From positions 1 to 64,000 of the forward strand of contig CALINO010000048.1 of assembly GCA_938045295.1 (NCBI GenBank): a stretch of 64,000 nucleotides of DNA, in the 5' to 3' direction. A program made the position numbers and the translations under genes. The first letter of the stretch is position 1; the number at the start of each line of letters is the position of its first letter. Below, piece by piece: positions 1 through 64,000 of the stretch. The notes under the pieces are model-generated. The model was not told the DNA's origin, ran no database searches, and saw only the letters and a program-made list of their open reading frames with translations. This stretch comes from an uncultured Arenicella sp. Its GTDB lineage: Bacteria; Pseudomonadota; Gammaproteobacteria; Arenicellales; Arenicellaceae.

Positions 1-449
1 AGTAAGCCGTTGAGCATTGGCAAGTCGTGTGATTTTAACCAAGACGGGTTGCCATTAACAAAACTCGCGTGCAATTTACCACCAAAAAAACCCATTTCAC
101 GTTGACTGAAAAGCGCCTGACGAAACGCGCTGATGGTATCCGGCAGCACCGTAATATCATCATCAAAGTAAATAATGGCATCACTGGTGTATGACTCGAG
201 CGCGGCATTACGTGCAGCGGACAAACCTTGCCGCCCTTCAAACACGTACTTGATGGGCAAGATTGTTTGGTACGCTTTGATTGCTGTGGCTGTATCGTCA
301 TTGCTGTTGTTATCAACAATAATGATTTCATCGCCACCCACCAGTTCGGCCTTCACCGCCGCGATCGAGTTTAACGTTACCCGCAGTTCGCCGGCTCGAT
401 TGTAGGTGCAAATAGCAATGCTAATAGTATTGGTCGAGGCTTTTTTCAC
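1..449 (-). CDS. Glycosyltransferase family 2, N-terminal part (runs off window)
   Basis: A GT-A fold family 2 glycosyltransferase that would add a sugar to a lipid-linked exopolysaccharide repeat at the cytoplasmic membrane. The translated N-terminus has the nucleotide-binding strand ICTYNR, the motif VDNNSNDDT, GLSAARNAAL and an acidic metal site YFDDD, all in the order expected for GT2. The reading frame is open to base 1, so the C-terminal part lies outside the window. Start is GTG at 449-447, overlapping the TGA of the upstream GT4 gene (GTGA), so the two are probably translationally coupled. The sugar substrate cannot be told from sequence. Confidence 0.88.
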   Translation of the reverse strand, partial: MKKASTNTISIAICTYNRAGELRVTLNSIAAVKAELVGGDEIIIVDNNSNDDTATAIKAYQTILPIKYVFEGRQGLSAARNAALESYTSDAIIYFDDDITVLPDTISAFRQALFSQREMGFFGGKLHASFVNGNPSWLKSHDLPMLNGL

Positions 450-1813
450 GATTCAATTTTATTATTAATCAATTCTTTAGAACACTCTATTTTTTGCAAA
501 CTTTCAGAGAACGCCAAATTGAATGCGGCATCGGCACTGGCGTGCGCATGCGGCCATTCATCGCCAGCGCTATTCATTGTTACCGTACGCTTTAATACTT
601 TTCTTATTGCATTGGCCAACCAAAGACCGGTGATTTTTTCTAAACGCCCATTTTTCGCAATATCAACCTTTGTCGGCGTATCAAATGCGGGTGCTTTACT
701 AGCAATGTTGGCTAATGTTTGACGCCACTGCGCAATCGAGGACTCACGAGAATAGCGTGTTTTGACTAACGCTCTGGCTGCAGTAATTAAACGCGTTCTT
801 AATTCATTATCGTACAAACGCTCGAGTTGTGAGGCAGCATCGTGAGCATCACCTATATCAAACATCAAACAATTTTGTTCATGCTTTAATGCCCCTTCAG
901 ACAATGCCCCGTTATAACGGCTTGTCACCACTGACATGCCACAAGCCATGGCCTCCCAAACAACAATGGGGCCGGTTTCCCAATCCGATGTAAGCAGCAA
1001 ACAGTCGGCTTGGTGGTATACTTTTTCCACCATATCTTGGTATCGAACAACGCCTAAGTCACGATACAACTCTCCCCTTTTATGCGTTACCGCAAGCTGA
1101 TCTAGGTGTTGTAATAACTCTCCCTTCCAGTTGCCTGAACCGGCGATAATAAGTTCAAAGTTCAGCTTTTTTTCACACAGCTGATCACAAATTTCGACTA
1201 GGTCTTGGCAGCGCTTTTGTGCTTTGTCTATTCGCCCGCTGTACAGAATTTTTATCGGCTGGCTACGTTGCAACACACGTTGCTCACGCCAGTGCTCTTC
1301 GACACCGTAAGGAGCGTAATGCAATTCTGAGGCTTGAAATTCGGTGTTCTTCAGTACCATCAACTCAGTCAACTTGTTAGTAACGATAACGTGATCAATC
1401 ACATCACGATAAGCAATTAAGTCTTGAAATAATCGTGGCAAAACGCCGTGAATGGTTGAAATGCAGTGGTACTTGCCACGCCCCTTACTTCGCAAGTATC
1501 GAGTGGCTCTGTATACGTCGGGAATATTAACGCACAACACCATGGTTGGCTGAACCTTGTCAATAACACGAGCCAGCGCTCTCATGCGCTCGTATTCACT
1601 ACCCACACCACACTCAATACGCTCAACAGAATCAAAAGGGTAATGCTTGCAATAACGCTCAACATTATGGTGTTTACCTGAAACCGCACCAAACACAACC
1701 TTGGCATTGGTTGACTGTAAACCATTCAGTAAGTAGGACAGCCACACGGAAACACCACCAAGAGGGTAAGCGGTTGGAGCCACAAACAAAATAGTCTCTG
1801 TATTACTCAACAT
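446..1813 (-). CDS. Glycosyltransferase family 4 (exopolysaccharide)
   Basis: A 455-residue GT-B retaining glycosyltransferase. The N-terminal half has the acceptor-domain glycine-rich loop (YPLGGVSVW, about residues 17-25). The C-terminal half has YSGRIDKAQKR (191-201) and the EX7E motif at E279/E287 followed by AMACG, which binds the nucleotide sugar. The last ~85 residues are an extension beyond the usual GT4 core with no recognisable domain. The gene is the penultimate visible member of the exopolysaccharide locus and overlaps the downstream GT2 gene. The donor and acceptor are unknown. Confidence 0.9.
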   Translation of the reverse strand: MLSNTETILFVAPTAYPLGGVSVWLSYLLNGLQSTNAKVVFGAVSGKHHNVERYCKHYPFDSVERIECGVGSEYERMRALARVIDKVQPTMVLCVNIPDVYRATRYLRSKGRGKYHCISTIHGVLPRLFQDLIAYRDVIDHVIVTNKLTELMVLKNTEFQASELHYAPYGVEEHWREQRVLQRSQPIKILYSGRIDKAQKRCQDLVEICDQLCEKKLNFELIIAGSGNWKGELLQHLDQLAVTHKRGELYRDLGVVRYQDMVEKVYHQADCLLLTSDWETGPIVVWEAMACGMSVVTSRYNGALSEGALKHEQNCLMFDIGDAHDAASQLERLYDNELRTRLITAARALVKTRYSRESSIAQWRQTLANIASKAPAFDTPTKVDIAKNGRLEKITGLWLANAIRKVLKRTVTMNSAGDEWPHAHASADAAFNLAFSESLQKIECSKELINNKIES

Positions 1814-1890
1814 ATCAACGGTTATAAAAATTGATTAAAAAGGAAGGGCACTGCACTGAATAAAAGCGAGCCTGTTAGGGCTAATATACG

Positions 1891-2982
1891 CTATAACTGG
1901 TAGGCTTTTATTATCTTTTGGGATAGGTTTGGTGCCCTAAACTGCGTTGCCCAACGTTCTCCTTGCTGGCTTATTGCGGCCTTATGTTGCTCGTCATTAA
2001 GACACGTGAGCACCAAATCAGTTAATCCATCAACGTCATCGGGCTCAGTACTCAGCGCTAATTCCCCACCGGCTTCAGGCAAACTGGCCGCATTAGAGCT
2101 GACCACTGGCGTACCGCAAGCCAACGCTTCAGCAACAGGCATACCAAACCCCTCATACCACGACGGAAACAGCAAACAGTCTACTGAATTGTACAATAGC
2201 GCTAAGTCTTCATGGCGTGGTAGAAAAAGTGACTGAACATGCCCTAACAATCCGTGCTCTGATAATAAGCCTTCAACGTATTGATCGGCCCAACCGGCAC
2301 GCAATATCTTAATATTGTGCCCCAGACTTAATAGGTTTTTAATTACAGCCAGACTGGTTTCTAAATTTTTATAATGTTCACGCCCCGTAATCAAAATCGT
2401 TTTAACGTCATGAGCAATCGAATGCTCGCGCTTAAACTCGGTCACGGCTTGCTCACTACAAGGTTTAAAATAATCGGCGATAACCGGCGAAACCACGTGT
2501 ACCTTTGTCGGTGATAGGCCTAAATAATGCTCCAGATCATTGGCGGTGCTCACACTGGGCGCCAAAACAGCATCAAAACGCTGCAAAAAGTTCAATGAAT
2601 GTATGTTTAAATGCGGTCGCCGCACCGCAGACCGGCTAGGAATTATTTTTTTCCATGTTAATAAAGGAATCAAATCGTGAGCCGTGATCACGCTTTTTCC
2701 ACGACCCAATGACGGGTGCAAATGCGCGTAACCATGATCAACGATATGATGCACATCACTCGCGTTTTTTTGCCGTTTAATTTGCCTTGCGTAATGCCGG
2801 TAACGTAAATAGCGCATTAGCATTCGGCTGCCAGAAAAACGTTCCAGCGCATGTTTGGGAGTGAAATAGTGAACGCGCATATTGGCGCTCAATAACGAAT
2901 GCTGCAACTGCTCAGCGTATATCTCCATGCTGAGTCTTTTGTCGGACTTAAAGCACCCGTATAACTGAACTTGTGTTTGCAC
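1891..2982 (-). CDS. Glycosyltransferase family 4 (exopolysaccharide)
   Basis: A ~363-residue GT4 glycosyltransferase of the mannosyl/glucosyltransferase type. The GT1/GT4 C-terminal domain shows SWYEGFGMPVAEALACGTPVV around residues 275-296, with the EX7E glutamates at about 278 and 286, and a conserved ITGREHYKN strand before it. No ATG is near the 5' end: the best start is GTG at 2982, six bases after a GGAG ribosome-binding site. A TTG one codon earlier sits too close to it. The gene lies between the UDP-glucuronate decarboxylase and the second GT4, consistent with assembly of the same repeat unit. Specificity is not predictable. Confidence 0.88.
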   Translation of the reverse strand: MQTQVQLYGCFKSDKRLSMEIYAEQLQHSLLSANMRVHYFTPKHALERFSGSRMLMRYLRYRHYARQIKRQKNASDVHHIVDHGYAHLHPSLGRGKSVITAHDLIPLLTWKKIIPSRSAVRRPHLNIHSLNFLQRFDAVLAPSVSTANDLEHYLGLSPTKVHVVSPVIADYFKPCSEQAVTEFKREHSIAHDVKTILITGREHYKNLETSLAVIKNLLSLGHNIKILRAGWADQYVEGLLSEHGLLGHVQSLFLPRHEDLALLYNSVDCLLFPSWYEGFGMPVAEALACGTPVVSSNAASLPEAGGELALSTEPDDVDGLTDLVLTCLNDEQHKAAISQQGERWATQFRAPNLSQKIIKAYQL

Positions 2983-3001
2983 CAATCACTCCAGCGCGCA
3001 G

Positions 3002-3964
3002 CTAATGAATTATGCTTCGAAAGTATTCAATGGTTCTTTCAATGCCCTGTTCAAGCTCAATACTCGGTTGCCAATCGAGCGCTTCTTTAGCAAGAGTAAT
3101 GTCGGGTTGACGCTGCATAGGATCATCACTGGGCAAGGGCAATGAAATAATTTCAGAACTTGAGCCAGTGGCTATAATAATGGCTTGGGCTAACTGCTTG
3201 ATGGTGAACTCATTAGGGTTACCAATATTAACCGGGCCGGTAAATTCGTCACTCGACTCCATCAGTGCAATCATGCCAGTAATCAGATCATCGACGTAGC
3301 AAAATGATCGGCTCTGCGAACCATCACCATAAATGGTTAGCGGCTCTTGGTTGAGTGCTTGCACAATAAAGTTAGACACCACTCGGCCATCTTGTGGGTG
3401 CATTCTTGGGCCATACGTATTAAAAATTCGCATGACTTTAATGCGCAAATCATGCTGACGATGATAATCAAAAAACAAAGTTTCAGCGCACCGCTTACCT
3501 TCGTCATAGCAAGAGCGAATGCCAATAGGGTTCACATTACCCCAGTACTCTTCTCGTTGCGGGTGCATGGTTGGGTCACCGTACACTTCGCTGGTTGATG
3601 CTTGCAGTATTTTGGCATTGACCCGCTTAGCCAAACCCAGCATATTGATGGCGCCATGAACACTGGTCTTGGTGGTTTGCACTGGGTCGTGCTGATAATG
3701 TATTGGTGACGCTGGGCAAGCAAGGTTGTAAATTTCATCAACCTCAACATACAGTGGAAACGTCACATCATGGCGCATGAGTTCAAAGCGCGGGTTGCCA
3801 ATTAAGTGCACAATGTTTGATTTATTACCCGTAAAGTAATTATCAACGCACAAGACCTCATGCCCCTTTTCAATGAGCGCATCGCATAAATGCGAACCGA
3901 GAAAGCCAGCGCCGCCAGTGACAAGTATTTTCTTTGATGTTTGCATGTATTTACTGAGTACCAT
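3002..3964 (-). CDS. uxs: UDP-glucuronate decarboxylase (UDP-xylose synthase)
   Basis: A 320-residue extended SDR enzyme expected to convert UDP-glucuronate to UDP-xylose with bound NAD+. Visible features are the Rossmann motif TGGAGFLG (16-23), the STSE active-site strand (about 123-126) and the YxxxK pair Y153/K157 in [11 protein letters not shown]. The sequence [11 protein letters not shown] is typical of UXS. Length matches bacterial UXS proteins (~310-320). An alternative start is the ATG at 3946 (MQTSKK), which would give the more usual short N-terminus. Its place in the locus suggests xylose, or a sugar derived from it, in the polymer. A close relative (dTDP-glucose dehydratase-like) is less likely. 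Confidence 0.9.
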
Positions 3965-4019
3965 CCCACTAAAATGTGTGGGCTATTGTGCTTTTTATAC
4001 GAACAGCGGTCAAACCAAT

Positions 4020-5438
4020 TTACTTACGATGCTTAACAAAAGGCGCCGCACAAACAACCCCAATCAAGACCATAAACAGCCCGCGAATATTTGACACTTG
4101 TAGATTATAGTCCACTAAACTTTGAATAATGGCCGCAAGCAAGCATATTAAAACGCCAAACAGGGCCGCGCGCACAAATGTGCTGGCCTGCTGACTGTAC
4201 GCTTGTTTAACTCGCAGAACCACCACTATGATGATAGCCACCCACAGCAACAGGCCAACCACGCCACGCTCTAACCAGGTGTGTAAAAAGTAGTTGTGCG
4301 ATTGCGCAAACATAACCTGCCGCAAGCTGTCATCCACTCGGTAAGCTTGAAAAACCGTTGAATAGCTGCCTCCGCCATAACCAAAGATAGGATTATCGAT
4401 AATTGCTCTCAGAGTAATTACCCATTGCTCTGAGCGTTCACCAATGGACAAAGAATCATTACCCAAACGGGCCACTAACTCTTGACCAAAATACCCCGCG
4501 GCCACAACAGCAAGCACCAGCAATGGCCCGAGAAAGCGTTTTAAAAACTGCCGATCATTACCAATCAATAAAAACAAAGCCAACAACGCAGCCGCAAAAA
4601 TGGAGAATAACGCCCCACGCGATTCACCGCTGACAATGCTAACCAACCCCAACATAATGAGCACAAAAGGCACTAACGCTCTGCTGAACAGTTGGGCTTT
4701 AATAAGTTGATAGGCTGAATAATGACTGTGCTTGATAACAAAATAGATTTGATACGCTAGCGCCCCACACAATGTTAATGCAATTAACGAAGCGAAGTGG
4801 TTTCGATTAATAAAAAAGCCACGTGCCGCTGAATAATGACCATCAAGCTGCTTGATATCCACCAACACCACATTAGTAAACTTACCGACCAGCCCAATGC
4901 TTGCATGAGCAAGACAAATCACCGCAAACACCCATAATATGTGCTTTAAGCGCCGACGGCTGCGAACCATTACGACGGTAGAAATAAACATAAAGAAAAA
5001 CAGCGTTTCGCTCATCAATAGCCAACGCGTCTTTATCGGAGTAACACTCCATCGTGATTGAGGTTCAAACCATTGTGGCGATGAAATACCACTCGTTAAC
5101 GCGCTGTTAAAATAATCTAAAAAGCCAGTATTAATCAATAAGACGGTTTGTAGCCATAGCCAGCATAACGACAATAGCAACAATGCAATCACACTTTTGG
5201 ACGAAGACACCGCTTGCCAGTGAATCTTTGCACTCAATACGCTCACTATTAGCGCCGCACAAAACCACAGATAAAAAAGAGCGCTGAATAGCAACCAGCT
5301 TTTACTGTCGTAGCCTTCTACTAAAAATGACGAGGTCACAAGCAAGGCTAAAAAACACCACCACAAAAACGCACCGAACCACTGAATTACAGCGGTTGTT
5401 TTTAACGTAAATCGAGGTTCGTAATTTAAGTCGCTCAT
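4020..5438 (-). CDS. Wzy/O-antigen ligase-like polysaccharide polymerase
   Basis: A ~472-residue integral membrane protein with 10-12 hydrophobic segments, of the O-antigen ligase/polymerase (PF04932) type. The large periplasmic loop carries the family hallmark YGGGSYSTVFQAY followed by SHNYFLHTWLERG. Such proteins polymerise undecaprenyl-linked repeat units on the periplasmic face. The open frame extends to 5483, but the ATG at 5438 is preferred because it follows the upstream gene's stop by 10 bases and has AGG upstream. It is the only polymerase candidate in the visible locus, so a Wzy role is more likely than a ligase role. Confidence 0.82.
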   Translation of the reverse strand: MSDLNYEPRFTLKTTAVIQWFGAFLWWCFLALLVTSSFLVEGYDSKSWLLFSALFYLWFCAALIVSVLSAKIHWQAVSSSKSVIALLLLSLCWLWLQTVLLINTGFLDYFNSALTSGISSPQWFEPQSRWSVTPIKTRWLLMSETLFFFMFISTVVMVRSRRRLKHILWVFAVICLAHASIGLVGKFTNVVLVDIKQLDGHYSAARGFFINRNHFASLIALTLCGALAYQIYFVIKHSHYSAYQLIKAQLFSRALVPFVLIMLGLVSIVSGESRGALFSIFAAALLALFLLIGNDRQFLKRFLGPLLVLAVVAAGYFGQELVARLGNDSLSIGERSEQWVITLRAIIDNPIFGYGGGSYSTVFQAYRVDDSLRQVMFAQSHNYFLHTWLERGVVGLLLWVAIIIVVVLRVKQAYSQQASTFVRAALFGVLICLLAAIIQSLVDYNLQVSNIRGLFMVLIGVVCAAPFVKHRK

Positions 5439-5448
5439 AAATGAATGC

Positions 5449-6078
5449 CTACTTACTCTGCTCGTTGGTAAGCAAAGGGCCATACTTTTGCTCTATTTCC
5501 ACCAACCGTGCCTTTAAGTATTTTTGATCAACCCCCATGGCATGAGCATTACGCTGCAACTTTGAATAAGGCATATTGCTCAACAGCGTTCGGCACAGTT
5601 GGCCGCCGAGTTTAAATAACACATAAGACTCATCAAGGCAGCGCACTGAAATAGCAGACCGATACTGATGATTCCACCCCCCTAACTTAAGCGCTGACTC
5701 CATGCTCCACAGTTGCTCATTCGGGTCGCTCAGACCGAGCTCCGCTTGCAGCTCAACCACCTCAGCCCAATGCTTAACATTAAACGGGTAAAGGTTCATT
5801 TGCTCTTTCAAAGAATCAAGAATGCGAGAGGCTTCACGGCGACGCTCTTGCGTAAATGTCATAAATTCCAATCGCCTTCGAGACTCAACCACACTCGCTT
5901 GAAGTTCATGATATGACTTGGCTGACGAATCTAAAAAAGGGTTCCACACCAATGACAGCGTGTGGGCATCATTAAACGGGGAATCAAGGCTAGACACTCG
6001 AAAACAGGCATACGCCAGTTGTAATAATGCCAGCACTAACAATAGAGAAAAACCGCGCAGTACGAGGTTCCTTATCAT
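5449..6078 (-). CDS. Unrecognised membrane-anchored protein of the exopolysaccharide locus
   Basis: A 209-residue protein with an N-terminal hydrophobic anchor (about residues 8-26) and a soluble, mostly helical remainder. It contains an Arg/Glu-rich helix (~66-92), a stretch with the look of a single TPR-like pair (~95-135) and three cysteines. I do not recognise the family. It has a strong ribosome-binding site (AGGAGGGTGGG directly before ATG) and sits between the co-polymerase and the polymerase, which suggests an accessory role in polymerisation. That role is inferred from position only. Confidence 0.7.
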   Translation of the reverse strand: MIRNLVLRGFSLLLVLALLQLAYACFRVSSLDSPFNDAHTLSLVWNPFLDSSAKSYHELQASVVESRRRLEFMTFTQERRREASRILDSLKEQMNLYPFNVKHWAEVVELQAELGLSDPNEQLWSMESALKLGGWNHQYRSAISVRCLDESYVLFKLGGQLCRTLLSNMPYSKLQRNAHAMGVDQKYLKARLVEIEQKYGPLLTNEQSK

Positions 6079-6104
6079 CCCACCCTCCTGAATTTATCGG
6101 TTAT

Positions 6105-8198
6105 TCAGCTTGAACCCTTATCATCATCGTATGCGTAGGCTCCATATCCGTAATAGCCGCCATAGGCATAGGGGTTGTCTTTTTTAATATTGGCCTGAGT
6201 GAGCACCAAGCCAGCCACGCCCACTTGGCTTGCATTGAGCCTTTTAATCGCATCTCTGGCCATGTGATGCGTTGTTTTGTCAGACTGAATAGCCATCAAC
6301 AAACTGTCGCACTCTTGACCAAGAACCACCGCGTCAGAGGCCGGCAATACCGGTGGGGCGTCAATAATAATGTGGTTAAAACGTTTTCTCAGCGCTTTCA
6401 GTATCAGTTTGAACCGATCACTCGCCAACAGCTCTAGTGGGTTCGGTGGTGGAGTGCCTGCCTTGAGAATAAACAAGTTGTCTTCTTTAGAATCTTGGTG
6501 CACACAATCATCAAACTGCACCACTCCGGCCACGTAATCAACCAGCCCGGCATCAACACTGGTTTCAACAATGTTTTTAATTCTAGGGCGCCGTAGATCG
6601 GCATCAATCAATAAGGTCGGGCCCATTTGAGCATAAGACAGCGCTAAATTAGAAGCCAGTGTAGTCTTACCCTCACTTTGTACTGACGATGTAATAACCA
6701 CTACCTGCGGCGGGTTATCAACATCTGAATACATCACCCCAGTACGAATGTGGTTAATGGATTCAGAAAACACCGACCTTGTATTGTCTAAGTAATGACG
6801 TTCAACATTGCCAATGTCCTTACCAAGCATCTGAACCACGCCAAACAACGGCAAGCCCAATTTATTTTCAACCGCACGGCCACTTTTAAATGTGGTGTCG
6901 AGCTGTTCACGCAATATGGCGATACCAATACCCAACAACAAGCCGCCCAATGCCCACATCAAAATGATTCGTTGTTTCTTGGGATAAATAGGCGTACTCG
7001 GCGGTAACGCTCGGTCAACAATTCTTGCGCGCGCCACTTGCGTTGCCGATGACGATAAGTCGGCCTCACGAAACTTACTCAAAAACGCTTCGTAAAGCTC
7101 TTTATTACTGGCAACTTCTCGCTCTAAGCGATCAAGCTCTATCTGTTTTTGACGGTTCGACGAAATAGAGCGTGACTTGTTATCCAATCGGCGCTTAGCC
7201 GCTAACATGTCAGAGCGTGCCTCAGAAATTTTGGGGTGCAATGCCCCATAACGCTTTTGCAGCTCGTCTAGATTAGAGCGCGCAGCAATGTATTCCGTGT
7301 TAAGTGCACGCAGCTCGTCTGTCGTAATGTCGCTGGATCTTGATGAGTCCAGCATGTCTTCTTCAACCAAGAAAGTTTGCAAATTAACTTGGGCTTGGTC
7401 TAATGTTTCTTTCAATTCATCAATGCGTTGCGAAAGCCAACGAGTGGTCTGCTGCGAACGATTTAACTGAGAATCCAAGCCTTGGTCAATGTACGCTTCC
7501 ACCAAAGCGTTTGCCACGTCAGCGGCAAAGTTGGGGTTGATTGAACGATACGTCACATTCACCAAATTTGTTTTTTCACCACCACTGACACTCACGCCCG
7601 ACTGCACAACCGATGTTAACCATGCTTTTCGACGCTCAATTTCAAGGTCCGACAACTTACTGCTTGGGTTAATTTCATCGTCAACTTTAGTGAAAGTAAC
7701 CCCAACCAAGCTTTCAAACTCTTTAACTAAAGTCTGTGATAATGTGGGCGGAATTAGCAAGCTGGTGACCGATTCTTTGTTCACCAAATCCAAACGCTCA
7801 ACCACTCTTTGCGCCACTGAGCGGCTCTTCAGTAATTCATATTGAGTTTCATAAAATCGATACGCGTACGGGTCAAACAACGCCTGCGATGAGGCTGGGC
7901 GACTGCTAGGGTCCACGGCCATGGTTAAATCAGCTTGATAAACCGGCGTTTCAGACAATGCCTTAATAATGCCACCAATCACGCCAAGCACCATTAGCGC
8001 AATAATACTCGAACGGCTGTCTTTGATTACCTGCAGCAACTCTCGAATGCTAACAGCGAGCGACTCTGAGGTGTCACTGTTTGAGCTGTTACCTGAGGCA
8101 CCTGCAAACCAGTCCTTTATAAACTCATTGGTCGAAACAGGCGTATTATTGCTATTAGCCAAAGCGTTGTTATCTGATGAAATTTTATTCAAAACCAA
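6105..8198 (-). CDS. wzc: Wzc-like polysaccharide co-polymerase with BY-kinase domain
   Basis: A ~697-residue inner-membrane chain-length regulator fused to a bacterial tyrosine autokinase. Order: cytoplasmic N-terminus, first transmembrane helix (~64-81), Wzz domain, long periplasmic coiled coil (~250-390), a P-rich stretch before the second helix (~409-428), then the kinase with Walker A TSSVQSEGKTTL (503-514), A' LLIDADLRRP (529-538) and B IIIDAPP (610-616). A C-terminal cluster of about eight tyrosines (677-690) is the expected autophosphorylation tail. No ATG is available before the first helix; start is TTG at 8198 or 8192, overlapping the end of the export gene. The kinase is expected to control polymerisation and export. 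Confidence 0.93.
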   Translation of the reverse strand: MVLNKISSDNNALANSNNTPVSTNEFIKDWFAGASGNSSNSDTSESLAVSIRELLQVIKDSRSSIIALMVLGVIGGIIKALSETPVYQADLTMAVDPSSRPASSQALFDPYAYRFYETQYELLKSRSVAQRVVERLDLVNKESVTSLLIPPTLSQTLVKEFESLVGVTFTKVDDEINPSSKLSDLEIERRKAWLTSVVQSGVSVSGGEKTNLVNVTYRSINPNFAADVANALVEAYIDQGLDSQLNRSQQTTRWLSQRIDELKETLDQAQVNLQTFLVEEDMLDSSRSSDITTDELRALNTEYIAARSNLDELQKRYGALHPKISEARSDMLAAKRRLDNKSRSISSNRQKQIELDRLEREVASNKELYEAFLSKFREADLSSSATQVARARIVDRALPPSTPIYPKKQRIILMWALGGLLLGIGIAILREQLDTTFKSGRAVENKLGLPLFGVVQMLGKDIGNVERHYLDNTRSVFSESINHIRTGVMYSDVDNPPQVVVITSSVQSEGKTTLASNLALSYAQMGPTLLIDADLRRPRIKNIVETSVDAGLVDYVAGVVQFDDCVHQDSKEDNLFILKAGTPPPNPLELLASDRFKLILKALRKRFNHIIIDAPPVLPASDAVVLGQECDSLLMAIQSDKTTHHMARDAIKRLNASQVGVAGLVLTQANIKKDNPYAYGGYYGYGAYAYDDDKGSS

Positions 8199-9760
8199 CT
8201 TGCTCCAACATTAATTACGTCGCCCGGTTTGACTGGGGTGAATAATTTCACCTTTTTCATTTTTTCAGGCGCGCCATCTTCATCTAGTTCGGCATAGCGA
8301 GTGATTTTTATCTTTTTCTTAGACGCTCGTATAGTGAAACCACCAGCCAACACGATGGCTTTCTCGACCGTCAAACCTGGCCTAAACTCGTACTCACCCG
8401 CTTGAGCGACTTCTCCGTGCAGATAGATAAACGAAGATTCGGCTTCTTTTATTTTTTGATCGGCGGCAACACTGACTACGTCACCAGAATCCACAATCTC
8501 TTGACTGTTTGCAGACAATTGGTCGGCGACCACACTGCCGTCTCGAGTAATGCTGATACCAAGGGGCTTCGCGCTGGGTTTCAACCCACCGGCCAAGGCG
8601 ATGGCCTTAGCCACGGTCAAACCTTCTGAATACGGAAATGAACCTGTCGAGCTGACTTCACCGCGAATAAAAATAGGCCGGTAACTAAAAATAGTCACCG
8701 ATAGTTTTGGGTTTTTTACGTAACCTTGGGCTAACAATCTGGCGACTTTTGTTTCTATTTGGCTGGTGGTATTGCCTAAAACCGATACCGTACCAATTAA
8801 CGGAAAAGACACTTGGCCGTTTTGCGGAACTCGCACATTTTCAATGCTTAAATCAGGCTCACCAAATACCAGTAGGGAAATAGCATCACCCGGAGCAATT
8901 TTATGCGTTCTATCACTGTTTGCTTTAACTACAGGGCTAGTTGCAACAGGCTTTGTGTTAGCAACAGGGGCTGTGTTCGACTTAAGCTTGTTTTGTTTTA
9001 CAATGGGCTCTAAGGCTGTTTTCACATCAGCCGTGACCGTCGGCTCAGAGATATCAGCAGGCTTAGAAAAATTAGGCTCGGAAACAGCGCGAGACTCTTC
9101 GGTAAACGTATTATCGCTAGACGCATTAGTTTGCGTACCAATCGGAGAGTTAAGCTCTGGAGCCGATGTGTTATTTTCAAGGTTCCATTGATTACCCGAT
9201 TGATTACCCGATTGATTACCCGATTGATTACCCGACTGCTGAGGCGATTGATTAGCTTTAGCCAGTGAAACAGTAGGTTTATCAACCAACACCACTAACG
9301 ATGCAGGAGCTAGTATTTGAACAAATCCATTGCTGCGATCAAGAACCGGGCTGCTGTACCCTCGGTAAACCTGTGTTAGTCGCTTTGAATTCACATCCGC
9401 TTGCAAGCGAAAATTGAGCACATCCACCGCAATGCGTACCGTTTCAGAACCGCCTTGCGTATTCCCTTGACTGGAAACAAAGCGCTCACTCACCCAGCCA
9501 GGTATTGAAGGCTTAGTGAATTTCACTTTAAGTTTTGAGCCTTCAGCTCCTAGCACGGTGTATTGGCTCGGCGAGATTAAGTCTGCAATCTTGAGTTTAT
9601 TATTAATACTGTAAACGGCAAGACTGGACTCAGTTTGAGCTTGTATTTGGGCATTTACCATTAATAGTGCGTTTGCACACACTATTAGCGAAATAAAGGC
9701 AAGAACGCGCGCCCAAATAGAAATAAGGGTGATTTTATGGCTGTTAAAACGATTAAACAT
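8189..9760 (-). CDS. Polysaccharide export (Wza/OPX) protein with N-terminal SH3 region
   Basis: A 523-residue secreted OPX-type protein. It has a signal peptide (~1-40) without an obvious lipobox cysteine. One or two bacterial SH3-like domains follow (~45-150; IPGWVSERFV is typical), then a Ser/Asn/Thr-rich linker holding four SGNQ repeats. The rest is the polysaccharide export domain (from HKIAPGDAISLLVFG) and two SLBB domains (each with EGLTVAKAIALAGG or PGLTVEKAIVLAGG), ending at VNVGASWF with no clear C-terminal amphipathic helix. Start is the ATG at 9760; a TTG two codons earlier is less likely. It should form the periplasmic export conduit with the Wzc homologue. The SH3-linker N-terminus is unlike E. 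coli Wza. Confidence 0.9.
   Translation of the reverse strand: MFNRFNSHKITLISIWARVLAFISLIVCANALLMVNAQIQAQTESSLAVYSINNKLKIADLISPSQYTVLGAEGSKLKVKFTKPSIPGWVSERFVSSQGNTQGGSETVRIAVDVLNFRLQADVNSKRLTQVYRGYSSPVLDRSNGFVQILAPASLVVLVDKPTVSLAKANQSPQQSGNQSGNQSGNQSGNQWNLENNTSAPELNSPIGTQTNASSDNTFTEESRAVSEPNFSKPADISEPTVTADVKTALEPIVKQNKLKSNTAPVANTKPVATSPVVKANSDRTHKIAPGDAISLLVFGEPDLSIENVRVPQNGQVSFPLIGTVSVLGNTTSQIETKVARLLAQGYVKNPKLSVTIFSYRPIFIRGEVSSTGSFPYSEGLTVAKAIALAGGLKPSAKPLGISITRDGSVVADQLSANSQEIVDSGDVVSVAADQKIKEAESSFIYLHGEVAQAGEYEFRPGLTVEKAIVLAGGFTIRASKKKIKITRYAELDEDGAPEKMKKVKLFTPVKPGDVINVGASWF
9187..9234 (-). repeat. Four exact copies of a 12-bp tandem repeat inside the OPX gene
   Basis: The unit ATTGATTACCCG (plus strand) is repeated four times without a mismatch. 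Because it is 12 bp, each unit encodes four residues (SGNQ) in the linker between the SH3 region and the export domain. Copy-number change would alter linker length and keep the frame. Confidence 0.97.
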
Positions 9761-10016
9761 TTTCAATGTCAGAAATACTGCCTTTTATCTAATTGCAAAA
9801 CATAAAGTAGCCGCAGTAATTAACTGCAGCCACTCTAGCTTGCGTGAATTAAACCCATTTATCAAGTTACTACGGCTAAGGCAGCACCTAAAAATTAAAC
9901 CAACTGTTTTAATTCCAACCCTAGAACTAAAACTTTCTTATAAGTAATCCGTACCTATTTTTACATTTTTTCGCTTTAGACAAGGTAAAAAAACGCAACA
10001 ATGTCAGACCACGATA

Positions 10017-11420
10017 TTAGTTGGAATTGGTGCGCTTGGTACGCTTAGTGCGATTAGTTTTTTTAGGCTTTCCAAACAACTCAGGTTCTTTCTGACTGTC
10101 GTTACTAGAACCAAACAGAGAACGTAAATCAGAACGTAATCGAAGGCCAATGTATTGATCTTCATAATCGAATTCATCACGCGATGAATCACGCTCGATC
10201 TCGCCATAATAAATACTGGCAGTTAACCAATCTTTCCAGAGGTAACTTAGCTCGGCACCCCAGTCAAAGAATTTGTCTTGACGCCCTGACTCAAAATCAT
10301 CATCAATGCCTTTTGCGTATAAGCCAATCGCCCAAAGCGGGCTTAATGCGTGGTCCCAGCCAATTCCAAGTAATTCGCTTTCATAAAAGTCAGCAATTTC
10401 ACCACCGGGCTCTTCAACCGTTCTTGACGCTGAAAGGCTGATCACGGAGAAAGGATTAATTGAGTAATTCAAATTACCGTAATAGATACCACCGTCGAAA
10501 TCAGTTCTGGCTGGATCGTCAAAGTCTTTGTCACTAACACCCACACCGACGGTACCACTTAATGAATTCGCCGGTTTCCAACGTAAGCCAACCAAGTAAT
10601 CCGTCTGTGTGCTGTCAAGAAAGGTGTCGGCACGGTCGTAATCAATGTCGGTTATTTGCGCTCGGCCAAACAATGAAGTTTTGTCAGAAAACTGCCAATT
10701 TAAATCCAAATGAATTGAATCCGACTCTCGGTCTCGGCTGTCTGCAAAATTTGAACCGATGGCCAAGTCATCACTGTCAAAACTGGTTTCATTATGATCA
10801 AAGCCTAATACGGCTTGAAAAATGCCAATCTTACGACCAAATATAAGGTCTGCACCGTAGGAAACATAATCGACTTGCTCAGGGCCAGAGTCAAAACCAT
10901 TGTTGCGAAAACCGGTAAACTCTCGACTGCCTGACACACCTCGTTCTTCAAAAGAACGGCCTAGGCCACCGAACAACTCAAGATCCCAACGGCGAGAAAG
11001 GTCTAAACCCAACTTAGCGTTTAACGCATTTGACTCAGCGTCTTCTTGATCGATGTCTTGATGGAATGTGAAGTTACCTTGGTATGCCGCATAAAACTGA
11101 TGACGCCCAAAGTTGGTACGATACCCCAGCGCTGGGCTTACCGTGAACAACAGATCGCTTTCATCAACATCCGTTCTACGGCGAACATTGTCATGATCTG
11201 AAACCGTGACTTCGATGCTTGGGTAAAAATCATTAAGTAGATTCAGAGGCTGGTTATTGCCTGAATCTCGGTTGATTGACGCATTTTGATAAGACTGGTA
11301 GGTATTTGCTGGCGGCGACAATCCTCGTTCAACCACATTTGCATTACTTAACACTGGCACAAACGCTGCTGTACCGGCAAACCAACCAAATACTAACTTG
11401 CCTTTAGTTTTATTTAACAT
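10017..11420 (-). CDS. EpsL/BBP2-type outer-membrane beta-barrel of the exopolysaccharide locus
   Basis: A 467-residue predicted outer-membrane barrel resembling the exopolysaccharide-operon protein EpsL / BBP2 family (PF10082-like). It has a signal peptide (first ~23 residues, ending VLSNA), then alternating hydrophobic strands rich in aromatic residues, such as FYAAYQGNFTFH and WDLELFGGLG. After the last strands comes a basic tail with a repeated (TKR) pattern. The open frame begins with a TTG at 11432; the ATG at 11420 (MLNKTKG) gives a proper signal peptide and has GGG upstream. Located directly before the OPX gene, it is a candidate outer-membrane exit pore. The function is inferred. Confidence 0.8.
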   Translation of the reverse strand: MLNKTKGKLVFGWFAGTAAFVPVLSNANVVERGLSPPANTYQSYQNASINRDSGNNQPLNLLNDFYPSIEVTVSDHDNVRRRTDVDESDLLFTVSPALGYRTNFGRHQFYAAYQGNFTFHQDIDQEDAESNALNAKLGLDLSRRWDLELFGGLGRSFEERGVSGSREFTGFRNNGFDSGPEQVDYVSYGADLIFGRKIGIFQAVLGFDHNETSFDSDDLAIGSNFADSRDRESDSIHLDLNWQFSDKTSLFGRAQITDIDYDRADTFLDSTQTDYLVGLRWKPANSLSGTVGVGVSDKDFDDPARTDFDGGIYYGNLNYSINPFSVISLSASRTVEEPGGEIADFYESELLGIGWDHALSPLWAIGLYAKGIDDDFESGRQDKFFDWGAELSYLWKDWLTASIYYGEIERDSSRDEFDYEDQYIGLRLRSDLRSLFGSSNDSQKEPELFGKPKKTNRTKRTKRTNSN

Positions 11421-11617
11421 GTCATTACCCAACCGAAGGTAGATATTCTGATTTCATCAGATTTTTAAAATATAATTTTCCGCTACTTCTATCTTGTTTT
11501 AACTGCTTCATAGCGGGTTTCATCAATATTTTTGCCATTGTTCTTTTTATGACTTTAATTCTTAACAACGAATTTTAAGTGTCGACAACTTGAAAGCAAA
11601 AAGTGTTTCAACCGAAA

Positions 11618-13123
11618 TTAACCGGGCTCAAAACAAGGCGGTGACGCACACTCGGTAAAACCACCGTTACCACCGCCCGACCCCGTGCGTATAACACCGT
11701 CGGCGTTTCGGTACAGAGCACCTGGCCCTTTAAAGTAAGGTTTAACTCGACTGCTGTCTAAGTAATAGAATGCAACCGGTATTCTTTCCACACCTAATAC
11801 ATTCAACGCCGCAATTAAGTCAGGTCGATTGATAATAATGCCGTCGCCAACAATATTTTCAAGCGTTAAAGGCGCACCTTCTTCTGGCTTAACGTACTGA
11901 TACTCAGCTTCTGATCTTGGGTCGTCCCAAGCCGCGTACTGCTGACCATCAACGAACTGATTTTTACTAGAGCTTTTATCGCCACCACTCATGACTACCA
12001 TGAGAAACGCCGTATCTGTAACAGCATAATCCTCGGCTTCAGCCAACAGTTTTTGCCATTGCTCTGGCTCAAAGTCTTGCTCTTCTGGGATATTAAATAT
12101 TTCGTACACTTCATCCATAGTCGCGTACATATGATACTCGCCAGTCTGCCATTCAGGCACGGGCGTCACCATCAAATTCTTCTCGGTGTAGGCGCTTTGA
12201 GCACCACGAATAGTAGCGGGGTAACCTAGCTCATCAATCGCTCGTTCATTAATACGGTTAAAAACGAACACCACAGGAAGAACCGCATTAGGGTCATTTA
12301 ATAAGGCCTCTTTAATGCGATCAGTACTATCTACCATCACACTCTTAGTGCCTTCATAAAGCGAAACAAAGATAGGCCTCTTGCCTTGCTGCTGAGTTGA
12401 TTTTGAACGATACCATCGCTTAACCGTACTTTTCTCTTGCAAGGTTTTTAGTTCTGCGGCTGATGCTAAAAAGTGATACTGACCTTCAAACCAATCCGGG
12501 TATGGGCGTAACACCAGCCGGTCATCAAAAAAGTTATCAATCACATCTTGCACTTTATAAGGCTGAGTCTCATCTTCACGCTCTAAGTCTTCCAACTCAT
12601 AACCGGAATATTTAACTTGCTGACCTTCAGTCAAAACTGGCAATAAGCTCACTGCCGATGCTGAAAAATCACTGGAATTGTTTGGCTCGTACTTAACCGC
12701 TGCTTTGAGCACTTCTTCAATGTCCAACCCCATTGAGATAGCGTGCATGAAGACGGTAATTGACGGCGTATCCTTACTTAGGAGTCTAAGCACTTCCAAC
12801 TTGGTTGGCGTGCTGGCCTCATTGTACATAAGCTCACCAAACTCAGTATCTTCATACTCAGGGTCTGATTTACGCCAATCCACAACATGAGAGTTCGAGT
12901 AATTATCAAACTCACTTTCATCAACGTCTCGAACTCGGTAACCGTTCTCATTCACACGATCCCCAGCTTCCGTTGTATTGACAACAACGCTACTGGAAGA
13001 GCCTGACTCTTGAGCCACGGCGTGCAAAACCCCACCAGACACACCTACAGACAGTATTACCGAAAGGCTAAGCCTTACAGCCCGCGATAGCTTTGATAAA
13101 GCATTCTTTTTATATGACGACAT
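11618..13123 (-). CDS. Unrecognised secreted protein with an internally duplicated module
   Basis: A 501-residue protein with an N-terminal signal sequence (hydrophobic ~17-36, then AQES) and an acidic, otherwise soluble body. I do not recognise the family. Two related segments are visible: residues ~202-227 and ~316-341 share L-x-V-x-P-x-P-[DE]-W-x-x-G-[QE]-Y-H-x-x-A. After each comes a similar strand region (DRIKEALLNDPNAVLPVVFVF at ~268-288; PDLIAALNVLGVERIPVAFYY at ~434-454). The C-terminus is Gly-rich with two cysteines (ECASPPC). The start is ATG 13123; the longer frame begins with TTG. It is the first gene of the exopolysaccharide locus. Confidence 0.75.
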   Translation of the reverse strand: MSSYKKNALSKLSRAVRLSLSVILSVGVSGGVLHAVAQESGSSSSVVVNTTEAGDRVNENGYRVRDVDESEFDNYSNSHVVDWRKSDPEYEDTEFGELMYNEASTPTKLEVLRLLSKDTPSITVFMHAISMGLDIEEVLKAAVKYEPNNSSDFSASAVSLLPVLTEGQQVKYSGYELEDLEREDETQPYKVQDVIDNFFDDRLVLRPYPDWFEGQYHFLASAAELKTLQEKSTVKRWYRSKSTQQQGKRPIFVSLYEGTKSVMVDSTDRIKEALLNDPNAVLPVVFVFNRINERAIDELGYPATIRGAQSAYTEKNLMVTPVPEWQTGEYHMYATMDEVYEIFNIPEEQDFEPEQWQKLLAEAEDYAVTDTAFLMVVMSGGDKSSSKNQFVDGQQYAAWDDPRSEAEYQYVKPEEGAPLTLENIVGDGIIINRPDLIAALNVLGVERIPVAFYYLDSSRVKPYFKGPGALYRNADGVIRTGSGGGNGGFTECASPPCFEPG

Positions 13124-13593
13124 AGTATTTAACACCAAAAATCGTAAAAATAAGCCAAACAATCAACGCAAAAAAACGTGAAAGCACTCCGTATCTTTGT
13201 CACGAAAACCACCTAGCTCCAACCCAATCAGTTGCAAGTCATGCAAACTGAAAACTCTCTAGTTGCAATTAAAGTCATGTTTGCTTCTTTCCTTAGCGCT
13301 ACCACTTATTATTTGACTTAATATCAGTAGTATTAATAGCCGCTCATTAAAGAACCCAAGGGCTACTTTCAAACCCGCACCGTTAAAAAGGCTTACTCTT
13401 TTCGAAGGACATCCTTTAAAAAGAGTATTTTCCACATGACAAATTTTGGCAAACTAGAGCAAAAACATGCAATTACATTGATATTAATACATTCGTCGAG
13501 ATTTAGCACTTGAATGCACCATATTTTTCAATTAGTAACAATAAATTTGCATGTTAATTAACAAATTGCCTTTAAAATGTGCGTTTATGTGAA
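13124..13593. other. 470-base intergenic region upstream of the exopolysaccharide locus
   Basis: The region lies between the 3' end of serS and the first exopolysaccharide gene, both on the minus strand, so it should hold the serS terminator and the exopolysaccharide promoter. It is AT-rich and contains the long inverted repeat listed separately. I found no convincing sigma70 or sigma54 element and no credible small gene. Confidence 0.6.
13394..13427. promoter_or_regulatory. 34-base near-perfect inverted repeat
   Basis: TACTCTTTT (13394-13402) pairs with AAAAGAGTA (13419-13427), and the inner AAGGA (13405-13409) pairs with TCCTT (13412-13416), leaving one two-base mismatch and a two-base centre. 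It could be an operator for the exopolysaccharide locus or an RNA hairpin. The stem is AT-rich at its base and lacks a clean T-run after it on the minus strand, so a simple terminator for serS is not certain. Confidence 0.5.
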
Positions 13594-14871
13594 TTATGGC
13601 TCAATGACTTCAAGCCCGCCAAGATAAGGCCTCAGCACTTCAGGCACCACAATAGCACCGTCCGCTTGTTGACCGTTTTCCATAATAGCCAGCAGTGTAC
13701 GCCCCACCGCCAAACCAGAACCGTTCAAGGTGTGCGCGAGTTCGGTTTTTTTGCCGTCACCGCGAAAACGCGTGGCTAAACGACGAGACTGGAATGACTC
13801 AAAATTAGAGCATGATGAAATTTCTCTATAAGCATTCTGGCCCGGCAACCACACTTCTAAATCGTACGTTTTGGCAGCCGAAAAACCCAAATCACCGCCA
13901 CACAAGATCACCTTCCTGTACGGCAATTCCAAACCTTGCAACACCGCTTCAGCGTGCCCGGTTAACTCCTCTAAAGCCGAATACGATTCATCTGGGTGTA
14001 CAATTTGCACGAGCTCTACTTTTTCAAACTGATGCTGACGAATCATGCCTCTGGTGTCACGCCCATAACTGCCGGCTTCGCGACGAAAACATGGGGTGTG
14101 CGCCACCATTTTTAAAGGCAACTGCTCTTGAGACAAAATAACATCACGCACAATATTGGTGACCGGCACTTCCGCGGTTGGTATTAGGTAGTACCCATCC
14201 TCAGATTGCGTAGCAAACAAGTCATGGTCACCAAATTTAGACAACTGCCCTGTCGCCTTCAAACTGTCGGCATTCACCAAATATGGCACATAGGTTTCTT
14301 CGTAGCCGTGCACGTCGGTATGCAAATCCAACATATATTGAATTAACGCGCGATTCATTCGAGCCAACGCACCACGCATTACCACAAACCGTGAACCTGT
14401 AATTTTTGTGGCCAAGTCAAAATCAAGGCCTTTATTCTGCGCACCTAAATCAACGTGATCTTTAACATCAAAGTCAAACGAGGCTGGCTCACCCCATTGC
14501 GACACTTGCACATTATCGCTGTCTGACTTGCCTGCTGGAACCGACTCATGAGGCACGTTTGGCAACACCGAAGTAATGTCGCTCATAGCTTCTTGAACCT
14601 GTTCAAGCTGCGCTTGAGAGGCTTTAAGCTGATCTGCAAACGAAGCAACTTCGGCCATTAAGGCATCAACATCACCACCTTGAGCTTTAACCTTACCAAT
14701 CTCTTTTGATCGAGAGTTACGCAACGCTTGTAGCTCTTCAGACTTAACTTGCAACTCTTTGCGCTCGGCTTCTAATTTTTTATACGCCGCCACATCCAGA
14801 GTATGGCCTTTAATGGTGAGCTTTTGAGCAACAGCTTCAATATCGTTTCTGAGTAAATTAGGGTCTAACAT
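13594..14871 (-). CDS. serS: Seryl-tRNA synthetase
   Basis: A 425-residue class II aminoacyl-tRNA synthetase that charges tRNA-Ser in the cytoplasm. It starts with the conserved [10 protein letters not shown] and has an N-terminal long coiled-coil arm (~35-100) that binds the tRNA variable loop. Motif 2 is visible ([18 protein letters not shown]) followed by HQFEKVE, and motif 3 ([18 protein letters not shown]). Length is standard. The open frame extends to a TTG at 14910, but the ATG at 14871 matches the family start. It forms the usual serS-crcB-lolA-ftsK neighbourhood, here without rarA. Confidence 0.97.
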
Positions 14872-15017
14872 AAGGTTTATTTTGAACACGGATCGAGCCT
14901 GAGACAACAAGCAATCTTGGCCACAGCATCGACATTAAAAGTTTGACGGTATTCTATAGCGCTTTAAACATTGCACAAAGCACTAGCGATGGAAAAGAAT
15001 AAAAATAAAAGACTTCT

Positions 15018-15395
15018 TCAATGCAAGGCGTGCTTGGCAATAAACACACCCAGCGCGCATAACAGTAAGCACGACAACACAGTCATCACCACATACAGGG
15101 CGGCCTTAACAACAAAGCCTTGTTCGAACAGCATAATGACTTCTAAGGAAAACGCCGAAAATGTCGTAAAGCCGCCCAGAAAGCCAGACATGACAATGGC
15201 TTTTACATCATCAGACAGCCCCCAACGTTGCTGCAAGGCGTACGCAAAGTAGCCAATCAAAAAACTGCCAATAATATTGACTGCGAAAGTGGCGTACGGC
15301 AATGCTTGCCAACCGTTCGCAATAAAAAAACGCGACAAGCTAAAACGACCCAACGCACCCAGCCCACCGGCCAACGCCACATACCAATAAAGCAT
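15018..15395 (-). CDS. crcB: Fluoride channel CrcB/FluC
   Basis: A 125-residue, four-helix inner-membrane protein that exports fluoride as a dual-topology dimer. The family motifs are present: GGLGALGRFSLSR near the N-terminus, the NIIGSFLIGY segment with the conserved Asn, and GFLGGFTTFSAFSLE with the Phe/Thr/Ser lining of the pore. Its ATG overlaps the stop codon of lolA (TAATG), so it is translated as part of the ftsK-lolA-crcB run. No fluoride riboswitch is possible immediately upstream because that sequence is lolA coding. Confidence 0.95.
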   Translation of the reverse strand: MLYWYVALAGGLGALGRFSLSRFFIANGWQALPYATFAVNIIGSFLIGYFAYALQQRWGLSDDVKAIVMSGFLGGFTTFSAFSLEVIMLFEQGFVVKAALYVVMTVLSCLLLCALGVFIAKHALH

Positions 15396-16066
15396 TATTC
15401 CACCAACAAGTCGGCGCCTTCCGGCACGGCAAAATCAAATCGACTTGATCGAAAATCAATATTGGTTTTCAACTCACTTAAGGTCAGTTTTGTGGAATTA
15501 CCAAGGCCGTCATACAACAACAATGAATGGATATCTTTGCCAGAAAAGCCAATCATTAACTGTTGGTAGCCCGCATCTTCATCTTTAGGCTTTAACGCCA
15601 CCCAGCTTAAACCGTCGGTCAGGCCGTAATCGGTAATTGAAAAATGAGCATCTAAACTACTCACTTCTTGCACTAACAGTAAGCTAGGCACCTGCCCCAA
15701 AGCGTTGGACAATGAACGGCGACTCACTTGCTCAAGATCAGGGTCATAAAAAAACAAGTGCTGCCCATCCGCCACAATTTTCTGCCCGGGCAAATCAGGC
15801 TCATCAAGGTTGTTGTAGTCCCAACGAAATTTGCCTGGGCGCGACAAATAAAACATGCCGGACGCACTTTCCAAGGTGGAGCCTTGCTCATCTTCCACCC
15901 GCTGAGTGAAGCTGGCCTGCAAGGTCTGCACGTTATCAAAGAACGCGCGCAGCATTTTCTCTGACGCCTGCACGCTGCCTGACACCAAAACCAACCACAA
16001 ACTCAATAACACACTAACACTGCGAAACATCATATTTTTGCCTATTGTACTGCTCATCATATTCAT
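15395..16066 (-). CDS. lolA: Outer-membrane lipoprotein carrier protein LolA
   Basis: A 223-residue periplasmic chaperone that takes lipoproteins from the LolCDE complex to LolB at the outer membrane. It has a signal peptide (hydrophobic stretch ending SGSVQA, about residue 34) followed by the LolA beta-sheet signature: LQASFTQRVEDEQG, SGMFYLSRPGKFRWDY and ADGQHLFFYDPDLEQVS. The ATG at 16066 overlaps the ftsK stop (TAATG); a later Met pair (MMFRS) would give a shorter, more usual signal peptide. It lies directly downstream of ftsK, as in most gammaproteobacteria. Confidence 0.95.
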   Translation of the reverse strand: MNMMSSTIGKNMMFRSVSVLLSLWLVLVSGSVQASEKMLRAFFDNVQTLQASFTQRVEDEQGSTLESASGMFYLSRPGKFRWDYNNLDEPDLPGQKIVADGQHLFFYDPDLEQVSRRSLSNALGQVPSLLLVQEVSSLDAHFSITDYGLTDGLSWVALKPKDEDAGYQQLMIGFSGKDIHSLLLYDGLGNSTKLTLSELKTNIDFRSSRFDFAVPEGADLLVE

Positions 16067-18396
16067 TACATATCGTCGGGCGGAGGTGGCGCCAACACTT
16101 CACGCCGACCGTTGTCTTCAGCGGCCGTGATCACCCCTGCCATTTCCATGGTTTCAATCATGCGAGCGGCGCGGTTATAGCCCACGCGCAACTGCCGCTG
16201 AACCGACGAAATAGACGCCTTACGGGTGCGAGTTACAAACTCAACCGCTTGGTCATACAAAGGGTCATTTTCAGGGTCATCGTTAACGGCATCATCTCTA
16301 AACGCACTGGGTAAGGCGTCATTCACTTCTTTAGGAGCACTTAATATAGACTCATCGTACTCTGGCTGACCGCTGCCTTTCAAAGAATTAACCACTTCGT
16401 GAACTTCTTTATCGTCAACAAAACTGCCGTGCACACGCTCAGGCAAACTGGACCCCGGCGGCACATACAACATGTCACCGTGCCCTAACAACATTTCAGC
16501 GCCCATTTGATCGATCACCGTACGCGAATCAACTTTTGACGACACTTGAAACGCAACACGCGTGGGAATATTGGCTTTCAATAGACCGGTAATCACGTCT
16601 ACCGAGGGGCGTTGAGTTGCTAAGACCAAGTGAACACCCGAGGCACGCCCTTTCTGCGCCAAACGGGTAATCAATTCTTCCACTTTTTTGCCCACGGTCA
16701 TCATCAAGTCTGCGAGTTCGTCAATGATCACTACCAAACAAGGCAGCTCTTGCAACGCTTTGGCCACTTCGCCTTCGCGCACCATGGGGTCTAAAATGGG
16801 CTCACCAGCCTCTTCAGCTTGCTTGATCTTACGGTTATAACCCGCCAAGTTTCTAACGCCCAACTCAGACATTAATTTATAGCGGCGCTCCATTTCCACG
16901 ATACTCCAACGCAACGCGTTAGCCGCCTCGTTCATGTCGGTAACCACCGGGCACATTAAATGCGGAATGCCTTCGTAAACCGACAGCTCCAGCATTTTCG
17001 GGTCAACCATGATCATTCGTACTTGCTGCGCTGTGGCTTTGTACAACAAGCTTAGAATCAATGCGTTAATACACACAGATTTACCGGAGCCCGTGGTACC
17101 GGCAATTAGCACGTGCGGCATTTTCGCCAAGTCAGCAATCACGGTTTTACCACTGATATCTTTACCTAACACCAACGCCAAGGGAGAATTCATGTTCTCA
17201 AACTGACGCGACGACAAGCCTTCAACCAGCCGCACAATCTCGCGCGTTTCATTGGGTATTTCAATGCCGACATACGGCTTGCCGGGAATATTTTCAACCA
17301 CCCGCACACTAACCGTTGATAGTGCGCGCGCCAAATCTTTTGATAAATTGGTAATGGTGGCGGCTTTAATGCCGGGCGCGGGGTCGACTTCAAAGCGGGT
17401 AATTACCGGCCCTTGATGCACACTCACCACTTCAACCGACACGTTAAAGTCGGCTAATTTTTTCACCAACAGTACCGAGAGCGCGTTCAATTCATCGTCG
17501 GAATAACCAAACGCCTGCGGCTCTGGCGCATCCAATAACGACAACGCGGGCAAGGCATCGTTCTGGCTGTGCATTGAGTCAAACATGGAGGTTTGTTTTT
17601 CTCGCTCCATGCGGCCACTGTCTTCCGCTTTTGCCGTTTCAGCTGGAGCAACACGCGGCGTGATTTTAGGCGCCACCTTTACTTTCTCTTTAAGCTCAGT
17701 CACCACTTCTTGGCGCACGATACGTGCTTTTTCACCAATTTCACGGTCTTCTTTTTGCTCTCGGCGTTCCTTTATTTGCTCTATCAGGTCAAATACTTTT
17801 TCACCGATCGAGTCCATTAAACCAAACCAAGACAGCCCAGTAAAAATAGTCACTCCGGTTAAAAACATCGCCAACAACAACAACGTTGAGCCAATTTGAC
17901 CAAACAGGTTCACCAAAGACCCATTCAGCCAGTGCCCCATAATGCCGCCAGCAACAAATGGCTCGTCAGCGGCCCAGTGATTAAAATGCAAGTTTTCAAG
18001 CCCGCAACCGCCCATCACTATCAATAGAAAACCGGCCCCTACTAATACCCGCCTTAAGTAAGAAGATTGAGATTCGCTGTGCCTTTGACGAAAAAATTTA
18101 ATGCCCAACACCAAAATCATAATGGGCACTAGATAAGACACATAACCAAAACCGTGCAGCAGCATGTCTGAGAAGTTAGCGCCAAATTGCCCACCCCAGT
18201 TTTTTACTCCAAGGGCATCGCCGCCGCTGTGTGACCAGCCCGGGTCACTCGAGTGATACGTTAATAGCGATAACAACGCATACAGAGAAAGAAAAGCACT
18301 GAGCACCACAACAATTTCTGCGCCCAACTCTTTTACTCTTGGCGACAACACACTGCCTTCCAATTCTTTTATTTCTTTTTTCTTAGCCTGTGGCAT
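16066..18396 (-). CDS. ftsK: DNA translocase FtsK
   Basis: A 776-residue septal DNA pump that resolves chromosome dimers with XerCD. The N-terminus has four membrane helices (about 28-50, 85-105, 120-135 and 165-190). A short charged linker (~205-280) is much shorter than in E. coli FtsK. The RecA-like motor follows with Walker A AGTTGSGKSVCINAL and Walker B VVIIDELADLM, ending in a winged-helix gamma domain (ASISSVQRQLRVGYNRAAR). The length is typical of the short SpoIIIE-like FtsK of many gammaproteobacteria. It is divergent from trxB. Confidence 0.97.
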   Translation of the reverse strand: MPQAKKKEIKELEGSVLSPRVKELGAEIVVVLSAFLSLYALLSLLTYHSSDPGWSHSGGDALGVKNWGGQFGANFSDMLLHGFGYVSYLVPIMILVLGIKFFRQRHSESQSSYLRRVLVGAGFLLIVMGGCGLENLHFNHWAADEPFVAGGIMGHWLNGSLVNLFGQIGSTLLLLAMFLTGVTIFTGLSWFGLMDSIGEKVFDLIEQIKERREQKEDREIGEKARIVRQEVVTELKEKVKVAPKITPRVAPAETAKAEDSGRMEREKQTSMFDSMHSQNDALPALSLLDAPEPQAFGYSDDELNALSVLLVKKLADFNVSVEVVSVHQGPVITRFEVDPAPGIKAATITNLSKDLARALSTVSVRVVENIPGKPYVGIEIPNETREIVRLVEGLSSRQFENMNSPLALVLGKDISGKTVIADLAKMPHVLIAGTTGSGKSVCINALILSLLYKATAQQVRMIMVDPKMLELSVYEGIPHLMCPVVTDMNEAANALRWSIVEMERRYKLMSELGVRNLAGYNRKIKQAEEAGEPILDPMVREGEVAKALQELPCLVVIIDELADLMMTVGKKVEELITRLAQKGRASGVHLVLATQRPSVDVITGLLKANIPTRVAFQVSSKVDSRTVIDQMGAEMLLGHGDMLYVPPGSSLPERVHGSFVDDKEVHEVVNSLKGSGQPEYDESILSAPKEVNDALPSAFRDDAVNDDPENDPLYDQAVEFVTRTRKASISSVQRQLRVGYNRAARMIETMEMAGVITAAEDNGRREVLAPPPPDDM

Positions 18397-19725
<1,329 letters not shown>

Positions 19726-19780
19726 GGAAAGGTCAAAAGTAAGGTTTAACCAAACGATCACCGTTGCCCAGCACACTCGT

Positions 19781-20299
19781 ATGTCAAAGAACAACAAAGG
19801 AATGTCAGAATTGCTGGGCGCGGGCGTAAAGAAAATCAAACAAGATAAGATAGCGCCTTTTCGTAAGCCCGTGCCGCCCATCCCCAAGCAACGCTTATTG
19901 GATGATGAACGTGTGATGCAAGAGCTGCTGGCCGAATCTGACGAGACGGTTAGCTTTGAGAGCGGCGATGAGCTTAAATTTTTACGCTCTGGCTATTCGA
20001 CACGCTTACTGAAAAAATTGCGCCGCGGCGATTTTGCCATCCAAGATGAGCTTGACCTTCATGGACTCATTGCAAACGAGGCCAAGCAACACACTCATCA
20101 TTTTATAAACGAATGCGCGCGCGACAATGTACGCGCCGTGCGTATTGTGCATGGCAAAGGGCGTCATTCTGCCGGGCGCGAACCGGTACTAAAACGCATG
20201 CTGCTTGGCTGGCTAAAGAAGAATGAACACGTTGTTGCGGTGGTGAGCACCCCAGCCAACGATGGTGGCACTGGCGCGGTGTATGTGCTTATTAACTAA
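19781..20299 (+). CDS. Smr-domain protein (SmrB/YfcN-like)
   Basis: A 172-residue protein with a basic N-terminal half and a C-terminal Smr domain. The domain shows LDLHGL (~89-94), then VRAVRIVHGKGRHSAGREPVLK and a GGTGAVYVLI end, as in bacterial Smr proteins. Members of this family such as SmrB cleave mRNA at collided ribosomes; the DxHG and HGxG motifs thought to be needed for nuclease activity are present here (DLHG, HGKG). It lies downstream of trxB on the same strand and is possibly co-transcribed. Confidence 0.88.
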   Translation: MSKNNKGMSELLGAGVKKIKQDKIAPFRKPVPPIPKQRLLDDERVMQELLAESDETVSFESGDELKFLRSGYSTRLLKKLRRGDFAIQDELDLHGLIANEAKQHTHHFINECARDNVRAVRIVHGKGRHSAGREPVLKRMLLGWLKKNEHVVAVVSTPANDGGTGAVYVLIN

Positions 20300-20402
20300 A
20301 TTCACTCAACAACAAAAAATTAACCCTTCGTTAATCTTCAAGCGGTTAAACTTGAACTGTATTTAAACTTTCATTCTGGCAACACTCGCTGTTGCAATAA
20401 AC

Positions 20403-22817
20403 ATGTCCGCATTCCTTATCGGCAGCAAACGCATTGTAAAAACCACTGGCAAAACCATTGCGCGCATTCTTATGTGGGCCATCATCATTGCGTTATTAAT
20501 AATCACCCTTGCACTGGCCGTATTCCGATTTGCGCCGCAAAGTTACCTCAGCCTAGTTAACCGCGTTACTGACTACCAAGTTAGCGCAACCGAGCTAACA
20601 ACTGAGCTATTACCGATTTCGCTTAACTTCAAACAGCTTGTCGTTAGCCATGCTGATAACACAACATCACCAACAACACTTATTAATGCTAAGCACTTAC
20701 TCGCCAATGTTGACTGGCTAGGCGCACTGTCAAACCACCACAATTTCTGGCACGCAGAACTGACCGACAGCCAAGTTTTCATTAATGAAATACAAGGCAT
20801 TGCCAGCACAAAAAGCCAACAAGACACACGTCAAACCAGCCCTATCGCGTTAGACGTTCACCACTGGCTCAGTTTACTAAGCTTAACGATAAGCAACACC
20901 CGCCTTGTGCTCGGCGATGACACTGAACTGGTCATCAACCATTTCGCCACCAATACCGGCGAACAGAGCCACCAAAATGCCAGTGACATTAAGCAAAACA
21001 TTGATCTTCAATTAAGCTACGGCGCACAAAAGAAGCAGTTAAATCTAACAGGGCATATAAATTCTCAATCACAAGACGGAATTGCCAAGGTGTCACTAGA
21101 CCTTGAAAAACTCAATTTGGATGATTTTATATCTTCAGCGTCGCCCGATGCTGACACTGACGCTGATATTGAGACCGGCAACAACACACAAAAAACTCAA
21201 GAGGCTCAAGAAACACCTCAACAAGCACCAGACTGGTCATGGTTACATCAAATAAAACCGACCAACATCGCTGTCACCGCTGACACACTATTATTCGCTG
21301 GCAACACGCTAACAAAACCATCATTAGAGCTTGGCATTGATAAGGCCGCCATCACAATAAACACATTAACCGCGCTGGTGGATTGGAACATAAGTAACGA
21401 TTTATACCTCAAAGACACGCTGCATGTTAGCGGTGTGCTTTCACCCAATCAAAATAACCACCTAGACTCACAGCTTAAGCTTAATGCCAGCGACAGTGAG
21501 TGGCTTATTAATGGTGAGCTCAACCTCACACAACCATTAAAAAGCCAATTAGAACTGGCATTAGACGTACGCGATTTACCTTTATTTGATAGCCAAGGCC
21601 AACCCGACCCACGACTCAAAGAACACGCCCAATGGCTGCCCGTACGCACCAATATGGCATTCAACTCTGAAAATACTGCCACCGATAAAACACCTAAGGT
21701 AACCAGCGATGCCATTCGCTTAGACATCACTCAAGCCAACGCGGGAAAATCTGACGTTAAGGGTCACATCCTGTTAGAGCATTTCAACAGTCTTAGCGGC
21801 ACTAATCACACTGACTCATCGCCTTCTGTTACCTTACGGCTAGAATCAACAACGCTAACTTATGCTGACTCAAATACTGCCACAGCATCAAGCAATAATG
21901 AAACCGATGAGCCTAAAGCATCGCCGTCTAAGCAACGCTTATTTTCTCAAGCCCCCATTGACTGGTCTTGGATGAACGGCGTTGAAGTCGATGCACTGAT
22001 TAATATTGACACCCTAAACCTTAACCAACTGAGCTTTAAAAATGTGGCCTTGCCGCTCACTTTAAACAAAGCGCAAGGCCTGAACATCACTAATTTCAAC
22101 AGCGTATTGGGTGATGGCCGCATTACCTCCAGCCTCCAAATCACACCGCCTGAATCGGGCAGCCCAGAGGTAGTGCTGAGCCTTGATGCTGACAACATTG
22201 CGCTGGATGACCTGCAACTGCTTGACCCGAAAACGCTCAGTGGTGGCAAAAGCCAACTGAAAATAAACGTTAGCTCCAATGGCTTAAGCCCGGCTGACTT
22301 GGCAAAAAATTTGAACGGCAATGCCTTACTCGAAATCGATCAAGCCACCATTGGAAACAGCGCATTCGAAATCATTGGTTCCGACCTTATTGGCGAACTG
22401 ATTAGCAAACTCAATCCGTTTTTAAAATCCGACCCCAGCACCACGTTAAAATGCGCGGTGGTACGTCTGCCAATTGAAAATGGACACATCAAAGTCAATA
22501 AATCCATCGCCGTAGAAACCACAAAAATGGTGGTGGTGGCCAATGGCAAAATCAATCTTGAGAATGAAAAGCTCAAACTGGGCATCACCCCACAGTCAAT
22601 CAAAGGCATTGGCTTAGATGTGGGCAGCGTAGTCAAGTTTATGGAACTGGGCGGCACATTAAGCAACCCCAAGCCCATTGTGGGAGCCGGAGGCGTATTA
22701 AAAAGCGGCATTGCGGTTGGCGCCGCTATCTCGACTGGCGGTGCCAGCATTTTAGCTGACAGCCTGATCTCCAAAATGGCCGCTGGCGATGCCTGCAAGC
22801 GAGCCAGAGACAGTTAA
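20403..22817 (+). CDS. AsmA-family membrane-anchored protein
   Basis: An 804-residue protein with one N-terminal membrane helix (~20-42) and a long periplasmic beta-rich region, ending in an AsmA-type C-terminal section (residues ~600-790, including KSQLKINVSSNGLSPADLAKNLNGNA and FMELGGTLSNPKP). AsmA-like proteins are thought to move phospholipids between the inner and outer membranes. The middle holds low-complexity Ala/Asp/Thr-rich linkers (~250-275 and ~490-520). Length is larger than E. coli AsmA (617). No operon partner is evident. Confidence 0.85.
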   Translation: MSAFLIGSKRIVKTTGKTIARILMWAIIIALLIITLALAVFRFAPQSYLSLVNRVTDYQVSATELTTELLPISLNFKQLVVSHADNTTSPTTLINAKHLLANVDWLGALSNHHNFWHAELTDSQVFINEIQGIASTKSQQDTRQTSPIALDVHHWLSLLSLTISNTRLVLGDDTELVINHFATNTGEQSHQNASDIKQNIDLQLSYGAQKKQLNLTGHINSQSQDGIAKVSLDLEKLNLDDFISSASPDADTDADIETGNNTQKTQEAQETPQQAPDWSWLHQIKPTNIAVTADTLLFAGNTLTKPSLELGIDKAAITINTLTALVDWNISNDLYLKDTLHVSGVLSPNQNNHLDSQLKLNASDSEWLINGELNLTQPLKSQLELALDVRDLPLFDSQGQPDPRLKEHAQWLPVRTNMAFNSENTATDKTPKVTSDAIRLDITQANAGKSDVKGHILLEHFNSLSGTNHTDSSPSVTLRLESTTLTYADSNTATASSNNETDEPKASPSKQRLFSQAPIDWSWMNGVEVDALINIDTLNLNQLSFKNVALPLTLNKAQGLNITNFNSVLGDGRITSSLQITPPESGSPEVVLSLDADNIALDDLQLLDPKTLSGGKSQLKINVSSNGLSPADLAKNLNGNALLEIDQATIGNSAFEIIGSDLIGELISKLNPFLKSDPSTTLKCAVVRLPIENGHIKVNKSIAVETTKMVVVANGKINLENEKLKLGITPQSIKGIGLDVGSVVKFMELGGTLSNPKPIVGAGGVLKSGIAVGAAISTGGASILADSLISKMAAGDACKRARDS

Positions 22818-23368
22818 TTCCCTCCTTTTTTCATGCAACATTAGCAAGAAACACACCTCCTAACGCTTAACCTCCATGAAACCATTGCACTACCGCAGCG
22901 CTTGGCAATTTACTCCTTAGGGCACAGTTTGGTATAATTACACTTAAAACACCTAAATCAATGCAATCGTGGTTGTACTCGACACCCACAACCAGTTTTG
23001 TCACTGGGCTTAGCCTCTCATCATGAACACGTGGATTACGGTCTACGGCGAGTTTGGCCCAGAAAAACACCCTTGTCAGTTTTCCACGCTGAAAATTCAT
23101 ACTGCGCTTTAATCTTGCTGTATGGCGCATTTTGGGCCACTCATATTCAATTTGACTGGCGCAGCCAATTGTCTCGGAAACGCGGCATTGGAATTACCTT
23201 ATTTATTGGCTTGCCAATAATCAGCGCTTATTTTTTATATTATTTATCCAACGAAAAGATTCGAGAATTCGTTGATTTTATACATCTAGGGGTTAGGCGT
23301 GTTACTGCCATTAACCCTTCATGTTTTTGCAGCCCGCCGACACCGTATTTCACGAACAAAAAAGAGCA
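22818..23368. other. 550-base interval, possible eroded gene upstream of the porin
   Basis: No complete gene is supported here. On the plus strand an open frame from TTG 22998 ends at a TGA that overlaps the porin start (ATGA at 23369-23372), and its second half encodes one clear membrane helix (GITLFIGLPIISAYFLYYL). In another frame a short ORF starts at ATG 23024 (MNTWITVYGEFGPEKHP...) and stops after 29 codons. This pattern could be a frameshifted remnant or chance. An extended -10 promoter element lies at 22930. Confidence 0.35.
22930..22938 (+). promoter_or_regulatory. Extended -10 promoter element
   Basis: TGGTATAAT matches the extended -10 consensus TGnTATAAT perfectly, with no good -35 hexamer at normal spacing, which extended -10 promoters can do without. 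Transcription would start near 22945 and run toward the porin gene, leaving a leader of more than 400 bases. Confidence 0.5.
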
Positions 23369-24652
23369 ATGAAACTTAATATTACCCCCACCACAGTCGC
23401 CATACTCATCGCTATCAGTAACACCGGTTCGGTGTTTGCAAGCTCAGACTCACAGACACAACTCAACGCTCGATTTGTGCATTACGACCGCAATTTCAAT
23501 CAAACCTCGCGTGACCGAAAACAAACTGGCACCGGGTTTATATTACGTCATCAGCGCTGGAACAACACTGACACACTCAAACTTAATGTAGCCGCCTACG
23601 CAGCCCAACCGTGGCAGTACAGTGGCCAACCTGTCGAAGATGCGTTCGCTTCTAACAGCGAGCGACTTCGCAGTATCGCTCTAATAGGGGAAGCATCGCT
23701 AACCATTAAACCAACAAAAAAGTTGAGCATTGAACTTGGTCGCTTCAAACACGCTTCTTTACTTTTAAAGTCTAAAACACTTGCCTTACCATCCACATTC
23801 CAAGGCGTCAATATTCGCTGGCAACCCACCAAAGAAATAGAAATATCAGCCACACAATTTGACCGCTGGTCACGACGTGCCAATGACCGCTTTAATGGTT
23901 TCAGCACCAATACCAGCGCTGAAAGCGCAATAGATCACATTCGTATTTTAGGCGCCAAATTTAAACACAGACAGGTTACCTTTAACGCCGAAACATTGCT
24001 CGCCGATGAGTATTTGAATAAGTTCGGGGCAACAGCGTCAATGTCCAACCAATTAGGTGACCATTGGCGTTTAAACACCAAAGTTGGCGTATTTACCTCA
24101 CGCGACGCTGGGGAACTGTTTATCAATGGAGCAAGCAGTGAACTGGACTCATCGAGCCAAAACAACATTGAACGCCTAGAACACCGCGGTTTAGGGGGCT
24201 ACTTAAGGTTTCGGCTGAATAAACACGGGCATCATTTCACCATTGCTAATAGCCGCTTTAACCAACCGTGGCTGGAAGACAGTTTTAGCAACGACCATGG
24301 CACCAACCCGTTCCCGACGAAAACCATTGGCCCCGACCTAAGCAACGCTAATGAATCCGTATGGTTAACCCAATATTCACACCAATGGTCAAATGGCGCA
24401 TTAAATGGCTTACAAGCCAGCATTGCCTTAGCAAAAGGCACTGGGGCAGAAAACTCAATCAGCCCCGAATTGGGCACCGCAAGTGAATCGTGGTTGGAAA
24501 CTGACATTCGGTACTCACCGCCTCAACATGACGCATTCAAACTACGATTGCGTTACCGAGACTACCGTTCAAATGAACAGGGTCGGGTAGCCGGGGTTAA
24601 AGCCGACCGTGATGAGTTTCGCTTTTTAGCCGAATATGCCTTTTCATTTTGA
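23369..24652 (+). CDS. OprD-family outer-membrane porin
   Basis: A 427-residue outer-membrane barrel of the OprD type, used for uptake of small solutes. It has a signal peptide (MKLNITPTTVAILIAI...VFA, cleavage about residue 25). Amphipathic strands follow and include LRLRYRDYRSNEQGR, and the C-terminus RDEFRFLAEYAFSF ends with the terminal phenylalanine required for BAM insertion. The open frame begins at 23321, but the ATG at 23369 gives the signal peptide and has AAAGAG upstream. The substrate is not predictable; several OprD members take basic amino acids or aromatic acids. Confidence 0.8.
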   Translation: MKLNITPTTVAILIAISNTGSVFASSDSQTQLNARFVHYDRNFNQTSRDRKQTGTGFILRHQRWNNTDTLKLNVAAYAAQPWQYSGQPVEDAFASNSERLRSIALIGEASLTIKPTKKLSIELGRFKHASLLLKSKTLALPSTFQGVNIRWQPTKEIEISATQFDRWSRRANDRFNGFSTNTSAESAIDHIRILGAKFKHRQVTFNAETLLADEYLNKFGATASMSNQLGDHWRLNTKVGVFTSRDAGELFINGASSELDSSSQNNIERLEHRGLGGYLRFRLNKHGHHFTIANSRFNQPWLEDSFSNDHGTNPFPTKTIGPDLSNANESVWLTQYSHQWSNGALNGLQASIALAKGTGAENSISPELGTASESWLETDIRYSPPQHDAFKLRLRYRDYRSNEQGRVAGVKADRDEFRFLAEYAFSF

Positions 24653-24683
24653 GCCTAAGCACCATACCAAAACCCAAATAAAC

Positions 24684-26030
24684 CTAACCCACTTTTTGAG
24701 CTTCCTCCTCATAGAGAGCTTGGTAACGTGTGACGTGTTTTTCGCTTCCCGGTAAATACGAAAACACCTCGGCGAGCAGCTTAAGCGCGCTCATTACATT
24801 ACTAGACACGTCAGATGATTGAGGCAGGTCTTTGATCAAGTTAATGGCCTGCGGGTATTTACCAAGGTCTATTAGACCTTGCGCCACGTCCAGACGCCTT
24901 AGCTCATCGTTAATGCTGACATTAGGCGTCACTCTCAACACCTCTAGGTAGGTATCGGCCATTGCTTGACTATCGCCGGCCTCACTGAGCTTGCTTAAAT
25001 AGCGCTCAAAATACCTTGGCAGGTCTTTACACGGCTTGGCAATGCATAACAGTTTGACCACTTTGGCCCACTGCCACACCGGAGAAGTGTTGGTTAAATT
25101 ACGTTTTGCCACCTCACGCGCCGCCTCATAGTGCCCGGTTTTTATCAGCACGTCGGTTTGAGCCATGAGCATTTCTGAGCCAGAACGTTGCTTACTTTGT
25201 TTTACCCCAGCCTTGCCGGTAACTCGGTAACCCAACTCTTGGTGATGCTGATACACCAAATAGCCCATGATGTGATAAATCACGATGTTGTAATAGTTAC
25301 CAATGAGCGAGGCCATAAACACACTCAGGCCAGCAAAATTACTGCTACCAAACAGAGAAACCAATACTCCCATGGAGCTCATCATCACGATCAGCAGCAG
25401 CACCATAATAAAATAAGAAACGCCTGTGGCTCGCACAATGCTTAATAACATACCAAGGTTAAGTGCTGGCAATAACCGCTCTTCAATGGCAATGACGATA
25501 ATGGCGGCTGGCATCAGAAAAGCCAGCACTAAGCTCACAATGATACCCACGCCAAGCCCAAAGCTATTGAACGAAAATAGCGCCAAGCTCATGCCCGCCG
25601 CCATGCTAATCAGCGCATAAAAAACGGGCCCAATGGAACCTTCAAAACAATGCGTCACACTCGGCGCTTGCTCTTCACCGCTGGCGGTAGCTCGCAGGCA
25701 GGCAAACGAATAGAGCGTCATAGCAACGGCTGGAATAATAACAAAAAGCCCACCCAACACAGTACTGGCCAGCGCCAGTACAACAATGGTAATCATGGCT
25801 TCCACGCCCACCGGGTATTGGTATATGGCTTTTAGCCGCGTCCAAAACGGGGCAATTTTTTCTGAACTGCTTAACGAATGCATACCGCTATTGCAGATAA
25901 AACAGGCCGCATCGGCATTTCGGTGATGGCGATTCGCCTCGCCGGAGCATTTTTCACAAAACGCCATATTGCAAGGCTCGCAGAAATAATCCGCCTTTTT
26001 CGTAGGGTGGAGTTGGCACTGATTATTCAT
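24684..26030 (-). CDS. B-box zinc-finger multi-pass membrane protein with helical repeat tail
   Basis: A 448-residue protein in three parts. The N-terminal ~50 residues form a B-box-like zinc finger: C5-x2-H8-x8-C17-x2-C20-x4-C25-x2-C28, then a His pair and CFIC. About six membrane helices (~75-270) resemble DUF4013/YIP1-like bundles. A cytoplasmic helical C-terminus (~285-445) looks like TPR repeats. The preferred start is the ATG at 26030, which overlaps the rhomboid stop codon (TGATG), so translation is coupled. A GTG one codon earlier is the only alternative. Function is unknown; coupling suggests a partner or substrate of the rhomboid protease. Confidence 0.78.
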   Translation of the reverse strand: MNNQCQLHPTKKADYFCEPCNMAFCEKCSGEANRHHRNADAACFICNSGMHSLSSSEKIAPFWTRLKAIYQYPVGVEAMITIVVLALASTVLGGLFVIIPAVAMTLYSFACLRATASGEEQAPSVTHCFEGSIGPVFYALISMAAGMSLALFSFNSFGLGVGIIVSLVLAFLMPAAIIVIAIEERLLPALNLGMLLSIVRATGVSYFIMVLLLIVMMSSMGVLVSLFGSSNFAGLSVFMASLIGNYYNIVIYHIMGYLVYQHHQELGYRVTGKAGVKQSKQRSGSEMLMAQTDVLIKTGHYEAAREVAKRNLTNTSPVWQWAKVVKLLCIAKPCKDLPRYFERYLSKLSEAGDSQAMADTYLEVLRVTPNVSINDELRRLDVAQGLIDLGKYPQAINLIKDLPQSSDVSSNVMSALKLLAEVFSYLPGSEKHVTRYQALYEEEAQKVG

Positions 26031-27475
26031 CACACTTGCACTCCGGCTAATTCGGTTTGGCTCAATACTGGCGTCTCAGCCAATTCACGCGCCAGCGCTT
26101 CGTATTTATCCGCCGACTCCGGCTTATTATAACGGCGGCAAAAAACCGACAATTGCTGCGCTGCTACCGCCAACGACATATTGTCGTCATTGGAGTCTTT
26201 AAGGCTAGCAAAGACATCTTGCGCCACCTCAAAGTTTTGCAGTTCAAGTGCGTCTTGCAACAGGCGATTACGCTTCTTTGTCGGTAACTCTTGCCGTTGC
26301 GGTGCTTTCAATCGCCGCCAATAATTAATCTGTGCTGCCACAACCGCCTCGCTATTTCCATCACGCCCCATGCGGTGGACTAAATAATCGGTGACTTTTG
26401 CCGGGTACTGAGCTCGAACTAAGTTAAATTCTAATTCCACCACGCTTTGCTTATTGGCATTGCTTTTTTTAAGCGGTTTAAGCAGCTTCCACGCGTTGGC
26501 AAACTCGCACTTACCCATTTCATTGTAGACACGCTCTAAGGCTAATGCGGTTGGGTCGGCTACTTTAGGTGCATCTTCAAGGTATTCTTCATCAATCGCG
26601 TTAACGCGGAACTTTTGCGTTAAATACACCAAAATGGCGCCAGCAATAAACCCTCCGATGTGCGCGGTAAACGCCACATTCGAGCCTTGATTGGCATACA
26701 TGCCGTACAATTCCAGCCCAATGTATACCGGCAGCATGATAATCGCCGCCGCTCTGAAGTAGCCGGTAAATACGAACCCCCAATAGAAAAACTGAATGGG
26801 CTTTAAACGGTACAAAACAACGTACATTGCCATTACACCAGAGATCGCACCTGAGGCCCCCACCAACGAGCCGCCGCCATTGGCAAACAGCGCGTATAAC
26901 AAGCCACCGGACACGCCTGATGCTAAGTAAAACAGCAGAAATTGGCGGCTACCAAGTGCCGCTTCAGCGGCAAAGCCAACCAATACTAAAAACACTAAAT
27001 TACCCAGCAAGTGCATGATTCCACCATGCAAAAACTGATGGGTGAACAGCTGAACAACAGAGACGTCTTGTGAGTTCAAACCATAGGCGTTAACGCTAAT
27101 GCGAGCCGAATAGTCGTTCAATTCTTGGCGTAAGTCTCGCCACCGTTCGCGTTCCTTTTTAGGAATGTAATGCTCACCGTCAGCCTCGGACAAAAAGCGG
27201 GCAAAGCCGCTGTCGCTGACCATATGATATTGAGTTAGCTCGTCGTCTTTATCGACCTCAAAAGACAGATCAGCGGTCTGCGAATATATTTCGTACGCTC
27301 GCCACTCTATATCTTGCATTTGGTTTTCTTCGTAGTGATTAAATGCTTTTACGAACAGTTCGCCATCATTGCTTTGATAAAAAGAAAAAACCAAAATATT
27401 AATCACAACCAAGGCAATTAACACCACAGGCGGGCGGCGCCAATCTATTTTTCGTTCAACGGGAATAATAATCAT
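26030..27475 (-). CDS. Rhomboid-family intramembrane serine protease with TPR-like tail
   Basis: A 481-residue membrane protease. The rhomboid core (about 145-295) shows FLHGGIMHLLGNLVFL (H150, H155 and oxyanion-hole N159), the catalytic serine in GASGAISG (S208) and the catalytic histidine in AHIGGFIAG (H272). An ~85-residue charged loop follows the first helix (~38-125), as in large-loop rhomboids. The ~170 residues after the core look like helical repeats. The longer frame to 27499 starts with other residues; the ATG at 27475 (MIIIPVERK) is the standard rhomboid N-terminus. It is translationally coupled to the downstream B-box membrane protein. Confidence 0.92.
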   Translation of the reverse strand: MIIIPVERKIDWRRPPVVLIALVVINILVFSFYQSNDGELFVKAFNHYEENQMQDIEWRAYEIYSQTADLSFEVDKDDELTQYHMVSDSGFARFLSEADGEHYIPKKERERWRDLRQELNDYSARISVNAYGLNSQDVSVVQLFTHQFLHGGIMHLLGNLVFLVLVGFAAEAALGSRQFLLFYLASGVSGGLLYALFANGGGSLVGASGAISGVMAMYVVLYRLKPIQFFYWGFVFTGYFRAAAIIMLPVYIGLELYGMYANQGSNVAFTAHIGGFIAGAILVYLTQKFRVNAIDEEYLEDAPKVADPTALALERVYNEMGKCEFANAWKLLKPLKKSNANKQSVVELEFNLVRAQYPAKVTDYLVHRMGRDGNSEAVVAAQINYWRRLKAPQRQELPTKKRNRLLQDALELQNFEVAQDVFASLKDSNDDNMSLAVAAQQLSVFCRRYNKPESADKYEALARELAETPVLSQTELAGVQV

Positions 27476-27628
27476 TAGGCGTAATAATGGCCAAGGCAAT
27501 CCTTGCTGTGTGGGTGTGCTCTACTGCTCAATAGTGTAACTAATTTGACTGAGGCACTCTATAAAAATCACGCTCAGTTTAAACCCAACAATGCCACACC
27601 AGAGCTATAACGCGCAGGTTATAAAGAG

Positions 27629-27660
27629 CCATCCATAGCGCAGTCACTTTTTATGGATGG
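27629..27660. repeat. Inverted repeat after the DUF4124-like gene
   Basis: CCATCCAT (27629-27636) pairs with ATGGATGG (27653-27660) across a 16-base loop, directly after the stop of the minus-strand small gene. It may end that transcript, but no T-run follows the stem, so a strong intrinsic terminator is not claimed. Confidence 0.35.
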
Positions 27661-27661
27661 G

Positions 27662-27937
27662 TTATTCCTTATCTAACCTAATGGCATTCACCCCTTCTGG
27701 AGGCGTTTGCCCATAATTCCATTGCCCGTTTGCCCACCATTTGTAGGTCGGCTCGGTGGGCGATGTGACCGGCTCGAGTGTGGCATCACCCCCGCCTAAA
27801 AATGCAGGCATGCTGATGTTCACATTAGACCAAGAAGGCATCCAAAAACACCCGGTCTTTAAATACACCAAATAGCTGCCCACGGCGAAACAAATAGCCA
27901 CAATTACACACAGTTTAATTAAGAATCGAAAAGCCAT
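27662..27937 (-). CDS. Small membrane-anchored protein with DUF4124-like C-terminus
   Basis: A 91-residue protein with one N-terminal membrane helix (about 5-25) and a short periplasmic tail. The last ~30 residues (YKWWANGQWNYGQTPPEGV) resemble the DUF4124 motif (Y-x-W ... G ... Y-x-x-x-P-P), whose function is not known. The gene is downstream of the cytochrome oxidase operon on the same strand, but a strong terminator separates them. Its ribosome-binding site and start codon lie in a 20-bp tandem duplication. Confidence 0.7.
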   Translation of the reverse strand: MAFRFLIKLCVIVAICFAVGSYLVYLKTGCFWMPSWSNVNISMPAFLGGGDATLEPVTSPTEPTYKWWANGQWNYGQTPPEGVNAIRLDKE

Positions 27938-27971
27938 TAGCGGATGTAAAGAGCCATTAGCGGATATTAAG
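27932..27971. repeat. 20-bp tandem duplication covering a ribosome-binding site and start codon
   Basis: Two adjacent copies (27932-27951 and 27952-27971) match at 18 of 20 positions. On the minus strand each copy carries ATGGCT. The distal copy's ATG opens only a six-codon frame, while the proximal one starts the DUF4124-like gene. Confidence 0.9.
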
Positions 27972-28028
27972 AGTTAGTTAGTCAGGGTAGAACATCATTA
28001 AAAAACAATGCCAAATAAAATGCCAAAT

Positions 28029-28062
28029 AAAAAGGCGTTGAGCCACTGCCGCTCAACGCCTT
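28029..28062 (-). terminator. Rho-independent terminator of the cytochrome oxidase operon
   Basis: GGCGTTGAGC (28034-28043) pairs perfectly with GCTCAACGCC (28051-28060) around a seven-base loop, and on the minus strand a run of five T follows. It sits 25 bases after the coxC stop. Confidence 0.85.
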
Positions 28063-28086
28063 AAAAATATCAACGCGATGTTAAGG

Positions 28087-28974
28087 CTATAAGATATAGA
28101 CAAAAATAAACAAGCCAACCCACACCACATCCACAAAATGCCAATACCAAGCGCCAGCTTCAAAAGCAAAGTGCTTGTCGGCTGAAAAGTGGCCGCGCAT
28201 CATGCGTAGTAACACAATAAACAAAATGAACGCACCCAAGGTAACGTGAAACCCGTGAAACCCGGTCAACAAGAAAAACGTTGAACCATAAACACCGGTG
28301 CCCAAGGTTAGACCAAGCACTTGATACGCTTCTATGTATTCTTCAGCTTGCAAATATAAAAACCAAACGCCCAAAGCAACCGTGGCCGCTAACCATATAA
28401 TGGCCGAAGTGCGCTTATTTGCTCTTAAGGCATGATGCGAAATAGTCAACGTAACGCTAGAGGTCAACAACAGCAATGTGTTGTACAAAGGTAAGTGCAG
28501 CGGGTCAATTAAACCGTATTTAGTGCCTTCCATTACCGCTGTAGCATCTGGGTGACCACTCACTACTAAGTCAGCGCCCACTGGGCCAGATGATGGCCAT
28601 GTGGCTTCAAAGCCCGGCCACAGCAACTCGGTTTCAGCCAACCAGGGAATGGCTAAGTTACGTAAATAGTAAAGCGCGCCGAAAAAAGCGGCAAAGAACA
28701 TAACTTCAGAGAAAATAAACCACAACATGCCCATGCGAAACGACTTGTCCACGTCCATGTTGTATTCAGGGCTTTCTTTAATGACACTGCCAAACCACTT
28801 GAACAGCAATGCACCCATGCCTAAAAAGCCCACCATCATTAAGTTAGGGCCAAACGCGAAACCGTTTAAATAGCAGGCGCCGCCCATGGCAATGAAGAAT
28901 AAAGCGATTGAACACGCAAACGGGTAAATGCTTGCGTCGGGTACAAAATAATGATCTTGCGACTGTGAAGCCAT
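28087..28974 (-). CDS. coxC: Cytochrome c oxidase subunit III
   Basis: A 295-residue inner-membrane subunit with seven helices, part of the aa3-type terminal oxidase. Family features are MLWFIFSEVMFFAAFFGA (the conserved Glu of helix III), the LLLLTSSVTLTISHHALR segment, TGFHGFHVTLGA and the end EAGAWYWHFVDVVWVGLFIFVYIL. Length is typical of subunit III from gammaproteobacteria. It follows ctaG by about 80 bases and is the last gene of the oxidase run before the terminator. Confidence 0.97.
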   Translation of the reverse strand: MASQSQDHYFVPDASIYPFACSIALFFIAMGGACYLNGFAFGPNLMMVGFLGMGALLFKWFGSVIKESPEYNMDVDKSFRMGMLWFIFSEVMFFAAFFGALYYLRNLAIPWLAETELLWPGFEATWPSSGPVGADLVVSGHPDATAVMEGTKYGLIDPLHLPLYNTLLLLTSSVTLTISHHALRANKRTSAIIWLAATVALGVWFLYLQAEEYIEAYQVLGLTLGTGVYGSTFFLLTGFHGFHVTLGAFILFIVLLRMMRGHFSADKHFAFEAGAWYWHFVDVVWVGLFIFVYIL

Positions 28975-29056
28975 AGTGGTTTCCTCTTATCTACCTAAAC
29001 TGCCCTATCAATCTTGACGTTGACTAGGGTTATTAAAAGTCTATTACTAAATATAA

Positions 29057-29587
29057 TCACTGCCCAGCGTATTTTGAATTATCAAAAAACGTATACGACA
29101 GCGTTAATTCATGCACATCGTCCGGAAGCTGCTCGTCTAACATATAACGAACCGCCATTTCTTTTTCTTCGCCCGGCTGCAGCACTTGTTTGCTGAAGCA
29201 AAAGCATTCGGTCTTCTTAAAATGAAAACCCGCTCTTGGCGGAGTTACATTAAAGGTGGCCATGCCTGTAATCGGTTGGCTTGAGTGGTTTTTTACGTAA
29301 AAAACCGCCTCTTGAACTTCACCCACTTTCACGTCTGCGCCTTTGGTAACTGGACGAAAGTCCCAAGGCAATGATGAGTGAGTGTGCGAAGTAAACGTAA
29401 CCGCCACATCACGATCAATTACCTTAGCCTGATTCGCTACCGCCTCTTCAATAATGTCTGTTTTACCACCAAACCCGGTAACTCGACAAAAGGCTTCGTA
29501 CAATGGAACCAAGGCATAACCAAAGCCAAACATGATCACAGTGACCACCACCAGCTTTATTACTATATTGCCTTTTTTGTCGTCCAT
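29057..29587 (-). CDS. ctaG: Cytochrome c oxidase assembly protein CtaG/Cox11
   Basis: A 176-residue copper chaperone that inserts CuB into subunit I. It has a single N-terminal helix (~9-30) with LVPLYEAFCRVTGFGG and a periplasmic Ig-like domain. The copper-binding motif KKTECFCFSKQVLQPGEEKEMAVRY is present, with both Cys of CFCF. The start is ATG 29587 (MDDKKGN); the longer frame begins with TTG. It is preceded by the 36-residue ORF and followed by coxC, the usual order. Confidence 0.96.
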   Translation of the reverse strand: MDDKKGNIVIKLVVVTVIMFGFGYALVPLYEAFCRVTGFGGKTDIIEEAVANQAKVIDRDVAVTFTSHTHSSLPWDFRPVTKGADVKVGEVQEAVFYVKNHSSQPITGMATFNVTPPRAGFHFKKTECFCFSKQVLQPGEEKEMAVRYMLDEQLPDDVHELTLSYTFFDNSKYAGQ

Positions 29588-29654
29588 ACTACGCCACAAT
29601 CATGCAAAAAATTACAACTCGCCAAAACCACGATACATCAAACCGACATCACGC

Positions 29655-29765
29655 TTAACGACGAATAAAAAATGCGCCAACAAATAAAACCATTGGAATC
29701 AAGGCAATGAGTAATGCCAATTTAGCGTTACTGCGTTTGCGTTGATCACTCTGTGTTTCGGTCAT
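29655..29765 (-). CDS. 36-residue single-helix protein of the oxidase operon
   Basis: A 111-base reading frame between coxA and ctaG. It begins MTETQSDQRKRSNAKLALL, continues with one hydrophobic helix (~16-34) and ends FFIRR. The basic N-terminus, single helix and position match the small cytochrome oxidase assembly proteins found at this place in many proteobacterial cox operons. No clear catalytic residue is present. A short size makes homology hard to judge, but the frame is clean and it fills the gap neatly. Confidence 0.75.
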   Translation of the reverse strand: MTETQSDQRKRSNAKLALLIALIPMVLFVGAFFIRR

Positions 29766-29823
29766 TAGCTAAGCCTTTGCTTATCAAACGGTTTCGCGTT
29801 TTTATTTAACAAAAGCACCGACA

Positions 29824-31410
29824 CTATTTCAGTGTCGGTGGTGTATCAAACGTATGGAATGGCGCGGGGCTTGGCACCGTCCATTCTAAACCTTCTGGCT
29901 CATCCCACACTTGCGCCGTGGCTTTCTTACCACCGCGCACAGTTGCAACAATAATATAGATGAACAACAACTGAGATAGGCCTAAGCAGAACGCACCAAT
30001 GGATGACCACTGGTTAAACTCAGTGAAGATTGGATTGTAATCGGCGTAACGACGCGGCATACCGGCCAAGCCTAAAAAGTGCTGCGGGAAAAAGGTAACG
30101 TTAAACGAAATAGCGGTTAGCCAAAAATGAATCTTGCCAAGCTTTTCGTTGTACATATGGCCGGTCCACTTAGGCAGCCAGAAGTACGCGCCGCCCATCA
30201 TGGCCATTACCGCACCTGAAAACAGCACATAGTGAAAATGCGCTACGACAAAGTAGGTGTCATGGTATTGAAAATCAGCCGGCGTAATTGCCAACATTAA
30301 GCCCGACAAACCACCCAGTGTGAATAAAAACACAACGCCAATAGAAAACAGCATTGGGGTTTCAAACGTCATCGAACCACGCCACATGGTTGTGACCCAG
30401 TTAAAGACTTTCACACCGGTGGGTACCGAAATAAGCATGGTGGCGTACATAAAGAACAACTCACCTTGCAATGGCATACCCACGGTAAACATGTGGTGCG
30501 CCCATACAATGAATGACAAGAACGCAATGGCGGCAGTGGCAAATACCATTGAGCTGTAGCCGAACAAAGGTTTACGCGCAAAGGTTGGAATAATATGCGA
30601 GATAATGCCAAACGCTGGCAAAATCATAATATAAACCTCGGGGTGACCAAAAAACCAGAATATGTGCTGGTATAACACAGGGTCACCGCCACCGGCAGGA
30701 TTAAAGAATGCCGTGCCAAAATGACGGTCGGTTAACAGCATGGTCACCGCGCCAGCGAACACCGGCATTACGGCAATTAATAAAAAGGCCGTAATTAGCC
30801 ACGTCCACACGAACATCGGCATTTTCATTAATGTCATGCCCGGGGCACGCATATTCAGCACCGTCACAATCACATTGATGGCGCCCATAATGGATGAAAT
30901 ACCCATCATGTGAATGGCCACAATAGCCATATCAACACTCATGCCGCCTTGAATAGTCAGCGGCGCATACAAAGTCCAGCCTGACGCTGGAGCACCACCG
31001 GGCACAAAGAAGCTTAAAATTAGAATCAAAAAGGCGAATGGCAGAATCCAAAACGACCAGTTGTTCATACGTGGTAACGCCATGTCTGGCGCGCCCACCA
31101 TTAATGGAAGCATCCAGTTGGCAAAACCAACAAACCCGGGCATAACAGCGCCAAACACCATGACCAGTGCATGCACTGTGGTCATTTGGTTGAAGAAATG
31201 CGGATCAATGAATTGCAAGCCAGGTTGAAACAGCTCGGCGCGGATTACCAACGCAAAAGCGCCGCCAAGCATCAACATAGAGAGCGAAAAAATTAGATAC
31301 AGCGTGCCAATGTCTTTATGGTTAGTCGACATGAACCAGCGTTTGAAGCCGGTTGGCATAGGATGATCGTGATCATCGTGGTGGTCATGAGCAGTGTTTG
31401 CATTTGACAT
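29824..31410 (-). CDS. coxA: Cytochrome c oxidase subunit I
   Basis: A 528-residue, 12-helix catalytic subunit of the aa3-type oxidase, reducing O2 to water and pumping protons. It has the heme a ligand region [15 protein letters not shown], the CuB/Tyr cross-link motif [13 protein letters not shown], the His pair [10 protein letters not shown] and the heme ligands in [17 protein letters not shown]. The N-terminal GLTF-like and [12 protein letters not shown] segments are conserved. It is 22 bases downstream of coxB. The tail is rich in His near the N-terminus ([10 protein letters not shown]), as seen in several family members. Confidence 0.98.
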
Positions 31411-31431
31411 AATATTTCTCCTACTCTCCTC

Positions 31432-32769
31432 TTATCGTTTTGCCGCAACATCGGCCGCTTGCACAACATCACCCACACTATTGCCTAAGGCATTGCGTTG
31501 GTAAGTCACTACAGCAGCGAGATCATCGTCACTTAAACGGCTACGAAAAGCCGCCATGGTTGTGCCAGGTTTGCCGTTGAGCACAATATCAATGTGCGGT
31601 TCAGTCGGGCCCGTCGCAATCGGACTTGCAGTAATGGCTGGAAACACCCCAGGCATGCCTGAACCCGTTGCCTGATGACACGCGGCGCATTGTGTTATGT
31701 ACACTTTTTCACCACTGGCGAGTAAGTCTTGCATAGAAGCTTCAGACGCTTGAGCCGCCGGAATCACCGCCTCAACCACGGATTCAGCTAAATCACTAGA
31801 ACCCTGACTCTCGGCAGTTTCAATAACAGGCGCATTAGTGTTAACTGCAGCCGCGGTGGCTTCAGTCACTACAGCTTCATTAATTACAGCCTCCTTAACA
31901 ACAGGAGCCTCATTCGAATCACTTAATTTGGCAAAACCTTGGGCATTAAATTGGCCACCGCCGGCGGTCCATTGGTCAAATTCAGCACCGGTAACCACTT
32001 GCACCACAATCGGCATATAAGCGTGGTCTTTACCGCACAACTCGGCACAGTTACCTCGGTAAACGCCTTCTTTACCCACATCAACATTAAACCAAAGTTC
32101 GTTAATGTAACCGGGAATGGCGTCTTTTTTAGTGCCAAAAGCCGGAATCCACCAAGCGTGGATTACGTCATTAGCGGTGATCAGGGCTCGAACCTTTCGG
32201 CCTGACGGCACAATCAGCGCCTTGTCCGTTTCCAGCAGATAATTTTCACCAATTTCCGTGGCCGTATCGGCATTAAATTGGTCGATCTGTGTGCGAGGCG
32301 TAGACAGTGTGCTGTAGAAGCTTATATCACTGCCATCCATATAGTCGTAACCCCACTTCCATTGATAGCCAGTGATCTTAATAGTGAGGTCTGATTTGGT
32401 GGTGTCTTCCATTTTAATTAACACCGTGGTCGCAGGTATTGCCATACCGACCAGTATTAAAAACGGAATCACCGTCCAGATAACTTCAACTGACGTGCTG
32501 TGGCTAAACGTAGCTGGAGTGTAGTTTTTACTTTTTCGGTGCTTGAAAATGGAGTAAAACATAACACCAAACACGCCAACGAAAATGGCCACGCATATCC
32601 AAAAAATAAGCATGTGCAAATCGTAGATATCGCGTGCGACACCCGTGACCGGGGTTTGAAAATTCAACCCATAGTCAGCTTTAGCTAAACTACCAAGCAA
32701 ACTTGATAGCAGGAAGGCACTTACTGCAGACAACTTAACAGCTTGCCTACCGCGTTGAGAAAACAGCAT
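31432..32769 (-). CDS. coxB: Cytochrome c oxidase subunit II with fused C-terminal cytochrome c
   Basis: A 445-residue subunit II. It has a signal sequence (~1-30), two membrane helices, the CuA domain (HAWWIPAFG, then NCAELCGKDHAYM with both Cys, His and Met ligands), a ~90-residue Ala/Val/Glu-rich linker and a C-terminal cytochrome c domain with CAACH and a distal Met (likely in GTTMAAF). The fusion makes this a caa3-like oxidase able to hand electrons from its own heme c to CuA. Start is ATG 32769; a GTG at 32781 is less likely. Confidence 0.96.
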   Translation of the reverse strand: MLFSQRGRQAVKLSAVSAFLLSSLLGSLAKADYGLNFQTPVTGVARDIYDLHMLIFWICVAIFVGVFGVMFYSIFKHRKSKNYTPATFSHSTSVEVIWTVIPFLILVGMAIPATTVLIKMEDTTKSDLTIKITGYQWKWGYDYMDGSDISFYSTLSTPRTQIDQFNADTATEIGENYLLETDKALIVPSGRKVRALITANDVIHAWWIPAFGTKKDAIPGYINELWFNVDVGKEGVYRGNCAELCGKDHAYMPIVVQVVTGAEFDQWTAGGGQFNAQGFAKLSDSNEAPVVKEAVINEAVVTEATAAAVNTNAPVIETAESQGSSDLAESVVEAVIPAAQASEASMQDLLASGEKVYITQCAACHQATGSGMPGVFPAITASPIATGPTEPHIDIVLNGKPGTTMAAFRSRLSDDDLAAVVTYQRNALGNSVGDVVQAADVAAKR

Positions 32770-33173
32770 AATTAGAGGCACTCCAACTAAATTTTAATTC
32801 GTGATGCGGTGGTATCTTGCGCTGAGTTAAATTAACAGCCTGAGCCAGTTTATAAACTAAAGCCTGAGCTGATTTAAACTAAAGCATGAGCTCACACAAC
32901 CTAGGTTCATTTAAGATCCACCGATTATTAGGCGATATACTGCATCCTCTTTTGGCGTTTTTACCACTTCGGCTAACCCAACCACACACCCACTTATTAG
33001 AGGGGTATTATTGGTGCGTAAAGAGCGAAAAAAACATCAAAAATCGCCGTTTTTTATAATGCCCATATATAGGCGCAATGACGTTATCACACCAAACTAA
33101 AAGCATCAACAGGAACCCACGCATACTTGCCATTAAAAACGCGATAAATCCGCGGATTATGGCGCCAACATTA
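32770..33173. other. 404-base interval upstream of the oxidase operon
   Basis: It lies between the end of bioD and the start of coxB, both on the minus strand, so it should contain the coxB promoter and the bio operon's end. I see no clear terminator and no strong -35/-10 pair. It contains the degenerate tandem repeat listed separately and no credible gene. Confidence 0.5.
32821..32894. repeat. Degenerate tandem repeat upstream of coxB
   Basis: Units beginning AGCCTGAGC and ending AAACTAA occur at 32837-32860 and 32861-32882, followed by a partial AGCATGAGCTCA (32883-32894) and preceded by a weaker copy (GCTGAGTTAAATTAAC at 32821). It is 50-125 bases upstream of the coxB start. Confidence 0.75.
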
Positions 33174-33905
33174 TTAATCGCCAGCCGGCTCGCTCAAGGT
33201 AACGATTTCAGGCTTAAAATGCTCCAACATTTGCGCATCTTCCATGTGCGGAATCTCAAACAATAATGGCGCAGGCATCATGCGTTTTAATGTGTGCATA
33301 TTTTCGGCTTTTCGGTTGAAATCAGCCTGCACTTCACAGGCTACCCAACCCAATAAATTTACGCCATCCGCCAAAATGGCTTGGGCGCTCAGTAAAGCGT
33401 GATTCAAACACCCTAAACGCAACCCAACCACCAAAATGACGGGCAAGCCCAACGCCTTCGCCAGCGACGCAATATTTTGAGATTTGTGCTCAGCACAATC
33501 AGTCGGGCAAGCCTCATTGCACCACGCCAGCGGCACAGCCCAACCACCAACGCCTTCCACTAATAATGTGTCCACCTGACTACTGGCCTTTTGAGCACGT
33601 TCAACAATAACGTCAAAGTTCAGCGACACGCCTTGGTCGGCGGCAGCAATGTGAGGCGCAATGGCTGGCTCAAAGGCGTAACTATTAATTAATTGATCTG
33701 GCAAAACCACATTGCTGGCGGCCTTTAAGCGCTCGATGTCTTGATTAACACGCTCGCCATTTCGAAGCTCAAAACCGCTGGCGATGGGTTTGACGCCGGC
33801 ACAACGCACGCCACTATCGGCCAAATAACGCAACAGCGATGCGGTGGCAATGGTTTTGCCTGCATCCGTGTCAGTACCAGTAATAAAACTGTGTGGAAAT
33901 GTCAT
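33174..33905 (-). CDS. bioD: Dethiobiotin synthetase
   Basis: A 243-residue ATP-dependent enzyme that closes the ureido ring of dethiobiotin from diaminopelargonate and CO2. It shows the P-loop GTDTDAGKT (10-18), the substrate-binding SGFE, the VEGVGGWAVPL motif with the conserved Glu/Gly-rich loop, and VVGLRLGCLNHALL. Length fits BioD (about 225-245). It is the last gene of the bioBFHCD run, about 70 bases after bioC. Confidence 0.97.
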   Translation of the reverse strand: MTFPHSFITGTDTDAGKTIATASLLRYLADSGVRCAGVKPIASGFELRNGERVNQDIERLKAASNVVLPDQLINSYAFEPAIAPHIAAADQGVSLNFDVIVERAQKASSQVDTLLVEGVGGWAVPLAWCNEACPTDCAEHKSQNIASLAKALGLPVILVVGLRLGCLNHALLSAQAILADGVNLLGWVACEVQADFNRKAENMHTLKRMMPAPLLFEIPHMEDAQMLEHFKPEIVTLSEPAGD

Positions 33906-33974
33906 GACAGCTATTTACTCACTAAACACACAGTACACATCACGCTTTGCCCATAGTCTTTCGTTTTCTGTTTA

Positions 33975-34736
33975 TTACGCTTTTTTAGCCAATAAATACA
34001 ACACGTCGTATTCCATCGGAAACACCCCATGCCGCTCAATATGTTGTTTAACATTGTGCTGCGCTTGGGTGAACTTGTTACGCCCCAACAGACCTTGCGG
34101 CTGAACTCGGTCACCGCCCGCACCCAATTCCCGCACACCGGCCAAGCAAGACTCAAAACTATTACAGCGCTGCACAATACGCTCACTGGTCAGTTCAATA
34201 ACAATGAGCCCTGCTGCATTCGCTGCATCCATAAATTCAGATTGCAACGGCATCAGTTTTTGCTCTAAGCCCCATGCTTGCCGCCACGTTTTCAGCGTGC
34301 CGTGCAAAAAAGAAGAGATGGCAATCAAACCGTCGTCATTCACAACGCGGGCAGCCTCCGACAATGCGGCTTTAGGCTCCACCCATTGCATTGCTGACGT
34401 TGACAGCACCACATCTTGAGTCGCAGACCCGAGCGGTGTTTTCGCCAAATCTGAACGGTAAAATTGCGCACTTGGCACGGCTTTTTCAGCCGACGCCAGC
34501 ATTTGTTGAGAAATATCCACGCCAGTTAAACTGGCGTGCGAATTTAATGACTGGCAATCGGCCAATAAACGCCCAGTGCCACAACCAAGATCAACAATAG
34601 AGCGAGCCGCTTGAACCTTGCTCGTTACTTTGGCCAACAGTGTACTCGCCACCTGTGGCTGCACCACGGCAAGCTCGTCATAACGGCATGCACCGCGATC
34701 AAACGAACGCTCAACCGTATTTAGGCTAGCAATCAA
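33975..34736 (-). CDS. bioC: Malonyl-ACP O-methyltransferase
   Basis: A ~253-residue SAM-dependent methyltransferase that masks malonyl-ACP so that fatty-acid synthesis can build the pimelate chain. Motif I VDLGCGTGRLLA and VDISQQML are present, followed by the motif DVVLSTSAMQWV typical of BioC. The N-terminus VERSFDRGACRYDELAVVQ also matches the family. No ATG is near: the start is TTG 34736, overlapping the end of bioH by 11 bases, which fits translational coupling. Confidence 0.93.
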   Translation of the reverse strand: MIASLNTVERSFDRGACRYDELAVVQPQVASTLLAKVTSKVQAARSIVDLGCGTGRLLADCQSLNSHASLTGVDISQQMLASAEKAVPSAQFYRSDLAKTPLGSATQDVVLSTSAMQWVEPKAALSEAARVVNDDGLIAISSFLHGTLKTWRQAWGLEQKLMPLQSEFMDAANAAGLIVIELTSERIVQRCNSFESCLAGVRELGAGGDRVQPQGLLGRNKFTQAQHNVKQHIERHGVFPMEYDVLYLLAKKA

Positions 34737-35541
34737 TGTCGGCCACCAACGATGTTAACGCGCCCAACACATCATCAGCATGCGTTAAAAATGGCGCATG
34801 CCCAGATTGAATTTCCACCAAATTGCCACCCAGCTGCTGCGCCAATAAGCGCCCGCCTTCACCGTTGGCAACTCGATCTAAACGACCCACCACAACTTGT
34901 ACTGGCAATTGCTCAAACACATCAGAACTAGCCAACAAAGGGCGTAAGTCACTCTTAGCCAAGCAATCAATGCCAAGCTGCAAGGTATCAGCACTGGGGT
35001 CGTTGTATTGCGCGATCGACGCTAAGGCTTTTTTTGCCAATACTCTTGCTCCTTTATTAGCGCCCGATTGCAATAACAAAAACATTTCTAAGGCTTGCTG
35101 GTAGTCGGCTTTGAGCTCGTCCGCAAAGCGCTGAAAGATTGCCGGATCGACCCCTTGCGGCCAGTCGTCTCCGGTTACAAACCGCGCACTGGCGCCAATT
35201 AATTGCAAACCAACAATTTGTTTGCGCGCATCATTCATAGCCGCTTGCATCGCGACCATGCCGCCCAAACTCCAACCCACCCACACGGCTTTTTTGGGGG
35301 CACGCTCAAGACACGACGACGCCAAAGCAGCCAAGTCACTGGAGCTCGGCTTATCGGCTTGCGTACCGTAACCGGGCAAATCCAAACTGTGTACGCGCCA
35401 ATGCGGGTATTGAGCTTGCAATAACTGTTTATAGTCAGCCCAAATGCCTGAATTCAGCCCCCAGCCGTGCAGCAACACAATATCTAACACCGCTGAGCCG
35501 CCTTTTTGTTTAGCCACCGCGTGATCACTCAAGACCGTCAT
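34726..35541 (-). CDS. bioH: Pimeloyl-ACP methyl ester carboxylesterase
   Basis: A 271-residue alpha/beta hydrolase that removes the methyl ester to give pimeloyl-ACP. It carries the oxyanion HGWG (25-28), the nucleophile elbow GWSLGG (S91), a probable catalytic Asp (D222 in GRLDRVAN) and His (H248 in QSGHAPF). Length fits BioH. Its ATG follows the bioF stop directly with no gap, and its end overlaps bioC. Confidence 0.93.
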   Translation of the reverse strand: MTVLSDHAVAKQKGGSAVLDIVLLHGWGLNSGIWADYKQLLQAQYPHWRVHSLDLPGYGTQADKPSSSDLAALASSCLERAPKKAVWVGWSLGGMVAMQAAMNDARKQIVGLQLIGASARFVTGDDWPQGVDPAIFQRFADELKADYQQALEMFLLLQSGANKGARVLAKKALASIAQYNDPSADTLQLGIDCLAKSDLRPLLASSDVFEQLPVQVVVGRLDRVANGEGGRLLAQQLGGNLVEIQSGHAPFLTHADDVLGALTSLVADIDC

Positions 35542-36756
35542 TTAACTCACCCCCGTCTGCAAATCACCAAACTCAGCCGCTAACGCACTGAAAGCCTCAG
35601 CCAGTGCCACAACTAAAGCCTTAACTTGCGCCTGCGTATGTGCCGCGGTTAGCGTTACTCGTAATCTGGCCTGCCCCTTAGGTACGGTAGGCGTGCGAAT
35701 GGCGGGCACTAAAAAACCTAACTTTTGTACGGTATTAGCCAAAGCAAGTGCCGCCGACTCGGAACCAACATTAATGGGTTGAATGGGTGTTTGCGAGGGC
35801 AATAATTCAATGCCGCTAGCCGAACATTGCTGCTTGAACAGCGCAATCAAAGCAGACAGATGAGAGCTCAGCTGGTCATGCTCTTGCTGAATGAGCGACA
35901 ACGCATGAGCGCTGGCGGCTACCACGCTGGGCGGCAAAGCAGTGGTGAAAATATAACTGCGCGCCGATTGTATTAAATGTTCAATATACAAGCTGTCGCC
36001 GGCCACAAACGCACCAAAGCTACCAAAAGCCTTGCCTAAGGTGCCCAGCATAAGTACATTGCCTGTGGGCGAAGCGCCAAAGTGCGATAATGTGCCCGCG
36101 CCACCTTTTCCCAGCACCCCAATGCCATGCGCGTCATCAATGTAAAGCAAACCGCTGTGCTTATTATTTAACTCCATTAGGGCTTTAATGGGGGCGATAT
36201 CGCCATCCATACTGAACACCCCATCACTGACCAACATTAAACGTTGGTGCGAATTGGACGCCAGTAAGCGCTCAGCGTGATTGGTGTTGGCATGGGCATA
36301 ACGCTTAAATGTAGCCTCGCTTAAGCGAGCGCCATCAATCAACGAGGCGTGATTTAGTTTATCGTGCAAACATAAATCCCCTTTCGTCGGGAATACGGCA
36401 TTTACCGCAATGTTTGCCATATAGCCAGAAGAGAACAATAAGGCCCGTTCAGCACCAACAAAGTCGGCCAAACGCGCTTCTAAATCATGGTGCTCAGACG
36501 AATGACCGCACACCAAATGAGAGGCACCAGAACCCGCACCCCAATGCTGGGTTTTTTGCGCAATCGCTTCAGTAATTGCAGGGTGAGCGGCAAGGCCGAG
36601 ATAGTCGTTACTGGAAAAATTAATGAGCCGCTGCCCATCAGCAATTAGTTCGGGCTTTTGCACCGACCCAATCAGCCTGCGTTGCCGCCATAAATTTTGA
36701 CGCTGAATGTCTTGATGCTTGCCTTTAATAGCACTAGGCCAATCAATACGGCTCAT
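35542..36756 (-). CDS. bioF: 8-amino-7-oxononanoate synthase
   Basis: A 404-residue PLP enzyme condensing pimeloyl-ACP and alanine. It has INFSSNDYLGLA near the N-terminus, GSGASHLVCGHS, DDAHGIGVLG and the PLP-lysine in LGTLGKAFGSFG (K242). Length is standard. It is co-directional with bioB (62 bases upstream) and abuts bioH. Confidence 0.97.
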   Translation of the reverse strand: MSRIDWPSAIKGKHQDIQRQNLWRQRRLIGSVQKPELIADGQRLINFSSNDYLGLAAHPAITEAIAQKTQHWGAGSGASHLVCGHSSEHHDLEARLADFVGAERALLFSSGYMANIAVNAVFPTKGDLCLHDKLNHASLIDGARLSEATFKRYAHANTNHAERLLASNSHQRLMLVSDGVFSMDGDIAPIKALMELNNKHSGLLYIDDAHGIGVLGKGGAGTLSHFGASPTGNVLMLGTLGKAFGSFGAFVAGDSLYIEHLIQSARSYIFTTALPPSVVAASAHALSLIQQEHDQLSSHLSALIALFKQQCSASGIELLPSQTPIQPINVGSESAALALANTVQKLGFLVPAIRTPTVPKGQARLRVTLTAAHTQAQVKALVVALAEAFSALAAEFGDLQTGVS

Positions 36757-36818
36757 TAATGCACCTATGACACGTACGCATTTTGGCTAAACATCAGTAA
36801 ACAATGCATCTGGCGAAA

Positions 36819-37847
36819 TTACTGAGGCTCTCGTTCACAGCTTGCGGCCGGCGTTAAACCAAGTTCGGTCATTAATGCTTTATCATGATCAACCGACGCG
36901 TTAGACGTAGTGAGTAATTCCTCACCGTAAAACACGGAGTTTGCGCCCGCCATAAAGCACAGTGCTTGCATTTGATCGTTCATTTCTTCACGGCCGGCGG
37001 ACAACCTAACGTAAGAAGTGGGCATAGTAATGCGCGCCACGGCAATGGTGCGAATGAATTCAAAATCACCCACTGGCTCTACTTTTTCAAACGGAGTGCC
37101 TTTGACCTGCACTAAATTATTGATTGGCACACTCTGTGGTGGCACTGGCAAGTTGGCCAAATTGGCCAACAACCCCGCTCGGTCACGGCGTGTTTCGCCC
37201 ATGCCAACAATACCGCCACTGCACACATTCATGCCCGCGCTGCGTACGTGCTCAAGCGTGTCTAAGCGGTCTTCGTAGCTTCGGGTGGTAATCACTTCTT
37301 TATAATACTCTTCTGAGGTATCAAGGTTATGGTTGTAATAGTCCAAACCGGCCGCCTTCAAACTCAGCGCTTGCTCTTCGCTTAACATGCCTAACGTGGC
37401 GCAGGTTTCTAAACCAAGTTCTTTAACCTGGCGCACCGCCTCTTCCACAACCACTAAGTCTTTATCTTTCGGGCTGCGCCATGCTGCGCCCATACAAAAA
37501 CGGCCAGCACCGTTTGACTTGGCTTTTTTGGCCGCATCAACAATACTGTTCACACGCATAAGGCGCTCCGCATCAAGGCCGGTGCTGTAGCGCGCACTTT
37601 GCGGGCAATACTTACAATCTTCAGGGCAAGCGCCGGTTTTAATACTCAACAGGCTACTTAACTGCAAACTGTTGGCGTCAAAATGTTCACGATGCACGGT
37701 TTGCGCTTTAAACATCAAATCATTAAATGGCATGTTATACAGCTCAAGCACTTGCTCAACCGACCATCTAATCATCGGAACCGCTTTCTCTACTTGGATA
37801 AGAGGAGCTTCTTCAATAGCTTGTTGCGTTGCGGAGGCGTTTGACAT
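36819..37847 (-). CDS. bioB: Biotin synthase
   Basis: A 342-residue radical SAM enzyme that inserts sulfur into dethiobiotin. The radical SAM cluster CPEDCKYC (C74, C78, C81) is visible, with [16 protein letters not shown] and the conserved [17 protein letters not shown] region that carries the second-cluster Arg. It is the first gene of the bio operon. A probable BirA-type operator lies about 120-150 bases upstream, overlapping the divergent comF start. Confidence 0.98.
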
Positions 37848-37964
37848 TTAGTTTGCCCTCTAAGACAATGTTTTTAGCGAAGGCAAGGAGCTGCCCGCTG
37901 ATCAATAATTGATGACTTAACATTAGCTGTCATCGTCAAAGTACGTTTATAAACCAACACATAC

Positions 37965-37996
37965 TTGTAAACCAAAATGGATTTTACACTTTACAA
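37965..37996. promoter_or_regulatory. Putative BirA operator for the biotin operon
   Basis: TTGTAAACC (37965-37973), 14 bases, then ACTTTACAA (37988-37996). The known proteobacterial BirA box is TTGTAAACC-N14-16-GGTTTACAA; the left half is perfect and the right half matches 7 of 9. It lies between the divergent bioB and comF genes and overlaps the comF start codon. On the minus strand a TTGGTT-N18-TATAAA promoter (37975 to 37946) would have its -35 inside the left half, which suits repression of bioBFHCD. Confidence 0.62.
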
Positions 37997-38798
37997 CAAG
38001 CATCTTAAAGACTTAATGCGCTGGTTTTTTCCTGAGACTTGCCCGTTGTGCGCGCAACAACTTGGCAATAAAGACGCCCAAAACACGCCTTATTGCTCAC
38101 AATGCACTGCCAGCTTGCCGTATCTAAAGCACGCCTGCCTTCGGTGCGGCCAACCTTTTAGCCACACTGCAGCTTACTCTGACAATACCGCGACAGGCTA
38201 CGCCTTAAACCAACTCAACTCTGATATCGACATTGATATTGGGCATGAACACACTGCCAGCTCAAGCGTTGACCATTGCGGCAAATGCATAAGCCACCCG
38301 CCGTCATTCGATCACTGCTTTAGCCCTTTTGAGTACAGCGCCCCTATTAGCGATGAAATATGCCGCCTGAAATACGCCGAACAACCACAGCTGGCAACTC
38401 GTTTAGCCGAACTATTTGTTGATGAACTGCTGGCGCATGACATTGAGCAGCCTGAAGCATTGCTTGCCGTACCCATGCACTCAAAACGATTGCGAGAACG
38501 CGGCTACAATCAATCTTTGGAGCTTGCAAAACAAATTGCAAAACGCCTTGAAATACCGCTAATTAACGACTTAGTGCGCAAAAAAACTCATACTAGAAAA
38601 CAAACCACAAAAACACTCATTCAGCGCCAGTCAAACCTAAAGAACAGTTTTGCAATACTAAAAAACAAACACTATCAACATCTTGCCATTGTTGACGATG
38701 TTATTACTACCGGCACTACTGTTGGCGAAATTAGTAAAATTCTGAAGAAAAACGGTGTAGACTACATACAAGTGTGGAGCATCGCGCGCACCCGCTGA
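37977..38798 (+). CDS. ComF-family phosphoribosyltransferase-like protein
   Basis: A 273-residue ComF-type protein. It has four CxxC pairs (C22/25, C40/43, C54/57, C101/104) that probably hold zinc, and a C-terminal PRTase fold with LLAVPMHSKRLRERGYNQS and the PRPP motif IVDDVITTGTT (238-248). ComF proteins act in DNA uptake in naturally competent bacteria; the molecular role is not settled. An alternative start is the ATG at 38016 (MRWFFPETC). Located divergent from bioB and before the pilus locus, it may be linked to type IV pilus-based uptake, but that is inference. Confidence 0.9.
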   Translation: MDFTLYNKHLKDLMRWFFPETCPLCAQQLGNKDAQNTPYCSQCTASLPYLKHACLRCGQPFSHTAAYSDNTATGYALNQLNSDIDIDIGHEHTASSSVDHCGKCISHPPSFDHCFSPFEYSAPISDEICRLKYAEQPQLATRLAELFVDELLAHDIEQPEALLAVPMHSKRLRERGYNQSLELAKQIAKRLEIPLINDLVRKKTHTRKQTTKTLIQRQSNLKNSFAILKNKHYQHLAIVDDVITTGTTVGEISKILKKNGVDYIQVWSIARTR

Positions 38799-38907
38799 CC
38801 CAGATTTTTTACTAACGTTCGCTCCAGCAAGATGCGCACAGCACACCCACTTAAAATAATAAAAACGTGCAATCGTGACCACCCTACGCATTTAAGGAAA
38901 CACCTGT

Positions 38908-39759
38908 ATGACTACCAAACCATCCGATTTAATTGCCATTGCCAACCCCGAATTAGCCGAAAAACTGGCAAAAAAAGACGAGCCTGAGAAAAAGCCGACA
39001 CAAGAAACCGACGAAACATCGGCACAACCGGCTTACCGCTCATTCAAGCAAGAAATCTGGAAGGCAGTATTCACCCTCAATATTTTCAGGTACGCATTCG
39101 CCTTAATTATTTTATTGCTGTCACTGGGGCACGAACTGATACCCGGCTTCACCCCATTTAAAAACTTTCTGCACCCCACCTTATTTTTATATTGCGCGGC
39201 GTTTCTTTTACTCTCAGCCTCACTGTTTACGCTTTTCACCAAGCTAAGGCTGCTTCCATTGGAAGTCATTCTGATTGCTCAATTCACCATCGACATCATT
39301 CTAACCGGCTTAATTGTGCACGCCACCGGCAGTATTAGCAGCAGCTTTGCCTTGTTGTTCTTAATTATTGTCACCACTGGCAGCGTGGTGCTCGAACGCC
39401 GCTTCGCATTAGGCTTGGCCGCTGGCGCCATCATTATTATTTTCTTTGAGCACTTTTACAGCGTTTTAAAGCTAGAGGAACCCACTGGCTGGCGTTTTGA
39501 TTCGCTTGCCATGTACGGCGTTTTGTTAATGTTCGCCGGTATCGGCATTTCATCATTAGCCAAAATGATTAAACACGCCGAATTAAAATCGTATGTGCTC
39601 GGTAACGAGTCTATTGAAGAATATTTAGTGCGTGAAGAAATTGCCGCCTTAAAATCAGCACTAGTTGCCACCGCAGGAAATAAAACCGAAGCCGCAAAAC
39701 TGCTTGGCATGACCTTCCGATCATTTCGCTACAAGCTAAGCAAGCATGAAATTGCCTGA
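38908..39759 (+). CDS. PilS sensor domain fused to PilR DNA-binding domain (one-component membrane regulator)
   Basis: A 283-residue protein immediately upstream of pilA. The N-terminal ~45 residues are a charged cytoplasmic stretch. Residues ~53-220 form six membrane helices that match the PilS input domain (IFRYAFALIILLL..., VHATGSISSSFALLFLIIVTT, FAGIGISSLAK). After a short linker, residues ~236-280 are a Fis-type helix-turn-helix (AGNKTEAAKLLGMTFRSFRYKL) of the PilR kind. The PAS, histidine-kinase, receiver and AAA+ domains that should lie between are all absent. The frame is intact, starting after an AAGGAAAC site. It probably senses pilin in the membrane and binds DNA directly near pilA. 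That activity is inferred. Confidence 0.9.
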   Translation: MTTKPSDLIAIANPELAEKLAKKDEPEKKPTQETDETSAQPAYRSFKQEIWKAVFTLNIFRYAFALIILLLSLGHELIPGFTPFKNFLHPTLFLYCAAFLLLSASLFTLFTKLRLLPLEVILIAQFTIDIILTGLIVHATGSISSSFALLFLIIVTTGSVVLERRFALGLAAGAIIIIFFEHFYSVLKLEEPTGWRFDSLAMYGVLLMFAGIGISSLAKMIKHAELKSYVLGNESIEEYLVREEIAALKSALVATAGNKTEAAKLLGMTFRSFRYKLSKHEIA

Positions 39760-39771
39760 CAATTATTGTCA
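39757..39771. promoter_or_regulatory. 15-base palindrome at the stop codon of the sensor-HTH gene
   Basis: TGACAATTATTGTCA is a perfect palindrome around a central T and begins with the TGA stop of the upstream gene. GCC and GGC extend it outward on both sides. It could be an operator for the pilA promoter region; no T-run follows on the plus strand. Confidence 0.35.
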
Positions 39772-39826
39772 AAGGCAAAAAAAACAGCGCAACCAATTTT
39801 TGTCACCCCTATTTAGTAAAACAAAA

Positions 39827-40071
39827 TCAACAACTTAAGTCGTTATCAAAGTTTTACAATTTAACGCTGATGAAAAACACACTTTTGGGGTAAATTACAT
39901 TCAACAACTTAAACAGGGCAGCGAAAGTTATTTCTCACTTGTTAAGAGTAGTTTTTGTAAGAACTTGTTTTTACAAACTTAAAACGAAAAGTCATCAGCC
40001 AACTTCAGTATCTTAGTTGGGGAAGGTGTTGAAGACGGCTCACAATAAATTTTAACTTTTACAAACTTAAA
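39827..40071 (+). promoter_or_regulatory. pilA upstream region with four ACAA(A)CTTAA motifs
   Basis: The 327-base gap before pilA (39760-40086) holds TCAACAACTTAA at 39827 and 39901 (exact 12-mers, 74 bases apart), and TTTTACAAACTTAAA at 39969 and 40057 (exact 15-mers, 88 bases apart). The four copies share ACAA(A)CTTAA and lie on the same strand. No convincing sigma54 (-24/-12) or strong sigma70 element was found. AGGAAAT is the ribosome-binding site before pilA. Confidence 0.6.
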
Positions 40072-40086
40072 CATAGGAAATCAAAC

Positions 40087-40689
40087 ATGAAAACTATGCA
40101 AAAAATTCAAAAGGGTTTTACCCTAATCGAATTGATGATCGTTGTTGCGATCATCGGTATTCTAGCGGCCATCGCTATTCCAGCGTACACTGACTACACT
40201 ATTCGTTCTAAAGTAAGTGAAGGCTTGTCACTTGCAGCGGCAGCTAAAGTTGATGTCGGCGAAGGCTATCAATCTGCTAACGTATTAGGTGTTACTGTTG
40301 CGGCGGCGGCTTACAACCAAGGTTTCACTCAAACTAAATTCGTTGCAGGTATCGCAATTGATGACCTTGCTGGCGGCGGTGCTGGTGGCGGCTTCGGTGT
40401 TGCAAATTTAGCAGGCGCCAACCTAGGTGAAATTGCAGTTACATTTTCAAATGCACCTGAATTACCAGCCATCGTTCAAAACACCACTTTGTACATAACC
40501 CCTTGGATTGCTGATAACAATCTTGGTGTGGTTAACCTACAAGCTGGCCCTGTTGGTAACATTGATTGGAGCTGCCAGTCATTGACCAGCCTTACTGCAG
40601 CAGCTCGTGCAGTAAACCCTACACCAACAACAAATGTTGGCACAGTAGGAACACTTCCTGAGCAATTTGCTCCTTCTGAGTGCAAATAA
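40087..40689 (+). CDS. pilA: Type IV major pilin
   Basis: A 200-residue type IVa prepilin. The leader [10 protein letters not shown] is cleaved before [20 protein letters not shown], with E5 of the mature form in place, and the helix continues to about residue 60. The C-terminal domain is large and Ala/Gly-rich, with a probable disulfide loop between the two Cys (WSCQS and PSECK) as in type IVa pilins. The sequence is longer than the usual 140-165 residues because of a GGGAGGGF insertion (~115-125) and extended loops. It is next to tfpX/tfpZ-like and pilBCD genes. Confidence 0.95.
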
Positions 40690-40714
40690 TTGCGCAAGTT
40701 AGTAGTCTAAAAAT

Positions 40715-40748
40715 ATTGAGCCCGAGTGATATATCGCTTGGGCTCAAT
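40715..40748 (+). terminator. First hairpin after pilA
   Basis: ATTGAGCCC (40715-40723) pairs with GGGCTCAAT (40740-40748) around an inner, mostly paired stem. No T-run follows, so it may stabilise the pilA transcript or pause transcription ahead of the terminator just downstream. Confidence 0.6.
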
Positions 40749-40752
40749 CAAG

Positions 40753-40782
40753 AAAAGCTAGCGTAACCCGCTAGCTTTTTTT
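40753..40782 (+). terminator. Rho-independent terminator after pilA
   Basis: AAAAGCTAGCG, a five-base loop and CGCTAGCTTTT form a perfect stem followed by seven T (40776-40782). It separates the pilA message from the downstream accessory gene. Confidence 0.88.
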
Positions 40783-40850
40783 ATATCTTCAGAAACTGCC
40801 CAGCCAGGCCTCACTCAAACCATTAATCTACAGCCATATAAATCAACTTT

Positions 40851-41579
40851 ATGTTTATAAACAGGCAGCTTATTAAAGACAAAACCAAGGCCTTTACCAC
40901 CCACTTTTTAATCAGCTTGGCTATTATTTTAGCGTTCATTGGCTTAGCTGTTTACTACTGGTATGCGCCCAACATGCTAATTCTAGGCGCAACTCACGGA
41001 CTTATCATTTTAGTACTGGTTGATTTAGTGCTCGGCCCGTTTCTCACTTTTGTGGTGTTCAAGAAAGGCAAAAGAAGCTTACCGTTCGATTTGACGGTTA
41101 TCTTCACTATACAAATCGCTTGCTTTGTCTATGGCGCAAAATTGATCATTGATGAACGTCCACTGTTGCAGGTTATCGCTGATAATGGCCTAACCCTTTT
41201 TACCAAAAGCGAACTGAGTGAACTTGAAGGTAAAAACCACGGCATTACCGAGCCTAATACATTGTTTTATTTAACCCTTGAAGGCGACCTAACTCAAACT
41301 GTTGCTAAAAGAGCAATAATAGAGCTAACCACTGGCAAACCTTTTGCCTACCAACCGAATAATTTTCTTAAAGCAAGCAATATATCGCAACAACAGTTCA
41401 CCGACAGAATGGCGTTTATTCAACAATTCATACCTGAGTACCAAAAAAAGCTCTATGAGAAACTGTCAAAGGAGAACAGCAAAGAGTGCGAAATCGTCCC
41501 AATCACGTCGAAACACAAGAGCAATGCCTATGCCTGCATCAGTTATGATCAAGGAGTTATTTTTGTAGACGAGCACTAA
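40851..41579 (+). CDS. TfpX/TfpZ-like type IV pilin accessory protein
   Basis: A 242-residue protein with a conserved N-terminal membrane part (about four helices, ~17-105: LISLAIILAFIGLAVYYW, LVLVDLVLGPFLTFVVF, IACFVYGAKLII) and a soluble C-terminal domain (~110-242). This arrangement and the place immediately after pilA match TfpX/TfpZ, which act as dedicated assembly factors for their own pilin in some bacteria. The C-terminal part is poorly conserved in the family. A terminator lies between it and pilA. Confidence 0.82.
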   Translation: MFINRQLIKDKTKAFTTHFLISLAIILAFIGLAVYYWYAPNMLILGATHGLIILVLVDLVLGPFLTFVVFKKGKRSLPFDLTVIFTIQIACFVYGAKLIIDERPLLQVIADNGLTLFTKSELSELEGKNHGITEPNTLFYLTLEGDLTQTVAKRAIIELTTGKPFAYQPNNFLKASNISQQQFTDRMAFIQQFIPEYQKKLYEKLSKENSKECEIVPITSKHKSNAYACISYDQGVIFVDEH

Positions 41580-41602
41580 AACCAAGCTTTACTGTAAGTT
41601 TC

Positions 41603-41627
41603 CCATATAAACCTTTGTTTTATATGG
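41603..41627. repeat. Hairpin in the accessory gene-pilB gap
   Basis: CCATATAAA (41603-41611) pairs perfectly with TTTATATGG (41619-41627) across seven bases, with flanking GTTT/AAAC bases extending it. Its low GC and missing T-run make a strong terminator doubtful. Confidence 0.4.
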
Positions 41628-41638
41628 ATGAAACTCAA

Positions 41639-41668
41639 TTGCATTTAGATAGACAACCTAGGTATACT
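41639..41668 (+). promoter_or_regulatory. sigma70-like promoter for pilB
   Basis: TTGCAT (41639-41644), an 18-base spacer and TATACT (41663-41668) give a plausible -35/-10 pair. Transcription would start near 41675, about 105 bases before pilB. Confidence 0.5.
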
Positions 41669-41779
41669 GAGTTCTTAGTCATCATTTTAATGGCCAGAAC
41701 AAACCTATAACTCTTTAAATTGTACAAGCCTATAAGGTTTGCTCTTACTTACAGCGAAGCTTAAATAACTGGAACATCA

Positions 41780-43480
41780 ATGAATAGCTCAATTCCGCCC
41801 ATTATTCAATTTTTGAATAACCTTGACTTGCTTGATGAGGCTAACGCACCTTCTATTGACCCCGATGCTAAGACTTCATCGGCCATATTAGCCAATATTT
41901 TTGATTCCGGCCTGGTTTCTAGCCAGGAATACAGCGCGCAAGTTTCTAAGCGATTTGGGCTGCCATTGGTCGACTTATCTGCATTAAATTTAAGCTTGAT
42001 TCCACTTGAGCATATTGATTTCAAATTAGTTGAGAAAAATGCGGTATTGCCAATATACGCGCATGGTAAGCGACTTTTCGTTGCAACCGTTGAGCCAACG
42101 AACACCGCCGCACTAGACGAATTAAAATTTTCAACAGGGTTACAAATAACCCCTGTGCAAGTTGAGCTTGAACAGCTAACTCAACTAATCACTCGACTTC
42201 AAGAAGATCAAGACCCTGGGCTTGAAGGTTTTCTGGGAGACGATGAGTTTGATTTAGAAGCGGTGGATGAAGGGGGTGACGGCGAAAGCAACGAGTCGGA
42301 CTTAGAACTAGACGACGCACCCGTTGTTAAATTTGTGAACAAGCTGCTGATTGAAGCGATTAATAAAGGAGCTTCGGACATCCACATTGAGCCATTTGAA
42401 AAAGAACTGAGAATACGCCTACGAATAGACGGCATTTTGCACAAATTGGCCTCACAACCGATTGCGCTTGCAGGAAGAGTGGTAGCCAGGGTGAAAATTT
42501 TGGCCCGTTTAGACATTGCTGAACGCCGCGCACCTCAAGACGGGCGGGTTAAACTTAAAATATCTAAAAATAAAGCCTACGACTTTCGCGTAAATACCTT
42601 ACCAACGGTGTGGGGCGAAAAAGTAGTAATGCGTGTTTTAGATGCCAGCGCAGCAAATCTTGACTTAACCACATTAGGTTTCTCTGAAGACCAACTGAAA
42701 GATTACATTAATGCGGCCAAGCGCCCATACGGCATGATATTAATCACCGGCCCAACCGGCAGTGGTAAAACGGTAACGCTGTATTCTGCGTTAAACATGC
42801 TTAATGACCCAACAAAGAATATTTCCACCGTAGAAGATCCAGTGGAAATTCAATTACCGGGAATTACACAAGTTAATATTAATGAGCGTGCCAATCTCAC
42901 CTTTAGTGAAGCCTTAAGGGCTTTCTTACGCCAAGACCCTGACATATTGATGCTGGGTGAGATTCGCGACTTAGAAACCGCCGAAATCGCCATTAAAGCT
43001 TCACAAACTGGGCACATGGTATTTTCCACCCTGCACACCAATGACGCACCATCCACGCTGACTCGATTACTCAACATGGGCGTTCCAGCGTTTAACGTGG
43101 CCTCATCAGTAGAGTTAATTGTAGCGCAGCGATTGGTAAGAAAATTGTGCAACAAATGCAAACAACCGGCCAACATACCCGCCAAAGCGTTAATTGACTT
43201 TGGTTTTGACAAAAATGAAATAGAATCATTAGAGATTTTTCAAACTAGCCCAGACGGCTGCAACAATTGCACCAGTGGTTACAAAGGTCGATCTGGCGTA
43301 TTTCAGGTAATGCCCATCAGTGAAGAGATGAAAACACTGATTATGGATGGCTGTACCGAAAAAGACATTGAAAAACAGGCCATAAAAGAAGGTGTGAAAG
43401 ACTTGCGCGCTTCAGGCTTATTAAAAGTTAAACAAGGTATCACCTCTCTTGAAGAAATTGAACGCGTTACAAACGTGTAA
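41780..43480 (+). CDS. pilB: Type IV pilus extension ATPase PilB
   Basis: A 566-residue cytoplasmic hexameric ATPase powering pilus extension. It contains an N-terminal N1/T2SSE region (~1-135), an acidic linker (GDDEFDLEAVDEGGDGES, ~153-170), Walker A GPTGSGKT (324-331), the aspartate box, DILMLGEIRD (Walker B) and tetracysteine CNKC...CNNC (zinc). The length is that of PilB. It is followed closely by pilC and pilD, as in Pseudomonas. Confidence 0.97.
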   Translation: MNSSIPPIIQFLNNLDLLDEANAPSIDPDAKTSSAILANIFDSGLVSSQEYSAQVSKRFGLPLVDLSALNLSLIPLEHIDFKLVEKNAVLPIYAHGKRLFVATVEPTNTAALDELKFSTGLQITPVQVELEQLTQLITRLQEDQDPGLEGFLGDDEFDLEAVDEGGDGESNESDLELDDAPVVKFVNKLLIEAINKGASDIHIEPFEKELRIRLRIDGILHKLASQPIALAGRVVARVKILARLDIAERRAPQDGRVKLKISKNKAYDFRVNTLPTVWGEKVVMRVLDASAANLDLTTLGFSEDQLKDYINAAKRPYGMILITGPTGSGKTVTLYSALNMLNDPTKNISTVEDPVEIQLPGITQVNINERANLTFSEALRAFLRQDPDILMLGEIRDLETAEIAIKASQTGHMVFSTLHTNDAPSTLTRLLNMGVPAFNVASSVELIVAQRLVRKLCNKCKQPANIPAKALIDFGFDKNEIESLEIFQTSPDGCNNCTSGYKGRSGVFQVMPISEEMKTLIMDGCTEKDIEKQAIKEGVKDLRASGLLKVKQGITSLEEIERVTNV

Positions 43481-43528
43481 TACACTGTATTCTTTAAGGA
43501 AGTATTGCCACATCAAATCATTATAATT

Positions 43529-44749
43529 ATGGCCAAGAAAAAACAACCGAAAGTCTCCGAGTTTGTATGGGAAGGGGTTAACCAGAAACGTGCCTCTATG
43601 TCTGGAAATATAGAAGCACCCAGCCTTTCTCAAGCGAAAGCCATTCTTCGCCAACGTGGTGTGCGGGTCACAAAATTAAAACGCAAGCCACAGCCGTTAT
43701 TCAGCGGTTCAAAACCAGTCAAGCCGGTGGACATAAGTTTTGCCTCTCGCCAGATGGCCACCATGATTGGTGCAGGTATTCCGATAGCGCAATCCCTAAG
43801 AGCGATTGGCACCGGGCATGAGAAAGCATCAATGGAAAAACTGATGTTAGGTTTAGCACGCGACGTAGAATCTGGCTCTACCTTAAGCAGCTCCCTAGCT
43901 AAGCATCCAGTTCATTTTAACCGCTTATTCACCAGCCTAACCGAAGCCGGCGAACAATCGGGTAAGCTCGACACCATGCTAGACCGGGTTGCAACTTACA
44001 ATGAAAAGATTGAGGCTATCAAATCTAAAATAAAATCGGCCATGATGTACCCCGCCATTGTGCTTTTCATTGCCTCCATTGTGACCGTTTTATTATTGTT
44101 GTTTGTAATTCCTCAGTTCGAGTCATTATTTCAAGGTTTTGGTGCTGAGCTGCCTACCCTGACTAAGACAGTTGTGGAAATGTCTCGATGGATGCAAGCA
44201 AATTGGTATATTGGACTCGGTGTTCTGCTCGCTGCCGTAATAGGTTTTATGTTTGCCTACAAACGATCAGAAAAACTGCAATTCGCAATGGATCGGCTGT
44301 TTATTAGGCTGCCTATTTTTGGGGTGATTTTACGCAAATCAGCATTGGCTCGTTTTTCAAGAACTTTGGCTATTATATTCAGTGCAGGTGTGCCTCTCGT
44401 TGAAGGCATGGACACCGTCGGTGCGGCCACCGGCAACAGGGTCTACCAAAAAGCAGTGGATGACGTAAAAAAGGAGATCAGCACCGGTACCAGCCTAGAA
44501 AAATCAATGACGGCCACCAAACTTTTCCCTAATATGATGCTACAGATGGTTTCCAGCGGTGAAGAGTCAGGTGAATTGGAAGTGATGCTGGATAAAGTGG
44601 CCGACTTTTACGAGCGTGAAGTGGATGACGCTGTAGAAGCGTTAAGCAGCCTGATTGAACCACTGATGATTGTACTATTAGGTGGCATTATTGGCACCAT
44701 GGTACTGGCCATGTACATGCCTATTTTCAAATTAGCGTCTGTTTTCTAA
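43529..44749 (+). CDS. pilC: Type IV pilus inner-membrane platform protein PilC
   Basis: A 406-residue platform protein with two GspF/PilC domains (about residues 70-190 and 270-395). Each shows the conserved block FASRQMATMIGAGIPIAQSL or RFSRTLAIIFSAGVPLVEGM, and three membrane helices are visible. The longer frame starts with TTG at 43505; the ATG at 43529 (MAKKKQPKVSEF) is the usual PilC start. It lies between pilB and pilD. Confidence 0.96.
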   Translation: MAKKKQPKVSEFVWEGVNQKRASMSGNIEAPSLSQAKAILRQRGVRVTKLKRKPQPLFSGSKPVKPVDISFASRQMATMIGAGIPIAQSLRAIGTGHEKASMEKLMLGLARDVESGSTLSSSLAKHPVHFNRLFTSLTEAGEQSGKLDTMLDRVATYNEKIEAIKSKIKSAMMYPAIVLFIASIVTVLLLLFVIPQFESLFQGFGAELPTLTKTVVEMSRWMQANWYIGLGVLLAAVIGFMFAYKRSEKLQFAMDRLFIRLPIFGVILRKSALARFSRTLAIIFSAGVPLVEGMDTVGAATGNRVYQKAVDDVKKEISTGTSLEKSMTATKLFPNMMLQMVSSGEESGELEVMLDKVADFYEREVDDAVEALSSLIEPLMIVLLGGIIGTMVLAMYMPIFKLASVF

Positions 44750-44773
44750 ATTTAACTTCGCAGAAAACTTTTT

Positions 44774-45640
44774 ATGCTGTCTGATTTTGCGCAACTTCCA
44801 AATGCAGTGCTCGCTGCGTTTGGAATGATTATTGGCCTGTTAGTAGGCAGCTTTCTTAATGTGGTTATCTTTCGCTACCCCAAGTTGTTAAAGCATCAAT
44901 GGACAGTGCAGTCTCGTGAATGGCTGCAATTAGAACCCAGCACTGAAGAAACGCCGCCCGGCATTATTAAGCCTGCGTCTCATTGCGGCAATTGTGGCGA
45001 AAGCGTTAAGCCTTGGCAGAATATTCCGGTTATTAGCTTTTTATTGTTAAAAGGAAAATGTGCCAGCTGCCAAGTAACAATAAGCTGGCGCTACCCACTG
45101 GTTGAGCTATTAACCGGCTTGTTATGTGCCACCGTTGTGTACAAGTTTGGCTGGAGCCTTCAAAGCCTGTTTGGCATTATTCTTACCTGGACATTAGTGG
45201 CGCTTACCTTTATTGATTTTGATCACCAATTACTGCCTGACGACATTGTTTTACCTGTGTTGTGGTTAGGCTTGGGCATCAGCTTATTTCCAGTCTTTGC
45301 CAACCCTGAAAGCGCCTTAATAGGCGCCATTGCAGGCTACTTAGCATTTTGGCTGGTATTTCAGCTATTTTTACGCTTAACCGGCAAAGAAGGCATGGGG
45401 CATGGTGACTTCAAGTTACTTGCTCTTCTCGGTGCCTGGTTGGGCTGGCAGTATTTGCCACAAATCATTTTATTATCAACCTTAACGGGCACAATCTTTG
45501 GTGTGGCGCTGATGATAAAAAAAAGCGCTGGCAAAGATTTAGCCATCCCATTCGGCCCGTACATAGCATTGGCAGGCTGGATTGCTATGTGCTGGGGGCA
45601 AGATATTAATAACGCGTATTTAACTTACGCAGGCTTCTAA
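44774..45640 (+). CDS. pilD: Prepilin peptidase PilD
   Basis: A 288-residue bifunctional membrane enzyme that removes prepilin leaders and N-methylates the new N-terminus. It carries the GSFLNVVIFR start of the peptidase domain, the zinc-ribbon Cys pairs C71/C74 and C96/C99, and the two aspartate sites: FIDFDHQLLPDD (D148/D150) and GMGHGDFKLL (D212). About eight helices are predicted. Its substrate pilA is upstream in the same locus. Confidence 0.97.
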   Translation: MLSDFAQLPNAVLAAFGMIIGLLVGSFLNVVIFRYPKLLKHQWTVQSREWLQLEPSTEETPPGIIKPASHCGNCGESVKPWQNIPVISFLLLKGKCASCQVTISWRYPLVELLTGLLCATVVYKFGWSLQSLFGIILTWTLVALTFIDFDHQLLPDDIVLPVLWLGLGISLFPVFANPESALIGAIAGYLAFWLVFQLFLRLTGKEGMGHGDFKLLALLGAWLGWQYLPQIILLSTLTGTIFGVALMIKKSAGKDLAIPFGPYIALAGWIAMCWGQDINNAYLTYAGF

Positions 45641-45646
45641 ACGAAC

Positions 45647-46249
45647 ATGTTAGTAGTAGGCTTAAGTGGCGGTATCGGTAGCGGTAAAACCGTGGTTTCC
45701 GATCATTTCAATGCACTAGGCGCACCGGTTATTGATACTGACGTGATTGCTCGTCAAATTGTAGAACCCGGCTCACCGGCATTAGAACAACTGTGCCGTG
45801 AATTTGGCAATGAGATACTATTATCGGATGGCGCACTCAACCGAGGTGCATTAAGAAATATTGCGTTTTCATCTAAACAGAACAAAGCCAAGCTGGACGC
45901 CATTACCCACCCGACAATAAGGGACGAGGCCACAGCGCAAGTGAATAGCCTTGATGCTACTTATTGCATTCTAGTAGTACCGTTACTCAATGCAGAATCA
46001 ACGTTTCAATCATTAATGGGGCGAATTTTAATTGTAACTGCAAACCGAGAAGTTAAGATTGAAAGAGTGATGAAGCGCAGTAACTTAAGTCGCGAAGAAG
46101 TTGTTAGCATTATGTCAACGCAACTGGACGACTCGCAACGCCTTAGCTTTGCCGACGACGTTATTGAAAATAACACCAGCCTGAACCATGTGTATATTGA
46201 AGTTGAAAAGCTTCACCAGAGATATGAAAGCTTGTCTCCGAGCTCGTAG
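45647..46249 (+). CDS. coaE: Dephospho-CoA kinase
   Basis: A 200-residue enzyme for the last step of coenzyme A synthesis. The P-loop GIGSGKT (9-15) in LSGGIGSGKT, VIDTDVIARQIVEPGSPA and the C-terminal DVIENN region are present. It follows pilD by six bases, as in Pseudomonas. The usual downstream yacG gene is not present before the convergent MutT-like gene. Confidence 0.97.
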   Translation: MLVVGLSGGIGSGKTVVSDHFNALGAPVIDTDVIARQIVEPGSPALEQLCREFGNEILLSDGALNRGALRNIAFSSKQNKAKLDAITHPTIRDEATAQVNSLDATYCILVVPLLNAESTFQSLMGRILIVTANREVKIERVMKRSNLSREEVVSIMSTQLDDSQRLSFADDVIENNTSLNHVYIEVEKLHQRYESLSPSS

Positions 46250-46294
46250 TTTTAGCCTGACCAGACCAGATTAAGTAAGTAACGCTAACAATCA

Positions 46295-46711
46295 CTAACA
46301 ATAGACTTGCTCAAGCTTCGTAATCATCGGCTGATTGCCTTGCAAGAAATCTAACTCGCTTAGCTCATTAATTGACACCCATCGCAAAGCCTGCCCTTCT
46401 AACGCAGCTACCTCGCCAGTAAATGAGGTGGCGGTGTGCACATACAATTTAACCCGCCTGTCGGGATAGTCGTGGCAAAGCTCCATAAACGGCAGGCTGT
46501 CACTCAACTCAATGCCCACTTCTTCCTTGAACTCGCGTTTTAACGCTTGCTCAACGCTTTCGCCTTGTTCTATTTTGCCACCGGGAAACTCCCACTTAGC
46601 AAAATATTGGTCTTTTACCACGCGCTGACCCACTAAGACTTGTTTCTGATCATTAAAAACAATGCCAACAGCGACTTGAATTCGCTTTATCGCGCTTTGA
46701 CCTTGCCCCAT
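46295..46711 (-). CDS. MutT-like Nudix hydrolase
   Basis: A 138-residue Nudix hydrolase, probably removing 8-oxo-dGTP from the nucleotide pool. The Nudix box starts at G45 and includes GGKIEQGESVEQALKREFKEEVGI with R59/E60/E63/E64 in position. The segment FAKWEFPGGK before it is typical of MutT. It lies downstream of argJ on the same strand, in the common secA-argJ-mutT order. Confidence 0.92.
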   Translation of the reverse strand: MGQGQSAIKRIQVAVGIVFNDQKQVLVGQRVVKDQYFAKWEFPGGKIEQGESVEQALKREFKEEVGIELSDSLPFMELCHDYPDRRVKLYVHTATSFTGEVAALEGQALRWVSINELSELDFLQGNQPMITKLEQVYC

Positions 46712-46734
46712 AACTCTAATAATTCATTCTTTAA

Positions 46735-47949
46735 TTAGCTGCGATAATCCGCGTTTATCGAAACGTATTCGTGTGACAAGTCCGACGTCCAAACATGGTA
46801 CGAGGCGTCACCGGTATTAAGCTGAATATCAATAGTGATCTCTGACTGTTGAAACACTCCTTGGCCTAATTCTTCAGTATAGCTAGGGGCCGGTTGGCCT
46901 TGCTCAATCAGGCTAACCGACCCGAGCTTAATATCAACACGCTCCATGTCTAAAGAAGGCACGGCCGATTTACCCAACGCCATTAAAATTCGCCCCCAGT
47001 TAGGGTCGCAGGCAAATAGGGCTGTTTTCACCAGCGGTGAGTGTGCGATGTCATAAGCAATGGTTTCGCAGTCGTCTTGCCTTGCACCGTCTGAGACATT
47101 AATGCGTACAAACTTGGTGGCTCCCTCGCCGTCACGAATAATCGCGGTGGCAATAAAAATCAACACCTCTTCCAGAGCCTGATAAAACAACTCTAGGTCA
47201 TCAACAGACTGCAATTTTCCGGCTTTCGATTTTCCAGTAGCCGCAAGCACCAACGCATCATTGGTAGAGGTGTCGCTGTCGACGGTAATACGGTTAAAAC
47301 TGTGTGCCACGCCACGCGTTAATAACTCATCCAACACCGACTGCTCAATATCCGCATCGGTGGCCACATACGCCAACATGGTGGCCATATTCGGGCAAAT
47401 CATTCCTGAGCCTTTGCTCACACCGGTAATGGTAATTTCCTCACCATTAATCTGAACCGTTTTAGAAATGCCTTTTGGTAGCGTGTCTGTGGTCATGATG
47501 CCCTTGGCCGCTTGCAACCAACGGTCATCAGCCAGATCTTGGGCGGCGGCTTTAATGCCGCTTTGCATGGCTTGCATATTAAGCTGCTCACCAATCACCC
47601 CAGTTGAAAACGGCAACACTTGCTCAGCATCAATGCCAAGCTCTTGCGCGACTGTGGCGCAACTTTGCAGAGCATTATCAATGCCTTGCTGGCCAGTCAC
47701 TGCATTCGCATTGCCAGAATTAATCAACAACGCTCGAACATTGCCCTTTTCAATATGCTGTTTAGCCACCAATACTGGCGCAGCGCAGCATTTATTTTGC
47801 GTAAATACCGCGGCAACAGTGGAACCTTCGGCTAAATGCATCAAGACCAAATCATCTCGACCTTGATAACGAATGCCTGCGGCCACACTGGATAGTTGCA
47901 CACCAGTAATGGGGTGCAATGAACTGGGAGCTTGTAAATTTACTGCCAC
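46735..47949 (-). CDS. argJ: Bifunctional ornithine acetyltransferase/N-acetylglutamate synthase
   Basis: A 404-residue enzyme of the cyclic arginine pathway that moves the acetyl group between N-acetylornithine and glutamate. The autocatalytic cleavage site is in NMATML, with the Thr nucleophile at T190. LLINSGNANAVTGQQG and NTGDASYHVWTSDLSHEYVSINADYR (C-terminus) are conserved. Start is GTG. It lies downstream of secA. Confidence 0.97.
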   Translation of the reverse strand: MAVNLQAPSSLHPITGVQLSSVAAGIRYQGRDDLVLMHLAEGSTVAAVFTQNKCCAAPVLVAKQHIEKGNVRALLINSGNANAVTGQQGIDNALQSCATVAQELGIDAEQVLPFSTGVIGEQLNMQAMQSGIKAAAQDLADDRWLQAAKGIMTTDTLPKGISKTVQINGEEITITGVSKGSGMICPNMATMLAYVATDADIEQSVLDELLTRGVAHSFNRITVDSDTSTNDALVLAATGKSKAGKLQSVDDLELFYQALEEVLIFIATAIIRDGEGATKFVRINVSDGARQDDCETIAYDIAHSPLVKTALFACDPNWGRILMALGKSAVPSLDMERVDIKLGSVSLIEQGQPAPSYTEELGQGVFQQSEITIDIQLNTGDASYHVWTSDLSHEYVSINADYRS

Positions 47950-48018
47950 GTTTAACCTTGCAAATTTGCGCCTTATCGACGCTTTAATATCATTTATTCA
48001 ATTGTAACTGTGCTTAAT

Positions 48019-48042
48019 AGGCGGCTTTTTATCTTGCCGCCT
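48019..48042. repeat. Inverted repeat between secA and argJ
   Basis: AGGCGGC (48019-48025) pairs with GCCGCCT (48036-48042) around a ten-base T-rich loop. It lies in the ~140-base gap between secA and argJ. The T-run is inside the loop, not after the stem, so an intrinsic terminator is uncertain. Confidence 0.4.
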
Positions 48043-48091
48043 GACTGTTCTAGTTACAGTGCTAGTACTCACACTAACAAATCATTTACAG

Positions 48092-50761
48092 CTAAGAAAG
48101 CTTGCCGTGGCACTGTTTGTATTTTTTACCTGAACCACACGGGCACGGTTCATTACGACCCACTTTAGGCTGGCCGCGAACAACCGTGTTACTCGCTTCG
48201 CTCGGCTGCTCACTTTGCGGCGCGCCGGCATGCTGAAGCTCTAAGTCTTGTTGAGCGGCTTCCTGTTGGCGGCGCTCCAGTTCATCCACTTCCGACTCTT
48301 CTCGCAACTGTACTTTTGCCAAAATAGTCACCGTTTCGTGCTTTACTCGATCCAGCATTGCCGTGAACATTTCAAACGCTTCTCGTTTGTATTCTTGCTT
48401 CGGGTTTTTCTGTGCATAACCTCGCAAACCAATACCTTGACGCAGATGATCCATTTCAGCCAAATGCTCTTTCCACTGAGTATCCAGTGTTTGCAGCATA
48501 ATCACTTTTTCAAGATGGCGAATAATTTCGCTGCCATACTGAGCTTCTTTCGCCTTATACGTATCTTCGATGCTGTCTAAAATACGATCACGCAGTGTTT
48601 CTTCGTATAATTTTTTGTCTTCTTCCAACCAATTATTGATTGGCAGATCAACCGCAAAATCGTGTCGCAAATCGTCTTCAAGTTGCTCAACACTCCACTG
48701 CTCAGGCATGCTTTGCGGAGGAATACTGCGATCAATCACACCTTCAACCACGTCTTCACGCATTTCATTTACGTTCTCTGAAACGTCGTCGGTAGACATC
48801 AGCTCGTTACGCTCAGAGTAAACAAGCTTACGCTGTTCGTTCGCCACATCATCGTATTCGAGTAACTGCTTACGAATATCAAAGTTATGACCTTCAACTT
48901 TACGCTGAGCATTTTCAATAACCCGTGACACCAAGCGGCTTTCAATGGCTTCGCCTTCTTCCATGCCCACTTTTTGCATCATGTTAGAAATGCGCTCAGA
49001 GCCGAAAATGCGCATTAAGCTGTCATCCATTGAAAGAAAGAAGCGTGTTTCGCCCGGGTCACCTTGTCGCCCTGAGCGGCCACGCAATTGGTTATCAATA
49101 CGTCGTGACTCATGTCGCTCGGTACCCACCACGTACAAACCACCTTTATCAAGCACCGTCTGATGATCTCGCTTCCACTGTTCGCGAATTTTATTGCCCT
49201 TACCTTCAGCGTCGGCTTCTTTTAGACGCATCTCTAGGTTACCGCCCAGCACAATATCAGTACCACGACCGGCCATGTTAGTAGCAATGGTTACCGCACC
49301 GGGCGCACCCGCTTTAGCAATCACTAAGGCTTCTCGTTCATGCTGCTTAGCATTGAGTACTTCGTGCTCTATTTTGCGCTTCTTAAATTCTTGAGAAAGC
49401 AACTCTGAATCTTCAATTGAGGCGGTGCCCAATAATACCGGCTGCCCCATTTCATGGCGCTCACGCACGTCGTCCACAATGGCATTGAACTTTTCTTGTC
49501 TGGTGCGGAAAATCACATCCGGCTGGTCAATACGTACCGCTTCTTTATGCGTTGGAATCACCACAACCTCAAGGCTGTAAATCTCCATAAACTCCACCGC
49601 TTCAGTATCGGCCGTACCGGTCATGCCGGAGAGTTTATTGTATAAGCGAAAGTAGTTCTGAAAGGTAATGGCCGCCAGCGTTTGGTTCTCGCGCTGAATC
49701 GTGACCTTTTCTTTTGCTTCAATGGCCTGATGCAAGCCATCAGACCAACGGCGACCAGACATCATACGCCCGGTAAATTCATCGACAATCACAATTTCAT
49801 TGTCTTGCACTACATAGTCAACGTCACGTTGAAACAAAGTGTGCGCTCGAATGGCGGCATACAAGTGGTGCAACAAACTAATACTGCCCACATCGTACAA
49901 GCTGGCATCTTTAGACAACAAGCCTATATCAACCATCAATTGCTCAGCCTTTTCATGCCCGGCTTCAGTTAAATACGCTTGCTTAGTCTTTTCATCAACG
50001 GTGTAATCACCATCACCGTCTTCTTCTTTTTGCTGAACCAGTTTGGGCACAATCACATCAATACGCGCATACACCTCGGCCGCGGTGTCGGCTGGCCCAG
50101 AAATAATCAGCGGCGTTCGAGCTTCGTCAATCAGAATCGAATCCACTTCATCCACAATGGCGAAACTTAGATCACGCTGTGCTTTCTGGTCGTTGGAAAA
50201 CGCCATATTGTCGCGTAAATAATCAAAACCAAATTCATTGTTGGTGCCATACACAATGTCGGCCGCGTACGCCTTACGCTTTTCTTCTGGGTCTTGGCCA
50301 GAACCAATCACACCAACGCTCAAGCCCATAAAGTTATACAACTTACCCATCCACTCGGCATCACGAGCCGCGAGGTAATCGTTCACTGTCACCACATGCA
50401 CACTGCCGGCCAACGCGTTAAGGTAAGCCGCCAATGTGGCCATCAAAGTCTTACCCTCACCGGTTCTCATTTCTGAGATACGGCCATCATTCAACACCAT
50501 GCCGCCAATCATTTGCACATCGTAGTGACGCATGCCCAGCGAGCGAACAGAGCCTTCACGCACCGCTGCAAACGCTTCATGAAGCAGCGAATCCAAGGTT
50601 TCACCTTTTTCCAAACGATCTCGAAACTCAGCAGTCTTACCTTGAAGCTCTTGATCACTTAAGGCTTGAAATGACTCTTCCAGTTGATTTATTTTTTTTA
50701 CGCGTTTCGACATTTGTCGAACTAGGCGGTCATTACGGCTGCCAAATATTTTCTTTAACAC
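48092..50761 (-). CDS. secA: Preprotein translocase ATPase SecA
   Basis: An 889-residue motor that drives preproteins through SecYEG. It shows Walker A MRTGEGKT (~98-105), [19 protein letters not shown] (Walker B and the following DEAD-like region), [34 protein letters not shown] and a C-terminal SEC-C zinc motif [15 protein letters not shown] that binds SecB/zinc. Length is typical (E. coli 901). Start is GTG. No SecM-like arrest peptide gene is visible upstream. Confidence 0.98.
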
Positions 50762-51088
50762 GGAGACAAGACCTTATTCTGCTGTTAGTTTTTTGTTAGG
50801 TTAATTCGTACTTACTGCTACCAACACACTTAAACTAAGTCTGTAATGGTGTAATGGCTAGCTGGGCACAAGCCATAAGCGATGCCGCAGGAACCAAATT
50901 AACCGAGTAATCATTCAATAATTGTGGTGATTTTGAAAAATACAAGCACCGAAGTTTAATGCAATGCCAATCAACACAAAATAGTGCTCAAGTATAAGGC
51001 TTTGCTATGAATTTCCAAGCCTTGAAGGTGGCTTTTTAACATCTGGGCACAAATTCAAAATCCAAACACTCAAGAGCATCATTTGCAT
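50762..51088. other. Intergenic region upstream of secA
   Basis: About 330 bases between secA and the terminator of the M23 gene. On the minus strand TTGCAT-N16-TATTTT is a weak promoter candidate for secA. The short inverted repeat AAGGCTT/AAGCCTT (50996-51023) is present. No gene is supported. Confidence 0.4.
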
Positions 51089-51116
51089 AAAAAAGGCCGC
51101 TTGGTTAGCGGCCTTT
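51089..51116 (-). terminator. Rho-independent terminator after the M23 peptidase gene
   Basis: AAAGGCCGCT (51092-51101) pairs perfectly with AGCGGCCTTT (51107-51116) around a five-base loop, and the minus strand continues into a T-run (51094-51089). It lies 46 bases past the stop. Confidence 0.9.
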
Positions 51117-51162
51117 AAATCAAACGTACTTGATGTTTCACTGCTTATGAAGAAACGCCAAT

Positions 51163-52095
51163 CTACCCCTTTTTATACAAAAATTTAACGGGGTTAATAC
51201 GGCGTTTATTTTTTGACACTTCAAAGTGTACGTGCGGCCCGGTCGACAAACCAGTTGAGCCAATTTCAGCAATTGGTTGGCCTTTTTTTACCGTCTCACC
51301 AACGGCAACTAAATTCTTTCTATTGTGACTATAAAGTGTGGTGTAACTGTCACCATGGTCAATCTCAACCATCCAGCCATAGTTGCCATTATTCAATGAA
51401 CGAATCACCACTCCGTCAGCAACCGCTAACACATGCGCGCCCAATTTTCCGGGAATATCAACGCCTCGATGAAACCCTTTGCGGCCAGAAACAGGGTGCA
51501 TTCGGCTACCAAATTTAGACGAAACCCAGCCACCTTTTACAGGCCAACCTGCCGGTGTTTGCTGAGATTCCAAACTGTTACGCGACAATAAAAAGTCAAC
51601 CGCTGAAATTTCCGACTCACGCAATGACAGCTCTTTTTCAATGGCTAGAATTGCGTTTTCAATATCCACTTGTTCAGACACCGCGTCACCAACCGAAGCG
51701 CCACCCACACCGGGTTCTTCTTCGAATTGAAAATCGTTAAGATCAATGCCCGCCACTTCAGCAATGCGCAACTCAACCGCATTAATTCGTGACACTTGTG
51801 CTTGTAAGCTGCCTATTCGGCTACCCAAAACATCCAAATGTTGACGCACATAATCGCGTGTTTTCTGCATTTCACGCTCTTGCTCTGTCACTCGTGTTTC
51901 TACCGCAACGCGATATTCAGGGTCAACAAACGGGTTTACCGCCCGATCAATGCTGGCCACCACCCAATACGTTGATAAAGCCAACACTATCGGCAAGGCC
52001 ACAAATAAAGCTGCTCCACCCAGCAATAATTTACGCCCAGAAACGCACACCGAACTGTTTCCTGCGGTACTATCTTTTACTAATATTACTTTCAA
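51163..52095 (-). CDS. M23-family metallopeptidase (LytM-like), membrane-anchored
   Basis: A 310-residue cell-wall peptidase or activator. It has an N-terminal membrane helix (~25-50), a coiled-coil region (~75-160) and a C-terminal M23 domain (~205-300). The domain carries the zinc-ligand motifs HRGVDIPG (HxxxD) and GPHVHFEV (HxH), so it appears catalytically competent. Start is TTG at 52095: no ATG or GTG is available in frame after the preceding stop. It is divergent from dciA with only 52 bases between, in the conserved dciA-M23-secA neighbourhood. Confidence 0.9.
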   Translation of the reverse strand: MKVILVKDSTAGNSSVCVSGRKLLLGGAALFVALPIVLALSTYWVVASIDRAVNPFVDPEYRVAVETRVTEQEREMQKTRDYVRQHLDVLGSRIGSLQAQVSRINAVELRIAEVAGIDLNDFQFEEEPGVGGASVGDAVSEQVDIENAILAIEKELSLRESEISAVDFLLSRNSLESQQTPAGWPVKGGWVSSKFGSRMHPVSGRKGFHRGVDIPGKLGAHVLAVADGVVIRSLNNGNYGWMVEIDHGDSYTTLYSHNRKNLVAVGETVKKGQPIAEIGSTGLSTGPHVHFEVSKNKRRINPVKFLYKKG

Positions 52096-52134
52096 AGTAC
52101 ACCCAATGTGGTTTAATTCAATTTATTCTTTATT

Positions 52135-52142
52135 ATTATAAT
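52135..52142. promoter_or_regulatory. Overlapping divergent -10 elements between the M23 gene and dciA
   Basis: ATTATAAT contains TATAAT on the plus strand (52137-52142) and TATAAT on the minus strand (52140-52135), so the two divergent genes may share one promoter core. The plus-strand -10 would place the start of transcription at about 52149, that is, on the dciA start codon. Confidence 0.45.
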
Positions 52143-52147
52143 TAGTT

Positions 52148-52708
52148 ATGACTAAGGCCAAACACAGCTCAGAAAACAATAAATTCAAGCTGTCGAGCAT
52201 CGTTGAACGCCTGCCGTTACTTCGTTTTTTAGACGAATCAAAGGCAACACTACTCAAACTGCAACCAAGTTGGCAAGCTTGGCTTGAACGTCATTTACCT
52301 AGCCTATGCGCCGGTTCTGCACACTTATCTGCCTACGATGCAAACTCTGGCCAACTAACCATTTGCGCTGACAATGCCAGCACAGCGGCATTAATCAAAC
52401 ATCAACAAGCAAGCCTGTTGGCATCTTTGCAATCGGCAATTAAATCGTTCGGCAACGATTCGATCAGCAAAATCAAAGTTCGCATTGACTTGGAGTCAAC
52501 ATCAGCCGCAACTGAACTGCTGAAAACCATTACTCAACACCAACCGGAAGAACCGCGGCCATCTGATAACAGCAGCTCAACGTTCAGCCATACAGCCATT
52601 GAGTCAATCAAGCACTTGCAAGGCCGCGTCAAGAACCCTGAACTAGCACAAACGTTAAGCGAACTTGCTATAACGTTAAGCAAGCAAACCGAGAAAAAAA
52701 CAGATTAA
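52148..52708 (+). CDS. dciA: DUF721 protein DciA, DnaB helicase loader-type
   Basis: A 186-residue protein with an N-terminal DUF721/KH-like domain (about 40-120: HLPSLCAGSAHLSAYDANSGQLTI, SLLASLQSAI) and a long, poorly ordered C-terminus. DciA proteins help load the replicative helicase in bacteria lacking DnaC. Location between lpxC and secA is conserved in Pseudomonas-like species. No ribosome-binding site is visible before the ATG, and a -10 element sits just ahead of it. Confidence 0.82.
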   Translation: MTKAKHSSENNKFKLSSIVERLPLLRFLDESKATLLKLQPSWQAWLERHLPSLCAGSAHLSAYDANSGQLTICADNASTAALIKHQQASLLASLQSAIKSFGNDSISKIKVRIDLESTSAATELLKTITQHQPEEPRPSDNSSSTFSHTAIESIKHLQGRVKNPELAQTLSELAITLSKQTEKKTD

Positions 52709-52726
52709 TAAATCACAGAAGTAATA

Positions 52727-52749
52727 AAAGCCTTTCACATTAAGGCTTC
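52727..52749. terminator. Bidirectional hairpin between dciA and lpxC
   Basis: AAGCCTT (52728-52734) pairs with AAGGCTT (52742-52748) around a seven-base loop. For the minus-strand lpxC transcript it is followed by TTTTATT. It lies between two convergent genes. Confidence 0.55.
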
Positions 52750-52842
52750 AATGATTTATTAAGCTGTCTTAAAACGAGTAGTAACCTACCCCTCACTCCT
52801 ACGCCCTCACTATTAAGCACTAAGCTCTAGTCATAGCCCTAA

Positions 52843-53751
52843 TCACGCGTTCGCCAAGTGCATAAACGAAATAGGCGCCTGCGCAGGGTCGTCATAACTG
52901 ACCATTTCCCAAGCATCTTCTTGATCAATTAAAGCGCGTAACAACTGATTATTCAAGGCGTGACCCGATTTATGAGCACTAAACTCACCAATGAGCTGAT
53001 GCCCTAGCAAGTACAAGTCACCAATCGCATCCAGTATTTTGTGTTTAACAAACTCATCTTCGTAACGTAGGCCATCGTCATTAAGAATCGTGTACGAGTC
53101 CATCACAATGGCATTATCATGACTGCCACCCAGAGCTAGGCCCGCTTCACGCAGTGCTTCAACCTCATGCATAAAGCCAAAAGTACGAGCCCGACTCACT
53201 TCTTTTACAAATGACGTGGTGGACAAATCAAAGGTGGCTTGTTGGGGAGACTTAGCAAAAATAGGGTGATCAAAGTTAATGGAAAACGACACTTTGAAGC
53301 CTTCAAATGGCTCTAATAACGCCCATTTGTCGCCATCTTCTATTTTGATTGGCTTTTTAACTCGAATGAATTTTTTAGGTGCTTCTTGCTCTGCTACGCC
53401 GGCGGACTGCAACAAAAACACAAACGGCGCAGCACTGCCGTCCATGATCGGAACTTCAGGTGACGTTAATTCCACATAAATATTGTCAATGCCTAAACCA
53501 GCTAGGGCAGACATAAGATGTTCAATGGTAGAAACCGAAACGTCGCCTTCTTTTAAACTGGTGGACAATCGTGTATCGCCGACACGGTCGGGAGTGGCTG
53601 AAAGCTCTACAACAGGGTCTAAATCAACGCGCCTAAAAACAATGCCCGTGTTTATTGGAGCTGGGCGAAGTGTTAAATACACTTTTTCGCCTGTATGCAA
53701 ACCAACCCCGGTAGCACGAATAACATTGTTAAGAGTTCGCTGATGAATCAT
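52843..53751 (-). CDS. lpxC: UDP-3-O-acyl-N-acetylglucosamine deacetylase LpxC
   Basis: A 302-residue zinc deacetylase for the committed step of lipid A synthesis. Zinc ligands and catalytic residues are in [10 protein letters not shown] (H78), [14 protein letters not shown] (His and Asp) and AHKSGHALN (catalytic His). The N-terminus ([22 protein letters not shown]) matches the family. It lies downstream of ftsZ, at the end of the division cluster, as in E. coli and Pseudomonas. Confidence 0.98.
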
Positions 53752-54218
53752 GAGCTTTACCTTCGTTTACTGCAAATAGTAATTTGCCACTTGCTGGCTT
53801 AGCATAAAACATCGCTAAGCAAACATTGTGTTACTTATAATTCCTAAGCTGTTGGCAACTTCTTTTTGCTAACGTAAGAAGTCAATACCGTTAATGCACG
53901 CTTAGAAATCGGTCGTAATAAGGGGTGAAGTTGCTGCTGTGGCGCATGAATTCTAATAACCGAACCTCACGTACCGAGACAACAATGCCGTTTTAAAAGG
54001 CAATGCTGATTTAATGCAAACACGACGAATAACCCCTTACTTACATCAATTAACAGAACATCATTGACATAAGTACAAAACCATTGGCGAATCCTACACG
54101 AAACGGGAGTAATTGTGTAGTTCTCAACCAACGGTTTGTACTCTGATGAGATCACTGTCAGTAACTTCAAGCCTTTTTCAGCCTAAATCAATGATTTAAA
54201 ACCAAAAACACCTAAACC
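53752..54218. other. 467-base intergenic region between ftsZ and lpxC
   Basis: Expected to hold the lpxC promoter. An inverted repeat GCTTAGC/GCTAAGC (53800-53823) is upstream of lpxC. The only open frame (53967-54170, minus, TTG start) has no recognisable features, so I do not call it. No clear terminator for ftsZ was seen. Confidence 0.5.
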
Positions 54219-55418
54219 TTAATCAGCTTGACGCCGTAAGAAGGTTGGCACATCAATGTCAGAGGCGGTTTCTGCGTCAAACATAGGCAACGTATCTGAG
54301 CTGGAACCGCGTCGCCCAGGCAATAAGCCACTGTCACTGGCACTTTGCGTCGTTGTTTGCGCTTGCTGTTGTGGCGCTTCAGGTTCATCAACACCATAAC
54401 TACTGCCTACCGCAACGCCCATTGGCTGCACAACCTCCATTTTAGGCTGCACTTCGGCCGAACCATCTAATATGCCGGTGGCCACCATGGTCACTCGCAG
54501 CTCATCATTCATGTTCGGGTCAATTGAGGTTCCGATCACCACGGTTGCGTCTTCTGAAGCCATGTCACGAATCATGCTGCCCACTTCGCCAAACTCACCA
54601 ATAGACAAGTCTGGGCCGGCGGTAACATTAACCAACACCCCTTTAGCACCGCTGATGCTGGTGTCTTCTAATAATGGGCTGCTTAACGCGTTATGCGCCG
54701 CTTCAGAAGCTCGGTTTGCACCAGCCGCTGAGGCTGAGCCCATCATTGCTTGCCCCATTTCAGACATCACTGTTTTCACGTCAGCAAAGTCAACGTTGAT
54801 TAAACCTGGATTGGTGATCAGCTCTGAAATACCTTGCACCGCGTTTCGCAGCACGTCATTCGCCATGGCGAATGCATTCTCCAATGAGGCATCACGCCCC
54901 ATCACTTCTAATAGCTTTTCATTAGGAATGGTAATCAATGAATCCACCGATTCTTTTAGCAGCTTCAAACCTTGATCCGCCAATTTAGAGCGTCGTGCCC
55001 CTTCAAAACTGAATGGGCGTGTTACTACCGCCACGGTCAGTGCACCAATGTCGCGCGCAATTTCCGCAATGATTGGCGCAGCTCCGGTACCCGTGCCGCC
55101 GCCCATACCTGCAGTAATGAACACCATATCGCTGCCCGCTAACGACTCAGCAATGCGCTCTCGGTCTTCAATCGCCGCTTGGCGCCCAACATCGGGGTCA
55201 GCACCAGCGCCTAAGCCTTTGGTTAAACTCGCCCCTAATTGCAAAATAGTTGGGCAGTCAGAGCCTTGCAGCGCCTGAACATCGGTATTGGCATTGATAA
55301 ACTCAACCCCTTCGATGTTTGATTGCTGCATGTAATTCACCGCGTTTCCGCCGCCGCCGCCAACGCCGACAACCTTGATGACCGCCTGCTGGTCAACTGT
55401 ATCTAATAATTCAAACAT
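54219..55418 (-). CDS. ftsZ: Cell division protein FtsZ
   Basis: A 399-residue tubulin-like GTPase forming the Z ring. It carries the tubulin signature GGGTGTG (106-112) and the T7-loop region GLINVDFADVKTVM (~205-218), an unstructured linker (~320-385) and the conserved C-terminal tail DIDVPTFLRRQAD that binds FtsA/ZipA. Length is normal. It is 17 bases downstream of ftsA. Confidence 0.98.
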   Translation of the reverse strand: MFELLDTVDQQAVIKVVGVGGGGGNAVNYMQQSNIEGVEFINANTDVQALQGSDCPTILQLGASLTKGLGAGADPDVGRQAAIEDRERIAESLAGSDMVFITAGMGGGTGTGAAPIIAEIARDIGALTVAVVTRPFSFEGARRSKLADQGLKLLKESVDSLITIPNEKLLEVMGRDASLENAFAMANDVLRNAVQGISELITNPGLINVDFADVKTVMSEMGQAMMGSASAAGANRASEAAHNALSSPLLEDTSISGAKGVLVNVTAGPDLSIGEFGEVGSMIRDMASEDATVVIGTSIDPNMNDELRVTMVATGILDGSAEVQPKMEVVQPMGVAVGSSYGVDEPEAPQQQAQTTTQSASDSGLLPGRRGSSSDTLPMFDAETASDIDVPTFLRRQAD

Positions 55419-55435
55419 TTTATTTCTCCCGTTAT

Positions 55436-56671
55436 TTAAAAATTACCTTGAAACCACTGCTTTAGGCGTTGCCAAAAGACACCAGCTTTAGATTCTGATT
55501 TTGATGATTTACGCCCCGCTGACTGATTCGCATGGCCAAATTGGACCAGCCCTACACCAGTGGAATAAATCGGATTCTTTACCACTTCACTTAATCCACC
55601 CAAATACTTAGGCATGCCTAAGCGCACTGGGCGGTGAAAAATTTCTTCGGCCAACTCAATCATGCCTTCCATTTTTGAGCTGCCGCCGGTGAGCACTATT
55701 CCTGAGCGAATGATGTCGCCGTAACCATTACGGCGTAGATCAAGCTTCACTAGCTCAAACAGCTCTTCAACACGCACCTCGACCACTTCAGCCAAGGTTT
55801 GCTTAGACAGCTTGCGTGAAGGGCGGTCACCCACCGATTGCACATTAATGCTTTCATCGACAGGGGCTAACTGACGTAATGCGCAGGCGTACTTTTTCTT
55901 TATCTCTTCAGCCGACGGCGTAGGCGTTTGTAACGCCACCGCAATGTCGTTGGTGATTTGATCGCCCGCCACCGGAATTACGGCGGTGTGTCTGACGGCA
56001 CCATCGGCGTAGACCGCAATATCAGTGGTACCACCACCAATATCGATCAAACACACGCCCAATTCTTTTTCGTCTTCGGTTAACACCGAAGCGCACGAGG
56101 CTAATTGCTCTAAAATAATGTCGTCAACTTCGAGGCCGCAGCGACGAATGCACTTTTCAATATTTTTGGCGGAACTGACCGCCGCGGTCACCATGTGTAA
56201 ATTGGCCTCTAAACGAATGCCACACATGCCCAATGGGTGGCGAATGCCCTCTTGCCCATCGATGATGAATTCTTGAGGTAGCACATGCAAAATAGACTGA
56301 TCGTTGGGCACGGCCACCGCTTTCGCAGACTCAATAACCCGTTCAACGTCGTTTTCATCAACTTCGCTGTCGCGCACCGCAACCACACCGTGCGAGTTAA
56401 AACTATTGATGTGCGCGCCGGCAATACCCGCATACACCGAGTAAATTTGGCAACCGGCCATCAACTCGGCCTCTTCGATCGCCTTTTGAATCGCCACCAC
56501 GGTTTCTTCGATATTAGCCACCACCCCTTTTCTCATTCCCGTAGCCGGGTGATGCCCATAACCGATAATCTCAACGTCATTCTCTTCGTTAATTTCACCG
56601 ACAATGGCCAACACCTTTGAGGTGCCTATATCGAGGCCAACAATCAATTTGTTATCTTCTTTCTTACTCAT
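55436..56671 (-). CDS. ftsA: Cell division protein FtsA
   Basis: A 411-residue actin-like protein tethering FtsZ to the membrane. It has phosphate-binding GLDIGTSKV (N-terminus), the CLIDIGGGTTDIAVY strand (phosphate 2), VLTGGSSKMEGM and a C-terminal amphipathic helix (GVFWQRLKQWFQGNF) for membrane attachment. It lies between ftsQ and ftsZ in the conserved order. Confidence 0.98.
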   Translation of the reverse strand: MSKKEDNKLIVGLDIGTSKVLAIVGEINEENDVEIIGYGHHPATGMRKGVVANIEETVVAIQKAIEEAELMAGCQIYSVYAGIAGAHINSFNSHGVVAVRDSEVDENDVERVIESAKAVAVPNDQSILHVLPQEFIIDGQEGIRHPLGMCGIRLEANLHMVTAAVSSAKNIEKCIRRCGLEVDDIILEQLASCASVLTEDEKELGVCLIDIGGGTTDIAVYADGAVRHTAVIPVAGDQITNDIAVALQTPTPSAEEIKKKYACALRQLAPVDESINVQSVGDRPSRKLSKQTLAEVVEVRVEELFELVKLDLRRNGYGDIIRSGIVLTGGSSKMEGMIELAEEIFHRPVRLGMPKYLGGLSEVVKNPIYSTGVGLVQFGHANQSAGRKSSKSESKAGVFWQRLKQWFQGNF

Positions 56672-56691
56672 TTTTATAATTGTGCAAGCCG

Positions 56692-57627
56692 TCAGCCTTG
56701 GTTAGTTAAAAGAAATAGAGATTCAACACTCACCGCACTGCTCACGCTGTTGGCAAGAGCACTATCAGTCGCCGGGTTTATAGTGCTGGCATTGTCACTT
56801 TGACTTACCTTAAATTCTTCAGCTTGCACCGCAAGCCCGTCTGGGTAGCGTGCATCAACCCGCATTAAGCGCTGATTGGCGTACTTGAATTTAGTATCAA
56901 AAAGAACCTGAAAGCGCTCTAAACGCGCATCAATTTTTTCTCGCCCCAACATCAACTCAAATTGCGCTTGAGAGCCTTCTTCATCATCCAAGGTATAGCG
57001 CAAATCCAACGTCCAAGCTTGGCTGGGGCTTAAAGTTACTTCGGTTACGTCTAACCCACTTAAGGCTAATTTTTTCTGCCAACTAAGTGCCCTTACCAAC
57101 AACGCTTTAGCGTCGTATTCAGTACCATTGAGCAACATGGGGCTGGGTTTATTTAATGGTTTATCTAATGCGATAATCTGGCCCGCGGCACTCACCCATT
57201 GATCACCCGCTTTATTCGCCTCGTCACTCTTAGGCAGCGTATTCCATTTCATGATGGGGCGATGTTCACGCACGCTTACCACCACACTGCTGGGCCATTC
57301 TCGGCGCACGTCGGCGTGCTGCACCCAAGCCAGTTTTTCAACACGCTGCTTAATGGCGTCTAACTCAACAGAGAAAAAATTACCGAGCTTTTCTTCAAAC
57401 ACCACGGCCTGCACATCACTGGGAGTGATGTATTGAAACTTACCTTTAAGCTTAAGCTGGTTAATCGCAAAGGTATCTGGCCGATACATATGGTCGGCCA
57501 CTAATAACGCGGCGGTTAAAAAAGTTAACACTGTCGCGGCACTGAGCAGTACGGCTCGCCCAATACGACTTAATCGCTTAGCTTGCAACTCACGCTCTTG
57601 GCTGGCTAACGCACGGTGATTAGTCAT
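56692..57627 (-). CDS. ftsQ: Cell division protein FtsQ
   Basis: A 311-residue bitopic divisome protein. It has a short cytoplasmic tail, one helix (~27-48), a POTRA domain (~60-130, including FAINQLKLKGKFQYITPSDV) and the FtsQ beta domain, with a C-terminal Ser-rich extension. The start overlaps the end of ddlB by eight bases. It matches FtsQ from gammaproteobacteria in order and size. Confidence 0.95.
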   Translation of the reverse strand: MTNHRALASQERELQAKRLSRIGRAVLLSAATVLTFLTAALLVADHMYRPDTFAINQLKLKGKFQYITPSDVQAVVFEEKLGNFFSVELDAIKQRVEKLAWVQHADVRREWPSSVVVSVREHRPIMKWNTLPKSDEANKAGDQWVSAAGQIIALDKPLNKPSPMLLNGTEYDAKALLVRALSWQKKLALSGLDVTEVTLSPSQAWTLDLRYTLDDEEGSQAQFELMLGREKIDARLERFQVLFDTKFKYANQRLMRVDARYPDGLAVQAEEFKVSQSDNASTINPATDSALANSVSSAVSVESLFLLTNQG

Positions 57628-58570
57628 GACTCACCTCTTTTCCACTGTGAGCATTAAGCGTCTGTTGCAAAATCGTTAGCACAAGCTCCGCAAAACTCAG
57701 CCCCACTTCTTTGGCCGCCATTGGCACCAAACTGTGGCTGGTCATGCCTGGCACAGTATTCACTTCCAGTAACAATGGCTCTTGCTTGGCGGTGAGCATC
57801 ACGTCTACGCGCCCCCAAACTTTACAATCAAGCGCATTAAACGCTTTTAGTGCTAAATCGCGAATCGCCAATTCCTGCTCTTCTGGCAAGCCAGCAGGGC
57901 AAAAGTATTGTGTTTCGTTGGATTCGTATTTGGCTTGATAGTCGTAAAACTCATTATCAGTCCGCATGCGTATCACCGGTAAAGCTTGCCCATTAAGCAC
58001 GCCACAGGTTAGCTCGGCGCCATCAATAAACTGTTCGGCAAGCACATCATCGCCATGTTGAACCACGTTTTGATAGGTGCTCAGCAATTCATCAGCGTAA
58101 TTTACCTTACCGACGCCAACGCTCGAGCCTTCGCACGCTGGCTTGAGAAACAATGGCAAGCCGAGTTCTGCGATGAGCCCGTCTAAATCACGCTCATCTT
58201 TAAGTACACGGTATTTGGCCGTTGGCAGCCCTAACGATTGCCAAACTTGTTTGGTTCTTACTTTATCCATGGCTAAAGCACAGCCCAAAACGCCGCTGCC
58301 GGTGTAAGGCATGCCGGTGGCTTGCAATGCGCCTTGCACCACGCCGTCTTCACCCCAGCGCCCATGCAATGCAACAAACACACGGTCAAAGCCTTGGTTT
58401 TTCAAATCACCGATATTACTGGGGTTTGCGTCTATGCCATGCGCATCAACACCCTTAGCAAGCAATGCGTCTAACACCGCCTTCCCGCTGTTGAGCGAAA
58501 CGTCGCGTTCAGCCGACACGCCACCCATCAGTACCGCCACTTTACCGAATTGAGTCACATCAACCATCAT
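57620..58570 (-). CDS. ddlB: D-alanine--D-alanine ligase B
   Basis: A 316-residue ATP-grasp enzyme making D-Ala-D-Ala. The features are VLMGGVSAERDVSLNSG (substrate Glu), LFLKPACEGSSVGVGKV (ATP lid), CGVLNGQALPVI and LEVNTVPGMTSHSLVP with the metal-binding Asn/Glu. It has the order murC-ddlB-ftsQ. Start is ATG 58570 (or 58567), overlapping the stop of murC. Confidence 0.97.
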   Translation of the reverse strand: MMVDVTQFGKVAVLMGGVSAERDVSLNSGKAVLDALLAKGVDAHGIDANPSNIGDLKNQGFDRVFVALHGRWGEDGVVQGALQATGMPYTGSGVLGCALAMDKVRTKQVWQSLGLPTAKYRVLKDERDLDGLIAELGLPLFLKPACEGSSVGVGKVNYADELLSTYQNVVQHGDDVLAEQFIDGAELTCGVLNGQALPVIRMRTDNEFYDYQAKYESNETQYFCPAGLPEEQELAIRDLALKAFNALDCKVWGRVDVMLTAKQEPLLLEVNTVPGMTSHSLVPMAAKEVGLSFAELVLTILQQTLNAHSGKEVSHD

Positions 58571-59991
58571 GCAACACCTTTCTTGTGTTCTGGCTTACTG
58601 CCTTGCTGGTGTTCTTCAAACAAACCGCGCGATGCCTTACCAATACTGCCCGCGCCCATGGTCAGAATCACATCACCGTCTTGCACTACTGGCGCTAGCA
58701 CCTTACTGAGCTCATCAACTCCTGATACAAAAATTGGGTTGCTGGCACCACGCACTCGAATCGCTTGACACAAAGACTGGCCAGTAGCGCCTGAAATAGG
58801 CTCTTCACCGGCAGGATAAACTTCGCATATCAATAAGTTTTGTTGTTCAGCCAACGCCGTCACAAAGTCGTCAAACAGATCGTTGGTGCGGCTGTATCTG
58901 TGCGGTTGAAAAACCACTAATAAGCGGCGATCTGTCCAACAGTCTCTGGCCGCGGTCAAGGTTGCTTCAAGCTCAACTGGGTGATGCGCATAGTCATCAA
59001 CAATAGTGACTTGTTTATCTGCGATCAGTGCGTCACCGAATATCTGGAATCGACGACCCACGCCTTGAAATTCTTGTAAGCCTTGCTGTATGGCTGCATT
59101 GCTTACCCCTAAATGACTGGCAATCGCAATCGCCGCTGTGGCGTTCAATGCGTTATGTACCCCAGGAATGGCCAAATCAATCAGCAACGGTTCGTCATGA
59201 CCTTTTCGTGCCACTTTAAAACTCATACGAGTGTGGGTTTGAACCAAATCGTAAGCACGATATTCAGCCTGCTCACTCACACCGTAAGTTAATACTGGCT
59301 TGTGAATACGATCACGAATGGCTTGCACATTATCGTCGTCAATGCACAACACCGCCAATCCATAAAATGGTAGGTTTTGCAAAAAGGTGACGAAGGTTTT
59401 CTTTAACTCTTCCAGCTCACCTTGATAGGTCACCATGTGATCTTCATCAATGTTGGTGACTATGGCCATTTCGGGTTTTAGGTTTAAAAACGAGGCGTCA
59501 CTTTCATCGGCTTCAGCAACCAAGTAATCACCCTTACCCAATTTGGCGTTCACGCCAGCACTGGTAATTAAGCCACCAACCACAAAGGTGGGGTCTAAGC
59601 CTGCTGCGCCCAAAATGGCCGACACCAAGCTGGTTGTCGTGGTTTTACCGTGAGTGCCGGCAACCGCAATGCCTTTTTGAAAGCGCATCAGCTCACCCAG
59701 CATTTCCGCTCGCGGTATCACAGGTATTCCGGCTTTTAGTGCTCCGTCAACCTCTGGGTTACTTTCATCAATGGCTGAAGACACCACTACCACGTCGGTA
59801 TTGGCAATATTGTCAGCGCTGTGACCAATCACCACGGTAGCACCCGCATTTTGCAATCGCGCCGTCACCGGCCCAGCCGCGATGTCTGACCCGCTGACCT
59901 TGTAGCCTAAATTAACCAACACCTCAGCAATGCCAGACATACCACTGCCGCCAATACCAACAAAATGAATATTATTTACTCGATTACGCAT
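58567..59991 (-). CDS. murC: UDP-N-acetylmuramate--L-alanine ligase
   Basis: A 474-residue Mur ligase adding L-Ala to UDP-MurNAc. It has the Rossmann start HFVGIGGSGMSGIAEVL, the ATP-binding GTHGKTTT (112-119), the NIDEDHM motif and DDYAHHPVELEATL in the central domain. It overlaps murG at its 5' end (8 bases). Typical length. Confidence 0.98.
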   Translation of the reverse strand: MRNRVNNIHFVGIGGSGMSGIAEVLVNLGYKVSGSDIAAGPVTARLQNAGATVVIGHSADNIANTDVVVVSSAIDESNPEVDGALKAGIPVIPRAEMLGELMRFQKGIAVAGTHGKTTTTSLVSAILGAAGLDPTFVVGGLITSAGVNAKLGKGDYLVAEADESDASFLNLKPEMAIVTNIDEDHMVTYQGELEELKKTFVTFLQNLPFYGLAVLCIDDDNVQAIRDRIHKPVLTYGVSEQAEYRAYDLVQTHTRMSFKVARKGHDEPLLIDLAIPGVHNALNATAAIAIASHLGVSNAAIQQGLQEFQGVGRRFQIFGDALIADKQVTIVDDYAHHPVELEATLTAARDCWTDRRLLVVFQPHRYSRTNDLFDDFVTALAEQQNLLICEVYPAGEEPISGATGQSLCQAIRVRGASNPIFVSGVDELSKVLAPVVQDGDVILTMGAGSIGKASRGLFEEHQQGSKPEHKKGVA

Positions 59992-61048
59992 TCATTGCCT
60001 CCGCCACAACATTGAGGACAGTGTTTGTTGCATCGGGCTTATGCAAGCTGGTTGCTTTTTGGCCCATTTCAATTAAATGATCGCGACTCTGCGTGAGTTG
60101 CTCTAACGCACTCAACATTTCCTCGCTTTCAAGCTGATGGTTTAACACCATCACCCCGGCGCCAACATCAACCATGGTGTTGGCATTATGTATTTGATGA
60201 TCGCCAGCGGAATACGGAAACGGCACTAATAAGGCCGGTTTGCCGACTGCGCAACACTCAGCAATGGTCATGGCACCAGCTCGGCACACTAATAAATCAG
60301 CCCATTGGTATGCCACCGCCATATCATCAATAAAATCGGCCACGCGCGCATACAAACCATGCACGTCATACAGCTCTTTTACCCGCTTAGAGTTACCTCG
60401 GCCGGCCTGATGTTTGATTTTTAACTCACGCCCTAAATCAGTAAACACTTTAGGCAGTTTCATGTTGAACGAGTGCGCCCCTTGGCTGCCACCCAGCACC
60501 AATATTCGTATGCGCTTACGCCGGCCGCCTTCACGCGGCACAATGTCCTCACGTACAGGGTTGCCGACCCAGCGTGTGGACTCTGGCAAATCGGTCACAT
60601 TAGGAAAACCACTCAGAACGTAAGGCGTTGTTTTAGCCAGCCATTTATTAGTCAGCCCAGCCACCGAGTTTTGTTCATGAATCACCAATGGCTTTCGCAG
60701 TAACCTTGCCATCAGGCCACCAGGGCCAGAAACAAAACCACCAAAACCAACCACGCAATCAGGGCTTAAGCGACTGATCACTCGGCCAGCCTGCCACAGT
60801 GCTCGAGCGAGCTTGAATGGCGCCAACAATAAAGTGGCTTTGCTTTTACCGCGCAAGCCTTGCACGCTGATGTATTCAATATCGATGTCATTGGCCGGAA
60901 TCACTTTTGACTCAATGCCGCGTTGAGTGCCCAGCCAGGTCACTTTAGCGCCTTGCTCGATCATGGCTTTTGCTACCGCCAAGGCAGGAAATACATGCCC
61001 GCCAGTGCCGCCAGCCATCATCAATATGTGTTTATTGTTCAAGCTCAT
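59984..61048 (-). CDS. murG: Lipid II synthase MurG
   Basis: A 354-residue GT28 glycosyltransferase adding GlcNAc to lipid I on the inner face of the membrane. It shows the G loop GGTGGHVFPALAVA near the N-terminus, GFGGFVSGPGGLMA, IHEQNSVAGLTNK, LVLGGSQGA and the UDP-binding AGAMTIAECCAVGKPALLVPFP. The order ftsW-murG-murC is conserved. Confidence 0.98.
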   Translation of the reverse strand: MSLNNKHILMMAGGTGGHVFPALAVAKAMIEQGAKVTWLGTQRGIESKVIPANDIDIEYISVQGLRGKSKATLLLAPFKLARALWQAGRVISRLSPDCVVGFGGFVSGPGGLMARLLRKPLVIHEQNSVAGLTNKWLAKTTPYVLSGFPNVTDLPESTRWVGNPVREDIVPREGGRRKRIRILVLGGSQGAHSFNMKLPKVFTDLGRELKIKHQAGRGNSKRVKELYDVHGLYARVADFIDDMAVAYQWADLLVCRAGAMTIAECCAVGKPALLVPFPYSAGDHQIHNANTMVDVGAGVMVLNHQLESEEMLSALEQLTQSRDHLIEMGQKATSLHKPDATNTVLNVVAEAMNA

Positions 61049-62223
61049 GCGTGCACCCTCTTTTGCGCCGCATTACGCTCGCGTATGCGGGTTTGACGGT
61101 CAACGCCAAATAAGAGCCCCATTGCAATGCAGCACACTAACATTGAACTGCCACCGTAACTGATGAACGGCAAGGTCAAACCTTTAGTCGGCAATGCCCC
61201 TAAGTTCACGCCAATATTAATCACCGCCTGAAACACCAGTAAGAAACCAATGCCTTGCGCCAAACGCGCCGCATAAATACGGCCAATCAGTTCCGCCGCC
61301 CGAGAAATAACCAACGCTCGGTGCAATAAAAGTGCATACAACGTAATCACTAGCACAATGCCTGCCAAACCAAGCTCTTCACCAATCACGGCTAAAATGA
61401 AGTCGTTGTGCGCGTGCGGCAAGTAATACAGCTTTTGAATGCTGGCGCCTAAGCCAACACCAAAAATTTCGCCCCGGCCTACGGCAATCAGCGCTTGAGT
61501 TAACTGAAAGCCCGCACCATAAGGGTCTGACCATGGGTCCAAAAAGCCCATCAGGCGCTTCATTCGATACGCCGAGGTAGTCACCATAAAAAACATAGCA
61601 ACCCCCACCACCCCTAAACACAGCACGGTATGGGCAATGCGTATGCCACCCAAGAACATCATTAGGCCAACGGTGGCGGTCATTACCACGAAGCTGCCAA
61701 AGTCCGGTTGCAACAACAGCAGCCCGCCCAAGAGGGTGAGCACGATGCCCATGTTCACAATGCCTTTAGAGAACTTCTTAATTTCAGCTTGTTTGCGAGT
61801 GAGGTAACTGGCCGCATACAGCACCATAGCCAGTTTGGCTATTTCAGCGGGTTGCAAACGAAACCCAGCCAATACTATCCAGCGGCGCGAACCGTTAATT
61901 TCAGCGCCCACAAACAACAACACAATCAACAGCAATACGGAAAGCCCCAGCATCGCCATGCTCATTTTTTGCCATGCCCAGACCGGCACTAGCGCCACCA
62001 CAACGGTTAAGCTCACACCTAACAGCATGTGTATCAGTTGCTTCCAAAACTTGCCGGTATGGGTGCTTAACTCTTGGTCGCCCATGGCAATGGTTGATGA
62101 AAAAACCATCACCAAACCTAACAACAGCAGCGCAATAAATACACCCAGCAGTGTGGAGTCAACACCTGCAGGATTATTGGCTTGATGAGCCGTTCGAGTG
62201 GCTTGTAATGTTGCGGCACTCAT
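61045..62223 (-). CDS. ftsW: Lipid II polymerase FtsW
   Basis: A 392-residue SEDS-family membrane glycosyltransferase of the divisome with about ten helices. Conserved segments are RLQPAEIAKLAMVLYAA, LQPDFGSFVVM and DFILAVIGEELGLAG, with LPFISYGGSSMLV near the end. The ATG at 62223 has AGGAGG nine bases upstream; a GTG at 62229 overlapping the murD stop has too little spacing. Its end overlaps the murG start (ATGA). Confidence 0.97.
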   Translation of the reverse strand: MSAATLQATRTAHQANNPAGVDSTLLGVFIALLLLGLVMVFSSTIAMGDQELSTHTGKFWKQLIHMLLGVSLTVVVALVPVWAWQKMSMAMLGLSVLLLIVLLFVGAEINGSRRWIVLAGFRLQPAEIAKLAMVLYAASYLTRKQAEIKKFSKGIVNMGIVLTLLGGLLLLQPDFGSFVVMTATVGLMMFLGGIRIAHTVLCLGVVGVAMFFMVTTSAYRMKRLMGFLDPWSDPYGAGFQLTQALIAVGRGEIFGVGLGASIQKLYYLPHAHNDFILAVIGEELGLAGIVLVITLYALLLHRALVISRAAELIGRIYAARLAQGIGFLLVFQAVINIGVNLGALPTKGLTLPFISYGGSSMLVCCIAMGLLFGVDRQTRIRERNAAQKRVHA

Positions 62224-62225
62224 AA

Positions 62226-63641
62226 TCACTGCCCTCCTTTTGAAGAAGGTGTTGATGATGATTCGGACGCCGTTGCAATGGCATTAACCGCACGTGCAAA
62301 TTGCTCTCCGCGGTGCTCAAAGTTGTCAAACATGTCAAAACTGGCGCACGCGGGAGACAATAAAACCGTGTCACCAGCTTCAGCCTGTTGTGCCGCTAAT
62401 GTAACCGCATCATCAAGACTATCAACAATGGTTATGGCCACGGCGTCGCCCAGTGCACTGCGTATATTTTTAGCGTCAGTTCCAAATAAAATGGCATGTT
62501 TAACCGATTGCGCAACCGCGGCTTGCAAGTCGGAAAAATCAGCGCCTTTACCTTCGCCACCGGCCAACCAAATGATGTTTCCTTCTAAATTTTGCAAAGC
62601 GGTTTGAGCCGCCCCCACATTAGTGGCTTTAGAGTCATTCACCCATTTGATATTGTTTTTTTCAGCCACGGTTTGCATGCGGTGTGGCAAACCTTCAAAA
62701 GTTTTAACCGCATCAATTAACTGATCAGTAGGCAACGCAAGAAAGTCGAGTAAGGCAAACGCGCTAAGCACATTTAAAACATTGTGCAGGCCAACCAAGG
62801 GCACGTCGCGCAATAGCATGATTCGCTGATCACCGCGCATTAACCAACGCCCTGACTTTTTACGTACCACACCGAAATCGGTGTCACTGATTGGTGCATC
62901 CAAACCAAAAGTAAGGCGCTCGTTCACATTGGTGATTTGCGCTAACCGCTCTTCATGCCTTGGCAACACCGCTCGCTCTGCACCACGAAGAATTCGCGCT
63001 TTGGCTAAGGTGTAATCGCCCATTGAATCGTAACGATCCATATGGTCTTCGCTGATATTCAAAATAGCTGCGGCTTGAGCCGGTACCGAGCCTGTTGTTT
63101 CAAGCTGAAAACTGGATAACTCAAGCACCGCCACGTCATAATGCTGACCGTCGGTCAATGCGTCTAAAGCCGGCTTGCCAATATTACCGGCCACCAAGGC
63201 TTGGCAACCAACGTGATTGCACATATACCCCACCAAACTGGTGACCGTGCTTTTGCCGTTAGAACCGGTAATCGCGATTAAGGGCATGCGGTTTTCTTGC
63301 AAAAACAACTCAATATCGCCGGCAATGACGGCACCGTTATATTTTGCTGTTTGCAGTGCAGGCTCCTTCAAACTCAAACCTGGGCTAACTATTAATAAAT
63401 CAGCCTCTGTCACCTGCGAGCAATCCAACGAGCCAAAATAGGTTAATACCTCAGGAAATTCCTGCTTGAGCTGATTCGCCAACGCAGGTTCAGCGCGCGA
63501 ATCGACTACCGCAACCGTTAACCCACGCGCACGCAAATACCGTACTACGCTGTAACCCGTAGCACCCAAACCAATCACCGTGGCGGCAGAAAACTGCTGC
63601 ACTAGTGTTGTTTGTGTATTTGTCGTGTTGTCGTGGCTCAT
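62226..63641 (-). CDS. murD: UDP-N-acetylmuramoyl-L-alanine--D-glutamate ligase
   Basis: A 471-residue Mur ligase adding D-Glu. It shows the N-terminal IGLGATGYSVVRYL, the ATP site TGSNGKST (125-132), NISEDHMDRYDSM and NDSKATNVGAAQTAL with the end motif LLSPACASFDMFDNFEHRGEQF. It is 17 bases downstream of mraY and slightly overlaps ftsW. Confidence 0.98.
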   Translation of the reverse strand: MSHDNTTNTQTTLVQQFSAATVIGLGATGYSVVRYLRARGLTVAVVDSRAEPALANQLKQEFPEVLTYFGSLDCSQVTEADLLIVSPGLSLKEPALQTAKYNGAVIAGDIELFLQENRMPLIAITGSNGKSTVTSLVGYMCNHVGCQALVAGNIGKPALDALTDGQHYDVAVLELSSFQLETTGSVPAQAAAILNISEDHMDRYDSMGDYTLAKARILRGAERAVLPRHEERLAQITNVNERLTFGLDAPISDTDFGVVRKKSGRWLMRGDQRIMLLRDVPLVGLHNVLNVLSAFALLDFLALPTDQLIDAVKTFEGLPHRMQTVAEKNNIKWVNDSKATNVGAAQTALQNLEGNIIWLAGGEGKGADFSDLQAAVAQSVKHAILFGTDAKNIRSALGDAVAITIVDSLDDAVTLAAQQAEAGDTVLLSPACASFDMFDNFEHRGEQFARAVNAIATASESSSTPSSKGGQ

Positions 63642-63657
63642 TTAATGATGCTCTCTC

Positions 63658-64000
63658 TTATCTCACCTTCAACGTGGCTAGGCCAATTAACACCAACACC
63701 AAGCTGATAATCCAGAAACGCACAATCACGCGCGGCTCAGGCCAGCCTTTAAGCTCAAAGTGGTGATGTATGGGTGCCATGCGAAAAATTCGCTTGCCCG
63801 TTAACTTAAACGAAGCAACTTGCAAAATAACCGAAACGGTTTCCAGCACGAAAATGCCGCCCATAATGAACAGCACTAACTCTTGGCGCACAATCACGGC
63901 CACCACGCCTAAAGAGGCGCCCAATGACAATGAACCAATATCGCCCATAAACACTTGCGCGGGGTAAGTGTTAAACCATAAAAAGCCTAAACCTGCGCCT
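63658..64000 (-). CDS. mraY: Phospho-N-acetylmuramoyl-pentapeptide transferase, C-terminal part
   Basis: The last 113 residues of MraY, which forms lipid I at the membrane. The frame is open to base 64000 and reads [27 protein letters not shown], with the catalytic [11 protein letters not shown] motif. The conserved histidine-rich [22 protein letters not shown] and a final helix are also present. The N-terminal two thirds lie outside the window. Confidence 0.97.

Follow-up and report, generated by a model that had tools for sequence, protein, structure and literature searches.

The pilA locus of an uncultured Arenicella sp. encodes a 283 aa protein in which the membrane domain of PilS is followed directly by the DNA-binding domain of PilR; judged on sequence, the best explanation is that PilS-PilR was reduced to a one-component form which is functional and has been passed down vertically. 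The protein is predicted to be a membrane-tethered, pilin-responsive regulator of pilA that would work without phosphotransfer, an ATPase or sigma54 on a sigma70-type promoter, more likely as an activator than otherwise; a probability of roughly 0.55 is assigned to this reading. In Arenicella, a two-protein phosphate-relay switch for pilin has been reduced to one short protein, and the pilus promoter has apparently been rewired to match; the collapse of a two-component, sigma54-dependent circuit to a one-component form can be placed on a tree, with the changes in protein, operator and promoter readable at one locus. The locus lies in a 64,000-nucleotide stretch of contig CALINO010000048.1, referred to here as the window. 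No description of an Arenicella PilS-PilR fusion was found in the literature searched, nor any paper pairing Arenicella with PilR.

The fusion gene and its protein

The fusion gene (38908..39759, forward strand) is an intact ATG frame of 283 aa. Its 5' neighbour is comF (37977..38798, forward strand), which serves as a marker of the conserved locus, and 3' of it lies pilA (40087..40689, forward strand), encoding the major type IV pilin that is presumed to be both target and signal of the fusion protein; the placement directly upstream of pilA in the preliminary description is right, and the 327-nt gap between the two genes holds candidate regulatory elements. That description had also read the frame as six PilS-type helices joined to a PilR-type helix-turn-helix (HTH), which Pfam and an AlphaFold2 model confirm. 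The Pfam family 6TM_PilS (PF25323) matches residues 48-208 (E 7.2e-17, 62 bits against a cut-off of 27) and HTH_8 (PF02954) matches residues 246-279 (E 1.5e-9, above the curated cut-off); no Pfam match to a PAS, histidine kinase, receiver or AAA+ domain was found in the 283 aa at E values up to 1. The model (mean pLDDT 71.2, pTM 0.57, with low confidence for residues 1-44) features six helices within residues 41-228 and a three-helix HTH within residues 236-279. A fold search gave no match at E 0.001; the membrane part matched nothing useful, and Fis chains were returned at E values of at least 0.2 with a probability near 1 over the HTH. In architecture the protein is a PilS-PilR chimera of the Rsp type, with the PilS membrane part preceding the PilR DNA-binding part in a single frame, and likewise a transmembrane regulator with a membrane region and a predicted DNA-binding domain in one protein.

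The six-helix membrane domain of PilS type comprises residues 46-226 (39043..39585, forward strand), as delimited by Pfam, the model and loop charge; the charges of its short loops are consistent with both termini on the cytoplasmic side. It is followed by a PilR-type linker and Fis-type HTH, residues 227-283 (39586..39756, forward strand), assigned by HTH_8 and by identity to PilR, the C-terminal part sharing 45-63% identity with the PilR C-termini of 12 relatives. Matches of the fusion profile to PilS of relatives stop at residues 225-229 (n=12) and those to PilR begin at 220-234 (n=12), which puts the junction near residue 226. The loss of parental domains stated in the preliminary description stands, although its figure of at least about 550 residues is too low; with L152 as reference, the absent parts are PilS 193-547 and PilR 1-387, about 740 residues. 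The N-terminal cytoplasmic segment, residues 1-45 (38908..39042, forward strand), carries the motif DLIAIANPxLAxKL, of which the core M1, L8, A12, N13, L16, A17 and L20 is invariant in 15 of 15 fusions; a second copy was not found in the window's genome, and by eye the motif is not at the start of those PilS proteins of relatives that were inspected. It is possibly a docking motif.

Occurrence in Arenicella and origin from pilS-pilR

The window's genome and 60 relatives were searched for the fusion. It is intact and full-length in 15 of 18 Arenicella genomes, the window's own counted, including all 11 that are at least 90% complete; the 43 relatives outside the genus gave partial matches or none, and no full-length fusion. 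Every genus genome with a detected comF carries the fusion, and comF was likewise not detected in the three without it (completeness 80-85%), whose assemblies therefore probably lack the locus. Among 369 genomes drawn from the class, full-length matches at E 1e-12 were confined to the four Arenicella drawn, and among 398 drawn from the phylum the sole full-length match at E 1e-15 was the window's own; these draws overlap, possibly lack Neisseria gonorrhoeae, and had at most six candidates scored per genome, so that rare fusions could escape. A short frame of 158 aa with an HTH match was also seen, in G375. Twelve named records hold the full fusion, eight named Arenicella and four named to class or phylum, and they are not independent of the genus set. 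The preliminary description had proposed looking for the same domain pair elsewhere and had allowed for a misassembly or a strain-specific remnant; the pair is restricted to Arenicella among the genomes drawn, and its intact presence across the genus speaks against both of these.

The position of the fusion matches that of pilS-pilR. Relatives within the family or order have pilS and pilR after comF (or its end) at 13 of 13 loci; 12 of these reach beyond pilR, and a pilin gene comes next in 11, one of which (L147) is from the same family as Arenicella. In the twelfth, L158, no pilin lies within the 528 nt that remain 3' of pilR, where a convergent frame is found; L159 is cut inside pilR, and both were excluded from the promoter comparison, which keeps 11 relatives. 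All 15 Arenicella loci have the fusion after comF. In 13 of them a pilin gene comes third; L003 ends too soon, and L010 (genome G011) has a different gene downstream. Because comF-pilS-pilR stands at the same place in 13 relatives, the fusion most likely arose there by deletion of about 740 codons, and deletion in place is strongly supported by these sequences as the simplest account. The origin between adjacent pilS and pilR that had been proposed is borne out by the synteny, by the seamless junction and by the lack of a second 6TM_PilS protein in 15 genomes. An origin from a RegB/RegA-type system was also considered, as the RegB/ActS/PrrB-RegA family combines a multi-helix sensor with an HTH_8-type output; this was rejected, the NCBIfam RegB match being weak (E 1e-3, 17.5 bits, far short of the cut-off of 570) and the locus and HTH pointing to PilSR.

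In the tree the fusion rows fall on one side of a single branch (support 82/91). Support is good for 10 of the 24 inner branches; the branch of L147, the nearest relative, is very long, and the tree program issued a warning about long branches meeting, so the tree shows only that a single origin is not contradicted. Mean column identity among the 15 fusions is 57%, many HTH columns being invariant, and the other 14 share 37-69% identity with the window's. The median pN of the HTH is 0.17 and the median pS is about 0.77-0.78, with synonymous sites near saturation; this difference indicates purifying selection on the fusion.

Search for a separate PilS or PilR

Each of the 15 fusion-bearing genus genomes contains one 6TM_PilS protein, the fusion itself. 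The hunt for PilR covered the window's genome, alone among the 18 of the genus; there, no second match to the fusion, HTH included, was found at E 0.001, and the same query recovered the PilRs of relatives at 1.8e-12 to 4.2e-8. NCBIfam cannot name a PilR, since it gave two true PilRs no PilR model. The genome has seven Sigma54_activat matches, three of them strong, and none of these was accepted as PilR: one is NtrC (TIGR01818, above cut-off), one is an NtrX-like protein by its best family, which is below cut-off, and one is a Sigma54-activator-like frame (L161 898-2352) that adjoins an antiporter-like frame and for which all listed NCBIfam scores are below cut-off. By eye, the C-terminal HTH sequences of the three are unlike that of PilR. 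The remaining four matches score below 34 bits, and the two that were read look by eye like a MoxR-type and a ComM-type frame. The earlier statement that no separate pilS or pilR accompanies the fusion, made for the window, extends to a second 6TM_PilS in the 15 genomes and to PilR in the window's genome; a dominant-negative role against PilR, raised in the same place, is unlikely because no PilR was detected in that genome.

The palindrome at the stop codon

O1, an operator-like perfect palindrome (TGACAATTATTGTCA, 39757..39771), overlaps the fusion stop codon. The pattern TGACAAWWWTTGTCA begins at the fusion stop codon in 11 of 15 genus regions; across the 18 whole genus genomes it has 12 sites, 11 on the fusion stop codon and one elsewhere (G001), and 10 of the 11 genomes that have it contain it just once. 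The reversed TGACAAWWWTTGTCA pattern, used as a control, occurs once in the 18 genomes. Twelve of 15 genus regions and 9 of 11 regions from relatives have a palindrome matching 14 or more of 15 positions, where dinucleotide shuffles expect at most 0.02; in the 12 genus regions it lies on the stop codon or no more than 3 nt away. All 12 of these genus copies (at least 14 matches) share the same outer twelve letters, which are also found in relatives, there at no fixed distance from the stop codon. As a similar palindrome lies 3' of pilR in 9 of 11 PilSR relatives, it is probably an inherited PilR operator. A possible second half-site, TTGTCA, is located at 39800..39805, and six of the 15 genus regions have a TGTCA or TGACA at 42-47 nt. 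The palindrome was not found in L010, which keeps the fusion next to its different gene, or in L013 and L014 (G014 and G016), where the fusion stands beside an unusual pilin with a long leader; among the 11 relatives, L148 has a sigma54 site without such a palindrome.

The pilA promoter region

Candidate sites for IHF, sigma54 and sigma70 were assigned from general consensus sequences. Upstream of the pilin gene a sigma54 site is present in 11 of 11 PilSR relatives, at scores of 19-22 of 22 on author-set weights that at most 0.005 of 200 shuffles reach; no such site was found in the 15 Arenicella regions (scores 12.5-17, shuffle fractions 0.045 to 0.87), a count that retains L003 and L010, neither of which reaches a pilA. 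The notion that the fusion operates without sigma54 receives indirect support from this difference. The change lies at the promoter, as rpoN is still present in 16 of 18 genus genomes. G014, which is 99% complete and has the fusion, gave no Sigma54_DBD/rpoN match, yet has strong Sigma54_activat matches; this reflects either an assembly gap or a true loss.

Between O1 and pilA the window has an IHF-like site (AATCAACAACTTA, 39825..39837, forward strand). Full matches to the consensus occur in 8 of 14 genus regions (L010 excluded; 0.7 expected) against 1 of 11 in relatives (0.23 expected). Matches at 8 of 9 positions are found in five further genus regions and also in 5 of 11 relatives, so that only the full matches and the fixed place are counted as evidence; the genus matches lie 54-71 nt past the start of the stop codon. 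The place of a sigma70-like -10 element is 39887..39897 (forward strand), where the window's copy is degenerate (GGGGTAAATTA) and was not picked out by a general promoter scan. TATAAAT is present in 9 of 14 genus regions, again without L010 (0.81 expected), and in 0 of 11 relatives, and in eight of the nine it is in the promoter place. The extended form TGnTATAA is present in 8 of 15 genus regions at 130-138 nt; in the interval 100-170 nt it occurs in 0 of 11 relatives, two of which have one at 98. No conserved -35 was seen in the aligned genus regions. The distance from the IHF-like site to the -10-like element, taken in 12 genomes (L010, L013 and L014 had no anchor), is 63-64 in three, 73-74 in eight and 82 in one; these spacings are about one helical turn apart, which is suggestive only, as the genomes share ancestry and the anchor search was confined to 95-165 nt, with a looser pattern for L001 and L008.

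Two further features were observed around pilA. An exact direct repeat (TTTTACAAACTTAAA, 39969-39983 and 40057-40071) upstream of pilA is absent from the other 14 genus regions, and the gene after pilA (40851-41579) resembles the TfpX/TfpZ pilin accessory proteins (NF041437, 120 bits, cut-off 200).

Proposed mechanism and alternatives

Binding to O1 would be the protein's likeliest act, given the kept palindrome and the little-changed PilR-type HTH; in the proposed model the HTH dimerises and, still tethered to the inner membrane, binds the palindrome where the fusion gene ends. IHF would bend the DNA between O1 and the pilA promoter, which is predicted to be of sigma70 type; across the roughly 130 bp between them the fusion would then act, most probably to activate transcription. 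Membrane-resident pilin may contact the six-helix domain, as it does in PilS, and this contact would alter the pairing or placement of the HTH, giving negative feedback on the pilin stock. PilS of P. aeruginosa is described as interacting with PilA through its six membrane segments in pilin autoregulation (PMC6058289), and the pilE gene of commensal Neisseria is described with the order UAS, IHF site, RpoN promoter (PMC6528607), which the Arenicella order of palindrome, IHF-like site and promoter resembles. It is this order, together with the PilS-PilA contact, that suggests tethered, pilin-responsive control of a sigma70 promoter. The wider evolutionary step, in which a sigma54 enhancer-binding system would have become a membrane regulator of a sigma70 promoter free of phosphate and ATPase, with the enhancer kept, the AAA+ domain and the -24/-12 elements dropped and pilin setting the HTH directly, is put forward tentatively, at somewhat less than even odds.

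The same protein could instead be a membrane-tethered repressor or roadblock on the inherited operator, lowering pilA expression or read-through into pilA and released when pilin is scarce. The overlap of the palindrome with the fusion stop codon would suit such a role, as would the extended -10 in 8 of 15 genus regions, since promoters of this type need less activation; however, the -10-like element is some 130 bp downstream of the palindrome, a distance too great for a simple block, and the order of operator, IHF-like site and promoter resembles the layout of an activator. Repression, for which Rsp is a precedent in that one account has it repress (PMC10269533), is considered less likely than activation through a bent loop. 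An architectural tether, which would anchor the pilA locus to the inner membrane and bring the synthesis of nascent pilin to its site of insertion, with little or no regulation, would agree with a single palindrome site on the fusion stop codon in 10 of 11 pattern-bearing genomes and with the weak resemblance of the HTH to Fis (E 0.2); the conservation of a six-helix domain, rather than one anchor helix, argues for sensing and makes a plain tether improbable.

Two other alternatives would remove the operator or the function altogether. Were the palindrome to act in the RNA, as a hairpin or as a terminator for the fusion gene, the extension of the window copy to -10.5 kcal/mol (z -1.97), the folding of those of the relatives L147 and L156 at -12.7 and -14.3 kcal/mol, and the runs of at least five T within the next eight bases after 3 of 12 genus copies would be accounted for; but nine of the 12 genus copies and all nine copies in relatives lack five T in that interval, a terminator-like site was not found in the window stretch, the stem is extended by at most one contiguous pair in every genus copy, and the identity of the outer twelve letters in 12 genus copies and their recurrence in relatives at varying stop distance speak against this as well, leaving the hairpin very improbable. 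Least probable is a decaying, functionless remnant of pilSR, for which the loss of the sigma54 promoter and the way gonococcal Rsp was viewed (PMC6528607, PMC10269533) could be cited: 15 of 15 frames are intact even though the other 14 share 37-69% identity with the window's, the HTH has a pN of 0.17 at a pS near saturation, and 12 of 15 regions retain the palindrome at the stop codon or at most 3 nt from it.

Comparison with known systems

The fusion differs from ToxR and CadC, in which the HTH is winged and N-terminal and there is a single helix, by its six PilS-type helices and C-terminal Fis-type HTH. BcrR is also a transmembrane one-component regulator. ToxR, TcpP and CadC are described as regulators of this kind (PMC10269533); like the fusion, these and BcrR are membrane proteins with a cytoplasmic DNA-binding domain. 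With the PilS-PilR system the fusion shares the locus (13 relatives), the membrane domain, the HTH and the palindrome, which is matched at no fewer than 14 of its 15 positions in 9 of 11 relatives; it differs from PilS-PilR by the absence of the PAS, kinase, receiver and AAA+ domains and by a pilA without a sigma54 site.

The closest counterpart is Rsp of Neisseria gonorrhoeae, described as the PilS membrane part joined to the PilR DNA-binding part (PMC6528607, PMC10269533); both are two-part PilS-PilR chimeras in one protein. According to PMC6528607, pathogenic Neisseria transcribe pilE with RpoD and commensal species with RpoN. Rsp stands in a lineage with an RpoD-dependent pilin gene and RpoN-using relatives, as is predicted for the Arenicella fusion. 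The same source reports no apparent role of Rsp in pilE transcription, whereas PMC10269533 has it as a repressor. Rsp follows parC, and the title of Carrick et al. 2000, as cited in PMC6528607, calls it a remnant; the Arenicella fusion follows comF, genus-wide where comF was found, with an operator-like site beside pilA in most genomes. The different loci, and the intact PilSR of Arenicella's relatives, argue for independent origins of the two.

With Rsp the existence of this kind of chimera was shown, although Rsp was regarded as a remnant; the Arenicella fusion is apparently an independent, second case of the Rsp architecture, kept across a genus, mostly beside pilA and with an operator-like site. 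A selected, genus-wide copy with its operator makes it testable whether pilin sensing by a membrane domain can drive DNA binding without phosphotransfer and, if the proposed reading is true, would show a promoter switching sigma factor while keeping its enhancer.
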